From Halobaculum sp. MBLA0143 (lineage in GTDB: Archaea; Halobacteriota; Halobacteria; Halobacteriales; Haloferacaceae), in contig NZ_JBGKAC010000001.1 in NCBI RefSeq assembly GCF_041361465.1, positions 2,108,001-2,172,000 of the forward strand: a stretch of DNA of 64,000 nt. The letters run 5' to 3'. The position numbers and the translations under genes were made by a program. Below, piece by piece: positions 1 to 64,000 of this stretch. Numbering within the stretch: the stretch's first letter is position 1; every line of letters starts with the position of its first letter. The notes beneath the pieces are model-generated. The model did no database searches. It was given only the letters and a program-made list of their open reading frames with translations, and was not told the origin of the DNA.

Positions 1-1
1 G

Positions 2-349
2 GACGTCGACCGGCGTGTCGTGGACGCCACCACCGACGCGATCCTCCAGGACGACGAACTCCGGCGGATCTTCCGGAACATCACGGCCGTCCCGAGTCTG
101 ATGGATCTCGCGCCCGTGCTCGGGCTGACCGTGCTGACGGTGGAGGTGGGGGAGCCGGAGGCGGCCGGCGTCGTCGCGGAGATCACCGGGCTGCTCGCCG
201 AGCGAGACGTCCCGCTGCGACAGGTGCTGTCGGACGATCCGGAGTTCGCCGACGAGCCGGAGCTGTACCTCATCACGGACCGCGAGGTGCCCGGAGAGCT
301 CCTCGTCGAGATCCGAGAGCTGTCGTACGTCCGGAGCGTCGAGTTCTGA
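2..349 (+). CDS. ACT-domain amino-acid-binding regulator, C-terminal part (truncated by window edge)
   Basis: The frame is open to the left edge, so the true start lies outside the window; the GTG at 20 is only the first internal start codon. The visible 116 codons hold one complete ACT-type fold near residues 35-115: a strand (TVLTVEV), a helix (VVAEITGLLAERDVP), then strands LYLITD and VRSVEF. ACT domains bind amino acids, and in haloarchaea similar proteins are annotated as regulators of amino acid metabolism. That role is inferred from the family and not from catalytic residues. The next gene starts 45 nt downstream on the same strand and may be co-transcribed. Confidence 0.7.
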   Translation, partial: DVDRRVVDATTDAILQDDELRRIFRNITAVPSLMDLAPVLGLTVLTVEVGEPEAAGVVAEITGLLAERDVPLRQVLSDDPEFADEPELYLITDREVPGELLVEIRELSYVRSVEF

Positions 350-393
350 CCGGGAGCAGAACGCACTTGCGCCTCCGGACCGAGTCGTCGGGC

Positions 394-1032
394 GTGGAGC
401 CGTACCGCACTGTCGCCGAGCGCGCGACCGCGAGCTTCGAGGTTCGCGGCTCGGAGTTCCTGGGTCACGTCGCGCCGGCGAGCGACCCCGGGGCCGCCGA
501 GTCGTTCGTCGAGACCGTCCGGACGGAGTACGACGACGCCACCCACAACGTCCCCGTCTACCGGGTGCCCGCTGACGGGGAGTCGGGCGCCGAGGTCGGT
601 GACACCCCGACCGGGGGCGGGCTGCTCCGAGAGTACGAGAGCGACGACGGGGAGCCGTCCGGCTCGGCGGGCAAGCCGGCGCTGAACGTGCTCCAGCAAC
701 GAGACCTCCGTAGTCTCGTCTGTGTCGTCACGCGCTACTACGGCGGGACGAACCTCGGCGTCGGCGGGCTGGCCCGAGCGTACTCTCGGGCGGTCAAAGA
801 CGCCGTCGACGCCGCCGGCGTGACGGAGCGGCGCCCGCGCGAGCGGTTCGCCGTGACCGTCGCGTACGACGACTCCGGGACGGTCCGGGGGTTGTTGGAG
901 GGTGCCGACGCGGAGTTCGAGGCGGCGTACGCCGAGCGGGTCGCGTTCGACGTGGCCGCGCCGACGGAGACGGCCGCCGGGCTGCGCGACCGGATCAGGT
1001 CCGCCACCTCCGGCCGGGCGGAGATCGACTGA
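394..1032 (+). CDS. IMPACT/YigZ family protein (UPF0029)
   Basis: About 212 residues. The two hallmark motifs of the IMPACT family are present: DDGEPSGSAGKPALNVL in the middle, followed by VVTRYYGGTNLGVGGLARAY. The C-terminal third fits the EF-G-V-like second domain of YigZ proteins. Bacterial and eukaryotic members act around translation and stress signalling; the archaeal role is unknown. I chose GTG 394, giving VEPYRTVAERATASFEV, because the preceding nine codons look non-conserved; TTG 367 is an alternative that adds those nine residues. It ends 7 nt before the convergent sepF stop. Confidence 0.85.
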   Translation: MEPYRTVAERATASFEVRGSEFLGHVAPASDPGAAESFVETVRTEYDDATHNVPVYRVPADGESGAEVGDTPTGGGLLREYESDDGEPSGSAGKPALNVLQQRDLRSLVCVVTRYYGGTNLGVGGLARAYSRAVKDAVDAAGVTERRPRERFAVTVAYDDSGTVRGLLEGADAEFEAAYAERVAFDVAAPTETAAGLRDRIRSATSGRAEID

Positions 1033-1039
1033 CCGACGA

Positions 1040-1402
1040 CTACGGCTGTTCGTTCAGCTTCGTCCGGGCGATGCTCACGCCGGTCGGCGCGATGATCAGT
1101 TGGTCGTCACCCTTCCGGACGATGTCGCCGTCCACCTCCTTGGTCACCTGGCGGAGCTCGTCGATCAGGTGCTCGGTCGTCCCGTCGGAGGTGGAGTGGC
1201 GGGTGATGTCGGCGATGACGAAGTCACCGTCGTAGACCGCGTCTTTGATCTCGATCACGTCCGTCTGGTCACCCAGTTCCGCGATGTGGACCTGCATCGC
1301 CGCCGTCCCCCGTTGCGTGTCGAAGTCCTCGGCCTCGAGTTCCACGTAGTCCCCGGCGGACCGCCCGTCTTCCCCGCCGAGAATCTTGCTCATGATCCCC
1401 AT
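1040..1402 (-). CDS. sepF: Archaeal SepF, FtsZ membrane anchor
   Basis: 120 residues. The N-terminus (MGIMSKILGG) fits the short amphipathic membrane-targeting segment of archaeal SepF, followed by a linker and the globular SepF domain (DUF552) with VIEIKDAVYDGDFVIADITR and the conserved end GDDQLIIAPTGVSIAR. Archaeal SepF tethers FtsZ to the membrane at midcell. Length is normal for the family. It is divergent from the gene at 1503 and has its own TATA-like element. Identification is firm; the division role is known from the family. Confidence 0.93.
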   Translation of the reverse strand: MGIMSKILGGEDGRSAGDYVELEAEDFDTQRGTAAMQVHIAELGDQTDVIEIKDAVYDGDFVIADITRHSTSDGTTEHLIDELRQVTKEVDGDIVRKGDDQLIIAPTGVSIARTKLNEQP

Positions 1403-1424
1403 ACTCCACCCACGGGTACGGCGG

Positions 1425-1433
1425 TGTTAAGAA
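1425..1433 (-). promoter_or_regulatory. TATA-like promoter of sepF
   Basis: On the minus strand the sequence GTTCTTAAC lies 23-31 nt before the sepF ATG. This spacing fits an archaeal TATA box driving a leaderless or nearly leaderless transcript. It is one of few A/T-rich words in a GC-rich 100-nt gap. Confidence 0.5.
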
Positions 1434-1502
1434 CTTACGTCAGACACACACGAGTCACGGCGAGCGAAACCCCTACGACGCTGCGTCGCCGACGGACGGA
1501 CG

Positions 1503-2147
1503 ATGGAGCGCACGGCCGCACTGGACCGCGTGGAGGCGATTCTCGACACGATCGAATCCGAACCCACCCCGGTCCCGGTGAGAGAGGTGTGGGTGTACGG
1601 CGACGTCGCGTTGGGGCTGGACCCCGTCGACCGGCTGGACGTGTACGTGACGAAGGACCTCCACCTCCGTGGGGACGACGACGCGGCCGCGGAGTTCCGG
1701 GCCGAACACGGCGTCGACGGGGTCGGGCAGTCCGTCTCGGCGGAGTGGGCCCGGGCGTTCCCGGAGCACCTCCGGGCGAACGACACCGGCCACGCCGCCC
1801 CGGAGAAGTGTCTGGCGGCACACCTCCTGCCGGACGACGAGCCGATCCACCTGGAGGTGTGTAACGCGCCGTTCGACGACAACGTCACCCGTCGGCTGCA
1901 GGCCGCGCTGGACCGCGAGCAGTACGCCCAGGTGTTGGACCCTCGGGGGGTCCAGCTGTGGGCCGACGGCACGCGCGCGACGGAGACGCTGGAGAAGCTC
2001 CGGGCGGGGGAGCTCCCGTTCCCGACGCTGACGGGCGCGTTCGAGATGCTGGACGTGGCCGACGACACTGCCACGGAGATCGCCGAGGCCGTCCGGGGCC
2101 ACCGCCAGGGCCAGGAGTCCGCGACCGTCCGTGGCGACGTGGTGTGA
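1503..2147 (+). CDS. Conserved haloarchaeal protein with nucleotidyltransferase-like N-terminus (DUF7095-like)
   Basis: 214 residues, acidic, with no membrane segment or signal peptide. Residues about 26-50 (VREVWVYGDVALGLDPVDRLDVYV) resemble the strand-G-[x]-helix-D-x-D region of nucleotidyltransferase-fold proteins, but the catalytic GS and paired-Asp pattern is imperfect, so an inactive or diverged fold is possible. I recall similar haloarchaeal proteins filed under a DUF, without known function. It is divergent from sepF and 40 nt upstream of the zinc-ribbon gene at 2188. Start is the ATG at 1503. Confidence 0.7.
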   Translation: MERTAALDRVEAILDTIESEPTPVPVREVWVYGDVALGLDPVDRLDVYVTKDLHLRGDDDAAAEFRAEHGVDGVGQSVSAEWARAFPEHLRANDTGHAAPEKCLAAHLLPDDEPIHLEVCNAPFDDNVTRRLQAALDREQYAQVLDPRGVQLWADGTRATETLEKLRAGELPFPTLTGAFEMLDVADDTATEIAEAVRGHRQGQESATVRGDVV

Positions 2148-2187
2148 AGGACGGAGTTTTTCGCCGTCGAACCCGGACGGGTCGGGT

Positions 2188-3084
2188 ATGAGCGACTCCG
2201 GCGACGGCTTCGACCGCGAGGCGGAGCGACGCAAGCTGGAAGAGAAGTACGGCGACGACGCCGAGCGCCGCCAGTCCACCCAGCGCATGAGCGACCTCCT
2301 GTTGAAGGGGGCGACGATGACGAACAGGCACTGTGACACCTGTGGCGACCCCATCTTCCGCAAGGACGACCAGGAGTTCTGTCCCACCTGTTCGGCGGAG
2401 GGGCAGGCGGCCGAGGGTCAGGCGGCCGAGGGGCAAGCAGCCGACGGGCAGGCGGCCGAAGGGCAAGCAGCCGACGGGCAGGCGGCCGAAGGGCAAGCAG
2501 CCGACGGGCAGGCGGCTCGAGAGGCGAGCGAGTCCGAGGAACCCGCCGCGGCCGGCGGTCAACGACCGCCACAGCAGGGACAGGCGAGCACGCCGGAGCG
2601 CGGGCGCACCGAGAACGGTCGCAGAGCGGCCGACGCTTCTAATAGCGGCCGCACGGCGGCCGACGCTCCCAACAGCGGCCGCACGGCGGCCGACCCTTCC
2701 AACAGCGGCCGCACGGCGGCCGACGCTCCCAACAGCGGCCGCACGGCGGCCGACGCTGCCGGCGACGCCCAGCCGACGCCAGCGCAGGGGCACACGACAC
2801 AGTCCGGCGGGACACAGACGCACGAACGGCAGGGCCGCGGTGGCGACGCCGCCACCGGTCGGCAGCCCGCCGGCGACGCTGCCGACACTGGACGGCGAGA
2901 GCCGGCGACACGACGACGGTCGTCACCCGCGGGCGGCGACCTCGCGGCTGCGCGGGCGGCGTTGACGGACGCGATCGCGGAGCACGCGACCCGCGGGGCG
3001 GAGGCGACGGATCCGCGGACGGCGGCGGACCACCTCTCGGCCGCACGGGAGGCGGCCGAGGCGCTGTCCGCGCTCCGGCAGTGA
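2188..3084 (+). CDS. Sjogren-syndrome/scleroderma autoantigen 1-type zinc-ribbon protein with repeat expansion
   Basis: 298 residues from ATG 2188. The N-terminal 70 residues are the recognisable domain: a helix (REAERRKLEEKYGDD), then MSDLLLKGATMTNRHCDTC and CPTC, giving a CxxC...CxxC zinc ribbon. After it come two repeat blocks, eight five-residue units of the E/D-G-Q-A-A type and four ten-residue NSGRTAAD-type units, then an acidic low-complexity stretch and a C-terminal helical segment (ALTDAIAEHATR...AEALSALRQ). The family is archaeal and of unknown biochemical role. The disordered middle is far longer than the core domain needs. Confidence 0.8.
   Translation: MSDSGDGFDREAERRKLEEKYGDDAERRQSTQRMSDLLLKGATMTNRHCDTCGDPIFRKDDQEFCPTCSAEGQAAEGQAAEGQAADGQAAEGQAADGQAAEGQAADGQAAREASESEEPAAAGGQRPPQQGQASTPERGRTENGRRAADASNSGRTAADAPNSGRTAADPSNSGRTAADAPNSGRTAADAAGDAQPTPAQGHTTQSGGTQTHERQGRGGDAATGRQPAGDAADTGRREPATRRRSSPAGGDLAAARAALTDAIAEHATRGAEATDPRTAADHLSAAREAAEALSALRQ
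2398..2517 (+). repeat. 15-nt in-frame tandem repeat, 8 units
   Basis: Eight consecutive 15-nt units encode E/D-G-Q-A-A in the zinc-ribbon gene. Units alternate between GAG and GAC/GAA and between CAG and CAA codons, so the array has begun to diverge. Confidence 0.95.
2632..2751 (+). repeat. 30-nt in-frame tandem repeat, 4 units
   Basis: Four near-identical 30-nt units encode D-A-P/S-N-S-G-R-T-A-A in the same gene as the 15-nt array. The near identity suggests recent expansion. Confidence 0.95.
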
Positions 3085-3124
3085 GTCCGAAGAGCAGTTG
3101 TACCGCGGCCGTGTACACCGGCGC

Positions 3125-3517
3125 ATGAGTGACGCCGGGGGAACCGACCGAGCGGAGACGGACGAGCGCGGGAGCCGGGACGTCGTCGTGCCGATGCCGA
3201 TCTACAAGACCGTCACCGTCTTCTCGACGCTGTTGGCGGTCGTCGGCGTCGTCGGCGGCTTCGTGTTGCTGGACGCCGCCGTGATGACCGGCGGTGTCGT
3301 CCGCTTCGCCGTCAACGCCGTGTTGTCCGTCTTCGCCGTGCAGGTGTCGCCGGGGGTGTGGGCCACACTCCAGCCCGTCTTCGCCGTGCTGGGGCTGGCC
3401 GGCATCGCGCTCGGGGCGGTCGTGTACGTCCTCGGCTCTCGGTTTCGGGCCGAAGGGATGGGTGAGGACGGTGACGACGAGCCCGACGAGCCGCCGGCCG
3501 ACGGCGCCGCGGAGTGA
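3125..3517 (+). CDS. Small two-helix haloarchaeal membrane protein (DUF7315-like)
   Basis: 130 residues from ATG 3125. An acidic N-terminus precedes a conserved-looking RDVVVPMPIYKTVTVFSTL segment. Two transmembrane helices follow, around residues 33-55 and 82-105, and the C-terminus is acidic (DDEPDEPPADGAAE). I recall a haloarchaeal DUF with this N-terminal pattern but no function. The next gene starts 40 nt downstream and also encodes a small membrane protein, so the two may form a unit. Confidence 0.75.
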   Translation: MSDAGGTDRAETDERGSRDVVVPMPIYKTVTVFSTLLAVVGVVGGFVLLDAAVMTGGVVRFAVNAVLSVFAVQVSPGVWATLQPVFAVLGLAGIALGAVVYVLGSRFRAEGMGEDGDDEPDEPPADGAAE

Positions 3518-3557
3518 GACGGAAACGCTCAAGACGACCCGCGCCCGACGCCCGGTA

Positions 3558-3830
3558 ATGGCCGACGAGTTCATGAAGGGGCTGGGTATCTTCACCGGGG
3601 CCAGCCTCGCGTGGATGGTGCTCGCCGGGTGGTACCGCACCACCTCCTTCGAGAGTTCCCGCCAGCTGATCGCCGCGCCGTCGGAGCCCGCCAACGTGTT
3701 CGACGCCGTCGGTATCTTCCTCAACGACGTGTTCTTCTGGATGGCGATCGTCGGGCCGCTGACGTTCTGGGTGCTCGTGCCGGCGCTCCGGCGCGCCCAG
3801 GAGGCGTTCGCGGAAGGCTCCGGGAGCTGA
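3558..3830 (+). CDS. Small two-helix membrane protein (DUF7314-like)
   Basis: 90 residues from ATG 3558. Transmembrane segments lie near residues 7-25 (LGIFTGASLAWMVLAGW) and 55-78 (DVFFWMAIVGPLTFWVLVP). No catalytic motif is visible. It sits directly after another small membrane protein and converges on the unknown gene ending at 3856. It is probably a conserved haloarchaeal membrane protein of unknown role. Confidence 0.7.
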   Translation: MADEFMKGLGIFTGASLAWMVLAGWYRTTSFESSRQLIAAPSEPANVFDAVGIFLNDVFFWMAIVGPLTFWVLVPALRRAQEAFAEGSGS

Positions 3831-3855
3831 ACGGACGCAGAGACCCGGACGGGCG

Positions 3856-4671
3856 TCAGGCGTCAGTCGTCGCCTCGCTCCGGCGTCCCTCGCGGAACGC
3901 GCGTCGGACCCAAGCCGACGCAATCTCCGGGCCGGGTGAGTCCGACTGTCGTCCACGGAGGTTCGACACCGTGGTCTGGGTTGCGAGGAGGAGGACTCGC
4001 TCGTGGCCGTGTTCTGCGCTCACCCGTTCCACGCGGTCGAGCGTTGCCGCAGCCCGGTCGCCCGTCTGTCGGGCGCTGGCAACGAGAAACGCGAAGACGC
4101 CGACGGCGAGGGCAGCCGTCGAGCCGGTGTCGACCACGAGCAGGAGAGCGACGGCCGGGGTCAGGAGCACGGCGAGCAGTGCCGCGAGCGTCTGTGTGGA
4201 GCGTGCGACGAGACGGACGGCTGTCGGGGCGAGAAACGCGGCCGCGACCGTCGTCGCCACACCCGTCGCCGAGAAGACGAACGCCGTCGCAGCGACGGCG
4301 ACCCACTCGACGAGCGTAGAGACGAGCCCGCCGGTCGAAAACAGGCCCGACGACGACCCCTCGACTCGGTAGACGGGCGTCGACCGGTCCGTCTCCAGTC
4401 TGTCGGCCGCACACTCCTGTGGCGAACTGATACTCCGCGTTCCGAGCGCGTACAGAGCGTAGCCCACCAGACTGTAGAGGCCGAACCCCGTCGCCGTCGC
4501 CGGCGACCGGAGGAACGCGCGAGCCCACGCCGTCAGGCCGAACTCGTCGTCCGAGGACTCCACGAAGACGGCGTCCGCGTCCGTCTCGTCGACGCGCGCC
4601 GACAGCTCCCGTTGGAGGATCGAGAGCCGGTCGAACCCGGCGGCCGCGAACAGATCCAGTGTGACACTCAT
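3856..4671 (-). CDS. Unknown multi-pass membrane protein
   Basis: 271 residues from ATG 4671, chosen because a TATA box sits 26-32 nt upstream. The N-terminal about 75 residues are soluble and mixed-charge (DRLSILQRELSARVDETDADAVFVES). Hydrophobic segments follow around residues 80-100, 135-180 and 185-215, and the C-terminal 50 residues are soluble and charged. The gene is divergent from the unknown gene at 4886. I do not recognise the family; a distant TraB-like membrane organisation is possible but not supported by a motif. Confidence 0.65.
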   Translation of the reverse strand: MSVTLDLFAAAGFDRLSILQRELSARVDETDADAVFVESSDDEFGLTAWARAFLRSPATATGFGLYSLVGYALYALGTRSISSPQECAADRLETDRSTPVYRVEGSSSGLFSTGGLVSTLVEWVAVAATAFVFSATGVATTVAAAFLAPTAVRLVARSTQTLAALLAVLLTPAVALLLVVDTGSTAALAVGVFAFLVASARQTGDRAAATLDRVERVSAEHGHERVLLLATQTTVSNLRGRQSDSPGPEIASAWVRRAFREGRRSEATTDA

Positions 4672-4696
4672 ACGCGGGAAAGTATCGTCGCTCGTG

Positions 4697-4703
4697 TATA
4701 AAT
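4697..4703 (-). promoter_or_regulatory. TATA box for the membrane protein gene at 4671
   Basis: ATTTATA on the minus strand lies 26-32 nt before ATG 4671, the spacing expected for a leaderless archaeal transcript. Confidence 0.6.
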
Positions 4704-4843
4704 CTACTTCTACTACCGGTATAGCCGCGTCCGAGACACAGATATTGCATACACAGACCAAAATGCTCTTTCGACGGCTAACGTTCACGTACAGCGCTTG
4801 CACCGCACGTCGTAACAAGCTCATTTCGCTCCAAATAGAAAGG

Positions 4844-4852
4844 CTTAATTAT
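4844..4852 (+). promoter_or_regulatory. TATA box for the gene at 4886
   Basis: CTTAATTAT at 4844-4852 would place transcription start near 4875, only about 10 nt before GTG 4886. The surrounding 4680-4880 gap is A/T-rich compared with its neighbours. Confidence 0.5.
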
Positions 4853-4885
4853 CACCTCTCAATTCTAACTCATGCATGACGCAAG

Positions 4886-5530
4886 GTGACGGTGACTGGT
4901 GACGGCGACGGTTTCACCACCCAGGAGATGGACCGGTTCCGTCAGGTGATCCGCGAGCGTGCCGCCCGTGACCTCGCGGCCACCGAGGAACTGAGTGCCG
5001 AAGGTATTCCGAGTTGGCTGTCCAAACTTCCGACGGCACTACCGCTTGAGTTCTGCGCACAGGTCCCATTTGCAGACAACGTGTGCATGAAGGCTCCATC
5101 TCCGGTCAGTATAACTTCGTACCAATGTGGCGGCCTGACATACAGTGGATTAAGAACCCGCATGGCAGTCGGCTGGGGGCCGGGCGTTGAGATTGAGAAC
5201 GGAACCATCGGCGGAACCGTTCGGTACAAAGCAGCGTTGAACCTCATTATCGACCCGTCAAAGCCGTGTCCACTCGCTCTCAAGCTTGAATCCGGAACTG
5301 GAGAAGAAGTCTGCATCAGCCCTCAAAACTGTACTATTTCTCCGAAGGAGACCGTCGTCGCGTTGGCCAATGACCTCTACGACACCGTCTACGATGCCGT
5401 CAAGGACGGGTTCCAGCAGATCGGCTACGTTCCGCCAGAGCAGGTGCTGATCGCTATCACTGCGTTGGCGTGTATCGCGTACGCAGTGTTAATCGGCGCC
5501 TCGGTGCTGCCGGGGCCAGCCAGCGAGTGA
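4886..5530 (+). CDS. Unknown Cys-rich protein with C-terminal membrane anchor
   Basis: 214 residues. The first in-frame start is GTG 4886, because an in-frame stop lies at 4877-4879; nearby ATGs at 4872 and 4876 are out of frame and stop within nine codons. The N-terminal helix is charged (MDRFRQVIRERAARDLAATEE). The middle is cysteine-bearing and beta-like (CAQVPFADNVC, YQCGG, KPCPL, EVCISPQNC), and one hydrophobic helix at about residues 184-207 would anchor the C-terminus. There is no N-terminal signal. GC is clearly lower than in flanking genes. I do not recognise the family; an exported, disulphide-bonded or metal-binding protein is possible. Confidence 0.6.
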   Translation: MTVTGDGDGFTTQEMDRFRQVIRERAARDLAATEELSAEGIPSWLSKLPTALPLEFCAQVPFADNVCMKAPSPVSITSYQCGGLTYSGLRTRMAVGWGPGVEIENGTIGGTVRYKAALNLIIDPSKPCPLALKLESGTGEEVCISPQNCTISPKETVVALANDLYDTVYDAVKDGFQQIGYVPPEQVLIAITALACIAYAVLIGASVLPGPASE

Positions 5531-5624
5531 GGGTCGGATTAACCACAAGACACAGGTTAGAGATCGCTTGTGCCAATTTTTCTGTAGTTGACATCTTGTC
5601 TTGGCCATACTCTACTAAGACCAG

Positions 5625-5633
5625 ATATAAAAT
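5625..5633 (+). promoter_or_regulatory. TATA box for the DUF3592 gene
   Basis: ATATAAAAT at 5625-5633 lies 23-31 nt upstream of ATG 5656. A T-rich run at 5577-5583 just before it may end the upstream transcript. Confidence 0.65.
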
Positions 5634-5655
5634 ACAATTTTCAACAGATCTGATA

Positions 5656-6396
5656 ATGACAACACGGCGACAGCTGCTCGTCGGAGTCCTCCTCGCAGTG
5701 TTGCTGCTCGGTGTCGGCACCGCCGACGTGGTCAGTCAGTACGACAGGGTGAACACCGCAGCGACGACGACGGGCACGGTCCAGACGGCGAGCGTCGAGG
5801 AGGACTCGCTCGACATACCACAGCTCATCAACGACGAGTTCTATCGGACGAATCTCACGTACACGTACACGGTCGACGGAGAGCGGTACACCGGTCAGGG
5901 GCCGTTCCCGGCGTGGGCGTCGGGCACCGAGCGAGCGACGGTCGTCACGGTCGAGCGGTTCGAGTCGGGCGAGCGCGTGACGGTGTCTTACCGGCCCGCC
6001 GATCCGAGCGAGAGCTACCTCGTCGGGCGGTACGCCCTCTTTCCCGGGTTCGCCGCGCTCATCGTCGCGCCGTACCTGCTCGCGGTGCTCACCACACCCG
6101 GGTTCAGACTGGAGACGATCCTGGACGTTGCACTCCGGGGTGTCACAGACCAGCCCGCTCACAGGACCCCGAAGCTGGCCGACCCGGTCGACACGACGAC
6201 GGGCGACGGGGTGGAGTGGCTGCCGCTGACCGGGACCGCAGAGTGGGTCGTGTGGGGAACCGCGACGCTGGCTGCGCTCGCGGTCGTCGCCGTCTACCTC
6301 GCCGTCGCCCCGCCCGGCACCCGCCGGCTCGGCTACGCCGTCGGTCTGGTCGTGGTCGGTCTGACGGGCGTCCGGACCGCGTTCCGACGCCGGTAG
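5656..6396 (+). CDS. DUF3592 domain membrane protein
   Basis: 246 residues from ATG 5656. Residues 8-27 form a membrane anchor (LLVGVLLAVLLLGVGTADVV). A beta-rich extracytoplasmic domain follows, with the DUF3592 pattern YTYTVDGERYTGQGPF and RVTVSYRPADPSESYLV. A second hydrophobic segment lies near 128-147 and two more near the C-terminus (196-240), ending in FRRR. DUF3592 proteins are widespread, with no agreed function. It has its own TATA box 125 nt after the unknown tail-anchored gene. Confidence 0.8.
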   Translation: MTTRRQLLVGVLLAVLLLGVGTADVVSQYDRVNTAATTTGTVQTASVEEDSLDIPQLINDEFYRTNLTYTYTVDGERYTGQGPFPAWASGTERATVVTVERFESGERVTVSYRPADPSESYLVGRYALFPGFAALIVAPYLLAVLTTPGFRLETILDVALRGVTDQPAHRTPKLADPVDTTTGDGVEWLPLTGTAEWVVWGTATLAALAVVAVYLAVAPPGTRRLGYAVGLVVVGLTGVRTAFRRR

Positions 6397-6459
6397 CGCG
6401 GACGCGCCGAGCCGTCCGACTCCGAGACAGTTTTCCTCACCGGGTCCCGACCCACGGCC

Positions 6460-6726
6460 GTGACGGACGACGACCTCTCGGAGCACCTCGATCCGGAGCT
6501 CGACGGCGCGATCGCGGGGACCGACACGGACGACACCCTCCCGGGGCCGGTGACGATCCCGCGGCTCGTCGTCGCATTACACGTCGGGGGTGCCGCCGGA
6601 CTCCTCCCGTTCGCGCTGGAGGCGGCACAGAACGGCGAGACCGGACGGCTCGTGACGATGGCTGTCGTCGCGGGCGGGCTCGTGGCCGCCGGTGTCGTGA
6701 TCGCGCGCGCGACTGCCCGGCGGTAG
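6460..6726 (+). CDS. Small two-helix membrane protein, unknown
   Basis: 88 residues from GTG 6460. The N-terminus is acidic (TDDDLSEHLDPELDGAIAG). Two hydrophobic helices follow at about residues 34-54 and 64-84, ending in ATARR. No domain is recognised. It converges on gar1 across a 98-nt gap that is mostly 19-nt tandem repeats. Confidence 0.6.
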   Translation: MTDDDLSEHLDPELDGAIAGTDTDDTLPGPVTIPRLVVALHVGGAAGLLPFALEAAQNGETGRLVTMAVVAGGLVAAGVVIARATARR

Positions 6727-6734
6727 ATCGCTGC

Positions 6735-6816
6735 CCGGCGCTACTGTCGCGGTCCGGCACTACTGTCGTCGTCCGACACTACTACTCTCGTCCGGCACTA
6801 CTGTCGTCGTCCGGCG
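6735..6816. repeat. 19-nt tandem repeat between convergent genes
   Basis: Four units of exactly 19 nt start at 6735, 6754, 6773 and 6792, with a partial fifth at 6811. The consensus is CCGGCACTACTGTCGTCGT, with a few substitutions. The array fills the gap between the 3' ends of the small membrane gene and gar1. There are no spacers, so it is not a CRISPR. Confidence 0.9.
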
Positions 6817-6824
6817 CGACCGAC

Positions 6825-7064
6825 TCACGACGACCGGGCGTACACCGGCTGCCCGACGAGCGACGGGAGAGAGACGCCGTCGTCGGGCGTGACGGCGACG
6901 TACGGCCGCGCCGCTGGCCCGAACACGTCGACGATCTCGCCGACCGTCTCCAACGACTCGTCGACCACGCGCCGGCCGATCGACGGCGGCTCCGTCGCCT
7001 CTGCCGGCACCCTGACGATCGCGAGCCGTTGGGCCGTTCGAACCACTTCGCCGACGCGGCGCAC
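6825..7064 (-). CDS. gar1: H/ACA RNA-protein complex component Gar1
   Basis: 79 residues from GTG 7064. It is a compact beta-barrel protein with the Gar1 signature region VVDESLETVGEIVDVFGPAARPYVAVTP. Gar1 binds Cbf5 in the H/ACA ribonucleoprotein that guides pseudouridylation of rRNA and helps substrate turnover. It starts 2 nt after the srp19 stop, so the two are translated from one message. This srp19-gar1 order is common in haloarchaea. Confidence 0.9.
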   Translation of the reverse strand: MRRVGEVVRTAQRLAIVRVPAEATEPPSIGRRVVDESLETVGEIVDVFGPAARPYVAVTPDDGVSLPSLVGQPVYARSS

Positions 7065-7066
7065 GG

Positions 7067-7348
7067 CTACTCCCCGCGGACGGCCGCGACGTAGGCGCCG
7101 ACGGCCCGCACGAGGTCGTTCTTCGTCGTGTCGGTCGTTCCCCGTGCCAGGACGCGCCCGCGGGTCTCGTACTCTCTAGAGTACGTCTTCCCGCGCTCGA
7201 CTGTGGCGTCGTACCCGACTTGCTGGACCGCCTTGGCGATCTCGTCGACCGTCGGCTCCGGGACCGCCTGGTCCGTCGGGAGCCGCCGCCCGTCCGCGCG
7301 GGTCAGCTCCGCGTCGAAGTAGGCGGGCCACAGGACGTTCTCGACCAT
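7067..7348 (-). CDS. srp19: Signal recognition particle subunit SRP19
   Basis: 93 residues. Typical features are the start [17 protein letters not shown], a basic-acidic [20 protein letters not shown], and [23 protein letters not shown]19 binds the 7S RNA tips and prepares it for SRP54. The length is normal for haloarchaeal SRP19. It leads a two-gene unit with gar1. No 7S RNA gene was found in the neighbouring gaps. Confidence 0.93.
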
Positions 7349-7402
7349 ACTCCGAGTGGCGTGGCCACGGGCAAGTGCGTTACCCTTCCGTCGGCGGGCG
7401 GC

Positions 7403-8593
7403 TCACGCCCGTCGCCGGCCGAGCAACGCGGCGACCCCGGCTGCGACGAGCGCAACGACCGCACCCATCCCGGGCGCGGACGTGGACGTCGTCGGCTCCG
7501 GCGTCTCCGTGGCCGTCGGCTCCGGCGTCTCCGTGGCCGCCGGCTCCGGCGTCTCCGTGGCCGTCGGCGTCTCCGTGGCGACGCTCACTTCGTCGCGGGC
7601 GGGGAACGACACGTCTGCCGTCGTCTCGGGCGCGACCCCCGCAGAGAGGTTCCGGACGCCGTAGACGACGGACCGGGGTGCCGGCTGGTTCAGCCAGTTC
7701 GTGTTCACCGTCACCGTCCGGTTCTGTTGGACCGCCGATAGCTGTCGGTACGGCTTCTCGCCGGCGAGGTACGCCGTCGTGTCGCCGAACACGACCACGT
7801 CCGGTTCGCTCGTGAGGACCACCTCGCTGGACACCTCTCTGTAGCCGCTGATCTCTCCGCGGAACACGTTCTGGCCGCCCGCGGCCCGGATCATCTGCGT
7901 GATGAACGTCTCCTCACCGACGACGAACCCGCCCGACAGCGGGTACAACACGGTCGGTCGCTCCGTGTCGGCCGTCGCCTCGCTCACGGCCTCCACGTTC
8001 GCGGTCATCCAAGCGTTCGCCTCCGCGGCGCCCGCGCAGTTGCCCGTGAGCTTCCCGATCAGGGTCGTCTTCTGACGGACGTCGGCGATGTCACCGGCCC
8101 CCTCGAACTTGAAGACAGTGAGGCCGGCGTTCCGCAGCGACTGGATGGTCTCGTTGCGGACGACGTTGGGTGCGAGCACCAGGTCCGGCTCCGTGCCGAC
8201 CACCTTCTCCACGCTCGCCCCTCCGAAGCCACCGGTGGAGATGTTCGTTCGCTCGCCGGCACCGTCCAAGTACGTCGCGTACTTCGAGACGCCGACAACC
8301 TGGTCGCGGCCGCCGATCTCCCACATCGTCTGGGCGGCGCTGGGCTGGAGTGTCGTCACCCGCTCGGGGCGCTCCGTCACCGTCACCTCCGTCCCGGTGG
8401 CGTCGGTCGTCGTCACCGGGAACTCACACGTCGTCTGTGTCTGTGCCTGGATCTGTTCCTGTGTCTGTGCCTGGATCTGTTCCTGTGTCTGTGGCTGTAC
8501 ACCGACTGCGCCCGCGGCGGCGACGCCGACCGGGGCGAGAGCGAGCAACGCGACGACCGCCAGGGTCGCCGCCAGTCTCTTGAACTCGGTCAC
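7403..8593 (-). CDS. btuF: Corrinoid (vitamin B12) ABC transporter substrate-binding protein, PGF-CTERM-type anchored
   Basis: 396 residues from GTG 8593. A hydrophobic signal peptide spans residues 5-30, followed by a Q/T-rich 8-residue repeat (QEQIQAQT). The periplasmic-binding domain follows (VTVTERPERVTTLQPSAAQ; KVVGTEPDLVLAPNV; LTSEPDVVVFGD), typical of the BtuF/FecB helical-backbone class. A T/E/P-rich stalk with TETPEP repeats leads to SAPGMGAVVALVAAGVAALL then RRRA, a PGF-CTERM-like sorting signal with Met in place of Phe. No lipobox Cys is present, so anchoring appears C-terminal. It is divergent from btuC-btuD. Confidence 0.88.
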   Translation of the reverse strand: MTEFKRLAATLAVVALLALAPVGVAAAGAVGVQPQTQEQIQAQTQEQIQAQTQTTCEFPVTTTDATGTEVTVTERPERVTTLQPSAAQTMWEIGGRDQVVGVSKYATYLDGAGERTNISTGGFGGASVEKVVGTEPDLVLAPNVVRNETIQSLRNAGLTVFKFEGAGDIADVRQKTTLIGKLTGNCAGAAEANAWMTANVEAVSEATADTERPTVLYPLSGGFVVGEETFITQMIRAAGGQNVFRGEISGYREVSSEVVLTSEPDVVVFGDTTAYLAGEKPYRQLSAVQQNRTVTVNTNWLNQPAPRSVVYGVRNLSAGVAPETTADVSFPARDEVSVATETPTATETPEPAATETPEPTATETPEPTTSTSAPGMGAVVALVAAGVAALLGRRRA

Positions 8594-8615
8594 GTCAGTC
8601 TCGTGGACCGAAGGC

Positions 8616-8638
8616 AATATATGCTTGACTAAATCAAG
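8616..8638. promoter_or_regulatory. Divergent btuF/btuC promoter region with inverted repeat
   Basis: On the minus strand AATATATG (8616-8623) lies 23-30 nt upstream of btuF GTG 8593. On the plus strand CTTGA and TCAAG arms, separated by CTAAA (8624-8638), form a perfect inverted repeat that overlaps the TATA-like CTAAAT before btuC GTG 8652. The repeat could be an operator shared by both promoters. Confidence 0.5.
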
Positions 8639-8651
8639 TGAGTTTGTACCC

Positions 8652-9746
8652 GTGCAGCGAGTGTGGCGACGGACGGCGGCGTACGCCGCGGCCGCGACGG
8701 TGGTGCTAGTCGTGTCGGTCGTCGTCAGCGCCGGCGTCGGTCCGGTTTCGATTCCGGCGCTGGAGGTCGCGGCAGTGGTGTTGAACGCCGTCAAGCTCCC
8801 GGTCGGGGTGTCGTTCGACGGTGCCCCGGGGCTGCTCCAGACGCCCGGAATGACAGTCGAGTTCGTCAGTCTGTTCGACTTCTCCGTCGACCGAACGTAC
8901 GCCGTGATCGTTCGGACGGTTCGACTGCCGCGCATCCTGCTGGCGGCGCTCGTCGGAATCGCGCTGTCTGCCGCCGGCACCGTGATGCAGGGGTTCTTCC
9001 GCAACCCGATGGCCGACCCCTCTATCGTCGGGGTGTCGTCGGGCGCCGCCGTCGGTGCCGTCGCCGCCATCGTCTTGCCGTTCGCGCTCCCGTTCGGGCT
9101 CGGGCTCCAGGCGGCCGCCTTCCTCGGCGGGCTCGTCGCCGGCTTCGCCGTCTACCTGATCGCCACCCGGGACGGTCGGACGCCGACCGCGACGCTGTTG
9201 TTGGTCGGGGTGGCCATCCAGACGCTCCTGAGTGCGGTCGTCTCGACGATGATCCTCTTCTCCGGGAAGTCGATGCGCCGTGTCGTGTTCTGGCTGATGG
9301 GCCACCTGAAGAACGCCGGCTGGGACGAGGTGGCCGTCGCGGCCGTCGTCGTCCCGCCGCTCGTGGTCGCGCTGTCGGCGTACGCCCGCGACCTGAACGT
9401 ACTCTTGCTGGGCGAGGGGGACGCCGGCGCGCTCGGGGTCGAGGTGGAACGCTCCAAGCGAGCCCTGTTGGCAATCTCGTCGGTGTTGACGGGCGCGGCC
9501 GTCGCCGTCACCGGCGTGATCGGCTTCGTCGGGCTGATCGTCCCGCACGGCGTCCGGCTGCTCGTCGGCCCGGACCACCGCGTCCTGTTGCCGACGAGCG
9601 CACTCGCCGGCGGCAGCTTCCTCGTCGTCGCCGACACGGTCGCTCGGTCGGGCGTCGTGGAGATCCCGGTCGGCGTCGTCACCGCCGCCGCCGGCGCCCC
9701 CTTCTTCCTGTACCTCCTCCGCACCAGGGAGGTGTACGAGCTGTGA
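8652..9746 (+). CDS. btuC: Corrinoid ABC transporter permease (FecCD family)
   Basis: 364 residues from GTG 8652, with about ten hydrophobic helices. FecCD signatures are visible: VRLPRILLAALVGIALSAAG, the MQGFFRNPMADPSIVG motif that follows, SSGAAVG, and GVIGFVGLIVPHGVRLLVG near the end. It forms the transmembrane channel for vitamin B12 with BtuF and BtuD. The stop codon overlaps the btuD GTG start, so translation is coupled. FecCD permeases also serve siderophores; the corrinoid assignment follows the btuF-btuC-btuD arrangement usual in haloarchaea. Confidence 0.88.
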   Translation: MQRVWRRTAAYAAAATVVLVVSVVVSAGVGPVSIPALEVAAVVLNAVKLPVGVSFDGAPGLLQTPGMTVEFVSLFDFSVDRTYAVIVRTVRLPRILLAALVGIALSAAGTVMQGFFRNPMADPSIVGVSSGAAVGAVAAIVLPFALPFGLGLQAAAFLGGLVAGFAVYLIATRDGRTPTATLLLVGVAIQTLLSAVVSTMILFSGKSMRRVVFWLMGHLKNAGWDEVAVAAVVVPPLVVALSAYARDLNVLLLGEGDAGALGVEVERSKRALLAISSVLTGAAVAVTGVIGFVGLIVPHGVRLLVGPDHRVLLPTSALAGGSFLVVADTVARSGVVEIPVGVVTAAAGAPFFLYLLRTREVYEL

Positions 9747-10687
9747 CGGGAGCGCTGTCGGCGTCGGACCTCCGGGTCCGACTCGGCGGGGAACCCGTGT
9801 TGACGGACGTGTCACTCGCCGTCGACCGCGGGGAGTTCGTCGGGCTCGTCGGCCCGAACGGCGCCGGCAAGACCACGCTCCTCCGGACGCTCAACGGGAC
9901 GCTCACCCCCGACTCGGGGACGGTCCGCGTCGACGACGCCCCGCTGTCGGACCACTCCAGCCGCGAGATCGCTCGCCGGGTGGGGACCGTTCCACAGGGG
10001 ACGAGCCTCTCGTTCGACTTTTCCGTCGCCGACGTGGTGGAGATGGGTCGGACGCCGTACGTCTCCCGGTTCGGTCGGACGGACGCAGACGACCGCGCCG
10101 CCGTCGACGACGCGATGGCCGCCGCGGAGGTGACGGAGTTCGCCGACCGTTCCGTCCAGACCCTCTCGGGCGGCGAGCGTCAACGCGTCCTCCTGGCCCG
10201 GGCGCTCGCTCAGGAGACACCCGTGCTCCTCTTGGACGAACCGACCGCGAGTCTCGACATCAACCACCAAGTGCGCACGCTGGGGCTCGTCCGGTCGACC
10301 GTCGACGGCGACCCCGGTCGGGCCGTGTTGGCAGCGATCCACGACCTCGACCTGGCTGCCCGGTACTGTGACCGACTACTGTTGCTCGCGGACGGCGAGA
10401 TCCAGGCCGCCGGTGACCCGGCGACCGTCCTCGGGAGCGACGCGCTCCGGACGGCGTTCGGCGTCCCGACGGAGCTCAGCCGCGACCCCACGACCGGAAC
10501 CCCGCGGGTGACGGCGCTGCCAGACGACGCCTCCGGCTCGTCCGAGTCGTCCGAGAGGGCCGGAACGTCCGAGTCGTCCGAGAGGGCCGGAACGTCCGAG
10601 TCACCCGGAGGGGTCGAGGCGTCCGAGTCGTCCGAGAAGGCCGGAACGTCCGAGTCACCCGGAGGGGTCGAGGCGTCCGACGAGTGA
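9743..10687 (+). CDS. btuD: Corrinoid ABC transporter ATP-binding protein with repeat tail
   Basis: 314 residues from GTG 9743, overlapping the btuC stop. Walker A is GPNGAGKTT (about residues 37-45), the signature is LSGGERQRVLLARAL, Walker B is VLLLDEPTASLD and the H-loop is AAIHDLDLA. The core ends near residue 265. A 49-residue tail of nine-residue S-E-S-rich units follows, absent from usual BtuD proteins and probably disordered. It provides ATP hydrolysis for B12 uptake. Confidence 0.9.
   Translation: MTGALSASDLRVRLGGEPVLTDVSLAVDRGEFVGLVGPNGAGKTTLLRTLNGTLTPDSGTVRVDDAPLSDHSSREIARRVGTVPQGTSLSFDFSVADVVEMGRTPYVSRFGRTDADDRAAVDDAMAAAEVTEFADRSVQTLSGGERQRVLLARALAQETPVLLLDEPTASLDINHQVRTLGLVRSTVDGDPGRAVLAAIHDLDLAARYCDRLLLLADGEIQAAGDPATVLGSDALRTAFGVPTELSRDPTTGTPRVTALPDDASGSSESSERAGTSESSERAGTSESPGGVEASESSEKAGTSESPGGVEASDE
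10541..10675 (+). repeat. 27-nt in-frame repeat in the btuD tail
   Basis: Five 27-nt units encode SESSERAGT or SESPGGVEA. Units 3 and 5 are one subtype; units 1, 2 and 4 are the other. Confidence 0.9.
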
Positions 10688-10773
10688 CGCGACGGCGCTC
10701 CGGTCGGGCGTCCGCGGACGGACCGACGGCCACGACCGACACGCCCTTGACCGCGGCCCGCCGACAGCGGGTC

Positions 10774-11802
10774 GTGAACGCACCGTGTGTCCGAGTCGCC
10801 CGCGAGCGCGGGGAGACGACCCGCGAACGGCTCGCCGACGCCGGGCTGTTGGACGGCGACCGCCGGATCGAGGTCGAAGACGGCCGGATCTACGTCCCCG
10901 TCGTCGACCCGGACGCGGTGCCGTCGGAGCTGCCCGTCGTCGACCGTGCGACCGGCGAGCGCGACCGACAGACCACGCCCGCGGATCTGCTGGACGAAGA
11001 ACCCACCTACGAACGGCTCGGCGACGTGGTGGTGATCGACGAGGACGACCCGAGCCGGGCACGCGAGGTGGCCGACGCCGTCGTCGACTCCGACGTGCCC
11101 TGTCAGGCCGTCGTCGACCGCGCCTCGAAGGTCCAGGGGGAGTACCGCGTCCGGGAGTGGACGCTCCTGGCCGGCGAGGAGACGGAGACCGTCCACCGGG
11201 AGTACGGCCACGAGTTCTTGGTAGACCCGACGACGGTGTACTTCTCACCCCGGCTGGCGACGGAGCGTCACCGCGTGATCGAACAGGTCCAGCCGGACGA
11301 GCGACTCCTCGACATGTTCGCCGGCGTCGGCCCGTTCGCCGTCCCCGCGGCCAGCCGGGACGCCGAGGTCGTCGCCGTCGACGCCAACCCCGCCGCCGTG
11401 CCGTTCCTCCGGGAGAACGCCCGCCGCAACGCTGTCGCCGACCGCGTGACCGCCGTCGAGGCGGACGTGCGCACCCTCGCGGACGGCGACGGGGGGTACC
11501 GCGGCTGGGCCGACCGACTGATCGCCAACCTCCCGCACTCCGCAGACGAGTTCCTGGACACCGCCGTCGCGCTCGCGGGCGACGACTGTGTCCTTCACTA
11601 CTACGACATCCAACACGAAGACGACCCGTTCGGTCCCGGCGAGCGGGCTATCCGTGCGGCCGCCGGCGACGAGTACGACGTGAGTGTCGAGACTGAGCAC
11701 GTCGTCCGGTCGTACGCACCCCACGAACTCAACGTCTGTCTGGACGTGCGGCTCACCCGACGCGAGCCCGCGCAGGGGGAGTTATCAGATCCGGGCGAGT
11801 AG
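10774..11802 (+). CDS. trm5: tRNA (guanine37-N1)-methyltransferase Trm5
   Basis: 342 residues from GTG 10774. A longer start at GTG 10684 overlaps the btuD stop but adds 30 low-complexity residues, so I prefer 10774. The core has an N-terminal archaeal Trm5 domain, the segment YGHEFLVDPTTVYFSPRLATE, the SAM-binding LLDMFAGVGPFAVPA, and the NLPHSADEFL motif that marks Trm5-type methyltransferases. Trm5 makes m1G37 and prevents frameshifting. A related TYW2-type activity cannot be excluded by eye. It follows btuD on the same strand. Confidence 0.85.
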   Translation: MNAPCVRVARERGETTRERLADAGLLDGDRRIEVEDGRIYVPVVDPDAVPSELPVVDRATGERDRQTTPADLLDEEPTYERLGDVVVIDEDDPSRAREVADAVVDSDVPCQAVVDRASKVQGEYRVREWTLLAGEETETVHREYGHEFLVDPTTVYFSPRLATERHRVIEQVQPDERLLDMFAGVGPFAVPAASRDAEVVAVDANPAAVPFLRENARRNAVADRVTAVEADVRTLADGDGGYRGWADRLIANLPHSADEFLDTAVALAGDDCVLHYYDIQHEDDPFGPGERAIRAAAGDEYDVSVETEHVVRSYAPHELNVCLDVRLTRREPAQGELSDPGE

Positions 11803-11811
11803 GGGTCGGAC

Positions 11812-12314
11812 GTGGACTCCCGGACGACGGTCGAACGGATCGGGCGTGGGCTGGAACGGCCGCTCGGGTTGGCGGCGCTCGTCGTCGCCGTCGACATCGT
11901 CGGCGCCGCGCCCGCGCTGTTGGCCGGACCGGACACCGCGTGATTCGCCACGCTGGACAAGCCCGCGATCTACCCCCCGTCGGCGACGTTCGCCGTCGCC
12001 TGGACGACGTTGTTCACCCTGCAGGGCGTCGCCGTCTGGCTCGTCGTCCGGTCGCCGCCCGGGCGTGCTCGGACGATCGCGCTCGCGGCGTTCGTCGGCC
12101 AGTTCGTCGTCAATCTGGCGTGGACGCCGACGTTCTTCGGGCTCCAGGCGATCCGGCCGCGCTGGCCGTCGCCGGGCTGCTCGTCCCCACGGTCGCCGCG
12201 ACGGCCGTCCTGTTCGGTCGAGTCGACCGGCGTGCCGCTTTCCTGTTGATTCCGTACCTCCTGTGGGCCGGGTTCGCGGTCCTGCTCACCGCTCGGTTCC
12301 TCGCCGTGAACTGA
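11812..12314 (+). pseudogene. tspO: tspO pseudogene (TspO/MBR family), nonsense plus frameshift
   Basis: From GTG 11812 the frame encodes one membrane helix, then a TGA at 11941-11943 followed by FATLDKPAIYPP. In TspO the residue before this motif is Trp, so TGG to TGA fits a point mutation. The same frame continues AWTTLFTLQGVAVWLV and NLAWTPTFFGLQAI, then needs a one-base shift near 12150-12165 to reach LAVAGLLVPTVAATAVLFG and PYLLWAGFAVLLTARFLAVN, ending at 12314. Repaired, it would be about 167 residues with five helices, the normal TspO size. TspO binds tetrapyrroles and is often tied to light or oxygen responses. Confidence 0.88.
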
Positions 12315-12377
12315 GCGGACGGCCTGGTGGCGGTCTGTCACGCACTTATTAAGTCGCCGGCGGGCGTACGTTCTCGT

Positions 12378-13358
12378 ATGGCTCTCGAACGTCTCCGATC
12401 CGGACTGAAGTACGCTGGCTACGGCGTAGCCCTCGCGGGGGCGGCCGCCGCCGTCTCGCGCGGGCTACGCGCCCGGGCCGGCGAACTCGAACCGCCGTTG
12501 AGCGGCGACCACGACACCCTCCGGTGGCGTGGGATGGACGTCGGCTACACCGAGGCCGGCGACCCGGACGACGACACCCTCGTGCTCGTTCACGGGATCA
12601 ACGCCGCCGGCTCCAGCGGGGAGTTCCGCGAGATCTTCGACGACCTCGCGGCCGACCACCACGTCGTCGCGCCGGATCTCCCCGGGTTCGGCTGCTCCGA
12701 CCGACCGCCGCTGCGCTACTCCGCCGCGCTGTACGAGGACTTCCTCGCGGACTTCCTGGCCCGCTACGACGAGCCGGCCGTGCTCGCCTCCTCGCTGTCG
12801 GCCGCCTACACCGCCGCCGCGTTGGACCGGGGCGACGTGACCGCGAGCCGGCTCGCGCTCGTCTGCCCGACCGCGACCGGCGGCCCGGAGCCGCCCAAGG
12901 CCTGGCTGCGGGAACTACTCCGAGCGCCCGTCGTCGGCGAAGCGGTCTACAACGTCCTCGGGTCGAAGCCGTCGATCCGGTACTTCAACGCCGACCACGG
13001 CTACTGGGACCCGGAGAAGGCCGGCGACGACTGGCAGGAGTACGAGTGGCGCACGGCCCACCAGGAGGGCGCCCGCTTCGCCCCCGCATCGTTCATCTCC
13101 GGCAGCCTCAACAGCGACGTGGCGCTGGGCCCGCTCCTGTCGGAGCTGGACGTGCCGACGACGATCCTCTGGGGCCGCGAGGCCGACCTCCCGCCGCTGG
13201 CGGAGGGGCGCGAGTTGGCCGAGACCGCCGACGCCCGGCTCGTCGTGTTCGACGACGCCCTCCTGCTCCCGCACGTCGAGTTCCCTCGGCAGTTCGTCGA
13301 CGCCGTGCGGGGCGACACCGCCGACGCCGAGCGACCCGTGACGGTCGAACGGGAGTAG
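12378..13358 (+). CDS. Alpha/beta hydrolase with N-terminal membrane segment
   Basis: 326 residues from ATG 12378. A hydrophobic N-terminal segment (LKYAGYGVALAGAAAAVSRG) may anchor it. The hydrolase fold shows LVLVHGINAAGSSGEF (oxyanion region), DLPGFGCSDRP, a nucleophile elbow in LASSLSAAYTAAA where the central Ser replaces the classic GxSxG context, and a late His in LLPHVEFPRQF. The substrate is unknown. It is an independent gene after the tspO remnant and converges on the small gene at 13362. Confidence 0.82.
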   Translation: MALERLRSGLKYAGYGVALAGAAAAVSRGLRARAGELEPPLSGDHDTLRWRGMDVGYTEAGDPDDDTLVLVHGINAAGSSGEFREIFDDLAADHHVVAPDLPGFGCSDRPPLRYSAALYEDFLADFLARYDEPAVLASSLSAAYTAAALDRGDVTASRLALVCPTATGGPEPPKAWLRELLRAPVVGEAVYNVLGSKPSIRYFNADHGYWDPEKAGDDWQEYEWRTAHQEGARFAPASFISGSLNSDVALGPLLSELDVPTTILWGREADLPPLAEGRELAETADARLVVFDDALLLPHVEFPRQFVDAVRGDTADAERPVTVERE

Positions 13359-13361
13359 TCG

Positions 13362-13598
13362 TCAGTCGAAGGCGAACTCGTCCGTCTCGAAGTGTTTGAG
13401 CTTCGATTCGATCTTCCAGCGTTCCCAGTCGCAGGTGTCGTACAGGAATTGTGCCAACGCGCCGAACTCGTCGGTCTTCAAGTCTGCTTGTTCCGGCCCC
13501 CTGTTGCCGACGAACGGGTACGCCTCCGACGTGCGGAGCGTCTCGAAGTCGTCTTTGGCCCGGTCGAGATCGTGGCTGGGCACAGCAGCGAAGTTCAC
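13362..13598 (-). CDS. Small unknown protein, possibly a truncated remnant
   Basis: 78 residues from GTG 13598, charged and soluble, ending KLKHFETDEFAFD. The same frame stays open for 15 more codons upstream (SLVTAGGPPISRDAA) to an in-frame TAG at about 13644-13646, with no ATG. That upstream stretch looks protein-like, so this may be the C-terminal remnant of a larger gene. I do not recognise a domain. It lies beside the A/T-rich gap 13640-13790. Confidence 0.45.
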   Translation of the reverse strand: MNFAAVPSHDLDRAKDDFETLRTSEAYPFVGNRGPEQADLKTDEFGALAQFLYDTCDWERWKIESKLKHFETDEFAFD

Positions 13599-13793
13599 CG
13601 CTGCGTCGCGCGAGATCGGGGGCCCCCCAGCAGTGACGAGAGACTAGCACGGAGATGAGCTGACAGGCATACGTTGGTTTATCATTCGTCACATAGACCC
13701 TTTCTCTGCGCCATCGGTTATAAACCTCCGCCTTACCCAAACAGATTTGCGTCCCAGGCGCTTTTGTACTACAACGGCGAACATCAGGCACGC

Positions 13794-14291
13794 ATGACTG
13801 ACGAGAGTGAGGATCGACCGACCGAGACCCAAACTGACCTTGGGGAACGCCCCGGCCTGGACGAGATCAAACGGATGCGTCGGGAGCATCCCAGCGGTTG
13901 GCTGGAACTGTCGATGACGCCGGCGCGGGCGCTGTTGATCGACGCGATCCTCGACTCGCCGCCGGGTCACGAGTTCACTACTGGAACGATCTCCGAGCGC
14001 GCCGGAATTACGCCGCAGGCCGTCCGGGACCACCTCGGCGTTCTCGTCGACCGCGGCGTTGTCGAGGCAGTCGACGGGACAACGTACCGGATCGTCGACG
14101 ACAGCGTGGTCTTGCGGGAACTGGAAGAGCTGAACGCCGCCGTTGGCGCCGTTCGCGCCGGGGCCGCGGACGAACGGGTCCACGAGACGCCGCCACACGA
14201 GCGGGTCGACAACGCGGACGACGACGGGAGCGGGAGCGGCCGCAGGGTTGCGGAGACAGCACCAGATCCGGGGGTCCTGAATGCCGACTGA
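13794..14291 (+). CDS. Winged-helix transcriptional regulator
   Basis: 165 residues from ATG 13794. The winged helix-turn-helix covers about residues 40-105: ARALLIDAILDSPPGHEFTT, ISERAGITPQAVRDHLGVL as helix-turn-recognition helix, and VVEAVDGTTYRIV as wing. It belongs to the broad haloarchaeal wHTH group. The acidic, disordered C-terminus overlaps the next gene by 11 nt, so the two are co-translated and likely work together. CTTTTGTA (13761-13768) is a possible TATA box 26-33 nt before the start. Confidence 0.8.
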   Translation: MTDESEDRPTETQTDLGERPGLDEIKRMRREHPSGWLELSMTPARALLIDAILDSPPGHEFTTGTISERAGITPQAVRDHLGVLVDRGVVEAVDGTTYRIVDDSVVLRELEELNAAVGAVRAGAADERVHETPPHERVDNADDDGSGSGRRVAETAPDPGVLNAD

Positions 14292-14892
14292 TCGACGGAT
14301 CGAAGCTGTGGCCGCGGAGATCGCCGAGAAGTACGAACGAGTCGGCTACGAGGTCGAAGAGTTCGACGGACCAGCAGAGCGGCCCGACGCCGAAGAGTTC
14401 TACCTCTACGTCTCCACGGAGTACGCGAGCTTCTACCTCACGTTCCACACGGGCGTACCGGCCGTGACCGTCGCGTACCCGTTCACTGTGACACGCGCGC
14501 TCGGGGGGAGGCTCGGGGAGTCCGAGCGGGAGCGGCTCGTCGAGTCGACCCGAGGAGACGGGACAGAGCCGACGCCCGAGGCTGTAGGCGAGATCGTCCT
14601 CGGTCGAGCGGACGCGGACACGCTCCACGAGATCGAGTTTCGGCTCGCAGACCACGCGACCGTCTCGCTCGTCGATGTCGAGTTCGACCGGACGGACGAC
14701 GGACTCCCGACGCGATTCTCCTCGTACACGAACCTTCTCCCGTACGCCGACGGGTTCGATCTCCAGACACTCGACACGCGAACGGACGTGGCGATTGCCG
14801 CGGGAGCGAGCGGCAAACGCTTCGTCGAACACGCCCTCGCGGTCGACACCGACGGCGATCCCTCGGAGTACGCCGTCGAGCTACGGTTCTGA
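14281..14892 (+). CDS. Unknown acidic protein coupled to a winged-helix regulator
   Basis: 203 residues from ATG 14281, 11 nt inside the upstream regulator gene. It is soluble and acidic. An N-terminal helix-strand segment (IAEKYERVGYEVEEFDGP) resembles restriction-like or DUF-type folds that begin with a helix then YEV..., and is followed by FYLYVSTEYASFYLTFHTG. No catalytic motif is clear. The coupling to a wHTH gene suggests a sensor, partner or effector for that regulator. I do not recognise the family. Confidence 0.65.
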   Translation: MPTDRRIEAVAAEIAEKYERVGYEVEEFDGPAERPDAEEFYLYVSTEYASFYLTFHTGVPAVTVAYPFTVTRALGGRLGESERERLVESTRGDGTEPTPEAVGEIVLGRADADTLHEIEFRLADHATVSLVDVEFDRTDDGLPTRFSSYTNLLPYADGFDLQTLDTRTDVAIAAGASGKRFVEHALAVDTDGDPSEYAVELRF

Positions 14893-14916
14893 TCCCGGCT
14901 CTCGTCGGGCCCCCGC

Positions 14917-15315
14917 TCACTGCTCTCGCGGCCGGAACACGATCAGCCGTTTCCCGGTCGTCCGATTCTGTGTCACGTCCACTTCCACGTCCGTGCCGAT
15001 CTCCACGTCGTCGTTGTCGATGCCGCGGACGACCCCGGTGAGTCGGACCGGACCGAAGTCGACGACGGCTGTGACGTACGGCGTGTCGTCCGCGAAGTCC
15101 GGCGGCGCGACGTGGACCTCCGAGAACGTGAGCACCTCGCCGACCAACGGGAGCGACTTCTCCGACAGCGAGTCGGAGCCACACTCCGGGCACACCCGAC
15201 GGGGGGGCAGCGAGCCGTGGCCCTCGTGACACTCCAGGTAGAAGGCGTCGTCCGCGAGCGCGTCGGCCCACTCGTCGTACCCCTCGTCGACACCGGGCAC
15301 GGGGTCGCCGCTCAT
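14917..15315 (-). CDS. Zn-ribbon OB-fold protein (DUF35), thiolase partner
   Basis: 132 residues. The N-terminal rubredoxin-like ribbon has one clear CPEC and an upstream ECHEGH in place of a perfect CxxC. The OB fold follows (GEVLTFSEVHVAPPDF...TGVVRGIDNDDVEIGTDVEV). DUF35 proteins bind acyl-CoA and bridge thiolase to HMG-CoA synthase or similar enzymes in archaeal complexes. Its start overlaps the upstream thiolase stop by 4 nt, matching that partnership. Confidence 0.88.
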   Translation of the reverse strand: MSGDPVPGVDEGYDEWADALADDAFYLECHEGHGSLPPRRVCPECGSDSLSEKSLPLVGEVLTFSEVHVAPPDFADDTPYVTAVVDFGPVRLTGVVRGIDNDDVEIGTDVEVDVTQNRTTGKRLIVFRPREQ

Positions 15316-16478
15316 TTCGCCACCTCCAGCACGTGGACGACGGCACTCGCGACCGTCCCGCCGGCGTTGTGCGCGACGCCGACCTCCGCGTCCGGGACGG
15401 CGTCGCTGTTGGGGTGGTCGCCCCGGAGCAAGCGTGTCAGCTCTGCGATCTGTGACCCGCCGGTCGCGCCGACCGGGTGACCCTTCGCCTTCAGTCCCCC
15501 CGAGAGGTTGACCGGGAGCGCCCCGTCGGCGGTCGTCTCCCCGCGGCGGGCCGCTCCGACGGCCTCACCCGTCTCGTACAGTCCGAGCGACTCCAGCGCC
15601 AACACCTCGGCGATGGTGAAACAGTCGTGGACCTCCGCGACGGCGACGTCGTCGGCCGCGACTCCGGCGTCGTCGTACGCCGTCTCCGCCGCCCGCCGAG
15701 CCGCCGGGGTCTCCGCGATGGCGTCCCGGTCCTGGAGCGCTGCCCGGTCGGAGCCCTGCCCCGTGCCGGTGATCGCCACCGGCGCCGTCACGTCCGCCTC
15801 GGACGCGAACGACTCCGAGATCAGGACGATCGCGCTGGCGCCGTCCGTGATCGGACAGGCGTCGAACAACCCCAGCGGCGACGCGATCTCCGGGGCGTCC
15901 AACGCCTCCTCGACGTCGATCTCCCGTTGGTACTGAGCGAACTCGTTGTCGACGGCGTTCGCGTGGTTCTTGACCGCGACGTGTGCCAGGTCCTCCGGGT
16001 CACCCCCGAACCGGTCGAAGTACCGCCGCGCCATCAGCGCGTACGCTCCCGGGAACGTCACTCCCGCCCGCACCTCGAACAGTTCGTCGGCCGCGACCGC
16101 CAGCGACTCCGTCACCTTCGGCGTCGAGAGGTTCGTCATCCGCTCCATCCCGCCGGCGACGGCCACGTCCACTTCGCCGGACCGCACCGCGCGCACCGCC
16201 TCCCGGACGGCGACCCCGGCACTGGCACACGCCTCCTCGTAGCGCGTCGCCGGACACCGCAGTCCAGCCGCCTCGGCCATCAGCGGGGCCTGGTGGCCCT
16301 GCCGCTCCGCGAGTGTCCCCATGAAGTTGCCGTAGTTGAGCTGTTCGACCGTCTCGCGCTCGACGCCGGCGTCCCGCAGTGCCGTGTCCGCGGCCTCGGC
16401 GAACAGGTCTCGGCCGGTTCGGCCCGGGTGTTCCCCGAACTTCGTCAGGCCGACGCCAGCCACTCGTACAGCAGTCAT
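15312..16478 (-). CDS. Thiolase family protein (acetyl-CoA acetyltransferase type)
   Basis: 388 residues. The nucleophilic Cys is C84 in YEEACASAGVAVREA, and the C-terminal catalytic region holds NLSGGLKAKGHPVGATG; VAEVHDCFTIAEVLAL is also typical of the SCP-x/archaeal thiolase group. It probably condenses or cleaves acyl-CoA with the DUF35 partner immediately downstream (4-nt overlap). Whether it serves mevalonate synthesis or beta-oxidation cannot be told here, because no HMG-CoA synthase or dehydrogenase is adjacent. Confidence 0.88.
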   Translation of the reverse strand: MTAVRVAGVGLTKFGEHPGRTGRDLFAEAADTALRDAGVERETVEQLNYGNFMGTLAERQGHQAPLMAEAAGLRCPATRYEEACASAGVAVREAVRAVRSGEVDVAVAGGMERMTNLSTPKVTESLAVAADELFEVRAGVTFPGAYALMARRYFDRFGGDPEDLAHVAVKNHANAVDNEFAQYQREIDVEEALDAPEIASPLGLFDACPITDGASAIVLISESFASEADVTAPVAITGTGQGSDRAALQDRDAIAETPAARRAAETAYDDAGVAADDVAVAEVHDCFTIAEVLALESLGLYETGEAVGAARRGETTADGALPVNLSGGLKAKGHPVGATGGSQIAELTRLLRGDHPNSDAVPDAEVGVAHNAGGTVASAVVHVLEVAK

Positions 16479-16531
16479 GTGCGTGGCTACGGAGAGGTGC
16501 CAGTAAAATACTGCCGGAGTCCACGACCCGA

Positions 16532-16915
16532 CTACACGTCGGGCGCGTCGTCTTCGACCGCCCGCTTCATCGAGTCGCGCCGCGACTTGGCGTCCCGCCC
16601 GGTCGCCGCCTCCAAGAAGTCGTTCTTCACCTCGACCGCGTCGGAGGCCGCCTCGGCGTTCCCCTCCGCGATCACGTCCTCGGCGTCGCGCTCCTCGAAG
16701 TGGACGGCCAGTCGGTCCTTCTTGCCGCCGTACGCCGCCGCGCCGGCGACGATCCGTTCGAACACCGGATTGTCCGGGTCCTCGACGACGTACAGTTCGT
16801 GCCCGTTCACTGCCTCCGTCCCCGTCACCTCGCCGAAGTACTCCTCGATTTCCCCCTGGAGGTCCGGCATCCGGTCTTCCAGGTACTCCCCACGACGCAT
16901 CTTGTACTCCTTCAT
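16532..16915 (-). CDS. DUF5611 family protein
   Basis: 127 residues with the recognisable start MKEYKMRRGEYLEDRMPDL and the end ATGRDAKSRRDSMKRAVEDD. It contains NPVFERIVAGAAAYGGKKDRLAVHF. The family is conserved across haloarchaea and of unknown function; it is small, soluble and charged. It lies between the thiolase and the acidic zinc-ribbon gene, with gaps of about 50 nt on both sides. Confidence 0.82.
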   Translation of the reverse strand: MKEYKMRRGEYLEDRMPDLQGEIEEYFGEVTGTEAVNGHELYVVEDPDNPVFERIVAGAAAYGGKKDRLAVHFEERDAEDVIAEGNAEAASDAVEVKNDFLEAATGRDAKSRRDSMKRAVEDDAPDV

Positions 16916-16963
16916 GATCCGCCGTTCGACTGGGGCGTTGTTAGCAGTTTCGTCAGACGGTCG

Positions 16964-18340
16964 TTACTCTGTGGGCCGCTCGTCGATGTAACCGCGCATA
17001 CACTCCGGGCAGATGTCTCCCTTCCGCATCGACGACGCTCCGACCGGCTCCGCGTGGCCGCAGTCCGGACAGAAGTACTCTCCCACCGGTTCGTCGCGAG
17101 TGGTCGAGAGGTCGATCCCGGTCGCCTCCCCCCCCGGGTCGGTGCCGTTCGTCACCGGCCCGGTCGTCGTCGGCTCCGACGTCACGAACTCCGTGTCCTC
17201 GTCGTCGACGAGCGACTCCGGGTCGACGGACGGCTGCATCCCGTCGACGGAGACGTCGCTCGCGGAGTCGTCCGGCTGGGCGTCGTACCCCCCGTCGTCC
17301 GCGTCGTGACTCGGCCAGGCGTCGTCGTCGCCGTCGACGATCTCCGCGTCGTCCGTCGGCGTCGGCGGATCGTCCGTCACCCCCTCCACCACGTCGCTGC
17401 GCGCCTCCCGGGCGGCCGGACTCTCCGCCGAGTGGGTCTCGTCGACGATCTCCGCGTCCTCGCCGCCCGGACCCTCCACGATCTCCGCGTCGTCGACGAC
17501 CGACCCCTCGCCGTCCGGCGTCTCCTCGCCCGCGTCTACGGTCTCTGCCGGGTCGTCTGCCTCTCGGGCGTCTGCGTCCACGATCTCCGCTGGGTCGTCT
17601 GCCTCTCGGGTGTCTGCGTCTACGGTCTCTGCCGGGTCGTCGGCTTCGCGCGCATCCGCGTCCACGATCTCCGCCGGGTCGTCTGTCTCTCGGGTGTCTG
17701 CGTCTACGGTCTCCGCCGGGTCGTCTGTCTCTCGGGTGTCTGCGTCTACGGTCTCCGCCGAGTCGTCTGTCTGCTGGGCGTCCGCGTCCACGATCCCCGT
17801 CGACTCCTCGGAGTCGTCGCCCGTCCCACGGGGGTCCGTCGGCGTGGGTGTGTTGTCCGCACCGGGCGCGTCCTCCGGGTGTGTGGCGTCACTGTCCGGC
17901 CACTCCCTCGGGTCCCGCTCTGGTTCGGTGGCCGACTCGGACGGCGTCGGGTCGTCGCCGTCGATGATCTCCGCGTCGTCCGTCGTCGGCAGGTCCGTCT
18001 CGACGCTCCGGTCGCCCGTCGACGCCGCCGGTCCGTCGAACCCCCCCGTGTCCGACTCCGCGTCGTCGATCACGACCTCCACGTCCTCCGGGGGCGCGGC
18101 GTCCGTCGGCTCCGGCGGCTCCTGTTCGTCGGACTCCGGCTCGTCGGTGGACGGCTCCGTGCTCTCGGCGTTCGCCAGGCTCCGCACCTCGGTGTTCTCG
18201 GAGACGACCCGCGTGTCACCACACCGCGTACACTCCTCGATCTCCGTCTCGGTGACGACGATCTCGTCGCCCCGTTCCTCCTCTTCGCGCTCGGTTCGGG
18301 TGTCCCCGTAGTCGTGCCCGAGCAGACACCTGAGTCCCAT
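16964..18340 (-). CDS. Acidic repeat protein with terminal zinc ribbons (DUF7093-like)
   Basis: 458 residues. The N-terminus is MGLRCLLGHDYGD followed by a CTRCG knuckle; the C-terminus has a second ribbon, FCPDCGHAEP...CPEC. Between them lie about 350 Asp/Glu/Thr-rich residues with 14-residue units of the type DPAETVDADTRETD and several DDAEIVDGDD motifs. The middle is certainly disordered. The zinc ends suggest a nucleic-acid or protein contact role, but no function is known. The length is dominated by repeat expansion. Confidence 0.75.
   Translation of the reverse strand: MGLRCLLGHDYGDTRTEREEEERGDEIVVTETEIEECTRCGDTRVVSENTEVRSLANAESTEPSTDEPESDEQEPPEPTDAAPPEDVEVVIDDAESDTGGFDGPAASTGDRSVETDLPTTDDAEIIDGDDPTPSESATEPERDPREWPDSDATHPEDAPGADNTPTPTDPRGTGDDSEESTGIVDADAQQTDDSAETVDADTRETDDPAETVDADTRETDDPAEIVDADAREADDPAETVDADTREADDPAEIVDADAREADDPAETVDAGEETPDGEGSVVDDAEIVEGPGGEDAEIVDETHSAESPAAREARSDVVEGVTDDPPTPTDDAEIVDGDDDAWPSHDADDGGYDAQPDDSASDVSVDGMQPSVDPESLVDDEDTEFVTSEPTTTGPVTNGTDPGGEATGIDLSTTRDEPVGEYFCPDCGHAEPVGASSMRKGDICPECMRGYIDERPTE
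17530..17775 (-). repeat. 42-nt in-frame tandem repeat, about six units
   Basis: About six 42-nt units encode E-T/I-V-D-A-D-T/A-R-E-T/A-D-D-P-A in the acidic zinc-ribbon gene. Two subtypes alternate. Confidence 0.88.
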
Positions 18341-18475
18341 TACCCGTAGAAACCCATCCCCGACCTAAAAGCGTTCCCTCACGTCTGACGCCCGACAGAC
18401 GCCGAAACTGCCGGGCTCGGCCGCGACGACGCTCCCGAAGGCCGACGGCGACCCCCCGGCGGCTGCCGACGGATC

Positions 18476-18500
18476 TGTTGTGGTAACAATTGCCACAACA
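18476..18500. promoter_or_regulatory. Perfect 8-bp inverted repeat, candidate operator
   Basis: Arms TGTTGTGG (18476-18483) and CCACAACA (18493-18500) are separated by 9 A/T-rich bases. It lies in the 216-nt divergent gap and directly abuts a TATA-like CTTAGGATA (18501-18509) upstream of the small zinc-ribbon gene at 18557. This is the position of an archaeal activator or repressor site. Confidence 0.55.
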
Positions 18501-18556
18501 CTTAGGATAGAGCCGTCCCTACGTTCTGGTGCCCGCGGCAAACGCGGCCACAAACT

Positions 18557-18769
18557 ATGAGCTCAAACTCCCCAGCGACGTTCGTTCGGACGACGACCGA
18601 CAGCCCGACTGTCGACGACACCGCAGAGATCGACTGTCGGGGCTGTGGCGAGCGGTTCGAGCGCACCGACCCGCGAGTGTTCGGCGCCCCGGTCGCGTAC
18701 GCCTGCCCAGAGTGTGGTACCTCCGTCAAACTGTGGCTGGCCGGCGGTGAACTCCAGTACGAGTCGTAG
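18557..18769 (+). CDS. Small two-CxxC zinc-ribbon protein
   Basis: 70 residues from ATG 18557. Two zinc knuckles, CRGCGERF and CPECGTSVKLW, frame a short beta segment, giving a single CxxC...CxxC ribbon. Small haloarchaeal zinc-finger proteins of this size are common and a few act as regulators. A perfect inverted repeat lies 57-81 nt upstream. It converges on the histidine kinase gene at 18793. Confidence 0.8.
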   Translation: MSSNSPATFVRTTTDSPTVDDTAEIDCRGCGERFERTDPRVFGAPVAYACPECGTSVKLWLAGGELQYES

Positions 18770-18792
18770 TCGACGATCCGCTCCCGAGGCAC

Positions 18793-19929
18793 TCACTCCT
18801 CTCTGACGCCACCGGCCCAGTCGCCGCTCCCGTCTGCGGTCGCCAGTTCGCCGCCGTCGACACTCCCCGTCTCGGACACCTCGACGCGGTCGAACGCGAA
18901 CCGAGCGCCGCCGGTCGTCGACTCCCCGACCGTCAGCCGCCAGCCGTGAGCGGCCGCGATTCGGTCGACGATGCTCAGCCCGAACCCCGTGCCGTCGTTG
19001 GCCGTCGTGAGGCCAGCCTCCGTCACCTCGTCGCGCCGCTCCGGCGGCACCCCCGGGCCGTCGTCGTCCACGCGGAAGCCGTCGTCCGTAGCCGCCACCG
19101 TCACCGTCGGCGCCGGGCCGGCGTGGTCGACGGCGTTGCGAAACAGGTTCTCGAGCAGTCGTCGGAGGTACGTCTCGTCGGCCACGATCACGGTCCCCGG
19201 CTGCACCGTCAGCTCCAGCGTCGCCTCCTCCGTGGCGACCCCGTCCCAGGCCGTCCGGACGCTGTCGGCGAGTCGCACCCGCCCGGTCTCGACGGCCGCC
19301 GGGCCGATCCGAGCCAGCGCCAACGCGTCGCCGATGATCTGCTCCATCCGGTCTAAGGAGTCCACGACCGCGTCCAACCGGTCGAGATCGCCGTTCTCTG
19401 CCGCCACGTCCAGGTTGGCGCGCGCCACCTCCAACGGGTTCCGGAGGTCGTGGCTCACGACTCCCGCGAACGACTCCATCCGGTCGGCCTGTCGCTCCAA
19501 CTCCGCCCGCTGTGCGGCCGCTCGTCGTTCCCGGTCGACGAGCGCAGCCGCCCGTCGTCTGTCGACGGCGACCCACCTGGCGACGGCCGCGGCCACGCCC
19601 ACACAGCCGGTCGCCAACGGCACCGTCGTCGTCAACAGATCGACCGGAGGCGGACGGGCGACGACCGGTCCCAACGCCTGCCCGATCGCGCCGACGTACA
19701 CGAGCCCGGCGCCGCCGAACAACAGCCGGCCGACCGTCCGGGTCAGCTCTCCGCGTAGCCGCCCCACCACCAGGACCCCTCCGGCGACCGCCGCCGGAAA
19801 CGCCAGCCCGGCCAGCCGCCACGGCCCCAGCACCGTCGTCGGAAACACCGCCGTCTGGGCCACGGCCGCAGCTACACCCGTAGCCAGCACCGTGACCGTC
19901 CCCGCCGCACGCCGCGCCGCACTGTCCAT
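18793..19929 (-). CDS. Membrane sensor histidine kinase
   Basis: 378 residues. Four or more hydrophobic helices fill residues 10-120, with no obvious extracellular sensor loop. A coiled segment (RRRAAALVDRERRAAAQRAELERQ) follows, then the HisKA box VSHDLRNPLEVA with the phospho-accepting His at 160. The HATPase domain has its N-box around NLFRNAVDHA (260-270), VDDDGPGVPP, and GTGFGLSIVDRIAAAHGW. No response regulator is adjacent, so the partner is elsewhere. The signal may be sensed within the membrane. Confidence 0.9.
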   Translation of the reverse strand: MDSAARRAAGTVTVLATGVAAAVAQTAVFPTTVLGPWRLAGLAFPAAVAGGVLVVGRLRGELTRTVGRLLFGGAGLVYVGAIGQALGPVVARPPPVDLLTTTVPLATGCVGVAAAVARWVAVDRRRAAALVDRERRAAAQRAELERQADRMESFAGVVSHDLRNPLEVARANLDVAAENGDLDRLDAVVDSLDRMEQIIGDALALARIGPAAVETGRVRLADSVRTAWDGVATEEATLELTVQPGTVIVADETYLRRLLENLFRNAVDHAGPAPTVTVAATDDGFRVDDDGPGVPPERRDEVTEAGLTTANDGTGFGLSIVDRIAAAHGWRLTVGESTTGGARFAFDRVEVSETGSVDGGELATADGSGDWAGGVREE

Positions 19930-20030
19930 CGACTAGGGCATACGATCACCGCGTCTTCGTTCTTTTGTTTGTTACCAGATACTAGAGTAGTAACTTCACG
20001 ATGTGTCGGGAACGATACCGGTTCGGCGGG

Positions 20031-20606
20031 TTACTCGGCGAACGAGACGCTCTCACGGCCGACCGTCTCGCCGAACAGCCAGTCGGCGTGGTCGACGGCG
20101 TACTCTCGGTGGTCCGGCTGGATGTAGCCCAGGGCGTCTTCCACGACGACCGGGCGGTAGTCGCGCAGTCCCGCCGACCCGGCGGTGTGGAGGACACACA
20201 CGTTGGCGAGCGTGCCGCAGATCACCAGGTCACGCACACCGCGAGCCGACAGCCAGCCGTCCAACTCCGTCTCGTAGAAGGCGTCGTACGTGTGCTTCTC
20301 CACGACGTGGGCGGCCGACTCCGTCGGGAGGTCGTCGACCAGCTGTGCGTCCCACGACCCCTCGACGACGTGGTCACCCCAGCGCTCGAACTCGTCGTAG
20401 TAGTGGTTGCCGTCGAACTGTCCCGGCGGGTGGACGTCCCGAGTGTACACGACTGGGACGCCGGCGTCGCCCGCCCGCTCGGCCAGCGCGACGACCGGCT
20501 CCACGACCGCCTCGCTGTGCGGGGCGTGGAGGCTCCCGTCCGGGTGACAGAACCCGTTCTGTACGTCCACCACCAGGAGGGCCGTCTCGGCCGGATCGAA
20601 CTCCAT
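20031..20606 (-). CDS. Isochorismatase-family cysteine hydrolase (nicotinamidase-like)
   Basis: 191 residues. The catalytic triad is complete: D14 in LLVVDVQNGFC, K104 in VVEKHTYDAF and C137 in GTLANVCVLHTA. The metal-site-like region HPDGSL...H...YTRDVHPPGQF agrees with nicotinamidase/pyrazinamidase relatives. It could deamidate nicotinamide in NAD salvage, but other amidohydrolases share the fold. It lies 40 nt downstream of the pantoate kinase gene on the same strand, a cofactor-themed neighbourhood. Confidence 0.85.
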   Translation of the reverse strand: MEFDPAETALLVVDVQNGFCHPDGSLHAPHSEAVVEPVVALAERAGDAGVPVVYTRDVHPPGQFDGNHYYDEFERWGDHVVEGSWDAQLVDDLPTESAAHVVEKHTYDAFYETELDGWLSARGVRDLVICGTLANVCVLHTAGSAGLRDYRPVVVEDALGYIQPDHREYAVDHADWLFGETVGRESVSFAE

Positions 20607-20645
20607 GCCGGACGTTCGGCGGCCACGGACAAAAATCCGGCCGCG

Positions 20646-21437
20646 TCACCGGAGTCGTGCGCCCGTGTCCGTCAGCCGTGTGGCGTTCGGGAGGGTGTCG
20701 CCGGCACCGGTCGCCACCACCGTCTCCCCCACCATCGCCGCCGTCGCCGTTCCCCCGGCCGCCGCCACCCGTTCGAACGTCTCCTGCACTCGGTCGGTCG
20801 CCAGTCCCGTCCGGTCAGTGAACGTCCGCCCGACCGACAACAGCGTCGACAGCGACGCCGACGGGTCGAACGCGGCGAAGGCGTCCGTCGCCGCCGCCCG
20901 CACCCGCTCCATCGCCGCCTCGTCGCCCAACACGTCCGCCGTCGTGATCCCGCCGTGTGAGACGTACTGGAGATCACCCGTCCGGGCCCGACGGCGCCGC
21001 CCGTCGCCGGTGTCGTACACGAGCCCGCCCCGGTTCTGGACGAACACGTCGCCCAGCCCCGTGCCGGCGGCCACCTCGGCGCGGGCAGCCGCCTCGACGA
21101 GCGCCGACCGGTCGCGGCCGAGGTCGAACGCTGCGTTCGCCGCCAGCGCCGTCGCAAGCGTCGCCGCGCCGCTGGCACCGAAGCCGGCGCCGACCGGCGT
21201 CGCCGCCGTCAGCTCGACGGCCGCCGCGACACCCAGCCGTTCCAACACACCCTCGACCGGTTCGAAGGCCGTCGCTTCACCGTCGAGCCAGACGCGGGTG
21301 TCGTCTGCCGGTCGGACCTCCGCCTCGACGCCGTCTGCCGTGGTGAGAGAGATGCCGCGCGACCCCTGGCCGTCCCGTGTGGGCGCGAACGCGAGCGTGA
21401 CGCTCCCGGGGGCGTGTGCGGTCGCGGTCCGTGTCAC
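20646..21437 (-). CDS. Pantoate kinase (GHMP kinase family)
   Basis: 263 residues from GTG 21437. The N-terminal APGSVTLAFAP, then GSRGISLTTADGV, and the GHMP ATP loop TPVGAGFGASGAATL fit archaeal pantoate kinase. This enzyme makes 4-phosphopantoate, which phosphopantothenate synthetase then uses in archaeal CoA synthesis. That synthetase is not next to it here. The length is near the family norm. Confidence 0.85.
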   Translation of the reverse strand: MTRTATAHAPGSVTLAFAPTRDGQGSRGISLTTADGVEAEVRPADDTRVWLDGEATAFEPVEGVLERLGVAAAVELTAATPVGAGFGASGAATLATALAANAAFDLGRDRSALVEAAARAEVAAGTGLGDVFVQNRGGLVYDTGDGRRRRARTGDLQYVSHGGITTADVLGDEAAMERVRAAATDAFAAFDPSASLSTLLSVGRTFTDRTGLATDRVQETFERVAAAGGTATAAMVGETVVATGAGDTLPNATRLTDTGARLR

Positions 21438-21467
21438 ACCACGACTCCGACGGGGGCCGTGGTAAGC

Positions 21468-23150
21468 CTACGGGTCCCGCCGCCGCGCCAGCCCGGCGGC
21501 CGCCAGCAGTGCCACGAGCGCGACCACTGCGCCGAACCCGGGCGTCCGGGTCGCCGTCTCCTCGCCCGCGGTCGCCGTCGGGGTCGGCGTCGGCGAGTCG
21601 CCGACAGCCGGGGTCGGCGACGCCGTCCGGCCCGGCGTCGGCGTCGCCTCCGTCGCCGTCGACACCGACGACGCCGACGTGCGGACCTGCGTCAGGTCGT
21701 CCAACGTCGGCGCGTTGACGATCGTCACGGTGTCGCCGGACCGACGGATCTGGAAGGCGTCCGCGAACCCGGAGTCGGGGATCACGTAGGTGTCGTCCCC
21801 GACCTGGTCACCGCCGTAGTGGCCCAACAGCTGCCGGTAGCCGTCGACGAACTCCCGGGCGTCCGCCTCCGACTCCCAGGCGATCCGCCAGACGTAGCCG
21901 GTCTCGTTGTCGGCGTTTCGGTAGACGTGGAGCCGGTCGCCGTCCCAGCCGTCCGCGACGGACACGGAGTAGTTCAGCGGGTCGTCCGCGAGCTCACCGG
22001 TCTCGGTCCGGTTGAGCCAGTTCCGGGGGTCGACCACCCACGTGTCCGGGTTCGCGTCGTTGTACAACGGCCGAACGAACATCGCCGCCACGCCCGGCTG
22101 TCCCAGCTTCGCGTAGCTCGGCCGGCCGTTCACCTCGACACGCTGCCAGTCGCCGGCCGTCTGATCCTCGATCGTCACCGTCTGTGGCTGCGTCTCGTCC
22201 AGGTCCACCTCGGCAACTGCCGCCGAGGAGACCGGCGGGTTGTCGTACAGGGCGTTGACCGCCTCCCAGCCGCCGCGCTCGCGGACCGCCTTCACGTACT
22301 TCGGGCCGTCCGAGTACGGCTGGAACGTCACGAAGTACCGTCCGAAGTTGATCGACGTGCCGCCGCCGCTGCTGTCCTCGCCGCCGGTGTCGGTGAGACA
22401 GTTCCACTCTTCTTCACACTGTTGGCTGTACAGGCTGTCGACGTAGTTGCCGTCACCCTCCACGACGCCGTCGGCGGTGTTGTGCCCTTCACGGGTGGCG
22501 TAGTTCAGCGCGTCGTAGCCGAACCGTTGATCCTGGAGCGCGTGGAACAGCTCCTGTGACAGCGTCACCTCGCTGAGCTGTGGCGTCTCCGTGTTGTCGC
22601 TGACCACGACGATCCGATCCTCGCTGGGGCTGTAGAACCCCCCGACCGTCGCGCCACGGTTCCGGTTGGCGACCGCGATCGAGTCGGCCGACTCGTTGAT
22701 TGCGAAGATCGCCTCCCACTTTGCGTTGTCGAACGCTCGGTAGGCGGGCGGCACGCCCCCGCCGTCGCCGGAGGCGTACCGTTGTTTGAACGTGTCCCGG
22801 TCGATGAGCGAGACCGGCACCGTCTTCTCGAACTCCACTTCTCTGATGTGCTCGACACGGGCCATCGACCGGGCGACGACCTTGTCCAGTTCCGTCTGGT
22901 TGAGCCCGTCGGTCGGATCGACCGCAGGTAGGGGGTCGTCGTACCAGTAGCCGTCCTCCCACCCGAGCGTGTCGTTCGCCGGGTCGGGCCGTACGTCGTC
23001 GGCCGTCTCGACTGTCGCGTCGTCGGCCGTCTCGACTGTCGCGTCGTCGGCCGTCTCGACTGTCGCGTCGTCTGCCGGGGCCGCCGCGGCCGCCGGAGCG
23101 AGCGCCACCCCGACCAGGGCCACGACGAACAACGGCACGAGCCATCGCAT
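21468..23150 (-). CDS. Hvo_1808-family surface protein with PGF-CTERM anchor
   Basis: 560 residues. The signal peptide is MRWLVPLFVVALVGVALAPA, followed by three copies of an 8-residue D-D-A-T-V-E-T-A repeat. A long extracellular domain starts near residue 60 (LGWEDGYWYDDPLP) and includes YSPSEDRIVVVSDN and LSQELFHALQDQRFGYDALNY, which resembles an inactive metalloprotease-like helix, plus Cys residues C252 and C257. A T/P-rich stalk leads to TPGFGAVVALVALLAAAGLA then RRR, a classic PGF-CTERM tripartite signal for archaeosortase A. It is presented on the cell surface; the function is unknown. Confidence 0.87.
   Translation of the reverse strand: MRWLVPLFVVALVGVALAPAAAAAPADDATVETADDATVETADDATVETADDVRPDPANDTLGWEDGYWYDDPLPAVDPTDGLNQTELDKVVARSMARVEHIREVEFEKTVPVSLIDRDTFKQRYASGDGGGVPPAYRAFDNAKWEAIFAINESADSIAVANRNRGATVGGFYSPSEDRIVVVSDNTETPQLSEVTLSQELFHALQDQRFGYDALNYATREGHNTADGVVEGDGNYVDSLYSQQCEEEWNCLTDTGGEDSSGGGTSINFGRYFVTFQPYSDGPKYVKAVRERGGWEAVNALYDNPPVSSAAVAEVDLDETQPQTVTIEDQTAGDWQRVEVNGRPSYAKLGQPGVAAMFVRPLYNDANPDTWVVDPRNWLNRTETGELADDPLNYSVSVADGWDGDRLHVYRNADNETGYVWRIAWESEADAREFVDGYRQLLGHYGGDQVGDDTYVIPDSGFADAFQIRRSGDTVTIVNAPTLDDLTQVRTSASSVSTATEATPTPGRTASPTPAVGDSPTPTPTATAGEETATRTPGFGAVVALVALLAAAGLARRRDP
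22995..23066 (-). repeat. 24-nt in-frame tandem repeat, three identical units
   Basis: Three identical 24-nt units encode the N-terminal D-D-A-T-V-E-T-A repeats of the surface protein. Perfect identity implies recent expansion. Confidence 0.95.
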
Positions 23151-23209
23151 ACGGATGGATCGTCGTCCGGTAACAAGAGCCTTGCCTGTTCGTGCACTGA
23201 CAACGGGTG

Positions 23210-23677
23210 TCAGATACCCTCCATCTCACGCAGTCGGTCGGCGACCGGTCCGGGCGTCGCGCCGCTCGTCTCCACGCGGTGGTCCGGGACGAACACCGGC
23301 ACCGGGTTCTCCCGCAGCGCCGACTGGACCGTCCGCACGTCCTCGTCGTCGTCCGGGTCGATTCCGGCGGCCATCCGCGCCACCCGCCGCGCCCCGACGG
23401 ACCGCCCGTACGGCACGTTCCGGGTCGCCTCCAACACCGTCCGGTGGTCCGTCGGCACCGTGAGCGCGACGGCGATGTCCTGGAACTCGTCTGCCTCGCC
23501 GTCGAGATACTCGAACACCCGAGAGAGAACCGCCCCGTCGTCGGCCGCGTCCCCCGGCGCCGTCTCCGGGAACGACACCGAAACCACCTGTCCGCTGGCC
23601 GTCCCGACCTCGACGTACCGGCCCAGTCGCTCGCTGTGTCGCGCGTACACCCCAGTGTCGTCGGCTGTCAGTGTCAC
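23210..23677 (-). CDS. MGMT-like protein lacking the alkyl-acceptor cysteine
   Basis: 155 residues from GTG 23677. The C-terminal half has the alkyltransferase layout: VLEATRNVPYGRS, then VARMAAGID, then NPVPVFVPDHRVETSG. Active O6-alkylguanine transferases have PCHRV here; the codon is GAC, so Asp replaces Cys, which needs at least two base changes from TGC. It therefore cannot transfer alkyl groups in the normal way and may act like alkyltransferase-like proteins, which bind lesions and recruit repair. It follows mutL by 52 nt in the mutS-mutL unit, which supports a DNA repair role. Confidence 0.8.
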   Translation of the reverse strand: MTLTADDTGVYARHSERLGRYVEVGTASGQVVSVSFPETAPGDAADDGAVLSRVFEYLDGEADEFQDIAVALTVPTDHRTVLEATRNVPYGRSVGARRVARMAAGIDPDDDEDVRTVQSALRENPVPVFVPDHRVETSGATPGPVADRLREMEGI

Positions 23678-23729
23678 GAGCGAGAGTCGGGGCGGGAGCC
23701 ACTTGACCGCGACGGCACGGTGGTGGCGC

Positions 23730-26036
23730 TCACCGTTCCCGCCGGTCGTCGTGGCCGGGGTAGTCGCGTTCGAACCGGTCGTCGATCTCCGTCGCGTCGA
23801 ACCGAACGAGCACCGGCCGGCCGTGCGGGCAGGCGTACGGGTTCTCACACTCGTCCAGCGCGGACAACAACGCCGCGACCGACCCCTCCGTCAGCGACGT
23901 CGCGCCGGTGATCGAGGGGTAACACGCCAGGTCCGCCAACAGGTCGTCTGCGGCGTCGGCCGTCGGTCGGTCGTGGGTCGCAACGTCCTCTGCGAACGAG
24001 ACGAGCGTGTCTCGCAACAACTCCGGGTCCAAGGCGGCGTCGAACACCGCCGGCACGGCCGTCACCGCGACCGCACGGTCCGCCGACGGGTCGTCGACCG
24101 ACTCCGCCCGGAACCCTGCGGCCGTCAGCGCCTCTCGGAAGGCGTCGAACAACGCCGCCTCCCGGGCCGTCACCGACACCGTCACCGGTTCCGCCAGCGC
24201 CTGGACCGCCGGGTCGTCCCCGTCCGCCAGCCCCGCCGCTCGCCGCAGCCGTTCGTAGTTCACCCGTTCGTCGGCCGCGTGCTGGTCGACGAGCACCAAC
24301 CCCGCGGCCGTCTCGCAGACGACGTACGTGTCGTCGTACTGCCCCAACACCCGCAGCGACGGCAGACTGTCGTGGTCCCGCCAGTCGTCCGTCCGCCCGC
24401 CGTCCAGTGTCCGCTGGCCCGCCGCCGACGCCTGCCAGTCCCGCGGGGTCGGGGCGTCGCCCGCAGTCGCCGCCTCGCTCGCCGTCGCTGCCGACTCGTC
24501 GTCGTGTGGGTCGTGTGGACTCGCCGGGTCCCCCGAGTCGTCGGCTGGGTCCCCCGTGTCCGTCGTCCCCGTCTCGTTCCCGTCGGCTGGGCCTCTCGCG
24601 TCCGTCGTCCCCGCCTCGTTCCCGTCGGCTGGGTCCGCGTCGTCCTCCGACTCCGTCGCCCCCCACGCCGACAACACCTCGTCTGTGGTCGTCGCCGTCT
24701 CGTCGTCGGCCGCCCCCATGGAGTCGTCTGTGGTATCGTCGCGCGGCGTGTCGGTCTCCGCAGCCGCGTCGGTGTCGGTGTCGGTGTCGGCGTCCGTCGG
24801 GCCCGACGCCGTGTCGCTGTCCTCACTCGGTGAGGCGTCGTCGGTACCGGTCGGTGTGGCGTCGTCGGTGTCGCTCGGCGAGGCGTCGCTAGTGTCGTCA
24901 CCCTCGCCCGGCGTCGGTCCGTGACCCGCCCCGCCCAGCACCGCCGGGTCCAGCTCCGTCTCTTCGGGCGCGGACCGTCCGCGTGGCGCGCTCGTCCGGA
25001 GGAGCCCCGCAGACAGCAGTCCCTCGCGGACGGTCTCCCGGACCGTCTCCACGACGGCCGCGTCGTCGTCGAATCGCACCTCGGTCTTCCGTGGGTGGAC
25101 GTTCACGTCGACGGCCGCCGGCGGGACGGAGACGGACAACACGGCGAACGGGTACCGGTCCGCCGCCAACTGCCCGTCGTACGCGTCCACGACCGCCCGA
25201 CGGAGTTGGCCGTCTCTGATCCACCGCCCGTCGACGAACGTCGTCACGTACGACCGGCTCGCCCGGGTCGTCTCCGGCTCCGACACGAGCCCGGTCACCC
25301 GGACCTCGGCGTCCGTCCCCGCGACCGTCACCGACCGCGCCCCCGACACGGACAGCATCGACTCCGCCACCTCGCGACCGTAGACGGACAATACCGCCGA
25401 CCGCCGGTCGCCGTCGCCGGGCGTGGCGAACACCTCTCGGTCGTCGTGCTCCAACGACACCGCCACCCCCGGGTTGGCCAGGGCGTACGCCGAGACGACG
25501 GCGTTCACGCGGTCGAACTCCGTGGCGGCCGTCTTCAGGAACTTCCGGCGGGCCGGCGTCTCGCCGAACAGCTCCCGCACCGTGACGACGGTGCCGGTCG
25601 GACAGCCCGCCGGCGTCACCTCTCCGGTGTCGCCGTGGTCGACGACCACCTCCGCGCCCGTCTCCGCGCCCGACGGCCGCGACCGCACCGTCAGCCGCGA
25701 CACCGCACCGACCGTGTACAACGCCTCCCCGCGGAAACCCAGGCTGCCGACCCCGGCGTCCAGCTCCCCGATCCCGTCGAGCTTGCTCGTCGCGTGTTCC
25801 GCGACCGCCCGCCGGAGCTGGTCGCGGGCGATCCCGTGGCCGTCGTCGCGCACTCGGATCGACTCCTGGCCGCCGTCCGCGACGCTGACGGCGACACGGC
25901 TCGCGCCGGCGTCCAAGCTGTTCTCGACGAGTTCCTTCACCACGCTGGCCGGCCGTTCGACCACCTCCCCGGCGGCGATCTCCCGGACCGTCCGGTCGTC
26001 CAAGGGTGTGATCTCGACGGGGTCGCGCTCGCTCAT
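23730..26036 (-). CDS. mutL: DNA mismatch repair protein MutL
   Basis: 768 residues. The N-terminal GHKL ATPase has IAAGEVVERPASVVKELVEN, DDGHGI and GFRGEALYTVGAVS. A long acidic Thr/Asp-rich linker (about residues 350-540) separates it from the C-terminal endonuclease domain. That domain contains DQHAADERVNYERL near residue 582, a full DQHA-x2-E-x4-E metal motif, and CPHGRP near the end. It should therefore nick DNA by itself, as in bacteria without MutH. It lies 96 nt downstream of mutS. Confidence 0.95.
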   Translation of the reverse strand: MSERDPVEITPLDDRTVREIAAGEVVERPASVVKELVENSLDAGASRVAVSVADGGQESIRVRDDGHGIARDQLRRAVAEHATSKLDGIGELDAGVGSLGFRGEALYTVGAVSRLTVRSRPSGAETGAEVVVDHGDTGEVTPAGCPTGTVVTVRELFGETPARRKFLKTAATEFDRVNAVVSAYALANPGVAVSLEHDDREVFATPGDGDRRSAVLSVYGREVAESMLSVSGARSVTVAGTDAEVRVTGLVSEPETTRASRSYVTTFVDGRWIRDGQLRRAVVDAYDGQLAADRYPFAVLSVSVPPAAVDVNVHPRKTEVRFDDDAAVVETVRETVREGLLSAGLLRTSAPRGRSAPEETELDPAVLGGAGHGPTPGEGDDTSDASPSDTDDATPTGTDDASPSEDSDTASGPTDADTDTDTDAAAETDTPRDDTTDDSMGAADDETATTTDEVLSAWGATESEDDADPADGNEAGTTDARGPADGNETGTTDTGDPADDSGDPASPHDPHDDESAATASEAATAGDAPTPRDWQASAAGQRTLDGGRTDDWRDHDSLPSLRVLGQYDDTYVVCETAAGLVLVDQHAADERVNYERLRRAAGLADGDDPAVQALAEPVTVSVTAREAALFDAFREALTAAGFRAESVDDPSADRAVAVTAVPAVFDAALDPELLRDTLVSFAEDVATHDRPTADAADDLLADLACYPSITGATSLTEGSVAALLSALDECENPYACPHGRPVLVRFDATEIDDRFERDYPGHDDRRER

Positions 26037-26132
26037 CGTCCCGACCGTGTCACGCTGTGGGATTCACTCTGTCGGGTCCGGAGGCTCCGGAGGGGCCGGC
26101 GACACCGAGCGTCGGGCGACGCCCGACCCGGC

Positions 26133-28817
26133 TCACGAGTCGTCGATCCGTTCCTGCCACTCCTGCACCTGCGACATCAGCTCCAACGGCGACACCGCCG
26201 TCACGTCCGTCTCCTGCAGTTCCGAGACGACCGCTTCCGTCTCCGGATCGACGGCTGGAGCGTCGGAGTCGTCGCCATCGTCGGCGGCAGCCTCGTCGGC
26301 GCCGTCGGCGCCGTCATCGCTACTACCGCCCTCGCTCCCGCCGGTGAACTCTCCGGCCGAGAGGTCGAACACAGCCTGTGTCGGCTCGGAGTCGCCCGCC
26401 TCGCTCGCGTCACCCGCCTCCCCGCCACGAGCCTCGATGGCCTCCTCGGCCCGGAGTCGATCCAGCACCTCGTCGGCGCGGTCCACGACCGGACCCGGGA
26501 CGCCCGCCAGGTCCGCGACGTGGACGCCGTACGAGCGGTCCGTCGGGCCGTCGCGCACCCGACGGAGGAACGTCACGCCGTCGTCGTCCGCGACGGCAAC
26601 GTGGACGTTGTGGACCCGGGGGAGGTGGTCCGCGAGCGTCGTCAGTTCGTGGTAGTGGGTGGCGAACAACGTCTTCGCCCGGACCTCGTTGTGGAGGTAC
26701 TCCGTGGCCGCCCAGGCGATACTGATCCCGTCGTACGTCGCCGTCCCACGACCCACCTCGTCTAACACGACCAGCGAGTCAGCCGTCGCGGAGTGGAGGA
26801 TGTTCGACAGCTCCTGCATCTCCACCATGAACGTCGACCGGCCCTGTGCCAGTTCGTCCAAGGCGCCGACGCGGGTGTAGACCCCGTCGACGACCGGCAG
26901 CGTCGCGGCGTCCGCGGGAACGAAGCTGCCGGCCTGCGACAGTAACACGATCAGCGCACACTGGCGCATGTACGTCGACTTGCCGCTCATGTTCGGCCCG
27001 GTGACGATCAGGAACGAGCGGTCGTCGTCCATCCGGAGGTCGTTCGGGACGAACTCCGTCGTCGCCTCGACGACCGGGTGGCGCCCACCCTCGACGGCCA
27101 GCCGACGGTCGTCCGACAGCGTCGGTCGCACCCAGTCCGCCTGGGCGGCGTGGGTCGCCAGCGCCGCCAGCGTGTCCAGCTCCGCCAGCGTCCGGCCGAC
27201 CGTCTGGAGCAGTTCCGCGGCCTCGGCCACCCGTTCGCGCACCTCCGTCACCAACTCCGACTCCAGTTGCTCGCGGCGTTCCTCCAGCCGCAGCACCTCG
27301 CGTTCCCGCTCTGCCAGCTCGTCGGTGACGAACCGCTTGGAGTTCTTCAGCGTCTTGATCTCCCGGTAGTGCTCCGGCACGTCGTCGGCCGACGACTTCC
27401 CCACCTGAACGTAGTAGCCGTCCGTCTTGTTGCGGTCGACCGTGACGTGGCTCAGCCCGTGCCGGCGCTTCTCTCGGTCCGCGAGCTCGTCCAACCACTC
27501 TCTGGCCGCCTCGTAGTCGTCGACGACCCCGTCTAGTTCCTCGTCGTATCCGGGCGCGATCACCCCCTCGCCGGGGTCGTCCGGATCCGCGGCGAGTGCG
27601 GACTCCAGCTCCTCGTACAGCTCCCGGGCGGCCGACTGGTCCGGCTGCGCCAACACGTCCGCCACCGGCCCGTCCGACAGCGGCGTGTCGGCGACCGCCG
27701 CCGCCAGCTCCGGGAGGAGCCCCAACGCCGTCCGGACGGCGACGAGGTCCCGCGGGCCGGCGCTCCCGTTGGTTGCCCGGGCGGCCAGCCGCGCTACGTC
27801 GGCCGTGCCGGACAACAGTTCCCGGAGTCGGTCGCGGGCCAGCGCTGCTCCCGCCAGCGCCTCGACGGCGTCGTGACGCCGACGGATCTCCGTCCGGTCC
27901 TGGGTGGGCGCCGTCAACCACTCCCGGAGCAGCCGCGAGCCGGCCGCCGTCTCCGTGTGGTCCACCGTGGACAGGAGCGTGCCGTCCGTGTCCCCCTGCA
28001 TCGTCTCGACCAACTCCAGGTTCCGGCGGGTCGTCGCGTCCAGCGTCACCCGGTCGCCGGCGTCCAACGGCCCCAGCCGAGTCATCGACGCCGTCACGCC
28101 GACGCCAGTCGTCTCCACGTACGCTAGCACCGCTCCGGCGGCCGCGACGGCCGCCTCGGCGTCCAGTCCGACGGCGTCCAGCGCGGTCTCGCCGAACTGC
28201 TCGCGCAGGCGGTGACGCGCCCGCCCGGGGGCGAACGCCGTCGTCTCGTGGAGCGTGACGGTCGCGTCGTCCGCCCGGTCGACGGCCGGGTCGTCCGTCC
28301 GGGCGTCCGGGCCGGGCAGGAGTTCCACCGGATCGAAACGGTGGAGCTGTGCGGTCGCGGCCGTCGCGTCCGCGACCCGGCCGGCGCGGAATCGACCGGT
28401 GGTCACGTCCGCGAACGCCAGCCCGTAGCCGTCGCCGTCCGTCTCCCGGACGACGGCCGCGAGGTACCGCGCCGCCGCGTCGTCCGGGTCGATCACGGTG
28501 CCGGGCGACACCACCCGTTGGATCTCGCGGGCGTGGCCGCCGGCCGTCTCGTACTGGTCCGCGACTGCGACGCGGTAGCCCCGTTCCACCAACGACCGGA
28601 CGTACGGCTCCAGGTCGTCGACGGGCACCCCGGCCATCGGGTACGAGGAGCCGTGCGAAGACTTCTGTGACACCTTCAGGTCCAGTTCGTCCGCCACCGT
28701 CTCCGCGTCCTCACCGAAGAACTCGTAGAAGTCGCCACACTGCATCGCCAACAGATCCGCCGCTGTCTCCCGCTTGAGCGACATGAACTCGCCGACGATT
28801 CCGGAGGGAGCGCTCAT
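26133..28817 (-). CDS. mutS: DNA mismatch repair protein MutS
   Basis: 894 residues. The mismatch-reading motif GDFYEFF is near residue 28, the connector, lever and clamp domains follow, and the ATPase carries TGPNMSGKSTYMRQ (Walker A about residue 605), DEVGRGTATYDGISIAWA and LFATHYHEL. A roughly 90-residue acidic insert (EAGDASEAGDS...ADEAAADDGDD) sits before the C-terminal helix ending MSQVQEWQERIDDS. It recognises mispairs and recruits MutL, encoded next. It heads the repair unit. Confidence 0.96.
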   Translation of the reverse strand: MSAPSGIVGEFMSLKRETAADLLAMQCGDFYEFFGEDAETVADELDLKVSQKSSHGSSYPMAGVPVDDLEPYVRSLVERGYRVAVADQYETAGGHAREIQRVVSPGTVIDPDDAAARYLAAVVRETDGDGYGLAFADVTTGRFRAGRVADATAATAQLHRFDPVELLPGPDARTDDPAVDRADDATVTLHETTAFAPGRARHRLREQFGETALDAVGLDAEAAVAAAGAVLAYVETTGVGVTASMTRLGPLDAGDRVTLDATTRRNLELVETMQGDTDGTLLSTVDHTETAAGSRLLREWLTAPTQDRTEIRRRHDAVEALAGAALARDRLRELLSGTADVARLAARATNGSAGPRDLVAVRTALGLLPELAAAVADTPLSDGPVADVLAQPDQSAARELYEELESALAADPDDPGEGVIAPGYDEELDGVVDDYEAAREWLDELADREKRRHGLSHVTVDRNKTDGYYVQVGKSSADDVPEHYREIKTLKNSKRFVTDELAEREREVLRLEERREQLESELVTEVRERVAEAAELLQTVGRTLAELDTLAALATHAAQADWVRPTLSDDRRLAVEGGRHPVVEATTEFVPNDLRMDDDRSFLIVTGPNMSGKSTYMRQCALIVLLSQAGSFVPADAATLPVVDGVYTRVGALDELAQGRSTFMVEMQELSNILHSATADSLVVLDEVGRGTATYDGISIAWAATEYLHNEVRAKTLFATHYHELTTLADHLPRVHNVHVAVADDDGVTFLRRVRDGPTDRSYGVHVADLAGVPGPVVDRADEVLDRLRAEEAIEARGGEAGDASEAGDSEPTQAVFDLSAGEFTGGSEGGSSDDGADGADEAAADDGDDSDAPAVDPETEAVVSELQETDVTAVSPLELMSQVQEWQERIDDS

Positions 28818-28934
28818 ACCCCTCTCGTCTGCCGACCGCCGGGTAAAGTCCTGCGGGACGGGCGAGGGCGGGCACCCCGTCTGGTGTGCCGGGCTCTGGT
28901 TTCGTCACAGTCAGTGAGGTGAACAACAGACAGA

Positions 28935-28941
28935 CCTATAC
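28935..28941 (+). promoter_or_regulatory. TATA-like promoter of the 34-codon ORF
   Basis: CCTATAC at 28935-28941 lies 23-29 nt before ATG 28964, the spacing of a leaderless archaeal transcript. Confidence 0.4.
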
Positions 28942-28963
28942 CGTAGCCCTCGTACCGTAACGT

Positions 28964-29068
28964 ATGGAGTTAGGAGAGGCAATCTCCGAGCTGGAGCGCG
29001 AGTGGGAGATCAGCCACAGCCACGAGATCGAGCGCGTTGCTAGATCTGTCTCCGATCTGCAGGACTAA
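28964..29068 (+). CDS. Tiny ORF (34 codons) convergent with the Fic gene
   Basis: ATG 28964 to TAA 29066-29068 encodes a 34-residue acidic, wholly helical-looking peptide (MELGEAISELEREWEISHSH at its start). A TATA-like element lies at leaderless distance. Its stop overlaps the stop of the Fic-type gene on the other strand by about 3 nt. Small helical peptides can act as antitoxins or inhibitors of Fic proteins, but the opposite orientation makes that uncertain. It may also be a chance ORF. Confidence 0.4.
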   Translation: MELGEAISELEREWEISHSHEIERVARSVSDLQD

Positions 29069-29919
29069 CTCAACTGTTCTAAGTAGCCCGCGAACTCCGC
29101 TCTCCCGAGGCCGCTCTGTGCCGGGTCGACCTGTTGCTGACGCTGTAGAATCTGCTCGGTGAGCTCCTCGCACAGTTCTTCGTGGTCTTCTGCGTACTTC
29201 TCGTGTGACCGGTTCAGGTCTCTCATCAGATCCCACTGCTCCAGGTCGATCTCTACCCCACCCTTTCTCACGACGGTCTCACAGCCGAGTTCGTCGAGAT
29301 GGTAGAATCTGGGAGCGTTTCGCCTGACAGTCAAGATTCGTTTGGACTTCCTGATGTACTCGTCTGCCCACTCCTTCCACTCGTAATCGGAAGTGTGCAC
29401 TCTCGGCAGGTCGAATTCCCGCTCGTTGGCGGCGACGTACCGTTCGAGCATCGTGAGACTCGTCCGGTGGTTCGCGTTTGGAAACGGGTGACGAAGAATG
29501 AGGTTCGACATCAGTCGCCCACCGATCTCTGTCACTGTTCCGTCCCAGTCTACGCGATCGAGCGCGTCAACGACCCCCTCCAGTTCCAGCTGTTTGTACG
29601 CCCGCAACCGTTCGTCTTCCTCCATCCGCTTGTCTTCGACGACAGCCTGGAACGCTTGTAGCGATCTGATCAAAATCGTGCGGGTCGGGGCTTCGACCTC
29701 GGAAGCTAACCGCTGTGGATCCATTTCGACTTCCTCGGCGCTCTTTGGGGCCTCTGATCCGGCGTACAACACGTACGCTCTCTCGTCGAGATCGTACGAC
29801 AGTACGTCAGTCTCGGATTCGTCCAGTTCGTCGGCCTTGGCCTCAACAGAACTCCGGTCGGGGTGGACAAAATCGATCGACATGTGGTTTCTATCTGGGT
29901 GGTGGTATCTGACAGCCAT
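29065..29919 (-). CDS. Fic/Doc-type protein with HPFPNANHRT motif
   Basis: 284 residues from ATG 29919. The Fic core carries NLILRHPFPNANHRTSLTML at about residues 145-165. Classic AMP-transferring Fic proteins have HxFx(D/E)GNGRxxR; here the acidic residue is Asn and GNG is ANH, closer to the Doc kinase pattern HxFxxANKR. The N-terminal 100 residues and a C-terminal charged helical region (DRNSHEKYAEDHEELCEEL-like) flank it. Activity could be AMP or phosphate transfer, or lost. GC is lower than in its neighbours. GTATTTGTAT at 29941-29950 is a likely TATA box. Confidence 0.75.
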   Translation of the reverse strand: MAVRYHHPDRNHMSIDFVHPDRSSVEAKADELDESETDVLSYDLDERAYVLYAGSEAPKSAEEVEMDPQRLASEVEAPTRTILIRSLQAFQAVVEDKRMEEDERLRAYKQLELEGVVDALDRVDWDGTVTEIGGRLMSNLILRHPFPNANHRTSLTMLERYVAANEREFDLPRVHTSDYEWKEWADEYIRKSKRILTVRRNAPRFYHLDELGCETVVRKGGVEIDLEQWDLMRDLNRSHEKYAEDHEELCEELTEQILQRQQQVDPAQSGLGRAEFAGYLEQLS

Positions 29920-30205
29920 ATTTGAGGTATTAGTTACGGCATACAAATACTCGAGGGTAGACTCACACTCGGACTATTTTGTAGGCCGGCCCGCCCGCGA
30001 CGGACGGACCGGCCCTGTCGCCCGTCGTCGGGCGCGGACCCCTACCCGGTGCCCGGACGGCACGACGGTGGACTGCCTCGCCGCGACGGACTTGGCACTT
30101 GTGTTCTCGCGTCCGCGCCCGAGCGTGGCGCTGCCGGGCGTCGAGCGGGGTGAACGAGAGCCGCTGGAAACTCCGAGAACGGGCGTCGTGCCCGAGGGCG
30201 TCGGA

Positions 30206-30227
30206 CGTGGCCGGACCTCCGGCCACG
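30206..30227 (-). terminator. Perfect 10-bp hairpin after the halolysin gene
   Basis: CGTGGCCGGA (30206-30215) and TCCGGCCACG (30218-30227) pair perfectly around a CC loop. The hairpin starts 8 nt beyond the stop codon of the minus-strand subtilase gene. It fits a transcript-end stabiliser or terminator, although archaeal termination usually relies on U-tracts, which are absent here. The rest of the 29947-30235 gap is GC-rich, with no recognised RNA. Confidence 0.5.
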
Positions 30228-30235
30228 GCGTCAGT

Positions 30236-31828
30236 TCACTGGTACTCGGTGATCGTCAGGGTGTAGGTGCCGCTCCCCTGGTAGGAGTCGACGGAGATGT
30301 ACAGGTCCGTCGAAGTGTCCGGGTTGTCGATAGTGATCGACTCCTGGCTGTCCGTCGTGTAGGAGGCGTAGTCGTTGCCGTAGTAGTCCGGACAGGCCGC
30401 CTCGCCGTCGTTGGCGTACAGGTCGAAGTCGGCGTCCGACGGGCCGGACAGCTCGATCACGACCTTCGACGGGCTGGAGTAGTTGAACCCGTACGTCCAG
30501 CAGTCGCTGTCGTAGGAGCTGGAGAGGGAGTCGTCCAGCGACGCCGTCGTGGAGTCGCCCCCGCCGCCGCCACCGCCGTCGCCACCGTCGCCGCCGTCGC
30601 CGGGCTGTGTCGTGACTGCAGCCTCTGCGTCGACAATCCCGGAGCCCTCCTCCGAGTCCGACAGCGACGTGTCGTTGGCCGTCGCCTTCAGGTGGCTACG
30701 TGTGGTGACGTTGTCCGTCCCCCACTGGTCGATGATCAGCGCGGCGACACCCGCCGCGCACGGTGACGACATCGAGGTGCCCGACAGACGCTCGTACTCG
30801 CCACGGCCCGTGGTCGTCGTCGACAGGTAGTCGACACCGGGTGCGGCGACCTCCACGCCGCTGCCCGTGTTCGTGAAGGAGGCGAGGTTGCCGTTCGCGT
30901 CGACCGCGGAGACGGCGATACACTCGCTGTAGGCCGCCGGGTAGCCGACGGAGCTCCGAGAGGCGTTCCCGGCGGCACAGACGATCGTACAGCCGGCGTT
31001 GTTGGCGTAGCTCACGGCGTTCTTCATCGTGTCCGTGTAGCCGCCGCCGCCCAGCGACATGTTGATCACGTCTGCGCCCTGGTCTGCGGCCCACTGGACC
31101 GCGTCGGCGATGTCCGTCAGAGAACCGCTGCCGGACTCGTCCAGCGAGCGACCGTTGATGAGCCGAGACTGGCTGACGCCCGCGACGCCCGTGCCGTTGT
31201 CCGTCTCGGCACCGGCGATTCCGGAGACGTGTGTGCCGTGGTACTCGTTGGTGGCGTCCGGCGCCGGGTCGCCGTCGTTGTCGGCGAAGTCCTTGCCGGG
31301 GTCACTGGCGAAGTTGCCGTCGAGGTCCGGGTGGCTGTACTGCGCTCCAGTGTCGATCACGGCCAAGGTGACGTTCGACGATCCGAACGTCGTGTCCCAG
31401 GCCGCACGAGCGTTGATCAGGTCCAGCGAGGGCTGACTCGGCTCCTGCGGGTCGTTGACCGCCGCCTGTGCCTCGAACGTCTCGTTGCGCTCGGCGTACT
31501 TGACGGCGCTCTTCTTCGTGACCGTCTCCATGAAGTTCTGCTTGGCCCGTTCCGAGGCCCGACTCGGGAACTTCACCGAGACGTAACGGAGCCGTTCGTT
31601 CTTGTGGACAACCTCCGCGTTGCCCGGCACCGCACTCGAGACCTCCTTCTCCATCGACGAGACGTCCGGCGAAGCCGAGACCCCGACGACGATCTCGTCC
31701 TTCTTGGGACCGAGCTCGCGTCCGCTCGGATTCGCCGAGACGACGCCGCTGGCTGCCGCCGCCCCTGCAGCGGCACCCGTCGTCTTCAGGAAACCACGCC
31801 GTAGCATACCCCTGTCGTTGTCTGACAT
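30236..31828 (-). CDS. Tat-exported subtilisin-like serine protease (halolysin type)
   Basis: 530 residues from ATG 31828. A twin-arginine signal (LRRGFLKTTGAAAGAAAASG) is followed by an inhibitor-type propeptide to about residue 125. The catalytic triad is D159 (VIDTG), H197 (YHGTHVSG) and S352 (SGTSMSSP). After a Gly/Asp-rich linker, residues about 435-530 form a PPC-like C-terminal domain (SSPSKVVIELSGPSDADFDLYAND). Halolysins are secreted and self-process in high salt. The gene is monocistronic, with a TATA-like word upstream and a hairpin after the stop. Confidence 0.94.
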   Translation of the reverse strand: MSDNDRGMLRRGFLKTTGAAAGAAAASGVVSANPSGRELGPKKDEIVVGVSASPDVSSMEKEVSSAVPGNAEVVHKNERLRYVSVKFPSRASERAKQNFMETVTKKSAVKYAERNETFEAQAAVNDPQEPSQPSLDLINARAAWDTTFGSSNVTLAVIDTGAQYSHPDLDGNFASDPGKDFADNDGDPAPDATNEYHGTHVSGIAGAETDNGTGVAGVSQSRLINGRSLDESGSGSLTDIADAVQWAADQGADVINMSLGGGGYTDTMKNAVSYANNAGCTIVCAAGNASRSSVGYPAAYSECIAVSAVDANGNLASFTNTGSGVEVAAPGVDYLSTTTTGRGEYERLSGTSMSSPCAAGVAALIIDQWGTDNVTTRSHLKATANDTSLSDSEEGSGIVDAEAAVTTQPGDGGDGGDGGGGGGGDSTTASLDDSLSSSYDSDCWTYGFNYSSPSKVVIELSGPSDADFDLYANDGEAACPDYYGNDYASYTTDSQESITIDNPDTSTDLYISVDSYQGSGTYTLTITEYQ

Positions 31829-32292
31829 GCTTCGCTCGTGCAATTCGGGCGGGCCTACTTGATACTTACGCCTACCTACAGTATATAACCGAGACAGATG
31901 TGGATATCTCACGACGATACGTGTAATACGTCCGATGCGCCGTGTAGCGCAGACGCGTGTGAGAGTCCCCCAAGCGTACGATTTCGGAGACTGGGAGTTG
32001 ATCTCGTATCTGAAACGTGTATCGTACACCAGATTGAAGTAGCGTTTCCTAGCGGTTCGTACCCGCGACGACCGTCGCGACCCGACGGGAGGCGAATCTC
32101 TCCACGAACGTGGTGTCGGCGGCAAGCTTCCGGGACTGCAGCCGTCTCGCGGCCGGTGACGGCGAGTGCGGGGAGCCACGGCGACGGTCGTCGCGCCGTC
32201 GGCACGTCGGTCGTCCGCAGGGGGCCGTGGCTCGCGCGCGGTCACCCGACGTGTTCCGTCGGTCTCTTGCCCACCGCCGCGAGACGGGAGGT
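31829..32292. other. 464-nt non-coding stretch with halolysin promoter region
   Basis: No convincing gene or RNA. On the minus strand GGTTATATAC (31881-31890) is a TATA-like word 53-62 nt before the halolysin ATG; a weaker TAAGTATC lies nearer. A small palindrome, GTGTA-TCG-TACAC, sits at 32017-32029. The left 230 nt are relatively A/T-rich and the right part is GC-rich, leading into the NYN gene. Open frames across it are arginine- or serine-rich and unconvincing. Confidence 0.6.
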
Positions 32293-32814
32293 ATGGAGTG
32301 GCTCGGTCGGCTGCTGGGCGGCGGCGAGCGCGCGGACGACGAGACGGACGAAGACGACAGTCGGGGCCCGCCGCACCCGCCCGGGAGCGTGCCACAGGGT
32401 GTCGCCCTGTTCGTCGACGGCCCGAACGTCCTCAGAGAGGAGTTCGACGTGGACTTAGACGACGTGCGCGAGGCGGCCGCCGACGCCGGGCCGTTGGTCG
32501 CCACACGGCTGTACCTCGACGAGCACGCGCCCGCGGGACTGATTCAGGCCGCCGAAGCGCGTGGCTACCGGGTGGTCACCACGAGCGGCGACGTGGACGT
32601 TCGGCTCGCGGTCGACGTGGCCCGGTTCGTCGCCGAGGGACGGGCCGCCACCGTCGCCGTCGCCTCGCGTGACACGGACTTCAAGCCCGCCCTCGAAGTC
32701 GCGAACGAGTACGGGCTCGCCACCCTCGCCATCGCACCCGGCGAACACGGCCGGTCTGACGCGCTGCGAAACGCCGCGGACCGCGGGCTCACACTCGCCG
32801 ACGGCGAGACGTAG
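32293..32814 (+). CDS. NYN-domain (PIN-like) protein
   Basis: 173 residues from ATG 32293. After an acidic 30-residue lead, the NYN fold starts with ALFVDGPNVLREEF (D42 and N45), continues with YRVVTTSGDVDVRLAVD and VASRDTDFKPAL, and ends with a typical YGLATLAIAPGEHGRSDALRNAAD. These are the acidic positions of the PIN/FLAP-like nuclease family. It probably cleaves RNA, with an unknown target. It converges on the GAF gene across a three-unit 24-nt repeat. Confidence 0.85.
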   Translation: MEWLGRLLGGGERADDETDEDDSRGPPHPPGSVPQGVALFVDGPNVLREEFDVDLDDVREAAADAGPLVATRLYLDEHAPAGLIQAAEARGYRVVTTSGDVDVRLAVDVARFVAEGRAATVAVASRDTDFKPALEVANEYGLATLAIAPGEHGRSDALRNAADRGLTLADGET

Positions 32815-32885
32815 TCGACGCATCCGACGCCGGCAGAGTCGACGCACCCGACATCGCCAGAGTCGACGCACCCGATGTCGCCAGA
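32814..32885. repeat. 24-nt tandem repeat between convergent genes, three units
   Basis: Units start at 32814, 32838 and 32862, each beginning GTCGACGCA and ending GCCAGA. The first unit starts on the last base of the NYN stop codon. The array fills the gap to the GAF gene stop. Confidence 0.92.
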
Positions 32886-32891
32886 CCCGAC

Positions 32892-33764
32892 TCACTCGAC
32901 GCCGACTGCCGCCTGCGTCTCGACACCCGCGAGCGCCGTCGAGGCGTGTGCCGCCAGCGTCTCCAACAGGTCCACGTCCTCGTCGTCGTAGTCGATCTCC
33001 GCGGTCGTCGACAGCGAGACGATCGTCGCCCGCCCTCGGTCCGTGCGGACGGAGATGACGAGCGCCGCCTCCGGGCTGTCACCCCCGAGCTCCACCGTCG
33101 TCTCCGCGTACCGGGCCGCCTCGATCTCTTCGTCCGGCTCCACTGCGGCCGCCAGCGACTCCAACACCGCGAGCTCCTCGTCGCCTCGGAGTGTGCTGTC
33201 GACGACTGTCACCGCGGGCTCGCCGTCCGTCTCGTCGACGAGGAGGAACGCCGCCCCGTCGCCCGGGATGAGGAACTCGACGGCCTCCACGCACAGCGCA
33301 CTGATCTCGTCGAGCGTCTGCGAGCTGTTGAGCGCCTTCCCGTAGGTGTTGAGCGCCGAGGCAGACCGGGCGAACGCCTGGATCCGGTCGCGGTCCGCCC
33401 GGCCGCGTACGTCGTACACCCCCACCAACAGCCCCAGCAGCGCCCCGCCGGTGAACCCGTCGAGGAGCAGTCCGGCGACGGCGATGGAGCCGGCGACGCC
33501 CAGCACCGCGAGGGTCGACACCGCCGCAACCGTGGCGCCGCCACCGACGGTCCACGCCAACAGCCGGTCCGTCTCCCCGCCCGGCACGTCGCGGAGCGTC
33601 GCCCACCCCCCGGCGTACGTCACCGCCGCCGCCACCGCGAGCATCGGTCCCGTCCGGATGGCGACTACCGCCGTCGTCCCGTCGCCGGCCGTCAGCGCCT
33701 GTGCGGCTGCCAGCCCGACGCCGAGCGCAGAGAGCGTCACGGCCGCGAGCGTCTCCCGTCGCAT
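32892..33764 (-). CDS. Membrane protein with C-terminal GAF-like domain
   Basis: 290 residues from ATG 33764. Four hydrophobic helices occupy residues 5-115. A short linker with DRDRIQAFARSASALNTYGK leads to a GAF-type domain from about residue 140 (LDEISALCVEAVEFLIPGDGAAFLLVDETDG) to the end (YDDEDVDLLETLAAHASTAL). No kinase or DNA-binding domain follows, so it is a sensor-like protein without an output module. Some haloarchaeal bacterio-opsin activators use similar GAF units, but that is only analogy. It ends 8 nt after the repeat array. Confidence 0.75.
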   Translation of the reverse strand: MRRETLAAVTLSALGVGLAAAQALTAGDGTTAVVAIRTGPMLAVAAAVTYAGGWATLRDVPGGETDRLLAWTVGGGATVAAVSTLAVLGVAGSIAVAGLLLDGFTGGALLGLLVGVYDVRGRADRDRIQAFARSASALNTYGKALNSSQTLDEISALCVEAVEFLIPGDGAAFLLVDETDGEPAVTVVDSTLRGDEELAVLESLAAAVEPDEEIEAARYAETTVELGGDSPEAALVISVRTDRGRATIVSLSTTAEIDYDDEDVDLLETLAAHASTALAGVETQAAVGVE

Positions 33765-33843
33765 ACCTCGGGCGTTCGAGCGGCCGTCTGGTAAAGCTTC
33801 GTCCGCCCGCCGCCCAGCGGTCCGTCCCGTCGCCCCCGGCGAC

Positions 33844-34830
33844 TCAGCGGTCGATCCCCCCACCGTCGCTCGCCACGACCGACCGCACCTCCTCGGGCGT
33901 GACCACCGCGAGGTCGCCCGCGACCGTCCGTTTGAGCGCCGCCGTCGCCGCCGCCCACGACAGCGCCGTCTCCACGTCTCCCCCGCGGGCCCGCTTGGCC
34001 AGGTAGCCGCCGACGAAGGCGTCGCCCGTGCCGATAGCGTCCAGCGTCTCCGCCTCGTACACCGGCTGTCGCGTGACTGTGCCGTCGTGGAGCGCCAGCG
34101 CCCCCTCGTCGCCCCGCGTGACGATCACCGTCTCGAAGTCGTGGTCGGCCGCGAGCCCGCGGGCGACCCGCGCTGCCGGACTGTCGCCCGGGTGGTCGTC
34201 CGTCTCGCCGTCACGGTCGAGCACCGTCGCCGCGTCCCGCTGTGCGGCCACGAGCACGTCGACCTCGGGGAACAGTTCCCGGAACCCCTCCCGCGCCGCC
34301 GCGGGCGACCAGAGCTTCCGGCGGTAGTTCAGATCGAAGACGGTCGTCGTGCCGGCCGCCCGCGCCCGCTCCAACAGCGTCCGGGTCGCCTCGGCGGCGG
34401 CCGTCGACAGCGCCGGAGTGATCCCGCTCGTGTGACAGTAGTTGGCTGCCTCGGCGCGCCCCACCGCCAGCTCGTCGGGCGAGACGGTCGTGATCGACGC
34501 GCCCGTTCGGTCGTAGATCACGTCCGTCCCGCGTGGTTCGCCGCCGGGCTCCAGGTAGTAGGTGCCCAGCCGGGCGTCCGGGTCGTCGTCCCAGGCCACG
34601 GCCGGCTCGACGCCGTGACTCCGCAGTTCCCGGACCACTCGCTCTCCGAGCGGGGACTCGGGCAGCTTCGACAGCCAGGTCGCGTCGACGCCCAACGACG
34701 CCGCCGCGACGGCCACGTTGCTCTCTGCCCCGCCCGCCCGGGCGTCCAACGTCCGGGCGGTCGAGAGCCGTTCACCGGTCGGCGGGGAGAGACGCAGCAT
34801 CGTCTCCCCGAACGTCACAATCTCCGTCAC
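33844..34830 (-). CDS. kdgK: 2-keto-3-deoxygluconate kinase (PfkB family)
   Basis: 328 residues. The start [17 protein letters not shown] and the glycine pair in [18 protein letters not shown] are typical. The PfkB catalytic signature is [18 protein letters not shown], with the base Asp near residue 275, and [10 protein letters not shown] is diagnostic of KDG kinases. The enzyme phosphorylates KDG in the semi-phosphorylative Entner-Doudoroff pathway used by haloarchaea for glucose. Aldolase and dehydratase genes are not adjacent. It is divergent from L11. Confidence 0.9.
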
Positions 34831-34900
34831 ACCCCGTCCGTGGCCGACGCGGCTGAAAAACCCGCCGGGGTGGGCCGGGCGGCGCGAACAGAAGACAACG

Positions 34901-34908
34901 CTTAAACT
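34901..34908 (+). promoter_or_regulatory. TATA box of the L11 gene
   Basis: CTTAAACT at 34901-34908 lies 24-31 nt before ATG 34932, an archetypal leaderless promoter. Confidence 0.6.
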
Positions 34909-34931
34909 CCGCGGCGGTGGAATCCTCGGGT

Positions 34932-35408
34932 ATGGCTGGATCTATCGAGGTACTCGTTCCGGGCGGCCAGGTGGACCCTGGTCCGCCGCTCGGCCCCGAG
35001 CTGGGGCCGACCCCGGTCGACGTGCAGGCGGTCGTCCAGGATATCAACGACGAGACGGCGGCGTTCGACGGCATGGAAGTGCCCGTCACCGTCGACTACG
35101 AGGACGACGGCAGCTTCGGAATCGAGGTCGGTGTTCCCCCGACTGCGGAGCTCGTCAAAGACGAGGCCGGCTTCGACACCGGCTCCGGCGAACCCCAAGA
35201 GGAGTTCGTCGCCGACATGAGCGTCGAACAGATCAAGACGGTCGCCGAACAGAAGCAGTCGGACCTCCTGGCGTACGACCTGAAGAACGCCGCCAAGGAG
35301 ATCGTCGGCACCTGCACCTCGCTGGGCGTCACCATCGAGGGCAACGATCCGCGGGAATTCAAAGAACGGATCGACGCCGGCGACTACGACGACGTGTTCG
35401 CGGCCTGA
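34932..35408 (+). CDS. rpl11: 50S ribosomal protein L11
   Basis: 158 residues from ATG 34932. The N-terminal domain has [19 protein letters not shown] and the C-terminal RNA-binding domain has [20 protein letters not shown]11 binds the GTPase-associated centre of 23S rRNA. In haloarchaea L11 is often separate from the L1-L10-L12 operon, as here. A TATA box lies at leaderless distance. Confidence 0.96.
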
Positions 35409-35477
35409 CGCCGGCCCCGTATTCTTCCCCTCAATCGTGCCGCGAACGAACAGCGTTTAGTCGCGGCGCGCACAGGA

Positions 35478-36254
35478 GTGGACGTGTACGACTACCACGT
35501 CCACTCGCTGTACTCGGACGGCGAGTACTTCGAGCCGATGCTGTCGGCCGCCGCCGAGGCGGGCGTCTCCGCCGTCGGCTTCGCCGACCACTGCAACCTC
35601 GCGGGCGACGCTCGGCGGCGGCGCGAGCGGGCGCGGTACGGTCGGAACTTCGATCTCACCTACGAGCGCCGCCGGGAGGCGCTGGCGGCGTTGGACGAAC
35701 GGACCGACCTCACCATCTTCGACGCCGTCGAGGTGGACTACGAGCCGGGACTGGAGTCGGAGATCGACGACTTCCTGACGACCGCCGACTTCGACTACGC
35801 GCTGGGCAGCGTCCACTACGTCGACGACCAACACGTCTTCTCGTACGACCCGTTCGAGGGCGGTGAGGCCGCTCGCCGTGACTTCGTCGACGACTACTAC
35901 GAGACGATCGTCTCGCTCGTGGAGTCGGAGCTGTTCGAGATCGCCGCCCACGTCGACATCGTGGAGTCACACCCCGCGCTCTCCGGGATGACGACGTGTG
36001 AACACGCCGAGATGGTCGCCGACGCCTTCGAACACTCTCGGACCGTCCCGGAGCTCAACGCCGGCCGTTTCGACGACGACGACAAGCCCGCCTCCTTCCA
36101 CCCGGAGGGGCGCGTGTTCGAGGTGCTCTTAGAGCGTGGGGTTGAGTTCACGCTCGGCTCCGACGCCCACGAGCCCGGCGACTTCGCCGAGCGGATTCCG
36201 GCGCTGCGGGAGCGGGTGGAGCGGTTCGAGTTGGAGCCGGTGTGCCCGTTGTAG
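35478..36254 (+). CDS. PHP-domain phosphoesterase (histidinol-phosphatase-like)
   Basis: 258 residues from GTG 35478 (GTG 35484 is also possible). Metal-binding motifs are YDYHVHSLYSDG, FADHCNLAG, AVEVDYEPG, LGSVHYVDD, AAHVDIVE and GSDAHEPGDF, the full PHP set. It matches HisJ/HisK-type histidinol phosphatases but could be a general PHP phosphoesterase. It sits 69 nt after L11 with a TTTAG-type TATA-like word about 25 nt upstream. Downstream the base composition drops sharply. Confidence 0.87.
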   Translation: MDVYDYHVHSLYSDGEYFEPMLSAAAEAGVSAVGFADHCNLAGDARRRRERARYGRNFDLTYERRREALAALDERTDLTIFDAVEVDYEPGLESEIDDFLTTADFDYALGSVHYVDDQHVFSYDPFEGGEAARRDFVDDYYETIVSLVESELFEIAAHVDIVESHPALSGMTTCEHAEMVADAFEHSRTVPELNAGRFDDDDKPASFHPEGRVFEVLLERGVEFTLGSDAHEPGDFAERIPALRERVERFELEPVCPL

Positions 36255-36307
36255 GGGATGGTCAAAGAACACTCAACTACCTTTACCGACTTTGACTTGA
36301 TAATGGG

Positions 36308-36314
36308 TTTATAA
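36308..36314 (+). promoter_or_regulatory. TATA box upstream of the toxin-antitoxin-like pair
   Basis: TTTATAA at 36308-36314 is the strongest TATA-like word in the islet. It would give a leader of about 115 nt before ATG 36455, or a leaderless start at ATG 36339, which opens only 13 codons. Confidence 0.45.
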
Positions 36315-36454
36315 CACACCAGAACCTATTAACCGCTATGCTGGAAAAGAGGAATATGGAGACCCATTACAGAATTTGAGTATGCAGAGAAAAGGAATTT
36401 GGCTCTTAAGTGGGATGAAAGAGCTAAAGTGCCTGGGCGCCAGAATCTGGGCGT

Positions 36455-37477
36455 ATGCTGACGCTCGGTGACGAAGAATCCCTCCTCATGGATATAAAAG
36501 AGGGGGTCCAGTACGCTCTCTATCTTGGTAAGCAAGAAGGAAGATTTACCGAATGCGATATCCTTCTGGACAAAATTCGAATGAATAAGCTACAGTATAT
36601 AGTTAATGAAGAAAGAGATTTAGGCCTGACCTTCGGTTGGTTCAAGTACGGACCAGCCCCCGAAGATGTTACTACAGGCACAGGAGTAGAACTCGGGCCG
36701 AAGTCGGGCGACGAGATCGCACAGTTGGAGAGAAGTCGGCTGCCGAGCAAGAACCACCTCTCAACAGAAGCATTTGCTTATTATTTCCTTAAGAACCTCA
36801 ATGACGAATTCGATAGGATTGTAACCGCAGAAGAGACAAAAGTGTATTTGGAGGATTTTTATAATCAATACGGCCCTAAAGACAAATACGCTAATCAGTT
36901 CACTAGTCTGTACAAGGCCAGCGTCCGTCTTCAGCGAACGCTTGACGCGATCGGTGATGGGGGAAGTTGGCATCAGGATTCTACACAGTACTATTACGAA
37001 CTAGATAGGAGATTTCTATCAGTGAGCGAAGAGATAGCCAAGCACGACTCACTAACCTATACACTCGAACCATTTGAGGAGTATCAGTTGTTACTCACAA
37101 GTATAATTTCAGAAGCTGATGCAAAGGACAAAATATCGGCAAGACAGCAGTCATTTATCGATAACGTTATTCGTACATTCTACAATACAGTTTGGGACTT
37201 CGTGAGTCAGGAGATATCTCTTCAAACGATGCGCGGACAGAACGTAGACGAGCTTCGGCCAGGAGTTGAGGCAAGCGTCCAAAAATACCGTGAAGGGTCC
37301 TGGAGGTCAGAGTTGAATGCGCTGAGAGAGAGAAGGGAGACAGTAGAGCTGGAGCCTCAGATAGATGATATAGAGGAAATAGACTCTGAGGGAAATCAGC
37401 AGAGTGAGGGGCAGTCGTTGGACGAAGAGATGGTTGAGCAGATCTCTGAAATGGGAGCAGAGGTGATCAGTAATTGA
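36455..37477 (+). CDS. Panacea/SocA-like large protein, putative antitoxin
   Basis: 340 residues from ATG 36455; ATG 36488 (MDIKEGVQYALYLGKQEGRF) is an alternative. Residues about 15-70, with ILLDKIRMNKLQYIVNEE then LTFGWFKYGPAPEDV, resemble the Panacea (DUF4065/SocA) pattern in which a K-L-Q-K-L-L-Y helix is followed by a K-Y-G-P-V-P motif. The remaining 250 residues are helical and charged, with no known domain, and the C-terminus is acidic. Its stop overlaps the TTG start of a MazF-like gene by 4 nt. The role as antitoxin is inferred from the pairing; it is much larger than typical antitoxins. Confidence 0.65.
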   Translation: MLTLGDEESLLMDIKEGVQYALYLGKQEGRFTECDILLDKIRMNKLQYIVNEERDLGLTFGWFKYGPAPEDVTTGTGVELGPKSGDEIAQLERSRLPSKNHLSTEAFAYYFLKNLNDEFDRIVTAEETKVYLEDFYNQYGPKDKYANQFTSLYKASVRLQRTLDAIGDGGSWHQDSTQYYYELDRRFLSVSEEIAKHDSLTYTLEPFEEYQLLLTSIISEADAKDKISARQQSFIDNVIRTFYNTVWDFVSQEISLQTMRGQNVDELRPGVEASVQKYREGSWRSELNALRERRETVELEPQIDDIEEIDSEGNQQSEGQSLDEEMVEQISEMGAEVISN

Positions 37478-37848
37478 ACTTTCCCGAGTACGGGGATCTG
37501 ATACACGTCGATTTTACTCCATCTGAGAGATCCAAGCCTGGGGAGTTTGAGGACCCACACCCCGCAGTTGTAGTCCAATACACCAGCCAGGACGACAGAG
37601 CTGTGGTTGTCGCCCCGGTCTCATCGCGCGAGAAGGATAGCCGATCACGCGAAGTCAAACTTCCTGCTGAAACCCCCGGATTAGACGAAGAGTCAGTGGT
37701 AATTCTGAATTTAATAACTACTGTTTCATTCGATGGCCGAGTGGAGCCGGAGGACGATGGAGATTTAGACTCTTGGAGGCTTGGAAAGGTCCCACCTAAA
37801 AAGATGGAAGAGGTACAGAAGAAACTCAAGCGGTTGTTCAGAATCTAA
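37474..37848 (+). CDS. MazF/PemK-like toxin
   Basis: 124 residues from TTG 37474, translationally coupled to the upstream gene. The MazF/PemK pattern is clear: YGDLIHVDFTPSE at the start, DPHPAVVVQYTS, then AVVVAPVSSREKDSRS, and a later LNLITTVSFDG strand before the helical end KKLKRLF. Family members cleave mRNA at short motifs. A/T-rich codon use matches the upstream partner and differs from the host. It lies 75 nt from tRNA-Gln, which is transcribed towards it. Confidence 0.8.
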   Translation: MNFPEYGDLIHVDFTPSERSKPGEFEDPHPAVVVQYTSQDDRAVVVAPVSSREKDSRSREVKLPAETPGLDEESVVILNLITTVSFDGRVEPEDDGDLDSWRLGKVPPKKMEEVQKKLKRLFRI

Positions 37849-37923
37849 GGCAGTGTATCACCACCAGACTGGGTAAATAAACACCCCACTTACATTCACT
37901 TGTGCTTCGGCAGAATCGATTGA

Positions 37924-38022
37924 TAGTCCCGGGCGGATTCGAACCGCCGTCACGGGCTTGCTTCCGCGCGGGGACCGAGCGCGTCCAAAGGCCCGTATGA
38001 TTGGCCACTACACCACGGGACT
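37924..38022 (-). tRNA. tRNA-Gln(UUG) with a 26-nt intron
   Basis: On the minus strand the acceptor arms AGTCCCG and CGGGACT pair, followed by discriminator A. The T arm is GGCGG-TTCGAAT-CCGCC. The anticodon stem CGGGC/GCCCG closes a loop that reads CTTTGG...A with a TTG anticodon. Removing 37959-37984 leaves a 73-nt tRNA with a normal 7-nt loop, an intron between positions 37 and 38, the canonical archaeal site. CCA is not encoded. Confidence 0.92.
37959..37984 (-). other. tRNA-Gln intron
   Basis: 26 nt inserted between G37 and A38, starting ACGCGCTC and ending GGAAGCA on the RNA strand. Its GCGC segments can pair to form the helix needed for a bulge-helix-bulge splice site. Confidence 0.8.
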
Positions 38023-38070
38023 ACGATTCGTCGGTAGACGGTCGTCCCACAAGAGTCTGCCGTTCGTGGG

Positions 38071-38502
38071 TCAGTCCGCCCCAGCCTCTTCTAACTCCAT
38101 CAGCGCGCAGGCGTCGGTCTCGGCGTCGAAGCAGTCCGGACACTCCTCGGCGCGGTCGACGAGTCGGTCCAACCGTTCGGCGACGGTGTCGTCGATGACG
38201 GCCTCCAACGACCGGGCTTCGACCCGGAACGCCTCGACCTCGAGGACGTTCGCCAGGAACCGCTCGATGATGCAGTAGTTCGACAGTGCGTCGCGGGCGC
38301 GGACGATTCCCTCGTCGGTGAGGTCGACACCCTTGTACTTCTCGTGGTTTGCGAGCCCGCGGCCCTCCAGTTTGCCGATCATCTCGTTGGCGCTGGCGGG
38401 GCTCACCTCGAGCGCGTCGGCCACGTCGCCGGTGGAGGCGGGGCCGTCTTCCACTTCCTGGATCAGGTAGATCGCTTTGAGGTACTGATCTGCCGTATTC
38501 AT
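38071..38502 (-). CDS. DtxR/MntR-family metal-dependent regulator (SirR type)
   Basis: 143 residues from ATG 38502. The N-terminal winged helix is MNTADQYLKAIYLIQEVEDG, then TGDVADALEVSPASANEMIGKL and GLANHEKYKGVDLTDEG. A dimerisation and metal-binding domain follows with CIIERFLANVLEV and a late CPDCFDAETDAC cluster. It represses iron or manganese genes when metal is present. It overlaps the upstream ferritin-like gene by 4 nt, so it is co-translated with it. Confidence 0.9.
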   Translation of the reverse strand: MNTADQYLKAIYLIQEVEDGPASTGDVADALEVSPASANEMIGKLEGRGLANHEKYKGVDLTDEGIVRARDALSNYCIIERFLANVLEVEAFRVEARSLEAVIDDTVAERLDRLVDRAEECPDCFDAETDACALMELEEAGAD

Positions 38503-39014
38503 GTTCGTCGTTCCATCATGTCGGTCACGGTCTCGACGCCCTCGGCCTCCTCTTCGCGTATCTCGCGGAGCGTCTCGACGAGTCGATCGCGGTCGAGTGA
38601 GAACTCCGCGTCGGCCGCGAGCGTCGACTCGTCGGCGTCGTCGTCCGTCACCCCGAGTGCTCGCAGGAGGTCGTCGTAGAACTTGTAGGCCGTCTCCTCG
38701 TTGCACAGTTGGTCGTACAACACGTCGTCGAAGGCGTCGTCTGCGGCGTACTGTGCCTCGACGACCGCCTCGATCTCCTCGTAGGCGACGGAGTCGGCGT
38801 CCAACTCCGCGATCAACGCCTCCAACCGCTCGCGGTGTTCGGCCGACTCCTCGGCTGCCTCGGCCAACAGCTCCGTGACCGGCTCGTCTACCGCCTGCGG
38901 CTCTCGGCGAACGTGGTGGGTGGCACCCGCCTCCACCATCTCCTCCAACACGACACCGATCTGGAGGAGCCGCGCGAGCTGCCGGTCGGAGTCGACCGCG
39001 CGGCCGAGGCTCAC
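38499..39014 (-). CDS. Ferritin-like four-helix protein
   Basis: 171 residues, almost all helical and acidic. Helices carry E/H pairs typical of ferritin-like proteins (LLQIGVVLEEMVEAGATHHV; EESAEHRERLEALI; YEEIEAVVEAQYA; YDQLCNEETAYKFYDDLL). The four-helix layout and the 4-nt overlap with a DtxR-type regulator point to iron binding or storage, or to sensing in partnership. No rubredoxin tail is present, so it is not a full rubrerythrin. Start is ATG 39014. Confidence 0.78.
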   Translation of the reverse strand: MSLGRAVDSDRQLARLLQIGVVLEEMVEAGATHHVRREPQAVDEPVTELLAEAAEESAEHRERLEALIAELDADSVAYEEIEAVVEAQYAADDAFDDVLYDQLCNEETAYKFYDDLLRALGVTDDDADESTLAADAEFSLDRDRLVETLREIREEEAEGVETVTDMMERRT

Positions 39015-39133
39015 GGTCCCCCCTCCGGTCGTCGACTGTCTCTCATGCTCGACACTCTGTGAGTCGCAGACTTAAGCCCTCGCACGCGTCGCCAGCGGGG
39101 TCGCGGTGTGTGGCTGTCCGGCTCGGCGACGGC

Positions 39134-40720
39134 TCACTCCGTCGCGGCCGCGACGCGCTCCATCAGCGTCTCTGGGTCCTCGGCCGGCTCCCCGTCCGGA
39201 CGGACGACGGCGGTGCCGTCGGGAGCGTCGTCGGCTCCCGGGACGACCACCTTCTCGTGATCGGCGACCCGCAGGGCGGCGCGGTGGAGGTCGCTGCCGG
39301 GCGCCGTCCCGACGGCGACGACGAGCGGGTCGGAGCGGTAGCGGTCGACCGTCCCGCCGTAGCCGGCCACCTGCGCGCCCATCCGCTCGGTCGCGCCGGC
39401 GAACGCCGTCAGCGCCCGCCGGCCGCGTGCCCGGTACGACTGGTCGCCGGTCAACACGGACAGCTCCAACAGCCCCTCCGCCAGCGTGACGCCGTCGTCA
39501 ATGGGCCGCAGCGGCCGGTCCAACAGCCCGACACCCGTCGCCGGCCCGTCGCGGAACCCGTCCTCGTCGCCCAGTCGATCGATCAGTCGGTCGGCGACGC
39601 TCCGGGCCACGTCGACCCCGTCACCGAGCACCTGGGCGGCGGTCGTGAACGCCCGGACGACCCGTGCGCCGTCGGCCAGCACGTCCGTCGGCGCGTCCGG
39701 GTCGGCGAAGTGACGCACCCGACCGTCGTCGTCGACGATCTCCTGGCGGAGATACCGGAGCACTCCCTCGGCGTCCCGGCGGGCGGTCTCGTCGTCCGTG
39801 CAGGCCACGAGCGTCAGCAACGACGCCGCCAGCGTCGCGTTGCCGTCCGCGTACGGCGTCAGATCCCGGCGGCGACCGTCGGGACCGACGCTGCCCCCGT
39901 AGCCGTCGCCCACCCGGAGCTCCGACCGGAGGTAGTCGGCCGCGTCCGTCGCCGCCGTGTGGTACGCCTCGTCGCCGGTGTACAGGTACCCCCGGGCGAA
40001 CGCTCCCAACAGCGCGGCGTTGTCGAGCAGGAGTCGTTCCTCGTGGGTGTCCGACCAGTCGCGGGCGGCCGCGTAGCGGTCGAAGCCGCCGTCGTCGCCT
40101 TGGAGGTGCGCCTGGACGGCGTCCAACGCCCGTGTCGCCCGGGTGCGGTCTCGCTTGAGCGCGAACTCCACCGTCTCCGGCAGGGGGAACTTCGCGTCCG
40201 TCCCCCACCCGGCGAACTCCGGGTCCCACTGCTCCGTCAGCTGGCCCGCGAAGTGGCGCGGAATCGACGCGTCGAGGTCACCCGCCGGCGTCGGCGCGTT
40301 CGCCAACGCCCGCGGCACCCGACCGGCCTCCGTCCCCCGGCTGTCCCAGGTCTCTCGCACTCGGTCCAGGATCTGGCGGAACCCGTCGGGCGCGAGGTAG
40401 GTCGCCCCCGTCAACAGCTCCCCCTCCGGGGTGCAGAAGACGGTCGACGGGAACCCGCCGACGTTGTACCGCTCTCGCACTCGGGGTCGACGGTCGGCGT
40501 CCACCTTCACCGGGACGAACCCGTCGTTCACGTTGGCTGCGATCCGGGGCTCGCCGAACGTCTCTGCCAGCATCTCGTGACAGTCGTCACACCAGGTCGC
40601 CGTCAGGAACAGGAGCACCGGCCGTCCCGTCTCGGCCGCGTCCGCGAACGGCTCCGGCCCCCACTCCCGCCACTCGACGCGGGAGTCGTCTCCCGGCGTC
40701 GACTCGCTGTCGTCGTTCAC
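39134..40720 (-). CDS. DUF255 thioredoxin-domain protein (YyaL/SSP411 type)
   Basis: 528 residues from GTG 40720; GTG 40726 is equally possible. The N-terminal thioredoxin-like domain has FLTATWCDDCHEMLAETFGE, a CxxC-type site, and GGFPSTVFCTPEG. The remainder is an (alpha/alpha) toroid as in N-acylglucosamine 2-epimerase relatives (WGTDAKFPLPETVEFALKRD; DWSDTHEERLLLDNAALLGA; PYADGNATLAASLL). The biochemical function is not established. It is divergent from fxsA across a 148-nt gap. Confidence 0.87.
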   Translation of the reverse strand: MNDDSESTPGDDSRVEWREWGPEPFADAAETGRPVLLFLTATWCDDCHEMLAETFGEPRIAANVNDGFVPVKVDADRRPRVRERYNVGGFPSTVFCTPEGELLTGATYLAPDGFRQILDRVRETWDSRGTEAGRVPRALANAPTPAGDLDASIPRHFAGQLTEQWDPEFAGWGTDAKFPLPETVEFALKRDRTRATRALDAVQAHLQGDDGGFDRYAAARDWSDTHEERLLLDNAALLGAFARGYLYTGDEAYHTAATDAADYLRSELRVGDGYGGSVGPDGRRRDLTPYADGNATLAASLLTLVACTDDETARRDAEGVLRYLRQEIVDDDGRVRHFADPDAPTDVLADGARVVRAFTTAAQVLGDGVDVARSVADRLIDRLGDEDGFRDGPATGVGLLDRPLRPIDDGVTLAEGLLELSVLTGDQSYRARGRRALTAFAGATERMGAQVAGYGGTVDRYRSDPLVVAVGTAPGSDLHRAALRVADHEKVVVPGADDAPDGTAVVRPDGEPAEDPETLMERVAAATE

Positions 40721-40868
40721 GGTCACGCTGAGGGTTCCGGTCGCATGAACCTCGCGGCTCGCCGACCGGCCACGGCGGTGGTGACCCGACAGTCTGTGCC
40801 GCAGGGTCACGGCTTCGTCCAGCGCAGCCGAGGAAAAGGCTGATACACCGCTGCCGCGAATCGGCGGC

Positions 40869-41411
40869 ATGGTCGACACCCGGTACCTCCTGGCGGCACT
40901 CCTGGGGGTCCCGTTGATCGACGCGACGCTGCTCGTGTTCGTCGCCGGCGCTATCGGTGGGGTGACGACGGTGTTGCTCGTCGTGTTGACGGGACTCGTC
41001 GGGATGCTCCTGGTCCGCGCGGAGGGCCGTCACACCCTCAGACGAATCCAGGGGTCGCTCGCGGACGGTCAGCCGCCCACGGACGAACTGCTGGACGGTG
41101 CGTTCCTGATCGCCGCCGGGGCGTTCCTGCTCACTCCCGGGCTCGTCACGGACGTGCTCGGGTTCCTGTTCGTCCTGCCGCCGACGCGGTACCCGCTGCG
41201 GGAGCTGCTGTCCCGGCGTGTGGTCACGCCGTACTTAGACGAGAAGACCGGCGGGTTCGCCAGCGGAAACGTCTACATCGGGGGGTTCCCCGGCGACGAC
41301 GACGGCGACGGCAGCGCGTTCGGAGACCACGACGCGAGCGAGGAACGACGACGCGCGGAGTCGGACGGCGACACCGTCGACATCGGCGACGACGAGTACA
41401 GCGTCGAGTAG
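40869..41411 (+). CDS. FxsA-family membrane protein
   Basis: 180 residues. Helices at about 7-25, 28-48 and 77-100 contain the FxsA pattern: PLIDATLLVFVAGAIGG at the start, GQPPTDELLDGAFLIAAGAF, LLTPGLVTDVLGFLFVLPPT. The C-terminus is acidic and disordered (DDDGDGSAFGDHDASEERRR). Bacterial FxsA overproduction relieves phage exclusion by PifA; the archaeal role is unknown. Its last codons and stop are part of a repeat that continues beyond the gene. Confidence 0.88.
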   Translation: MVDTRYLLAALLGVPLIDATLLVFVAGAIGGVTTVLLVVLTGLVGMLLVRAEGRHTLRRIQGSLADGQPPTDELLDGAFLIAAGAFLLTPGLVTDVLGFLFVLPPTRYPLRELLSRRVVTPYLDEKTGGFASGNVYIGGFPGDDDGDGSAFGDHDASEERRRAESDGDTVDIGDDEYSVE

Positions 41412-41465
41412 GTAACCGACGACAGTACAGCGTCGGGTAGGTTACCGACGACAGTACAGCGTCGG
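41387..41465. repeat. 29/30-nt tandem repeat copying the 3' end of fxsA
   Basis: The unit CGACGACAGTACAGCGTCGG plus GTAGGTTAC occurs three times: at 41387-41416 (including the fxsA stop), 41417-41445, and a partial copy at 41446-41465. The copies fill most of the gap before the convergent methyltransferase gene. Confidence 0.9.
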
Positions 41466-41491
41466 CGGCGGCAGACGAGTGCAGGCAGTGT

Positions 41492-42250
41492 CTACCCGTC
41501 TTTCTCCCAGTCGATCCACTCCTGTTCCCAACCGGTGCGGGCGAAGTAGCCCTGCCGTTCGAACTCGCGGTCCTCGCGTCGGGTGCGATTTCGGACCGGC
41601 GCGCCGGGTTGTTCACCCTCTGCCAACAGGGGTCGGAGGGCGACGTCGCCGCCGTCGGCGACGGTCTCCCCCCCCGAGTCCCCGTCGACCTCGACGGCGA
41701 CGATCTCCTGCCCGCCGGCGCGACCCCTGGGGACGACCAGGCGCCCGTCGGGAGTGAGTTGGTCCAACAGAGCACTGGGCGGGGAGACGACGGCGCCTTC
41801 GACGAGGACGCGGTCGTAGGGGGCGTAGCGGGCGAGTCCGTCGGAGCCGTCGGTACGGTCGACGAGCACGGCGTCGTAGCCGGCGGCCGCGAGGTTGTCG
41901 CGGGCCTCCTGCACCATCCCGCGGGCGATGTCGACGGCGTGGACGCGGCGGGGGCCGACGATCTCTGCCAGCACCGCGGCGGTGTAGCCGACACCCGCGC
42001 CGACGACGAGCACCTCGTCGTCCGGCGTCGCCGCGAGCACGTCGAGGAATCGGACGACTGTCGCCGGCGAGAGGACGCGGGTGTCCCCCTGCTGGCCGGT
42101 CCGGTTGGCGTACGGCGCCTCGGCGACGAACTCGTGTCGGGGAACGCGCGCCATCGCCTCCCGGACCGGGTCGGAGGGGGCGCGACCGAGACTGTGTTCG
42201 ACCCCGTCGAGCATGTCCTCCCGGAGCAGTTCCGGGTCGGGGCTGTCCAT
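41492..42250 (-). CDS. Protein-L-isoaspartate O-methyltransferase family protein
   Basis: 252 residues. PCMT features are VPRHEFVAEAPYANR, the GDTRVLSPATVVRFLDVL region, and the SAM motif VLVVGAGVGYTAAVLAEIVG with VHAVDIARGMV. The usual Q-T-I/S-x-P motif near the substrate site is replaced by RVLSPATV. The C-terminal extension ends in YFARTGWEQEWIDWEKDG. It may repair isoaspartate or methylate a different target. It converges on fxsA and diverges from the GDPD gene. Confidence 0.82.
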   Translation of the reverse strand: MDSPDPELLREDMLDGVEHSLGRAPSDPVREAMARVPRHEFVAEAPYANRTGQQGDTRVLSPATVVRFLDVLAATPDDEVLVVGAGVGYTAAVLAEIVGPRRVHAVDIARGMVQEARDNLAAAGYDAVLVDRTDGSDGLARYAPYDRVLVEGAVVSPPSALLDQLTPDGRLVVPRGRAGGQEIVAVEVDGDSGGETVADGGDVALRPLLAEGEQPGAPVRNRTRREDREFERQGYFARTGWEQEWIDWEKDG

Positions 42251-42367
42251 ACGACACCTCCGCAGTCGTCGCTATTGAACCACTCGGTGCGGCGGCTCGG
42301 GGGGCAGCGGTGACCCGAGGTCTGTCGGACCGCCAGAACGATACGCCGGCCGGCCGCGGGTGGGCGT

Positions 42368-43081
42368 GTGTCAGATCCCACCGTGTTCGCACACCGCGGC
42401 TGTCCCGCACGCGGCCCCGAGAACACCGTCGCCGCCTTCCGACGGGCGGCAGCCCGTGTTCCGGCGGTCGAACTGGACGCCAGACGCTGTGGCTCCGGCG
42501 AACTGGTCGTCTTCCACGACGACACGCTCGACCGATTGCTGGGGCTCGACGGCCGGGTCGCCGAGACGTCGCTCGACCGACTCCAGTCGCGTGGCGTCCT
42601 CGACAGCGACGAGCGCGTGCCGACGCTGTCGACCGCGCTCGCGGCGATCCCCGACGACGTGACGGTCAACGTCGAGCTGAAGGAGACCGGAATCGCCGAC
42701 GGCGTCGCCAGAGCGGTCGCGGCCGTCGACAACGAGGTGCTCGTCTCGTCGTTCTCGCGGACGGCGTTGTCGGAGTACGCCGCCGTCGCCGACGACCCGC
42801 GGGCGTTCGTGACGGTGCCGGACGAGTGGGAGAGTGCCGTCGAGACGGCCGCAGACGACGGCTGTGTCGCGCTCCACCCACAGTACGAGACCCTGTTCGT
42901 CGGCGACGACGACCGCGTCGAGACCGCCCGCCGCCGGATCGAGACCGCCCACGATCACGGACTGGCGGTGAACGTCTGGACGATCCGGTCGCCGGATCCG
43001 GTTGCGGATCTCCGGGCGGCCGGGGTCGACGGTCTGATCGCCGACGACTGGGCCGACGCCGGCGTCTCGGACGAAGGTTGA
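42368..43081 (+). CDS. Glycerophosphodiester phosphodiesterase
   Basis: 237 residues from GTG 42368. GDPD catalytic elements are FAHRGCPARGPENTVAAF (HRG and EN), VELDARRCGSGELVVFHDD (ExD and H), TLSTALAAIP, VNVELKE and VNVWTI near the C-terminus. It hydrolyses glycerophosphodiesters in lipid turnover. The downstream gene is doubtful, so it appears monocistronic. Confidence 0.92.
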   Translation: MSDPTVFAHRGCPARGPENTVAAFRRAAARVPAVELDARRCGSGELVVFHDDTLDRLLGLDGRVAETSLDRLQSRGVLDSDERVPTLSTALAAIPDDVTVNVELKETGIADGVARAVAAVDNEVLVSSFSRTALSEYAAVADDPRAFVTVPDEWESAVETAADDGCVALHPQYETLFVGDDDRVETARRRIETAHDHGLAVNVWTIRSPDPVADLRAAGVDGLIADDWADAGVSDEG

Positions 43082-43341
43082 AGTGAAGAGCCGGGACCAG
43101 ACGCCCCGTGCACCGAGCCAGCGACGACGGTTCGAGCGAACGACGACGGCGGCGGCCGACACCACACACCTGTCGTGGGCGGCGGCGCTGGAGTCGACAG
43201 CGCCGTTCGGGTCGACGCCACTGCTCCGGTCGGCGACACCGTCGACGGCGACGACGCAGACGACGCAGACGACGGCGACACACGACGGACGACGGGGTCA
43301 TCCGGCGGCGGCGCGGCACTGGCGACTCCTCGCGGCCCCCA

Positions 43342-43590
43342 GTGTCGCCAGTGGTCGTCGGCACCGTCGCGTTCCTACTGACGGCTGCCGCGGTCGCGGT
43401 CGGGATCGGGCTCCTGACGGCGGCGTTCCCGAGGCCGACGACGGCGCTCGGAGTCGGTGGCGACGGGTCGACGGTCGGCGTGACCGACGAGAGTGCGGCC
43501 GTCGGGCTCGCGCGGACCGTCGCGCTCGTCACCGGCGCAGTCGGCGCGGTCGTCGGACTGTACGCCGTCGGACGGGCGGCCCGTCGGTGA
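43342..43590 (+). CDS. Small two-helix membrane protein, possibly frameshifted at its N-terminus
   Basis: 82 residues from GTG 43342, with helices near residues 4-28 and 58-80 and ending VGRAARR. Immediately upstream another frame (GTG 43175 to about 43335) has strong haloarchaeal coding character, with acidic D-G-D-D-A-D-D runs and high G/C third positions, while this frame is arginine-rich there. A one-base shift near 43305-43335 would join an acidic disordered N-terminus to this membrane part. The gene may therefore be broken, or start late as given here. Confidence 0.45.
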   Translation: MSPVVVGTVAFLLTAAAVAVGIGLLTAAFPRPTTALGVGGDGSTVGVTDESAAVGLARTVALVTGAVGAVVGLYAVGRAARR

Positions 43591-43705
43591 CGGGCGAGCG
43601 ACGGTACGGCTGGTGGCCGTAGTCCGTCGGTACCGTGGACGGCGAGCAGCCCCTGGCTCGTCGTCACTGGGGTGTGCGGGGGCGAGGACGGGGGCGTTCC
43701 CGCGG

Positions 43706-44893
43706 TCAGGCGCGTCGTTCCTCGCCGTCCCCCCCGGGGGCTCCGGCAGTCGGGTCGACCGGGCCGCCGTCGGCGTCCGTCGGGTCGCCCCTGTCGACGC
43801 CGTCCGCAACGGTGACGCTGCGCTGTGGGAACGGGATGTCGACGCCCGCGTCCGTCAGCGCTGCGTACAGCCCACGGTTCACCCGGTGTCGGGTCTTCCC
43901 CTCCACCGTCGGGGAGGCAACCCAACAGAGGAGGTCGTACTGGAGCGCAGAGTCGCCGAACGACCGGAAGCGCATCCGCGGGCAGGGCTGGGCCAACACG
44001 AGCGGCTCCCCGTCTGCGACCGCGAGCGCTGCCGCCTCGAAGGCGTCCAAGTTCGTGTCGTAGCCCACGCCGACGGGCACCTTGATCCGCTTGCGCCGCT
44101 CGGGGGCGGACTCGTTGGTCACCTTCCCCGCGTTCAACGTGGAGTTGGGGACGGTGACGAGCACCTCGCCGCGGGTGAGCAGCGTCGTCGACCGGACGCC
44201 GACGTCGACGACCGTCCCGGAGTCGCCGTCTTCGAGGACGACGAAGTCGCCGACGCGGTAGGTGTCGTCGACGTACAGCGCCAGCCCGCCGAAGAAGTTG
44301 GCGACCGTGTCCTTGGCGGCGAAGCCGACGGCGACGCCCGCGACACCGGCCGCGCCCAGCAACGGTGTCACGTCGACGGTCCACAGCGACAGGAGGCCGA
44401 ACCCGGCAGCCCCGCCGACCGCGAGCGTCCAGACGTTCGACAACACCGGCGCAACGTCGTAGTGGTGATCGCCGGCCCGCATCGTCTCGACGACGGCGTC
44501 GGCCACCCGGATCAGCCCTCGTGCCCAGACCAACAGGACGACCGACAGCGCCGGCCGCCCGAGGAGCTGCTGGACAGCCGTGTCGCCGAGGACGGCGGCA
44601 GTCGCCGGCAGCAGTGCGACGGCGTACACGCCGCCGAGGAACACGCTCGTCACGACCGGGAGCCGAAGCTCCGCGAACACGGCGTCGTCGATCGCGCTGT
44701 CCGTCCGGGCGACGACCCGCCGCAGCAGTTCTAGCCCGACCCGTTCGGTTGCGACCGCGAGCACAGCCGTCGCGGCCACGACGACGGCGACCGCCTGCCA
44801 CAGCGGCAGCCCGCCGAGCGCGGCGGCGACCTCGGTCGGCAGCGTCGAGACGGACTGGAGCGGGACGACGGTGGGGGCAGAGGCGTGTGTCAT
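43706..44893 (-). CDS. MscS-family mechanosensitive channel
   Basis: 395 residues from ATG 44893. Five or so helices fill residues 15-190. The pore-lining and beta-domain motif is LLGAAGVAGVAVGFAAKDTVANFFGGLALYVDDTYRVGDFV in substance, with GVRSTTLLTRGEVLVTVPN and a cytoplasmic alpha/beta end. It releases solutes on hypo-osmotic shock, which is important for a halophile. It is divergent from the thioredoxin-like gene. Confidence 0.92.
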   Translation of the reverse strand: MTHASAPTVVPLQSVSTLPTEVAAALGGLPLWQAVAVVVAATAVLAVATERVGLELLRRVVARTDSAIDDAVFAELRLPVVTSVFLGGVYAVALLPATAAVLGDTAVQQLLGRPALSVVLLVWARGLIRVADAVVETMRAGDHHYDVAPVLSNVWTLAVGGAAGFGLLSLWTVDVTPLLGAAGVAGVAVGFAAKDTVANFFGGLALYVDDTYRVGDFVVLEDGDSGTVVDVGVRSTTLLTRGEVLVTVPNSTLNAGKVTNESAPERRKRIKVPVGVGYDTNLDAFEAAALAVADGEPLVLAQPCPRMRFRSFGDSALQYDLLCWVASPTVEGKTRHRVNRGLYAALTDAGVDIPFPQRSVTVADGVDRGDPTDADGGPVDPTAGAPGGDGEERRA

Positions 44894-44985
44894 GCTCTCA
44901 CAACGCGGCCGGGAGGCATAGCCGTATCCGTCGGCGTGGTGTGCGCAGTGTGAACGGTTTTGTGGTCGGCGAACGGAGCGATCGT

Positions 44986-45540
44986 ATGGTCGCAGCCGAG
45001 TCGGAGACGGATCTGGAGATCGGCGACGAGGCACCGCCGTTCGAACTGCCGGGCGTCGACGGGGAGTACGCCCTGTCGGCGTTCGACGAGACGGCAGTGC
45101 TCGTCGTGTTCACCTGCAACCACTGTCCGTACGCGAAAGCGAAGTTCGACCTCCTGAACAGTCTCGCGGCGGAGTACGACGACCTCGCGGTCGTCGGGAT
45201 CAACCCGAACGACGCCGAGGAGTACCCCGACGACTCCGTCGAACAGATGGAAGCGTACGTCGAGTCGGGAGAGACCGCGTACGACGCCTACCTCCGGGAC
45301 GAGAGCCAGGCGGTCGCGCGGGCGTACGGCGCCGTCTGCACGCCGGACCCGTTCCTGTTGGCGCGCGACGACGACGGCTACCGGCTGGCGTACCACGGCC
45401 GGCTGGACGACGCGCTCAATCCCGACGACGAGGTCACGGAGGTGTACGTTCGGGAGGCGATCGATCGGGTGTTGGCGGGCGAGGTCGTGGAGATGGACCC
45501 CGGGCCGAGCCGGGGCTGCTCGATCAAGTGGCGGGAGTGA
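44986..45540 (+). CDS. Thioredoxin-like (AhpC/TSA-type) protein
   Basis: 184 residues from ATG 44986. The peroxiredoxin/thioredoxin layout is IGDEAPPFELPGVDGEYAL, VVFTCNHCPYAKAKFDLL with a CxxC pair, and VGINPNDAEEYPDDS. This CNHCPYAK version is common in a subgroup annotated as thioredoxin family or redoxin. It probably reduces peroxides or disulphides in the cytoplasm. The conserved end PGPSRGCSIKW is typical of the subgroup. The phosphohexomutase gene follows by 48 nt. Confidence 0.88.
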   Translation: MVAAESETDLEIGDEAPPFELPGVDGEYALSAFDETAVLVVFTCNHCPYAKAKFDLLNSLAAEYDDLAVVGINPNDAEEYPDDSVEQMEAYVESGETAYDAYLRDESQAVARAYGAVCTPDPFLLARDDDGYRLAYHGRLDDALNPDDEVTEVYVREAIDRVLAGEVVEMDPGPSRGCSIKWRE

Positions 45541-45588
45541 GTTGGCGCGAACCGCAAGGGTCGTACCGTTGCCCGCCGACGCTCGGGT

Positions 45589-46953
45589 ATGGACCTGTTC
45601 GGAACGGCCGGCATCCGCGGCGACGTGCGCGACCGCGTGACGACAGACCTGGCGCTGCGGGTCGGACGCGCCGTCGGCGCCCACGCCCACGAGGCGGGCG
45701 ACCGGGAGTTCGTCGTCGGGCGCGACGGGCGGACCACCGGCCCGGGGCTGGCGGCGGCGGTGGAGTCCGGGCTGCTGGCGACCGGCGCGGACGTGCGCCG
45801 GGTCGGGCGCGTCCCGACGCCGGCGCTGGCGTACGCCTCCCGCGGTCGGCGAGGGGTGATGCTCACTGCCTCCCACAACCCCCCGACCGACAACGGCATC
45901 AAGCTGTTCGTCGACGGCCAGGAGTACGGCGAGACCGCCGAGACGGCAGTCGAGTCTCGCGTCGCCGACGACCCGGGCCACGCCGACTGGACGGCGTGGG
46001 GCCAGCGGACGGAGACGGAGCCGTTGGCGGCGTACCGCGAGGCGATCCGTTCGTACGCCGAGCGGTTCGGTGCCGACCCGTCGGAGACGACGGTCGCGGT
46101 CGACTGCGGCAACGGCGTCGCCGCGCGGGCGACCCCACAGGTGTTGCGGGCGCTGGGGGCGAACGTGGTGACGCTGAACGCCAACGTCGACGGCCACTTC
46201 CCCGGACGGGAGTCGAAGCCGACGCCGGAGACACTGCGAGATCTCCGGGCGTTCGTCGCCGACGGCGACGCCCAGCTGGGGATCGGTCACGACGGCGACG
46301 CCGACCGGATCGTGATCGTCGACGGGGACGGGGAGGTGGTCCACGAGGACACCGTCCTGGCAATTCTCGCGGAGGCGTACGTCCGGGCCCAGGAGTTCGC
46401 GGACCCCGTGGTGGTGACGACGCCGAACGCCTCCGGTCGGATCGACGAACGAGTGGCGGCCGCCGGCGGCCGCGTCGAACGAGTGGCGCTGGGCTACCTC
46501 CACGACGGAATCACCGCGGCACGCGAGGCCGGCGGCGACGTGGCGTTCGCGGCAGAGCCGTGGAAACACGTCCACACGGCGCTGGGCGACTGGATCGACG
46601 GGGTCGCCAGCGCCGCCGTGTTCACCCGGCTCGTCGCCGAAACGGGACTGGACGGCCTGCGTGAACCCGTCACAGAGCGACCGTACCGCAAGGAGAGCGT
46701 CGACTGCCCGGACGACGCCAAGCGAGCAGCGATGGAGCGGCTGGAGACGGCGCTGCCGGCGGCGTTCCCGGAGACGGACGCCGAGACGGAGTACGGCGTC
46801 CGGCTGACGTTCCCGGACGAGTCGTGGCTCCTGGTCCGCCCCAGCGGGACGGAGCCGTACGTCCGGGTGTACGCCGAGAGCGACGAGGTAGACCGAGTGG
46901 TCGCCGAGGCGGTGGAGACGGTCCGGGAGACTGTCGAGACGACCACGGGGTGA
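45589..46953 (+). CDS. glmM: Phosphohexomutase (phosphoglucosamine/phosphomannomutase family)
   Basis: 454 residues. Four family signatures are intact: the phosphoserine loop MLTASHNPPTDNG with S95, the metal loop GHDGDADRIVIVDGDG, the sugar loop FAAEPWKHVH (E-x-x-H in place of the usual GGExSGH), and the phosphate loop RPSGTEPYVRVYAES. It isomerises glucosamine-, glucose- or mannose-phosphates. The changed sugar loop makes the exact substrate uncertain, so the symbol is provisional. Confidence 0.85.
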   Translation: MDLFGTAGIRGDVRDRVTTDLALRVGRAVGAHAHEAGDREFVVGRDGRTTGPGLAAAVESGLLATGADVRRVGRVPTPALAYASRGRRGVMLTASHNPPTDNGIKLFVDGQEYGETAETAVESRVADDPGHADWTAWGQRTETEPLAAYREAIRSYAERFGADPSETTVAVDCGNGVAARATPQVLRALGANVVTLNANVDGHFPGRESKPTPETLRDLRAFVADGDAQLGIGHDGDADRIVIVDGDGEVVHEDTVLAILAEAYVRAQEFADPVVVTTPNASGRIDERVAAAGGRVERVALGYLHDGITAAREAGGDVAFAAEPWKHVHTALGDWIDGVASAAVFTRLVAETGLDGLREPVTERPYRKESVDCPDDAKRAAMERLETALPAAFPETDAETEYGVRLTFPDESWLLVRPSGTEPYVRVYAESDEVDRVVAEAVETVRETVETTTG

Positions 46954-47072
46954 GCCCTCGCCGCAATAGCAGTATATAGACCGGTATCGGTATATGGCCA
47001 CGAGACGTAGATTCGGAACGAAACGGTCCGAGGCGCCCGATTTCGGGGGAAGCGTCCGCCCCGAGGCGAGAG

Positions 47073-47080
47073 TTTTAAAT
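47073..47080 (+). promoter_or_regulatory. TATA box of the nucleoside importer operon
   Basis: TTTTAAAT at 47073-47080 lies 28-35 nt before ATG 47108. A second A/T patch, GTATATA (46972-46978) with nearby CGGTAT copies, sits further upstream and could belong to an alternative promoter or regulator site. Confidence 0.5.
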
Positions 47081-47107
47081 CGTTAACTACCACCAGTACA
47101 GACGAGT

Positions 47108-48187
47108 ATGACACGAGACATCGACAGACGGCAGTTCGTGCGCGCCGCGGGGCTCGCGGGCGTCGCCGGACTGGCTGGCTGTGCCGGTGAGAGCGGGGGC
47201 GGCGGGACCGAGACGGCGACCGCGGCCGCGAACATCGGGATGGTGTACGCCACCGGTGGCTTGGACGACGGGTCGTTCAACGACCAGGCCCAGCAGGGAC
47301 TCCAACGGGCCAGAGAGGAGTTCGACATCGCCTCCGACCGGACACAGCCCAGCGAGGTGTCGCAGTTCACGAACTTCCAACAGCAGTTCGCGCAGTCGAC
47401 GAACCCGGACTACGACCTGGTGTGTTGTATCGGGTTCCTCCAGACGGACGCGCTGGAGCAGACCTCCGAGTCACACCCGGAACAGAACTTCATGATCGTC
47501 GACAGCGTCGTCGAGCGCGACAACGTCGGCTCCTACGTGTTCAAGGAACACGAGGGGTCGTACCTGGCGGGTGTACTCGCCGGGATGCTCTCGACGCGGG
47601 AATTCTCCGCCGGGGCGGGCGAGAGCGCCGGCAACGCCAACGTCGGCTTCGTCGGCGGCGTCGAGGGGTCGCTCATCAAGAAGTTCGAGGCCGGCTACCT
47701 CTCCGGGCTGGAGTCGATGGACACGGACATCCAGACGCAGTCGACGTACGTCGGCTCCTTCTCCGACCCGCAGGGCGGGAAGGAGGCCGCGCTGTCGATG
47801 TACGACAACGGCGCCGACGTGGTGTACCACGCCTCCGGCAACACCGGGACGGGGGTGTTCCAGGCCGCACAGGAGCGAGGGAAGTTCGCGATCGGCGTCG
47901 ACCGCGACCAGTCCGTGACGAAGAGCGCCTACGCGGACGTGATCCTGGGGTCGATGGTCAAGCGCGTCGACACGGCGGTGTACGAGTCCATCGCGTCCGT
48001 CGTGAACGACGATTTCGACGGCGGCGCGGTGACGACGCTCGGCCTGGACAGCAACGGGGTCGCGCTCGTGTACGGCGACGAGCTCGGCGGCGACGTGCCC
48101 GAGGACGTGAAGTCCGCGGTGTCGTCGGCCCGCGAGGGGATCATCGGCGGAGACATCTCCGTTCCGACGGACCCGAGCGGCGTCTGA
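47108..48187 (+). CDS. BMP-family lipoprotein, nucleoside ABC transporter substrate-binding protein
   Basis: 359 residues. The Tat lipobox signal is DRRQFVRAAGLAG then LAGCAGE with C25 as the lipid site. The basic-membrane-protein fold shows IGMVYATGGLDDGSFNDQAQQGL, YVFKEHEGSYLAGVLAGM, VGFVGGVEGSLIKKFEAGYL and VVYHASGNTGTGVFQAA. BMP proteins bind purine nucleosides or related ligands for NupABC-type importers. It heads the four-gene unit to 52408. Confidence 0.92.
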   Translation: MTRDIDRRQFVRAAGLAGVAGLAGCAGESGGGGTETATAAANIGMVYATGGLDDGSFNDQAQQGLQRAREEFDIASDRTQPSEVSQFTNFQQQFAQSTNPDYDLVCCIGFLQTDALEQTSESHPEQNFMIVDSVVERDNVGSYVFKEHEGSYLAGVLAGMLSTREFSAGAGESAGNANVGFVGGVEGSLIKKFEAGYLSGLESMDTDIQTQSTYVGSFSDPQGGKEAALSMYDNGADVVYHASGNTGTGVFQAAQERGKFAIGVDRDQSVTKSAYADVILGSMVKRVDTAVYESIASVVNDDFDGGAVTTLGLDSNGVALVYGDELGGDVPEDVKSAVSSAREGIIGGDISVPTDPSGV

Positions 48188-48313
48188 TCGGCCGTCGCAG
48201 TCGGGGACACGGGTGGTGTAGCGTCGACTCTCGCTCTCGTGATACGGGCCGACAGCCGCTCTACACCCCGGGAACACGGGCTTTATCACTCGACCACAGA
48301 AACCCCACACAGG

Positions 48314-49939
48314 ATGGTCGAAGCGGTTCGTCTAGAACGGATCACGAAACGATTCCCCGGCGTGGTCGCCAACGACGAGGTGACTCTCTCCGTAGAGCGC
48401 GGCTCCGTCCACGCCCTGTTGGGCGAGAACGGAGCGGGCAAGACGACGCTGATGAACGTCCTCTACGGACTCTACCGGCCGACCAGCGGGAGCGTGTACG
48501 TCGACAGCGAGGGGCTGGCGACGGACACGGGTGGGACGGTGGAAGCGAGCCCTCGGTCGTTCGACTCACCGCGGGACGCTATCGACGCCGGCGTCGGGAT
48601 GATCCACCAGCACTTCATGCTGGTCGACACGATGACGATTGCGGAGAACATCACACTGGGCAACGAGCCGACGAAGTGGGGCGGACTCGCGGTCGACCGG
48701 GCGGCCGCGAGAGAGGCCGTGCGCGACCTGTCCGAGCGGTACGGCTTCGACGTGGACCCGACCGCGCTCGTCGCGGACGTCTCCGTCGGCGTCCAACAAC
48801 GGGTCGAGATCCTGAAGGCGCTGTACCGGGGGGCCGACGTGTTGATCTTAGACGAGCCGACCGCCGTGCTCACGCCACAGGAGGTGACGGACCTGTTCGA
48901 GGTGTTCGAGGAACTCACCGCGGCCGGGAAGACGATCATCTTCATCACACACAAGCTGGGCGAGGCGATGGAGGCCGCAGACGACGTGACCGTGCTGCGC
49001 GACGGAGAACACGTCGGCACGGTCGACGCGAACGCGACCACCCGCGAGGAGCTGGCGGAGATGATGGTCGGTCGCGGGGTCGTGATGGAGACACAGACGC
49101 CGACGGTCGACCACGGTGACCCGACGCTGTCCGTCTCCGACCTCGTCGTCGAGGACGACCGCGACGTCCGGGCGGTCGACGGGGTCGACCTCACGGTCCG
49201 GGAAGGGGAGATCCTGGGCGTCGCCGGCGTCGACGGCAACGGCCAGTCGGAGCTGATCGAGGCGATCACCGGTCTCCGGACGCCCGAGACCGGGAGCATC
49301 AGTCTCGCCGGCCGCGACCTCTCGGACGTGTCGCGCCGGGAACGGGCCCGCGCCGGGATGGCGTACGTCCCCGAGGACAGACAGGAGCGTGGGCTCGTGA
49401 TGGAGTTCGATCTGACCGCGAACGGTCTGCTGGGGAGCCAACACGACGAGCCGTTCTCGGCGGACGGCCGGATCGACTGGCGGCACACTCGGGAGCACGC
49501 CGAAGACATCCTCGAGGAGTACGACGTGCGGCCGCCGGACCCGGAGGCGACGGCAGAGTCACTGTCGGGCGGCAACCAACAGAAGTTCGTCGTCGGCCGG
49601 GAGGTGTCCCGGGAGCCGAGCTGTCTGATCGCCTCCCACCCGACCCGAGGGGTCGACATCGGCTCGACGGAGTTCATCCACGACCGACTGATCGACCTCC
49701 GGGGAGAGGGGACGGCCGTGCTCCTGGTGTCGTCGAAGCTCGACGAGGTACGCGGACTCTCCGACCGGCTGGCCGTGATGCACGACGGCGAGGTGGTGGA
49801 CGTGGTCGACCCGGACGCGGTGACCGAAGAACAGCTCGGCCTGCTGATGGCCGGCGAGGAGCCGACAGACACCCCGGCCGCGGCGTCGGTCGAAGAACGC
49901 GACGACACGGTCGCCGCCGGGGAGGTGGCAGATGAGTGA
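48314..49939 (+). CDS. Nucleoside ABC transporter ATP-binding protein (two ABC domains)
   Basis: 541 residues from ATG 48314. The first ABC domain has Walker A GENGAGKTTLMNVL, a Q-loop region MIHQHFMLV, and LDEPTAVLTPQE. The second has GVDGNGQSELIEAI in the degenerate Walker A place, SLSGGNQQKFVVGREV and ASHPTRGVDIGS. This matches the RbsA/NupA-type double ATPase of carbohydrate-uptake-2 importers. Its end overlaps the first permease by 8 nt. Confidence 0.93.
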   Translation: MVEAVRLERITKRFPGVVANDEVTLSVERGSVHALLGENGAGKTTLMNVLYGLYRPTSGSVYVDSEGLATDTGGTVEASPRSFDSPRDAIDAGVGMIHQHFMLVDTMTIAENITLGNEPTKWGGLAVDRAAAREAVRDLSERYGFDVDPTALVADVSVGVQQRVEILKALYRGADVLILDEPTAVLTPQEVTDLFEVFEELTAAGKTIIFITHKLGEAMEAADDVTVLRDGEHVGTVDANATTREELAEMMVGRGVVMETQTPTVDHGDPTLSVSDLVVEDDRDVRAVDGVDLTVREGEILGVAGVDGNGQSELIEAITGLRTPETGSISLAGRDLSDVSRRERARAGMAYVPEDRQERGLVMEFDLTANGLLGSQHDEPFSADGRIDWRHTREHAEDILEEYDVRPPDPEATAESLSGGNQQKFVVGREVSREPSCLIASHPTRGVDIGSTEFIHDRLIDLRGEGTAVLLVSSKLDEVRGLSDRLAVMHDGEVVDVVDPDAVTEEQLGLLMAGEEPTDTPAAASVEERDDTVAAGEVADE

Positions 49940-51317
49940 CGACAGCCTCCGGGGGCGCGTCGAGACCGTCCTCGAACGACTGACGAGCGCGTCGGCCCGG
50001 GAACGGTTCGCCATCTCCGTGTCGGCGTTGCTCCTGTCGGTGGCGGTCGGCGGGCTGTTGATCTACGGCGCCGGGCTCGTGACGACCTGTCGGCGGGTGG
50101 CGTTCCTGGGGTCGTGTTACGACCCGTTGGTCGTGTACGACGAACTGTTCCTGCGGTCGTTCGGCGACGCGCTGGCGAATCCGACGAACGGGAAGGTGGC
50201 GACCACGCTCGGCGAGACGACGATTCTCGTGCTCACGGGGCTGTCGGTCGCGGTCGCGTTCAAGGCCGGCGTGTTCAACATCGGGACACAAGGGCAGTTG
50301 GTCGTCGGCGCGCTGGCGACGGCAGTCGTCACCTACGCCGTCTCACAGACGGTCTCCGGCACGGTCGGGACCCTCGTCACGCTGCCGATCGGCGTGTTGA
50401 CCGGCGCCGTGTTCGGCGGGCTGTACGCCGCCATCCCGGGTGCGCTGAAGGCGTACGCCGACGCCAACGAGGTGATCACGACGATCATGCTCAACTTCGT
50501 GGCCACCAACCTCGCTCTGTTCGCCGTCCAGGCGGAGTTCAAAGACCCGGAGAGCTTCGCCACCCAGACCCGGACGCTACCGGAGTTCGCCCAGTTCCCT
50601 CGGGTCGTGTTCCCGGAGACGGCGGACTTCTCGATCGTCGCGTTGGCGCTGGCGGTCACGCTCGCGTTCGCGGCGGCGTACCTGCTCGCGGCGACGGCGT
50701 TCGGCTACGACGTGCGGACGAGCGGGCTCCAGCCGCCGGCCGCGGAGTACGGCGGGGTCGACGCCAAGCGGACGGTCGTGGCCGCGATGACGCTGTCGGG
50801 CGCGCTCGGCGGCATCGGCGGCGCGGTGTACGTGATGATGAAGCTCGGTAACTTCCAGACGAGCGTCCCGGCGTACGGCTTCGACGGTATCACCGTCACG
50901 ATCCTGGCCGGCAACAACCCGATCGGCGTGCTCGCGGCCGGACTCCTCTTTGGGGTGTTGAAGTCCGGTTCGATCAACGTCAGCGTAGCGACGGACGTGC
51001 CCCCGGAACTGGTCGGCGTCATCCGCGGGCTGATCGTCCTGTTCGTGGCGATGCCGGAGTTCTTCCGGCTGCTGGGCCGCCGGTACGTGAGCGACGACGA
51101 CGACGCCGGCGTCGCCGTCACGGACGGCGGACGGCCGACGGGAGACGGCGACACCTCCGGCGGGGGTTCGGGATCGACCGCCGACGCCGACGCTTCCGAC
51201 GGCGGCCCACCGACGGCCGCCGACGCTTCCGACGGCGGCCCACCGACGACCGCCGACGCTTCCGACGGCGGCCCACCGACGGCCGCCGACGCTTCCGACG
51301 GGGGTGACGGCTCGTGA
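49932..51317 (+). CDS. Nucleoside ABC transporter permease 1, with repeat tail
   Basis: 461 residues; a strong Shine-Dalgarno GGAGGTG lies at 49921-49927, 4 nt before ATG 49932. About nine helices, with VAVAFKAGVFNIGTQGQLV and GALKAYADANEVITTIMLNF typical of BMP-family permeases. The last 70 residues are acidic and Gly/Pro-rich, with 11-residue units D-A-S-D-G-G-P-P-T-A/T-A, not seen in usual homologues. The stop overlaps the GTG start of permease 2. Confidence 0.9.
   Translation: MSDDSLRGRVETVLERLTSASARERFAISVSALLLSVAVGGLLIYGAGLVTTCRRVAFLGSCYDPLVVYDELFLRSFGDALANPTNGKVATTLGETTILVLTGLSVAVAFKAGVFNIGTQGQLVVGALATAVVTYAVSQTVSGTVGTLVTLPIGVLTGAVFGGLYAAIPGALKAYADANEVITTIMLNFVATNLALFAVQAEFKDPESFATQTRTLPEFAQFPRVVFPETADFSIVALALAVTLAFAAAYLLAATAFGYDVRTSGLQPPAAEYGGVDAKRTVVAAMTLSGALGGIGGAVYVMMKLGNFQTSVPAYGFDGITVTILAGNNPIGVLAAGLLFGVLKSGSINVSVATDVPPELVGVIRGLIVLFVAMPEFFRLLGRRYVSDDDDAGVAVTDGGRPTGDGDTSGGGSGSTADADASDGGPPTAADASDGGPPTTADASDGGPPTAADASDGGDGS
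51189..51303 (+). repeat. 33-nt in-frame tandem repeat in the permease tail
   Basis: Three full 33-nt units and one partial encode D-A-S-D-G-G-P-P-T-A/T-A at the C-terminus of permease 1. Units differ by only a few bases. Confidence 0.92.
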
Positions 51318-52408
51318 GTGAGACACCGACACCGTCCGGCGACGACGGGGACGGGTGGATCACCGCCTGGCTCGCCGACGCCGGGGTGACGGAGTATCTC
51401 GGGCTGTTCGTGGCCGCGGTCGTGGCCGTGACGCTCGTCTTCGGGCTGGCGGTGCCGTCGTCGCTGCCGGGTGCGGTCGTCGCCATCCTGCTGTCGGAGG
51501 GGACGCTCGCGGCGACGCTCCGCCGGACGGTCCCCATCGCGTTCGCGGCGCTGGGCGGCATCTTCGCCGAGAAGTCGGGCGTCATCAACATCGGACTGGA
51601 GGGGCTGCTCATCATCTCGGCGTTCGTCGCGGCCGCGGGCGCCCACTTCACCGGCAGCGTCTGGCTCGGACTCGTCGCCGGCGTGGTGGCGTCGATGCTG
51701 TTGGCGCTGTTGTTCGCCGTGGCGTGTATCGAGTTCCGCGCCGACCAGATCATCGCCGGGCTGGCGATCTGGCTGATCGCGCTCGGGCTGGCGCCGTTCG
51801 CCTCCGTCGTGATCTTCGGCTCGAAGAACACCCCCACCATCGACTCCTTCGGGACGCTCACGCTGCCGGTACTGTCGGAGATCCCGGTGTTGGGGGCGTT
51901 GTTCGACGCGTCGCCGACCGTCTACCTCCTGTTCGTCGCCGTCGTGGGGTCGTGGTGGCTCCTCAACCGGACGACGTTCGGCCGGTGGGTGCGCGCGTCC
52001 GGCGAGAACCCGGAAGCGTTGGACACCGCCGGCGTGGACGTGGCCCGGGTGCGGTACGCGGCGGTGCTCCTGTCCGGCTTCCTCGCCGGCGTCGGCGGCG
52101 CGGCGTTGTCGATCTCGCTGCGCGCCTTCACCGGCAACGGCCCGACGATGGTCAACGGCCGCGGGTTCATCGCCATCGTGGCGTACCTGTTCGGCAACTA
52201 CGACCCGATCGGCGCGCTGCTGTCGACGATGCTGTTCACGTCGCTCACCCAACTCCAACTGGAGCTCCAGGCCAGCGGCGTGTTGGCCGTGCCGGGGTCG
52301 GTCGTCCGGACGATCCCGTTCCTCACCGTGATCGTGGTGCTCGCGTTGTTCGGGAAGACCCGGATCCCCGCGGCCGCGGGCGACCACTTCGAGTCCGGCG
52401 AGGAGTGA
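51314..52408 (+). CDS. Nucleoside ABC transporter permease 2
   Basis: 364 residues from GTG 51314, overlapping the previous stop by 4 nt. About nine helices; FAALGGIFAEKSGVINIGLEG near residue 80 and RADQIIAGLAIWLIALGLA are typical of the second permease in NupBC-type importers. It completes the transmembrane channel. No catabolic gene follows in the unit. Confidence 0.92.
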   Translation: MSETPTPSGDDGDGWITAWLADAGVTEYLGLFVAAVVAVTLVFGLAVPSSLPGAVVAILLSEGTLAATLRRTVPIAFAALGGIFAEKSGVINIGLEGLLIISAFVAAAGAHFTGSVWLGLVAGVVASMLLALLFAVACIEFRADQIIAGLAIWLIALGLAPFASVVIFGSKNTPTIDSFGTLTLPVLSEIPVLGALFDASPTVYLLFVAVVGSWWLLNRTTFGRWVRASGENPEALDTAGVDVARVRYAAVLLSGFLAGVGGAALSISLRAFTGNGPTMVNGRGFIAIVAYLFGNYDPIGALLSTMLFTSLTQLQLELQASGVLAVPGSVVRTIPFLTVIVVLALFGKTRIPAAAGDHFESGEE

Positions 52409-52483
52409 CGAGTCACCGGGCTGGACGCCGGGCACGACCCCCGTCCGGTCGCCACCGCCCGGTCGCGCGCCGACACAAGACGT

Positions 52484-53212
52484 ATGCCGTCGGTCGGTGA
52501 CGCCCCGTCCGTGTCCGACCACACGCTCTCCCGTCGTCGCGTCCTCGCGACGGTCGCCGCCGTCGCCACCGGCGGTTGTCTCGACGCCGGCACGTCTGGG
52601 CCGGGAGCGACGGCCGCCGACACCGACGCGCCGCCGTCGGAGGCGGACCCGACGGACTCGACGAACTCGACAGACTCGACGGACCCAACGGGCTCGGCGG
52701 ATCCGACGTCTACACGCTCGGCGTCTGCGACGCCGCCGCGCGCGGACGTGGGTCCGGACTGGCCGGCACCCGACGCCACGACGACCCCGGGGTACGGGGC
52801 AGAGCCGACCGCGACCGCAGCCGTCGGGGACCCCGAGCGGCGACCGTCGGGGATGGAGCCACACGGGGTCGTCGTCCGGAACGCGGCCGGCGGCACCGCG
52901 ACGGCCGACGACACTACGACGACCGACGGTGCCGCGACCCGGATCACGACCCGAGTCTGGCGCGACGGGACGCGCGTCCTCGCCCGTACCGACCCGCTGG
53001 CCACGGGGGAGTTCCTGCGCGTCACGCTCCGAGAACCGGGGGGGTACCTCGTCGCCGTCCGGGCGGCCCCCGACCGCCGGGGCGTGGTCGTCTCGAACCG
53101 CGACCGGACGTGGTTCGACTGCAACGCGTCGACGACGACGGTCGAGGCCCGGCCCGAGGGCTACGCTCGCGGGTACATCACGACCTCGCTGGCGTGCGTG
53201 ACCCCCGAGTGA
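52484..53212 (+). CDS. Tat-exported lipoprotein, unknown
   Basis: 242 residues. A twin-arginine motif (SRRRVLATVAAVAT) is followed by lipobox GGCLDAG with C32. A long Asp/Thr/Ser-rich linker (DSTNSTDSTDPTGSADPTST) leads to a small beta-rich C-terminal domain from about residue 125 (HGVVVRNAAGG...RITTRVWRDGTRVL...YITTSLACVTPE). No binding motif is recognised. It lies between the importer unit and the geranylgeranyl reductase. Confidence 0.75.
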   Translation: MPSVGDAPSVSDHTLSRRRVLATVAAVATGGCLDAGTSGPGATAADTDAPPSEADPTDSTNSTDSTDPTGSADPTSTRSASATPPRADVGPDWPAPDATTTPGYGAEPTATAAVGDPERRPSGMEPHGVVVRNAAGGTATADDTTTTDGAATRITTRVWRDGTRVLARTDPLATGEFLRVTLREPGGYLVAVRAAPDRRGVVVSNRDRTWFDCNASTTTVEARPEGYARGYITTSLACVTPE

Positions 53213-53304
53213 CCGGGCGACCGGGCGACGAGACGGGAGTGTGGGCCCGGGGCTGCCGACCGGCTTGACAAGAGTTTTGCCCGGGCGGTGGCCAGTTCCT
53301 GCCA

Positions 53305-54678
53305 ATGAGTACCACCTACGAGCCGGACGTCGCGGTGGTGGGCGCCGGCACCGTCGGCTGTTACGCGGCCGCGACGGTCGCGGAGGCGGGACTGGACGCC
53401 GTCGTCGTCGAGCGCAAGCCCGAGTCGGAGGCCGGCCACATCGCGTGTGGCGACGCGCTGAAGGGGGCCGCCAACTTCCCCGACGCCATCCCCAAGTCGC
53501 AGATCGAGTCGGCGTTCACCAACACCGGCGTCGACCACGGCCGGTTCGAGATCCCCACCGAGGACACCACCCTGGAGATCCCCGTCCCGGGTGAACTCGC
53601 CGTGATCGACCGGCTGGAGTACGGCCGGAAGCTGATCGAGGGCGCCGAGCGGGCCGGTGCGGAGTTCCACTACGACACGGTCGTCCAGGACGTGTTACAG
53701 GACGACGACGGCACGGTGACGGGCGTCCGTGGGAAGTCCGGCGGCGACGTGGTCACCTACGACGCGGAGATGGTGATCGACGGCGCCGGCGCGCTGTCCA
53801 TCCTCCAGGACAAGGCCGACCTCCGCGACACCACCTTCGACACGAACGTCTCCTTCCAGCAGTTCTGTTCCGCCTACCGCGAGGTAGTGGAGGTGCCGGA
53901 GCCGGTGGAGTACGACGACGCGCTCGTGTTCAAGCCGACGGAGCGGGCAGCGGGGTACCTCTGGTACTTCCCGCGGACGGACACGGAGATCAACGCCGGG
54001 CTGGGGTTCCAGATGACCGAGGAGCCGATGAAGCTCGTGGACGACCTGAAACGCGACATGCAGAGTCGGGCGGAGTTCGCCGGCGCCGAGGTGAAAGACA
54101 AGCTCGGCGCCTCGCTGCCGACCCGTCGGCCGTACGACTCCGCGGTCGCGCCGGGGTTCCTGGCCGCGGGCGACGCCGCCGGCCACGTCAACCCGACCAC
54201 CGGCGGCGGAATCGCCGGCGCAGCCTACGCTGCCACCTACGCCGCCGAGCAAGCCGTGACGGCGATCTCCGAGGGGGACGTGAGCGAGCCGAACCTCTGG
54301 AACTACAACGAACGGGTGATGGACCACTTCGGCGCCCGCTACGCCGGCTTGGACGTGTACAACCTCCTGTCGACGGCCGTCGACGTGGACGAACTGATGG
54401 GGCTGCTGGCGGCGCTGCCGGGCGAGAAGCTCGCGGAGGCGCTGTACTCCGGGAAGGCATCCGTCGGCCTCCGGCTGGCGCTGAAGACCGCCTACGAGAG
54501 CTACGGCCACTGGAGCCAGATCTGGGAGTTCTACAAGACGAAGCGGACCGCCGAGGACCTGATCGACCACTACGGTCGCTATCCGGACAGCCCGGAGGAC
54601 TTCGCCGGCTGGCAGAACACCCGCGACGCGCTGATGGAGGACGTGTACGAGGTGACGGGCGCGGAGCCGAAGTACTGA
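53305..54678 (+). CDS. Geranylgeranyl reductase-family flavoprotein
   Basis: 457 residues. The FAD Rossmann motif is VAVVGAGTVGCYAAATVAEAG, then VVVERKPESEAGHIACGDAL. The conserved GGR features are CGD near residue 50, YLWYFPRTDTEINAGLGFQ, and FLAAGDAAGHVNPTTGGGI. These enzymes saturate archaeal isoprenoid chains, in haloarchaea in archaeol lipids or menaquinone and retinal-linked side products. Which substrate is used cannot be read from sequence. Length is normal. Confidence 0.88.
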   Translation: MSTTYEPDVAVVGAGTVGCYAAATVAEAGLDAVVVERKPESEAGHIACGDALKGAANFPDAIPKSQIESAFTNTGVDHGRFEIPTEDTTLEIPVPGELAVIDRLEYGRKLIEGAERAGAEFHYDTVVQDVLQDDDGTVTGVRGKSGGDVVTYDAEMVIDGAGALSILQDKADLRDTTFDTNVSFQQFCSAYREVVEVPEPVEYDDALVFKPTERAAGYLWYFPRTDTEINAGLGFQMTEEPMKLVDDLKRDMQSRAEFAGAEVKDKLGASLPTRRPYDSAVAPGFLAAGDAAGHVNPTTGGGIAGAAYAATYAAEQAVTAISEGDVSEPNLWNYNERVMDHFGARYAGLDVYNLLSTAVDVDELMGLLAALPGEKLAEALYSGKASVGLRLALKTAYESYGHWSQIWEFYKTKRTAEDLIDHYGRYPDSPEDFAGWQNTRDALMEDVYEVTGAEPKY

Positions 54679-54684
54679 GCCGAG

Positions 54685-55098
54685 TCAGTCGGCACCATCC
54701 CGGAACCGTTCAAGTGGAACGTCGGCCACCTCGTCGTAGTCGTCGTCACCGCCGACGACGAGCACCGCACCGAGTCGTTCTGCGGTGGCGAGCGCAACGG
54801 CGTCGCCGAGAGCTGGACTGTACCGGAGCACGTAACGGCAGTCTGCCGCCAGACACCGTCGGTGTCGACCGGTTCGACACCGATGGTGACGAGCCAATCG
54901 AGGTACTCGTCTTAGTGCTCGGTCGTGGTTTCGTGCGAGGACGCACCGTACTTCGGCGATGGTTGTTTGACTCGCGTAGCCACCTCTATCACCCGACTCA
55001 ACCGCGTTGAGCAGTTTTGCGACGTACTCCGCACCGAGTTCGTCGTCGGCGTGCGCAATCAGAGGCTCCGCGTCGAACACCAACGGCCGATTGCTCGT
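54685..55098 (-). pseudogene. vapC: vapC pseudogene (PIN-domain toxin)
   Basis: A PIN fold runs in one frame from NRPLVFDAEPLIAHADDELG to VRCVLARNHDR and again from YVLRYSPALGDAVALATAERLG to the stop. The intervening 25 codons (about 54912 to 54835) read correctly only in another frame (DEYLDWLVTIGVEPVDTDGV), so a one-base insertion near 54912 is compensated by a one-base deletion near 54835. The expected start codon is ACG (55098-55096) in place of ATG. The product would lose a PIN core segment, so the gene is almost certainly dead. Confidence 0.85.
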
Positions 55099-55354
55099 CG
55101 GTGTCCTCGAACTTCGCCTCCCGATCGGGTACGTCTTGTTCGCGTTTCTCCTTGAGCAGGTCGGTCGCTCTCTTGTCTCCGTCCGTCTCCGAGCCTGCGC
55201 GTGCCGTGAACCCTCGCATCTCGTCGGGCGACGGAACCGGCTCGACGACAGTTTCACCATCGTCGGTCTCTCTGAACGACACTCTCCCCGGGGTGTCCAG
55301 CCCTAACCGGTCACGGAACCGCTTCGGGATCGTCGCCTGTCCGTGTTTGCTCAC
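54998..55354 (-). pseudogene. vapB: vapB-like AbrB-family antitoxin, degraded
   Basis: From GTG 55354 the frame encodes the AbrB swapped-hairpin core SKHGQATIPKRFRDRLGLDT then VSFRETDDGETVVEPVP. The core begins further upstream, SSVKEVVSVSKHGQ, where the expected ATG is AAC (about 55381), so only an internal GTG is left. At the 3' end the frame runs past the vapC start into arginine-rich nonsense, indicating a lost stop. It is the cognate partner of the broken vapC. Confidence 0.7.
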
Positions 55355-55587
55355 AGAGACAACTTCTTTGACAGAGCTGTTCTTACATTCAGAGTCACTC
55401 GTGTTCTCGAGTATAGCGTAGAGTCTGAATAACTGTTTGCCAGAGCACGTCGCCGGTACGTTCGTCTACCGAATTCGGTCAGTCAGACTCTGCTCACGAC
55501 AACACCCGTCCCGACACGGAACGCTTTAGCCGCCCGTGGCCGCAGGATTTGCCAACAGATGACCGGACAGCCACGAGGTGGTCGCCC

Positions 55588-57138
55588 GTGACGATGGACG
55601 ACCGGATCGAAGAGCTCCGGGAGCGACGGAGCGAGGCGGAGAAAGGTGGCGGCGAGGAACGCATCCAGTCACAACACGACAAAGGGAAGCTGACCGCCCG
55701 GGAACGGATCGACTACTTCCTCGACGACGACACCTTCCACGAGTTCGACCAGTTCCGCAGCCACCGCACCCACAAGTTCGGGATGGAGGAGAAGCAGTAC
55801 CCCGGCGACGGCGTGGTGACGGGCTACGGCGAGGTGAACGGTCGGAAGGTGTTCGTGTTCGCCCACGACTTCACCGTCCTCGGCGGGTCCCTGGGCGAGG
55901 TGTTCGCCGAGAAGGTGTGTAAGGTGATGGACAAGGCGATGGACGTGGGGGCGCCGGTGATCGGGCTGAACGACTCTGCCGGCGCGCGCATCCAGGAGGG
56001 GGTCCAGTCGCTGGCGGGGTTCGCGGAGATCTTCCGGCGCAACACGGAAGCGTCGGGCGTGATCCCGCAGCTGTCGGCGATCATGGGGCCGTGTGCCGGC
56101 GGCGCCGTCTACTCGCCGGCGATCACGGACTTCGTCTTCATGGTGGAGGACACGAGCCACATGTTCATCACCGGGCCGGACGTGATCGAGACGGTCACGG
56201 GCGAGCAGGTCACCTTCGAGGAGCTGGGGGGTGCCAACACCCACGCCAGCACCTCCGGAGTGGCCCACTTCGCGGAGCCGTCGGAGGAGGACGCCTTGGA
56301 CGACATGCGACGGCTCCTGTCGTACCTCCCGCAGAACAACGTCGAAGACCCGCCGCGGGTGGAGCCGTGGGACGACCCGGAGCGGCGCGACGACGCGCTG
56401 AACGAGATCGTCCCCGACGAGCCCCGGAAGCCGTACGACGTGACGGACGTGATCGACAGCGTCGTCGACGAGGGCTCCTTCTTCGAGACCCACGAGCGGT
56501 TCGCGCAGAACCTCGTCACCGGGTTCGCCCGGCTGGACGGCCGGTCGGTCGGGCTCGTCGCCAACCAACCCCGGGTGAACGCCGGCACACTCGACATCGA
56601 GGCCAGCCAGAAGGGGGCGCGGTTCGTTCGCTTCTGTGACGCGTTCAACGTCCCGATCGTCACGTTCGTCGACGTGCCGGGGTTCATGCCCGGGACGGAT
56701 CAAGAGCACGACGGGATCATCCGTCACGGGGCGAAGCTGTTGTACGCCTACAGCGAGGCGACGGTGCCGTTGCTCACCGTCATCACCCGGAAGGCGTACG
56801 GCGGCGCCTACGACGTGATGGCGTCGAAACACATCGGCGGCGACGTGAACTACGCCTGGCCGACGGCGGAGATCGCGGTCATGGGCCCGAAGGGTGCCGT
56901 CAACATCCTCTACGACGAGGAGCTCGAGGCCGCAGACGACACGGAGGCGCGGCGCGACGCCCTGATCGAGGAGTACCGCGAGGAGTTCGCCAACCCGTAC
57001 ACCGCCGCCGACCGCGGGTTCGTCGACGACGTGTTGGAGCCGACCGACACCCGGCCGCGACTGATCGACGACCTGGAGCTGCTGAACAGCAAGCGCGACG
57101 AACTGCCGGACAAGAAACACGGCAACATCCCGATCTGA
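55588..57138 (+). CDS. pccB: Acyl-CoA carboxylase carboxyltransferase (propionyl-CoA carboxylase beta)
   Basis: 516 residues from GTG 55588; ATG 55594 is equally plausible. The carboxyltransferase pattern is complete: [47 protein letters not shown], then [20 protein letters not shown] and [18 protein letters not shown]. The length fits PccB. It transfers carboxylate from biotin to propionyl- or acetyl-CoA; in haloarchaea propionyl-CoA is preferred and feeds polyester precursors. The stop overlaps pccX. Confidence 0.93.
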
Positions 57139-57428
57139 TGAGCGAGGACGACAGCGAGCCGGCGACGCTCGCGGACGCGCTGACGCTGCCGGCGGACGCG
57201 ACGGCAGACGAGACGGCGGCGATCACGGCCGCCGTCGGCGCTCACATCCGCGATCAGGCGGCCGCCGCGGCCGCGGCCGAAGCGTCGGGTGACGACGAGG
57301 AGACCTGGGACGACCGTCGGTGGCGCTTCGCCGGCCGGGCCCAGGCGCTCCAGGGCCGTGCCGCGCGGGCTCCCGACGGCGCTCCGGCGGACGCCTGGAC
57401 CGCTTCGGGCCGGACGGATCGGTTCTGA
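57138..57428 (+). CDS. pccX: PccX, small subunit of haloarchaeal propionyl-CoA carboxylase
   Basis: 96 residues; its ATG shares one base with the pccB stop, giving tight coupling. It is acidic and Ala-rich, with helices around [20 protein letters not shown] and a C-terminal basic [13 protein letters not shown] that fits the pattern of haloarchaeal acc-operon small proteins. In Haloferax this small protein is needed for carboxylase activity. Here the biotin carboxylase gene pccA does not follow. Confidence 0.8.
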
Positions 57429-57522
57429 CCGTGTGAGCGGGCCTCGGAGGGTCGTGAGGCTCGTCGCCGGGGGGAGCCGACGAACCGAAACGGCCAACTC
57501 ACCCAGTCCGTTACCCGGTCGC

Positions 57523-58155
57523 GTGCAGAACGTCACGGACAGAGTGTCGAACCCGTTCGGCTTCCGGCCGGACTGTGAACGGTTCGTCCCGGGGTACGGC
57601 GACGCGAACGCCGACTTCCACGTCGTCGGCGACCACCCGAAGGCACACGGCGGCGTCGACACGGGCGTGCCGTTCACCGGCACCGCCGCGGCCGAACGAC
57701 TCCAGGACACTCTCCTGCGGGCCGGGCTGTTGAAGACGACCGGCGACCGCCCGACCGTCGCCGACGCGTACCTCTCGTACCTCCACCTGTGTGTCCCCGA
57801 GGGCGACGAGCCGACGGCGGCGGCGTACGCCGACGCGGAGCGGTTCCTCGACACGGAGGTACGGGCGATCACCGCCCACGTCCTCCTGCCGGTTGGCCAG
57901 CGGGCGACGCAGTACGTTCTCGACAACTACACCGCCCGGGCCCGGACGGTCGACGAGGAGTTAGACGGGCTCCACGCGACGGAGGTCCGGGGCGCCGGCT
58001 GGCTCGTCTTCCCCGTGCGCGACCCACGGGAGTGGGCGGACGGCGACGGCGACGCGCTCGTGGACGCGCTGACGCGGCTCCGTCAGACGGACTACCGTCG
58101 GGAGTCGGATCTGGGGCGGTTCCTCCCGGGCGACGACCCGTACCGAGTGCGGTGA
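57523..58155 (+). CDS. Uracil-DNA glycosylase family protein
   Basis: 210 residues from GTG 57523; GTG 57544 (VSNPFGFRPDCERFVPGYGD) is an alternative. The UDG fold shows DFHVVGDHPKAHGGVDTGVPFTGT, the first catalytic loop, and VLLPVGQRATQYVLDNY in the middle. The second motif H-P-S is replaced by FPVRDPRE. It may remove uracil or another base, or bind DNA only. It is independent of the carboxylase genes by 94 nt. Confidence 0.8.
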   Translation: MQNVTDRVSNPFGFRPDCERFVPGYGDANADFHVVGDHPKAHGGVDTGVPFTGTAAAERLQDTLLRAGLLKTTGDRPTVADAYLSYLHLCVPEGDEPTAAAYADAERFLDTEVRAITAHVLLPVGQRATQYVLDNYTARARTVDEELDGLHATEVRGAGWLVFPVRDPREWADGDGDALVDALTRLRQTDYRRESDLGRFLPGDDPYRVR

Positions 58156-58201
58156 GCCGTCGAATGCGAACGCTCTTGTCGGCCGGTCGCACACGTCGGG
58201 T

Positions 58202-59236
58202 GTGAAGCGGATTCGGCTCCACAACTCCGAGTTCGAGGGCGAGAACGTCGTCTACGTCTTGGACGACGGGACGGAGACGGTGCTCGTCGACGTCGGTGCC
58301 GCAGAGGAGGCGGTCCGATCCGACCTCCGGGCGGGACTCGCGGAGATGGACCGGGAGCTCGCGGACGTCGACGCGGTGTTGCTCACACACTGGCACTACG
58401 ACCACTGTGGACTGGCCGGCGAGGTGCAGGCCGCGTCCGGGGCGACAGTGTACGCCCACGAGGCGGACGCCGGGCTGATCGCCGGGGGCGAGGGCTCACC
58501 GTTCGACGACCCCGACGAACGGGACGAACGACTGACCGGGTGGGGTGTCCCGGGCGACGCCCGCGAGGAGCTGTCGGCGTTCGTCGACACCCACCTCGAC
58601 CTCGCCGGCGAGTCGGTGGACGTGACCCCCCTGTCGGACGGCGAGGAACTGACGCTGGCGGGTGTCGATCTCACCGCCGTCCACCTCCCGGGTCACGCCG
58701 CCGGGCTCGTCGGGTTCACCGCCGCGAACGAGGATTTAAACGCGACGCTGGGCGACGACACCGTCGAGACGGGCGGCGACGGCGCGACGGCGGCGTTCGT
58801 CGGCGACGCGATCCTCCCGCGGTACACCCCGAACGTCGGCGGCGCGGACCTCCGGCTGTCGGAGCCGTTGGGGCAGTACGTCGACAGTCTGCTCCGGCTC
58901 GCCGACCTGGCGCCGGCGGTCGCGTACCCCGGCCACCGCGACCCGATCACCGACCCACGCGGGCGGGCGCTGGAGATCCTGGAGCACCACCGCGACCGCA
59001 CCAGCCGCGTGGTCGACGTGTTGGCCGAGCGGGGACCGTCGACGCCGTGGGCCGTCTCCGCGGCGTTGTTCGGCGACCTGTCCGAGATCCACATCCTCCA
59101 CGGCCCCGGCGAGGCGTACGCCCACCTCGCGCACCTCGCAGCCGCCGGCGTCGTCGCCCGCGACGGCGACCGCTACGAGCTCGCCGTCGACCCCGAGACG
59201 GTCGCCGTCGCGGACCTGTTCCCGACCGCCGACTAG
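58202..59236 (+). CDS. MBL-fold metallo-hydrolase
   Basis: 344 residues from GTG 58202. The metal motif is LLTHWHYDHCGLAG, followed by HLPGHAAGLVGF, FVGDAILPRYTPNV and YPGHRDPI, the His/Asp ligands of a dinuclear zinc lactamase-like fold. The C-terminal part (LEHHRDRTSRVVDVLAERG then TPWAVSAALFGDLSEIHIL) is a winged-helix-like region seen in the LACTB2/ribonuclease-like MBL group. The substrate is unknown. It converges on the giant surface gene with a 4-nt overlap. Confidence 0.86.
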   Translation: MKRIRLHNSEFEGENVVYVLDDGTETVLVDVGAAEEAVRSDLRAGLAEMDRELADVDAVLLTHWHYDHCGLAGEVQAASGATVYAHEADAGLIAGGEGSPFDDPDERDERLTGWGVPGDAREELSAFVDTHLDLAGESVDVTPLSDGEELTLAGVDLTAVHLPGHAAGLVGFTAANEDLNATLGDDTVETGGDGATAAFVGDAILPRYTPNVGGADLRLSEPLGQYVDSLLRLADLAPAVAYPGHRDPITDPRGRALEILEHHRDRTSRVVDVLAERGPSTPWAVSAALFGDLSEIHILHGPGEAYAHLAHLAAAGVVARDGDRYELAVDPETVAVADLFPTAD

Positions 59237-62200
59237 TCCTCACTCGTCTCCGTCGCCCGCTCGCGGGGCGTCCTCGCTCGCTCGCGGAGGTACAGTACGA
59301 CGACCACGACGAGCGCCCCGACGAGCAACGGGACGACCGGTGACAGCCCGTCTCCCTCACCGTCGTCGCCACCGGGTGCGGCCGTCGGGCTCCGGGTTGC
59401 CGTCTGCGTTCGTGCCGTCGTCTGCGTCCGTGCCGTCGTCTGCGTCCGTGCTGTCGTCTGCGTCCGTGCTGTCGTCTGTGTCTGCGTCGCAGTCGGTGTA
59501 GCCGTGGTGGTCGGCGTCTGGGCCGCGGTCGGGGTCTGCGTCGGGGTCTGTGTCGGAGTCGGGGTCGGTGTCACGACCGCGACGGAGCCGACCGGCCGGC
59601 CGTCGACACCGAACGTCCGTCGGCCGGGGCGTCCCGGTTCCCGGACGAACCGGACGGTCGCCCGGCCACGCTCCCGGACGGTGACGCGCCGGGTTGCGAC
59701 CAGGCTCCCGTCGACCCGGAGCCGGAGCCGTCGGGTCGCGTCGACGGAGTGTCGGTTGGCGAGCGTGACGTTCACCTCGATCGACTCGCCGACGCGGACC
59801 CGTCCCTGGCTCAGCTCCGTGGCGACGATCTCCGGCTCGGCGGTCGGGACGCTCCCGACGGCGAACACGGACAGGCCCGGCGAGACCGCGCGGAAGCGGT
59901 GGTAGTCACCCTCCCGGCCGACGTGGACCGCCTCCAGGTCGTCCCACTCCCGCTCGTGGAGTCGGAACAGCGTCACCTCGTCGGGAGCGACCCCGGCGTC
60001 CTCCAGCCTGTCGGCCGCCACTCGGAAGCCGAAGGTGACGAAGCCGATCTCCTCGTCGGCGACGGAGTGGTTCACGACGAGGTAGCCGACCACGGCCGGC
60101 GACGGCGGACCGTCCGCGGCCGCGTCGTCGCCGGCGACCGTCCCGTTCGTAGCCGCCCCGTCCCCGCCAGTCGTGTTGCCCGCAGTCCCGTTCTTCACAC
60201 CGTCGACGGTCGTGTTACCGGTCGTCCCGTTCGTCTCGTCCCCGACGGTCGCGTTGCCCGCAGTCCCGTTCCCGCCCGGTCCGTCGCCGGTCGTCTCGTC
60301 GCCCCCGACGGCGACGCCCGGCGGCGCCGCCGTGGAGATCGTCGTGTCGACGCTGTAAGTGGTCTCGTCGACCGACAGCCCGATCTGGTCCACGACGACC
60401 GTCTCGGACGCCGAGCTGGTGTCGACACCGACCGTCACTCGTTCCGTCGGGGTCGCGTCCGTCACGTTCACGCCGACGCTCTGGTTCGATCGTCTGGTGA
60501 CCGTCACGTCCGCGGCGGCGTCACGCTCGTCGGCCGTGGCGTTGCTCCCGCCGCCGAACCCGTCCGTCGCGTCGGCCCCGCCGGCGTCGTTCGCGCCGTC
60601 GGGACCGTCGGTGGCTCCGTCGTCGCCCGGCTGTGGCGGCGGGCTGATCCCGGCGGGGGGCTGGCCGCCACCGTCGTCGCCGCCGTCGTCGTCACCGGGG
60701 ACGAGGCTGAATCCGCCGCCACCGCCGCCGCCACCACCGTCGCCACCGCTCCCGACGGAGACGGCGACCACCTCGCGGTACGTCACTGTAGTGCCGTCGT
60801 CGTCTGTGAGCCGTTGGACCTGGACGGCGTAGCTGCCCGCCTCGGCGTTCGGCAGCGTCGCGGTGTAGGTGTACGGGCCGTCGCCGGTCTCGGTGAACGC
60901 CACGCGCCGGAGCGTCGCCTCCGACGCCCCGGTCAGCCGGACGGTCAGGACGTGGAGCCGCTCGTCGCTGTCCAGCCGCACCCGGACGCCGCCGGCGTCC
61001 GTCGCCGTCGCCGTCAGCCCGCTCGGCTCCGGTACCGTGTCCACCGTCACGTTGTCCGTCCGAACTGTCCGGCGGTTGCCGAGTCCGTCGGCGACGACAG
61101 TCGTCGCGTTGGTGACCCCCTCGCTGTCCGGGGTGGGCGCGGTCACCGTCAGGGTCGCCGTGTACCGCCGGCCCGTCCTGGTCACTGTCGGGTCGGGTGC
61201 CCCGAGCCCGGGCGCAGAGACGTTCACGGTCGCCACGCGTGTCGCGTCCGTGACGTTCACCGCGATCCGGACGCGGTCCCCGTCCGCGACGACGCCGTCA
61301 CCGTCCGTCAGATCGCGGATCGAACGGTTCGCCGTCGCCGGCGGCGTCGTGTCCAGTTCGAGCCCGCCGACCGACCGGGTGCGCCGTTCGCCGGCCGCGT
61401 CCGTCGCCACGAACTCGACCGTGACGCCGCCGTCCGGGTCCGCCCTCGTCGCGTTCACCGTCGCGTTCGCGGTGTAGCCCCCCGTCTCGTCGGGAGTGAG
61501 TGTCACCACGCCCGCGCCGACGGCCGTCAGGTTCGCACGCACCGTCGCCACGCCGCTCGCGTCTGTCGCCGTCGCGGCGACCCGGACGCGGTCCCCGTCC
61601 GCGACGACCCCGTCCTCGTCGCCGTCGGTGACGACGAGTCCCGACAGCGTCGGCGCCGTCGTGTCCAGCGTCAGGTTGCCCTCGCCGTCGGCGACCCGGC
61701 GGGTCGACAGTCCGGCGTCGTCCGTCGCCCGGATCCGGACCGCGCGTTCGCCGTCGGCGGCGGCCGCACCGGCCCGTACGTTCGCCGTCGTCGTGTACAC
61801 GCCGTCGTCGTCCGGGTCCGTCAGCGCGACCACGTCGCCGCGGCCGAACGCCGAGAGGTTCGCCGTCACGGCCGTCACTCCGGCGGTCGCGTCCGCGACG
61901 GCCGCCCGGACGGTGAACGACTCGCCGCCGCCGACCAGCCCGTCGTCGTCCGAGTCCGTGACGGTCGCCTCGACGGTCGGCGCCGTCGTGTCCAGCGTCA
62001 CCGTGTCGGTCACGGTCGTCGTCTTCCCCTCGGCGTCCGTGACGGTCGCCGTCACCGTCGCCGGCCCGTCGGCGAGCCCTCCCGTGTCCACCGGAACGGT
62101 CGCGGTGTAGTTGCCCGCGCGCCTCTGGAGTCGGACCGTCGACTCGTTGCCGACCGCCGACAGGTCGGCCGTCACCGTGTCGACGCCGCTCGTGGCGTCC

Positions 62201-64000
62201 GACGCCGTGACGTTCACCCGCACCCGGGAGTCGTTCGTGACGAAGCGTCCGCCGGTGACGGCCCGGACGACCCCGGTCGCGGTCGGCGCTGCGGTGTCCA
62301 GGGGCACCGTCGCCGTCGCGGTCTGGGTGTTGTTCGCCCGGTCGCGCACCCGGACCGTCACCGTCCGGGGGCCGCTCCCGCCGGCGGCGTCGCCGTCGGC
62401 CGTCACCGTCCGACTGTACACCCCGTCGTCGTCCCCGTCCGTCAGCCCGACCGCGTCGCCCGCGCCCACGGCCGACAGGTCTGCCGTCACGTCGCCCGTG
62501 TCGATCCCGGTGCCGTCGTCCGTCGGCGCGACCACGACCGTGAGCTTCTCCCCGTCCGTGAGCCCGCCGTCGCCCTCCTCGGTCGTCAGCGTCGGCGTCG
62601 GAACCGTCGGCGCCGTCGTGTCGACCGTCACCGTCGGCGTCCGCCGGGTCGTCTGGTCGACCCAGTCCCGGACCGTCACCGGGAGTTCGACCGTGCCCGT
62701 CGCCGCCGTCGCTGCGTCGACGGTCGTCGTGACCGTCACGCTCCCGTCCGTCGGGGTGCGGGTGACCACGCTCCCGCCGACGCGAGTGAGATTCACCCGG
62801 ACCGTCTCCACGCCCGCCGTGGCGTCGCTCGCCGTCACCTGGAGCGTCAGCGTCTCGCCGTCCCGGACCCGGTCGTCGTCGCCGTCGCCGTCCGTGACCG
62901 ACAGCCCGGAGACAGTCGGTGCCGCCGTGTCCAGCGTGACCGTCGCCGCGGTCGTCGTCGCCAGCCTGGCCTGGTCTTCCCCGGTCACGTCGACCGTCAC
63001 GTCACCGTCCGGGTCCGCGTCGTCCGCGTCCACGCTCCCCTGGCCCGTGTACGTCCCGCCGCCCTGGTGGGTGAGCGTCACCGTCCCGGCGCCGAGCGGG
63101 CCGAGGTCGGCCGTCACGCGCCGGACGTTCGACCCCGTCCCGTCGACGGTCGCCGTCACCGTCACCGTCTCCCCGTCCGTCGCGTTGGCGTCCGTCTCCG
63201 CGCCGGTCGTCACGGTCACGCCCGACACCGTCGGCGGGGTCGTGTCCAGTCGGACGGAGCCGCTCGCGTTCGTGACCGCGTTGCCGGCGCCGTCCGTCGC
63301 CGTCGCCGGCAGCGAGACCACGCCGTCCGACGGCCCGCTCGCGTCCACCGTCACCGTCCGGTCGTACACCCCGTCGTCGTCCCCGTCCGTCAGCCCGACC
63401 GCGTCACCGCCACCGATCCCGGTCAGGTCCGCCGTCACGTCGACGCCGGTCGGTCCCGGGTCGGTCACGGTCGCGCGGACGGTCACGTCCGCTCCGTCGC
63501 GGACCACCCTGTCGCCGTTCGCCTCGTCGACGACTGTCACCGACGACACGGTCGGCGGCGACGCGTCGACGGTGAGCGAGCGCGAGCCGTCCGTCGCGTC
63601 GTTGCCCGCGGTGTCGACCGCCTCCACCTCGACCGGAGTCGTGCCGTCCGTCGGGTCGCCGTCCGACCCGACCGTCACCGTCCGGTCGTACACCCCGTCG
63701 TCGTCCCCGTCGGTCAGTGTCGCGGCCGTCGTCGAGACACCCAACGCCGTCACCGTCGCGTCGGTCAGTCGGACGGTCTCGACGGAGCGGTCGTCCGAGA
63801 CCGTCGCTTCCACCGTCACCGTCTCGCCCGCCCGGACGCGGCCGTCGTCCCCGTCGCCGTCCGCGACCGTCACCGCCGACACCGTCGGCGGCGTCGCGTC
63901 GACGACGACGGCGCCGGTCGTCGCCGTCTCCGTGTTCGTCTCCACGTCTTCGACCGTCACGTCGGCCGTCTGTGCCCCCTCCGTCGCTCCGGGTTGGACC
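59233..64000 (-). CDS. Giant Ig-repeat surface protein, C-terminal 1,588 residues (5' end beyond window)
   Basis: The frame is open to the right edge. At least nine bacterial-Ig/cadherin-like repeats of about 100 residues, each opening with an x-P-P/A-P-T-V-S-type boundary and VTDGDGDDGxV/DGxxVTV, fill the first 960 visible residues. A Gly- and Asn/Thr-rich linker, a PGF-pre-PGF-like domain (FVTFGFRVAADRLEDAGVAP ... SPGLSVFAVG), a CARDB-like domain (IEVNVTLANRHSVD) and a Thr/Gln-rich stalk follow. It ends with one helix (VVPLLVGALVVVVVLYL) and a basic tail. No PGF sorting motif precedes the helix, so it is a membrane-anchored adhesin-like protein. Confidence 0.88.
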   Translation of the reverse strand, partial: VQPGATEGAQTADVTVEDVETNTETATTGAVVVDATPPTVSAVTVADGDGDDGRVRAGETVTVEATVSDDRSVETVRLTDATVTALGVSTTAATLTDGDDDGVYDRTVTVGSDGDPTDGTTPVEVEAVDTAGNDATDGSRSLTVDASPPTVSSVTVVDEANGDRVVRDGADVTVRATVTDPGPTGVDVTADLTGIGGGDAVGLTDGDDDGVYDRTVTVDASGPSDGVVSLPATATDGAGNAVTNASGSVRLDTTPPTVSGVTVTTGAETDANATDGETVTVTATVDGTGSNVRRVTADLGPLGAGTVTLTHQGGGTYTGQGSVDADDADPDGDVTVDVTGEDQARLATTTAATVTLDTAAPTVSGLSVTDGDGDDDRVRDGETLTLQVTASDATAGVETVRVNLTRVGGSVVTRTPTDGSVTVTTTVDAATAATGTVELPVTVRDWVDQTTRRTPTVTVDTTAPTVPTPTLTTEEGDGGLTDGEKLTVVVAPTDDGTGIDTGDVTADLSAVGAGDAVGLTDGDDDGVYSRTVTADGDAAGGSGPRTVTVRVRDRANNTQTATATVPLDTAAPTATGVVRAVTGGRFVTNDSRVRVNVTASDATSGVDTVTADLSAVGNESTVRLQRRAGNYTATVPVDTGGLADGPATVTATVTDAEGKTTTVTDTVTLDTTAPTVEATVTDSDDDGLVGGGESFTVRAAVADATAGVTAVTANLSAFGRGDVVALTDPDDDGVYTTTANVRAGAAAADGERAVRIRATDDAGLSTRRVADGEGNLTLDTTAPTLSGLVVTDGDEDGVVADGDRVRVAATATDASGVATVRANLTAVGAGVVTLTPDETGGYTANATVNATRADPDGGVTVEFVATDAAGERRTRSVGGLELDTTPPATANRSIRDLTDGDGVVADGDRVRIAVNVTDATRVATVNVSAPGLGAPDPTVTRTGRRYTATLTVTAPTPDSEGVTNATTVVADGLGNRRTVRTDNVTVDTVPEPSGLTATATDAGGVRVRLDSDERLHVLTVRLTGASEATLRRVAFTETGDGPYTYTATLPNAEAGSYAVQVQRLTDDDGTTVTYREVVAVSVGSGGDGGGGGGGGGFSLVPGDDDGGDDGGGQPPAGISPPPQPGDDGATDGPDGANDAGGADATDGFGGGSNATADERDAAADVTVTRRSNQSVGVNVTDATPTERVTVGVDTSSASETVVVDQIGLSVDETTYSVDTTISTAAPPGVAVGGDETTGDGPGGNGTAGNATVGDETNGTTGNTTVDGVKNGTAGNTTGGDGAATNGTVAGDDAAADGPPSPAVVGYLVVNHSVADEEIGFVTFGFRVAADRLEDAGVAPDEVTLFRLHEREWDDLEAVHVGREGDYHRFRAVSPGLSVFAVGSVPTAEPEIVATELSQGRVRVGESIEVNVTLANRHSVDATRRLRLRVDGSLVATRRVTVRERGRATVRFVREPGRPGRRTFGVDGRPVGSVAVVTPTPTPTQTPTQTPTAAQTPTTTATPTATQTQTTARTQTTARTQTTARTQTTARTQTATRSPTAAPGGDDGEGDGLSPVVPLLVGALVVVVVLYLRERARTPRERATETSED
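59406..59477 (-). repeat. 18-nt in-frame tandem repeat in the stalk
   Basis: Four 18-nt units encode the A-R-T-Q-T-T stalk repeats of the giant surface protein. Confidence 0.92.

Follow-up and report, generated by a model that had tools for sequence, protein, structure and literature searches.

The closest described systems to the locus reported here are the PanAT toxin-antitoxin (TA) pairs built on Panacea antitoxins (DUF4065, SocA), which were surveyed in 2022 (PMC8832971) and again in 2023 in the NetFlax study (PMC10440598). The 2022 survey relied on the Pfam Panacea model at its gathering cut-off, a test that the protein described below, called A, would fail. PemK/MazF-like PanT toxins already figure in these surveys (PMC8832971). 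The first-pass annotation of this DNA had regarded a Panacea-type partner for MazF as a new arrangement; since such toxins are published, this pairing is not new in kind. We have good confidence that gene A and the MazF-like gene that follows it, found in the window (the whole 64-kb stretch of DNA that was analysed), form a chromosomally inserted type II TA module, with A as a putative Panacea-related antitoxin whose family has exchanged toxins.

The coordinates of the two genes and of the features around them are collected in Table 1. Their ORFs, lengths, strand and 4-nt overlap are all as previously annotated. Translational coupling through this overlap is possible; among the nine other MazF-paired loci first fetched, eight show the same -4 arrangement and the remaining one has a spacing of +5. 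The pair occupies an islet of 1668 bases (36255-37922) with a GC content of 46.6%, versus 69.5% for the window, and no other segment of that length in the window is as low. Third-position GC is 0.49 in A and 0.53 in the MazF-like gene, against 0.93 in the adjoining PHP-domain gene (a name that comes from reading its ORF, not from a profile), which agrees with the earlier description of a low-GC islet with codons unlike those of the host.

Table 1. Features of the A/MazF locus, numbered from the first letter of the window
Feature	Position	Strand	Basis
Conserved GATGAAAGAGCTAAAGT element, 24 nt upstream of the ATG of A	36414..36430	+	upstream comparison
Gene A, 340-aa putative antitoxin, ATG start	36455..37477	+	ORF; homologues; structure model
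A residues 40-72, Panacea-like helix and beta-hairpin, K45-L46 ... W62-x-K-Y-G-P67	36572..36670	+	hhalign
A residues 142-297, long helical bundle, no assigned family	36878..37345	+	AF2 model
A residues 298-340, acidic tail with predicted terminal helix	37346..37474	+	AF2 model, identities
TTGA overlap, 4 nt (toxin start TTG, antitoxin stop TGA)	37474..37477	+	sequence
MazF/PemK-type toxin gene, 124 aa, TTG start	37474..37848	+	PF02452, PHROG
Codon CAC for His29 of the toxin, aligned with the catalytic Arg of other MazFs	37558..37560	+	alignment
tRNA gene with 26-nt intron	37924..38022	-	Rfam RF00005, 50.7 bits; ARAGORN with introns

The islet is flanked by the PHP-domain gene on one side and by the 3' end of a tRNA gene on the other. 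In one congener (G173) only about 250 bases separate these two genes and no pair is present; in another (G391) the pair is also absent, and the site holds about 1 kb of other sequence with an ORF that has no Pfam match. The alignment to a third congener locus extends no further than the PHP gene. The site is thus variable among congeners, and the low-GC pair was most likely acquired by insertion. No attachment-site-like direct repeats were found at the islet ends. At the same site, a congener locus (L144:1706-2422) has a different gene; its product, of about 238 aa, contains an RNAVVHG segment reminiscent of HEPN proteins and has no Pfam match. Two other GC dips in the window, at 5001-6000 (0.576 per kb) and 29001-30000 (0.566 per kb), may represent further insertions.

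Comparison of eight divergent loci revealed a single conserved block upstream of A, the GATGAAAGAGCTAAAGT element, also written GATGAAAGAG-TAAAGT. It may be an archaeal BRE/TATA promoter for a leaderless mRNA. Matches to sigma-70-type promoters were discarded, being irrelevant in archaea. We found no terminator-like site at the locus, and the Rfam search returned no element besides the tRNA gene. We read the latter as tRNA-Gln(TTG), where ARAGORN instead names Glu(ttc); two congeners (L144, L145) have copies that lack its anticodon-loop intron.

Protein A gave nothing usable in searches of Pfam, NCBIfam, PADLOC, PHROGs or PDB sequences, and the annotated stretch of 250 residues with no known domain indeed has none in the profile libraries searched. 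Its AF2 model (pLDDT 83.9, pTM 0.80) is confident apart from the tail, where pLDDT falls below 50 for residues 302-340. Foldseek found no significant match in PDB or BFVD, and VIA listed only generic helical bundles. Of 391 genomes of the class, 31 contain homologues of A, which are also present in further classes of the phylum, with plasmid copies in Haloarcula hispanica and Haladaptatus; none was found in phages or viral contigs. Three more are encoded in the genome of the window itself (L002/L081, L084, L085): PIN-like genes come after two of them, and an ORF with a weak PIN resemblance after the third. No paper naming this family was found in the literature searched, though the NetFlax data may include it.

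Could abortive infection against viruses be the main role of the module, the core of A acting as the infection sensor? The patchy distribution, the low-GC insertion beside a tRNA gene and the plasmid copies all suit this idea, and the NetFlax study (PMC10440598) hypothesised such a role for Panacea. However, maintenance of a plasmid or island would fit equally well, PADLOC gives no convincing match and no phage or viral copy was found. We judge a mainly antiviral function rather unlikely. Read as a type II TA module, the locus shows the adjacent, co-directed pair of antitoxin and toxin families expected of such systems, and the MazF-type toxin is most likely held by the large antitoxin. A would bind MazF directly and block it, while free MazF would cleave RNA.

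The toxin assignments across the A family come from iterated profile searches of the ORFs at each locus, combined with a reading of the downstream ORFs. Among 53 distinct A sequences of at least 260 aa, a partner was recognised for 49: 31 are paired with a PIN-like protein, 14 with MazF and 4 with a RelE-like one. The partner gene comes directly after A, mostly overlapping it or separated by a few bases. The first-pass annotation had proposed a check of gene-pair conservation across haloarchaea; the pair is indeed conserved among them, recurring in several families and on plasmids. The four other cases comprise a truncated A (L018), a copy ending 72 bases before a contig edge (L079) and two (L082, L085) whose downstream proteins resemble PIN on visual inspection and have no Pfam match.

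The RelE-like partner was modelled with a pLDDT of 83.7, and Foldseek ranks RelE/YoeB/HigB/ParE toxins first among its matches (prob up to 0.99). RelE, YoeB, HigB and ParE also fill the VIA list, with a Z of 9.7 and an rmsd of 2.0 over 87 residues for RelE 2khe. About two dozen distant homologues of this partner were collected; many have an upstream ORF of about 45-55 aa, a few have none, and these ORFs share the ending GIEDI...SKEDIE...LKF. From this adjacency, the ORF preceding the haloarchaeal RelE-like family of about 150 aa (L089-L114) is possibly an unnamed small antitoxin. Part of the 25 PIN-like members examined match several Pfam PIN models with E-values of 1e-4 to 1e-2 (best 1.5e-4), mostly below the Pfam cut-offs. 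One Asp is invariant and one Glu nearly invariant among the 25, and two further members (L076, L084) are missing the usual DTSVL motif. A single-sequence search links the A of the window directly to PIN-paired homologues, at an E-value of 6.8e-8 within the same genome and of 1.7e-13 outside it.

In other archaea, relatives of A directly precede two further, unrelated types of toxin, and the antitoxin family seems to have changed partners. In the tree, MazF- and RelE-paired A sequences form one clade (support 99/100) among the PIN-paired ones, and the RelE-paired rows form one group (98/95); RelE pairing may have arisen inside the MazF rows (branch 82/63). The family would then have exchanged toxins, with one well-supported branch carrying MazF or RelE-fold proteins. 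PIN-like proteins are the commonest partner and probably the older one, on account of their breadth only, as the tree is rooted at its midpoint.

The toxin of the window matches the PemK profile PF02452 with 54.3 bits (cut-off 23.1; E 1.8e-14) and the PHROG MazF-like profile with an E-value of 2.9e-9, so the MazF/PemK pattern noted at first reading holds at the profile level. Yet it is devoid of the catalytic Arg (R29 in E. coli and Symbiobacterium, the equivalent of R25 in B. subtilis): its His29 aligns with R29 of E. coli MazF 1ub4. This His is invariant in the 12 A-paired MazFs compared, within a PHPAVV segment or a close variant, over identities of 31-81%. When we searched 361 genomes of the class with the toxin, all matches beyond E 1e-40 were A-paired and the others began at about E 1e-15. 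Of 30 loci from this search, all 10 that are A-paired have His at this place and all 20 conventional ones have Arg; upstream of most of the conventional haloarchaeal MazFs lies a gene whose product, about 88 aa long, shows an AbrB/MazE pattern, recognised by eye.

In Symbiobacterium MazF, replacing R29 by Ala abolished cleavage, and R25 was named essential in B. subtilis (PMC10893535). Because a residue essential in another MazF is replaced here, RNase activity cannot be assumed for A-paired MazFs, and a catalytically altered or inactive PemK fold, making the pair a regulator or giving it some other enzymatic role, must be weighed. The uniform loss of the Arg speaks for it. The strict retention of His among such divergent copies suggests selection and not decay, though, and two further toxin folds occupy the same place beside A. 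Moreover, His can serve in RNA cleavage. We think this alternative improbable.

Is A related to Panacea? The first-pass annotation had called it Panacea/SocA-like on the strength of a K-L-Q and K-Y-G-P motif, which lie at residues 45-47 and 64-67. The HMM search of A against DUF4065/SocA that it proposed was negative: the Pfam Panacea model PF13274 matches neither the A of the window nor any of 28 homologues at E-values up to 10, and genome searches with this model did not recover A, the gathering score not being reached. We compared profiles of the A family (54 rows) and of archaeal Panacea (39 sequences) with hhalign and obtained a score of 34.5 (P 1.4e-4, probability 53%), over about 60 aligned columns that cover, in register, helix 1 to the YGP hairpin. 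In controls, 150 column-shuffled templates scored at most 18.5 and a reversed template 10.0; alignments of the A family to unrelated families gave 16.3 (PIN-like), 19.1 (RelE-like) and 9.9 (MazF). A thus displays the SocA/Panacea feature of an N-terminal KLxxLxY/F helix followed by a beta-hairpin with YGP; in the AF2 model these are a helix at 40-54 and strands at 60-62 and 67-69. The model has the order helix-helix-hairpin-helices, and no Panacea structure (seven helices, two strands) appears among its PDB matches. Foldseek's top row, which is non-significant, is the C-terminal domain of DarG (7yk3_B), weakly aligned over the same segment of A (KLMYFA...YGPYS; E 0.42 for the chain), a match that is suggestive only.

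The motif is therefore real, while A remains below the Pfam threshold for Panacea; the term 'Panacea-like' is supported by these comparisons, for a remote kin and not a demonstrated member. That A belongs to a haloarchaeal TA family of its own, its KLxY...YGP likeness being convergent, would agree with the absence of a Pfam match in all 29 members, the modest hhalign probability and the want of a significant fold match, but we find it hard to reconcile with the identity of motif, N-terminal place and helix-helix-hairpin order, with a score far above both shuffled and unrelated templates, and with the weak DarG alignment over the same segment, and we hold it to be an improbable explanation.

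If A is a Panacea-related antitoxin, which part of it would neutralise the toxin? Its last 43 residues carry a net charge of -15 and are about 60% identical inside the MazF-paired clade of the window; between this clade and the others, identity is 9-22% in the tail and 17-46% in the rest of A. Disordered tails diverge fast in any case, and the same pattern would be expected here. MazE-type antitoxins grip MazF through a C-terminal peptide. In Panacea antitoxins with an added element, it is that element that does the neutralising, according to the NetFlax study (PMC10440598). From the divergence and charge of the tail and these two precedents, we propose with moderate confidence that neutralisation resides in the tail of A. 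The partner-specific acidic tail would be the likeliest toxin-binding segment, and the Panacea-related domain and helical bundle may act as a scaffold or as a sensor for the trigger.

A bolder view, which we offer tentatively and would not yet bet on, is that A is a Panacea-derived archaeal hub antitoxin, missed by profile surveys, that neutralises PIN, MazF and RelE toxins through tail exchange on a constant core, with a MazF partner using a His-based active site. If true, archaea would provide a natural series of one antitoxin family against three toxin folds, in which partner change can be tested by tail swaps between homologues. There would also be a MazF clade with His in place of the catalytic Arg in all members seen, and Panacea-type antitoxins may extend past what the Pfam model detects.

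How does the module compare with the systems it resembles? Like PanAT, it places an antitoxin with a KLxY...YGP helix-hairpin beside various unrelated toxin folds, among them MazF/PemK-like ones; unlike PanAT, its antitoxin falls below the Pfam Panacea threshold, has a length of about 340 aa that includes a long helical bundle and an acidic tail, and partners almost only MazF, RelE-fold and PIN-like proteins. MazEF/PemIK share with it a PemK/MazF toxin encoded second and overlapping the antitoxin gene before it, but here A takes the place of the AbrB/MazE antitoxin and His replaces the catalytic Arg of the toxin. The likeness to DarTG is limited to the weak alignment with DarG, whose partner DarT is a DNA ADP-ribosyltransferase, whereas Pfam yields no macrodomain match for A. 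As far as we could check, what is new relative to these systems is an archaeal family below the Pfam threshold, with three toxin partners and a His-for-Arg replacement in its MazF partners.
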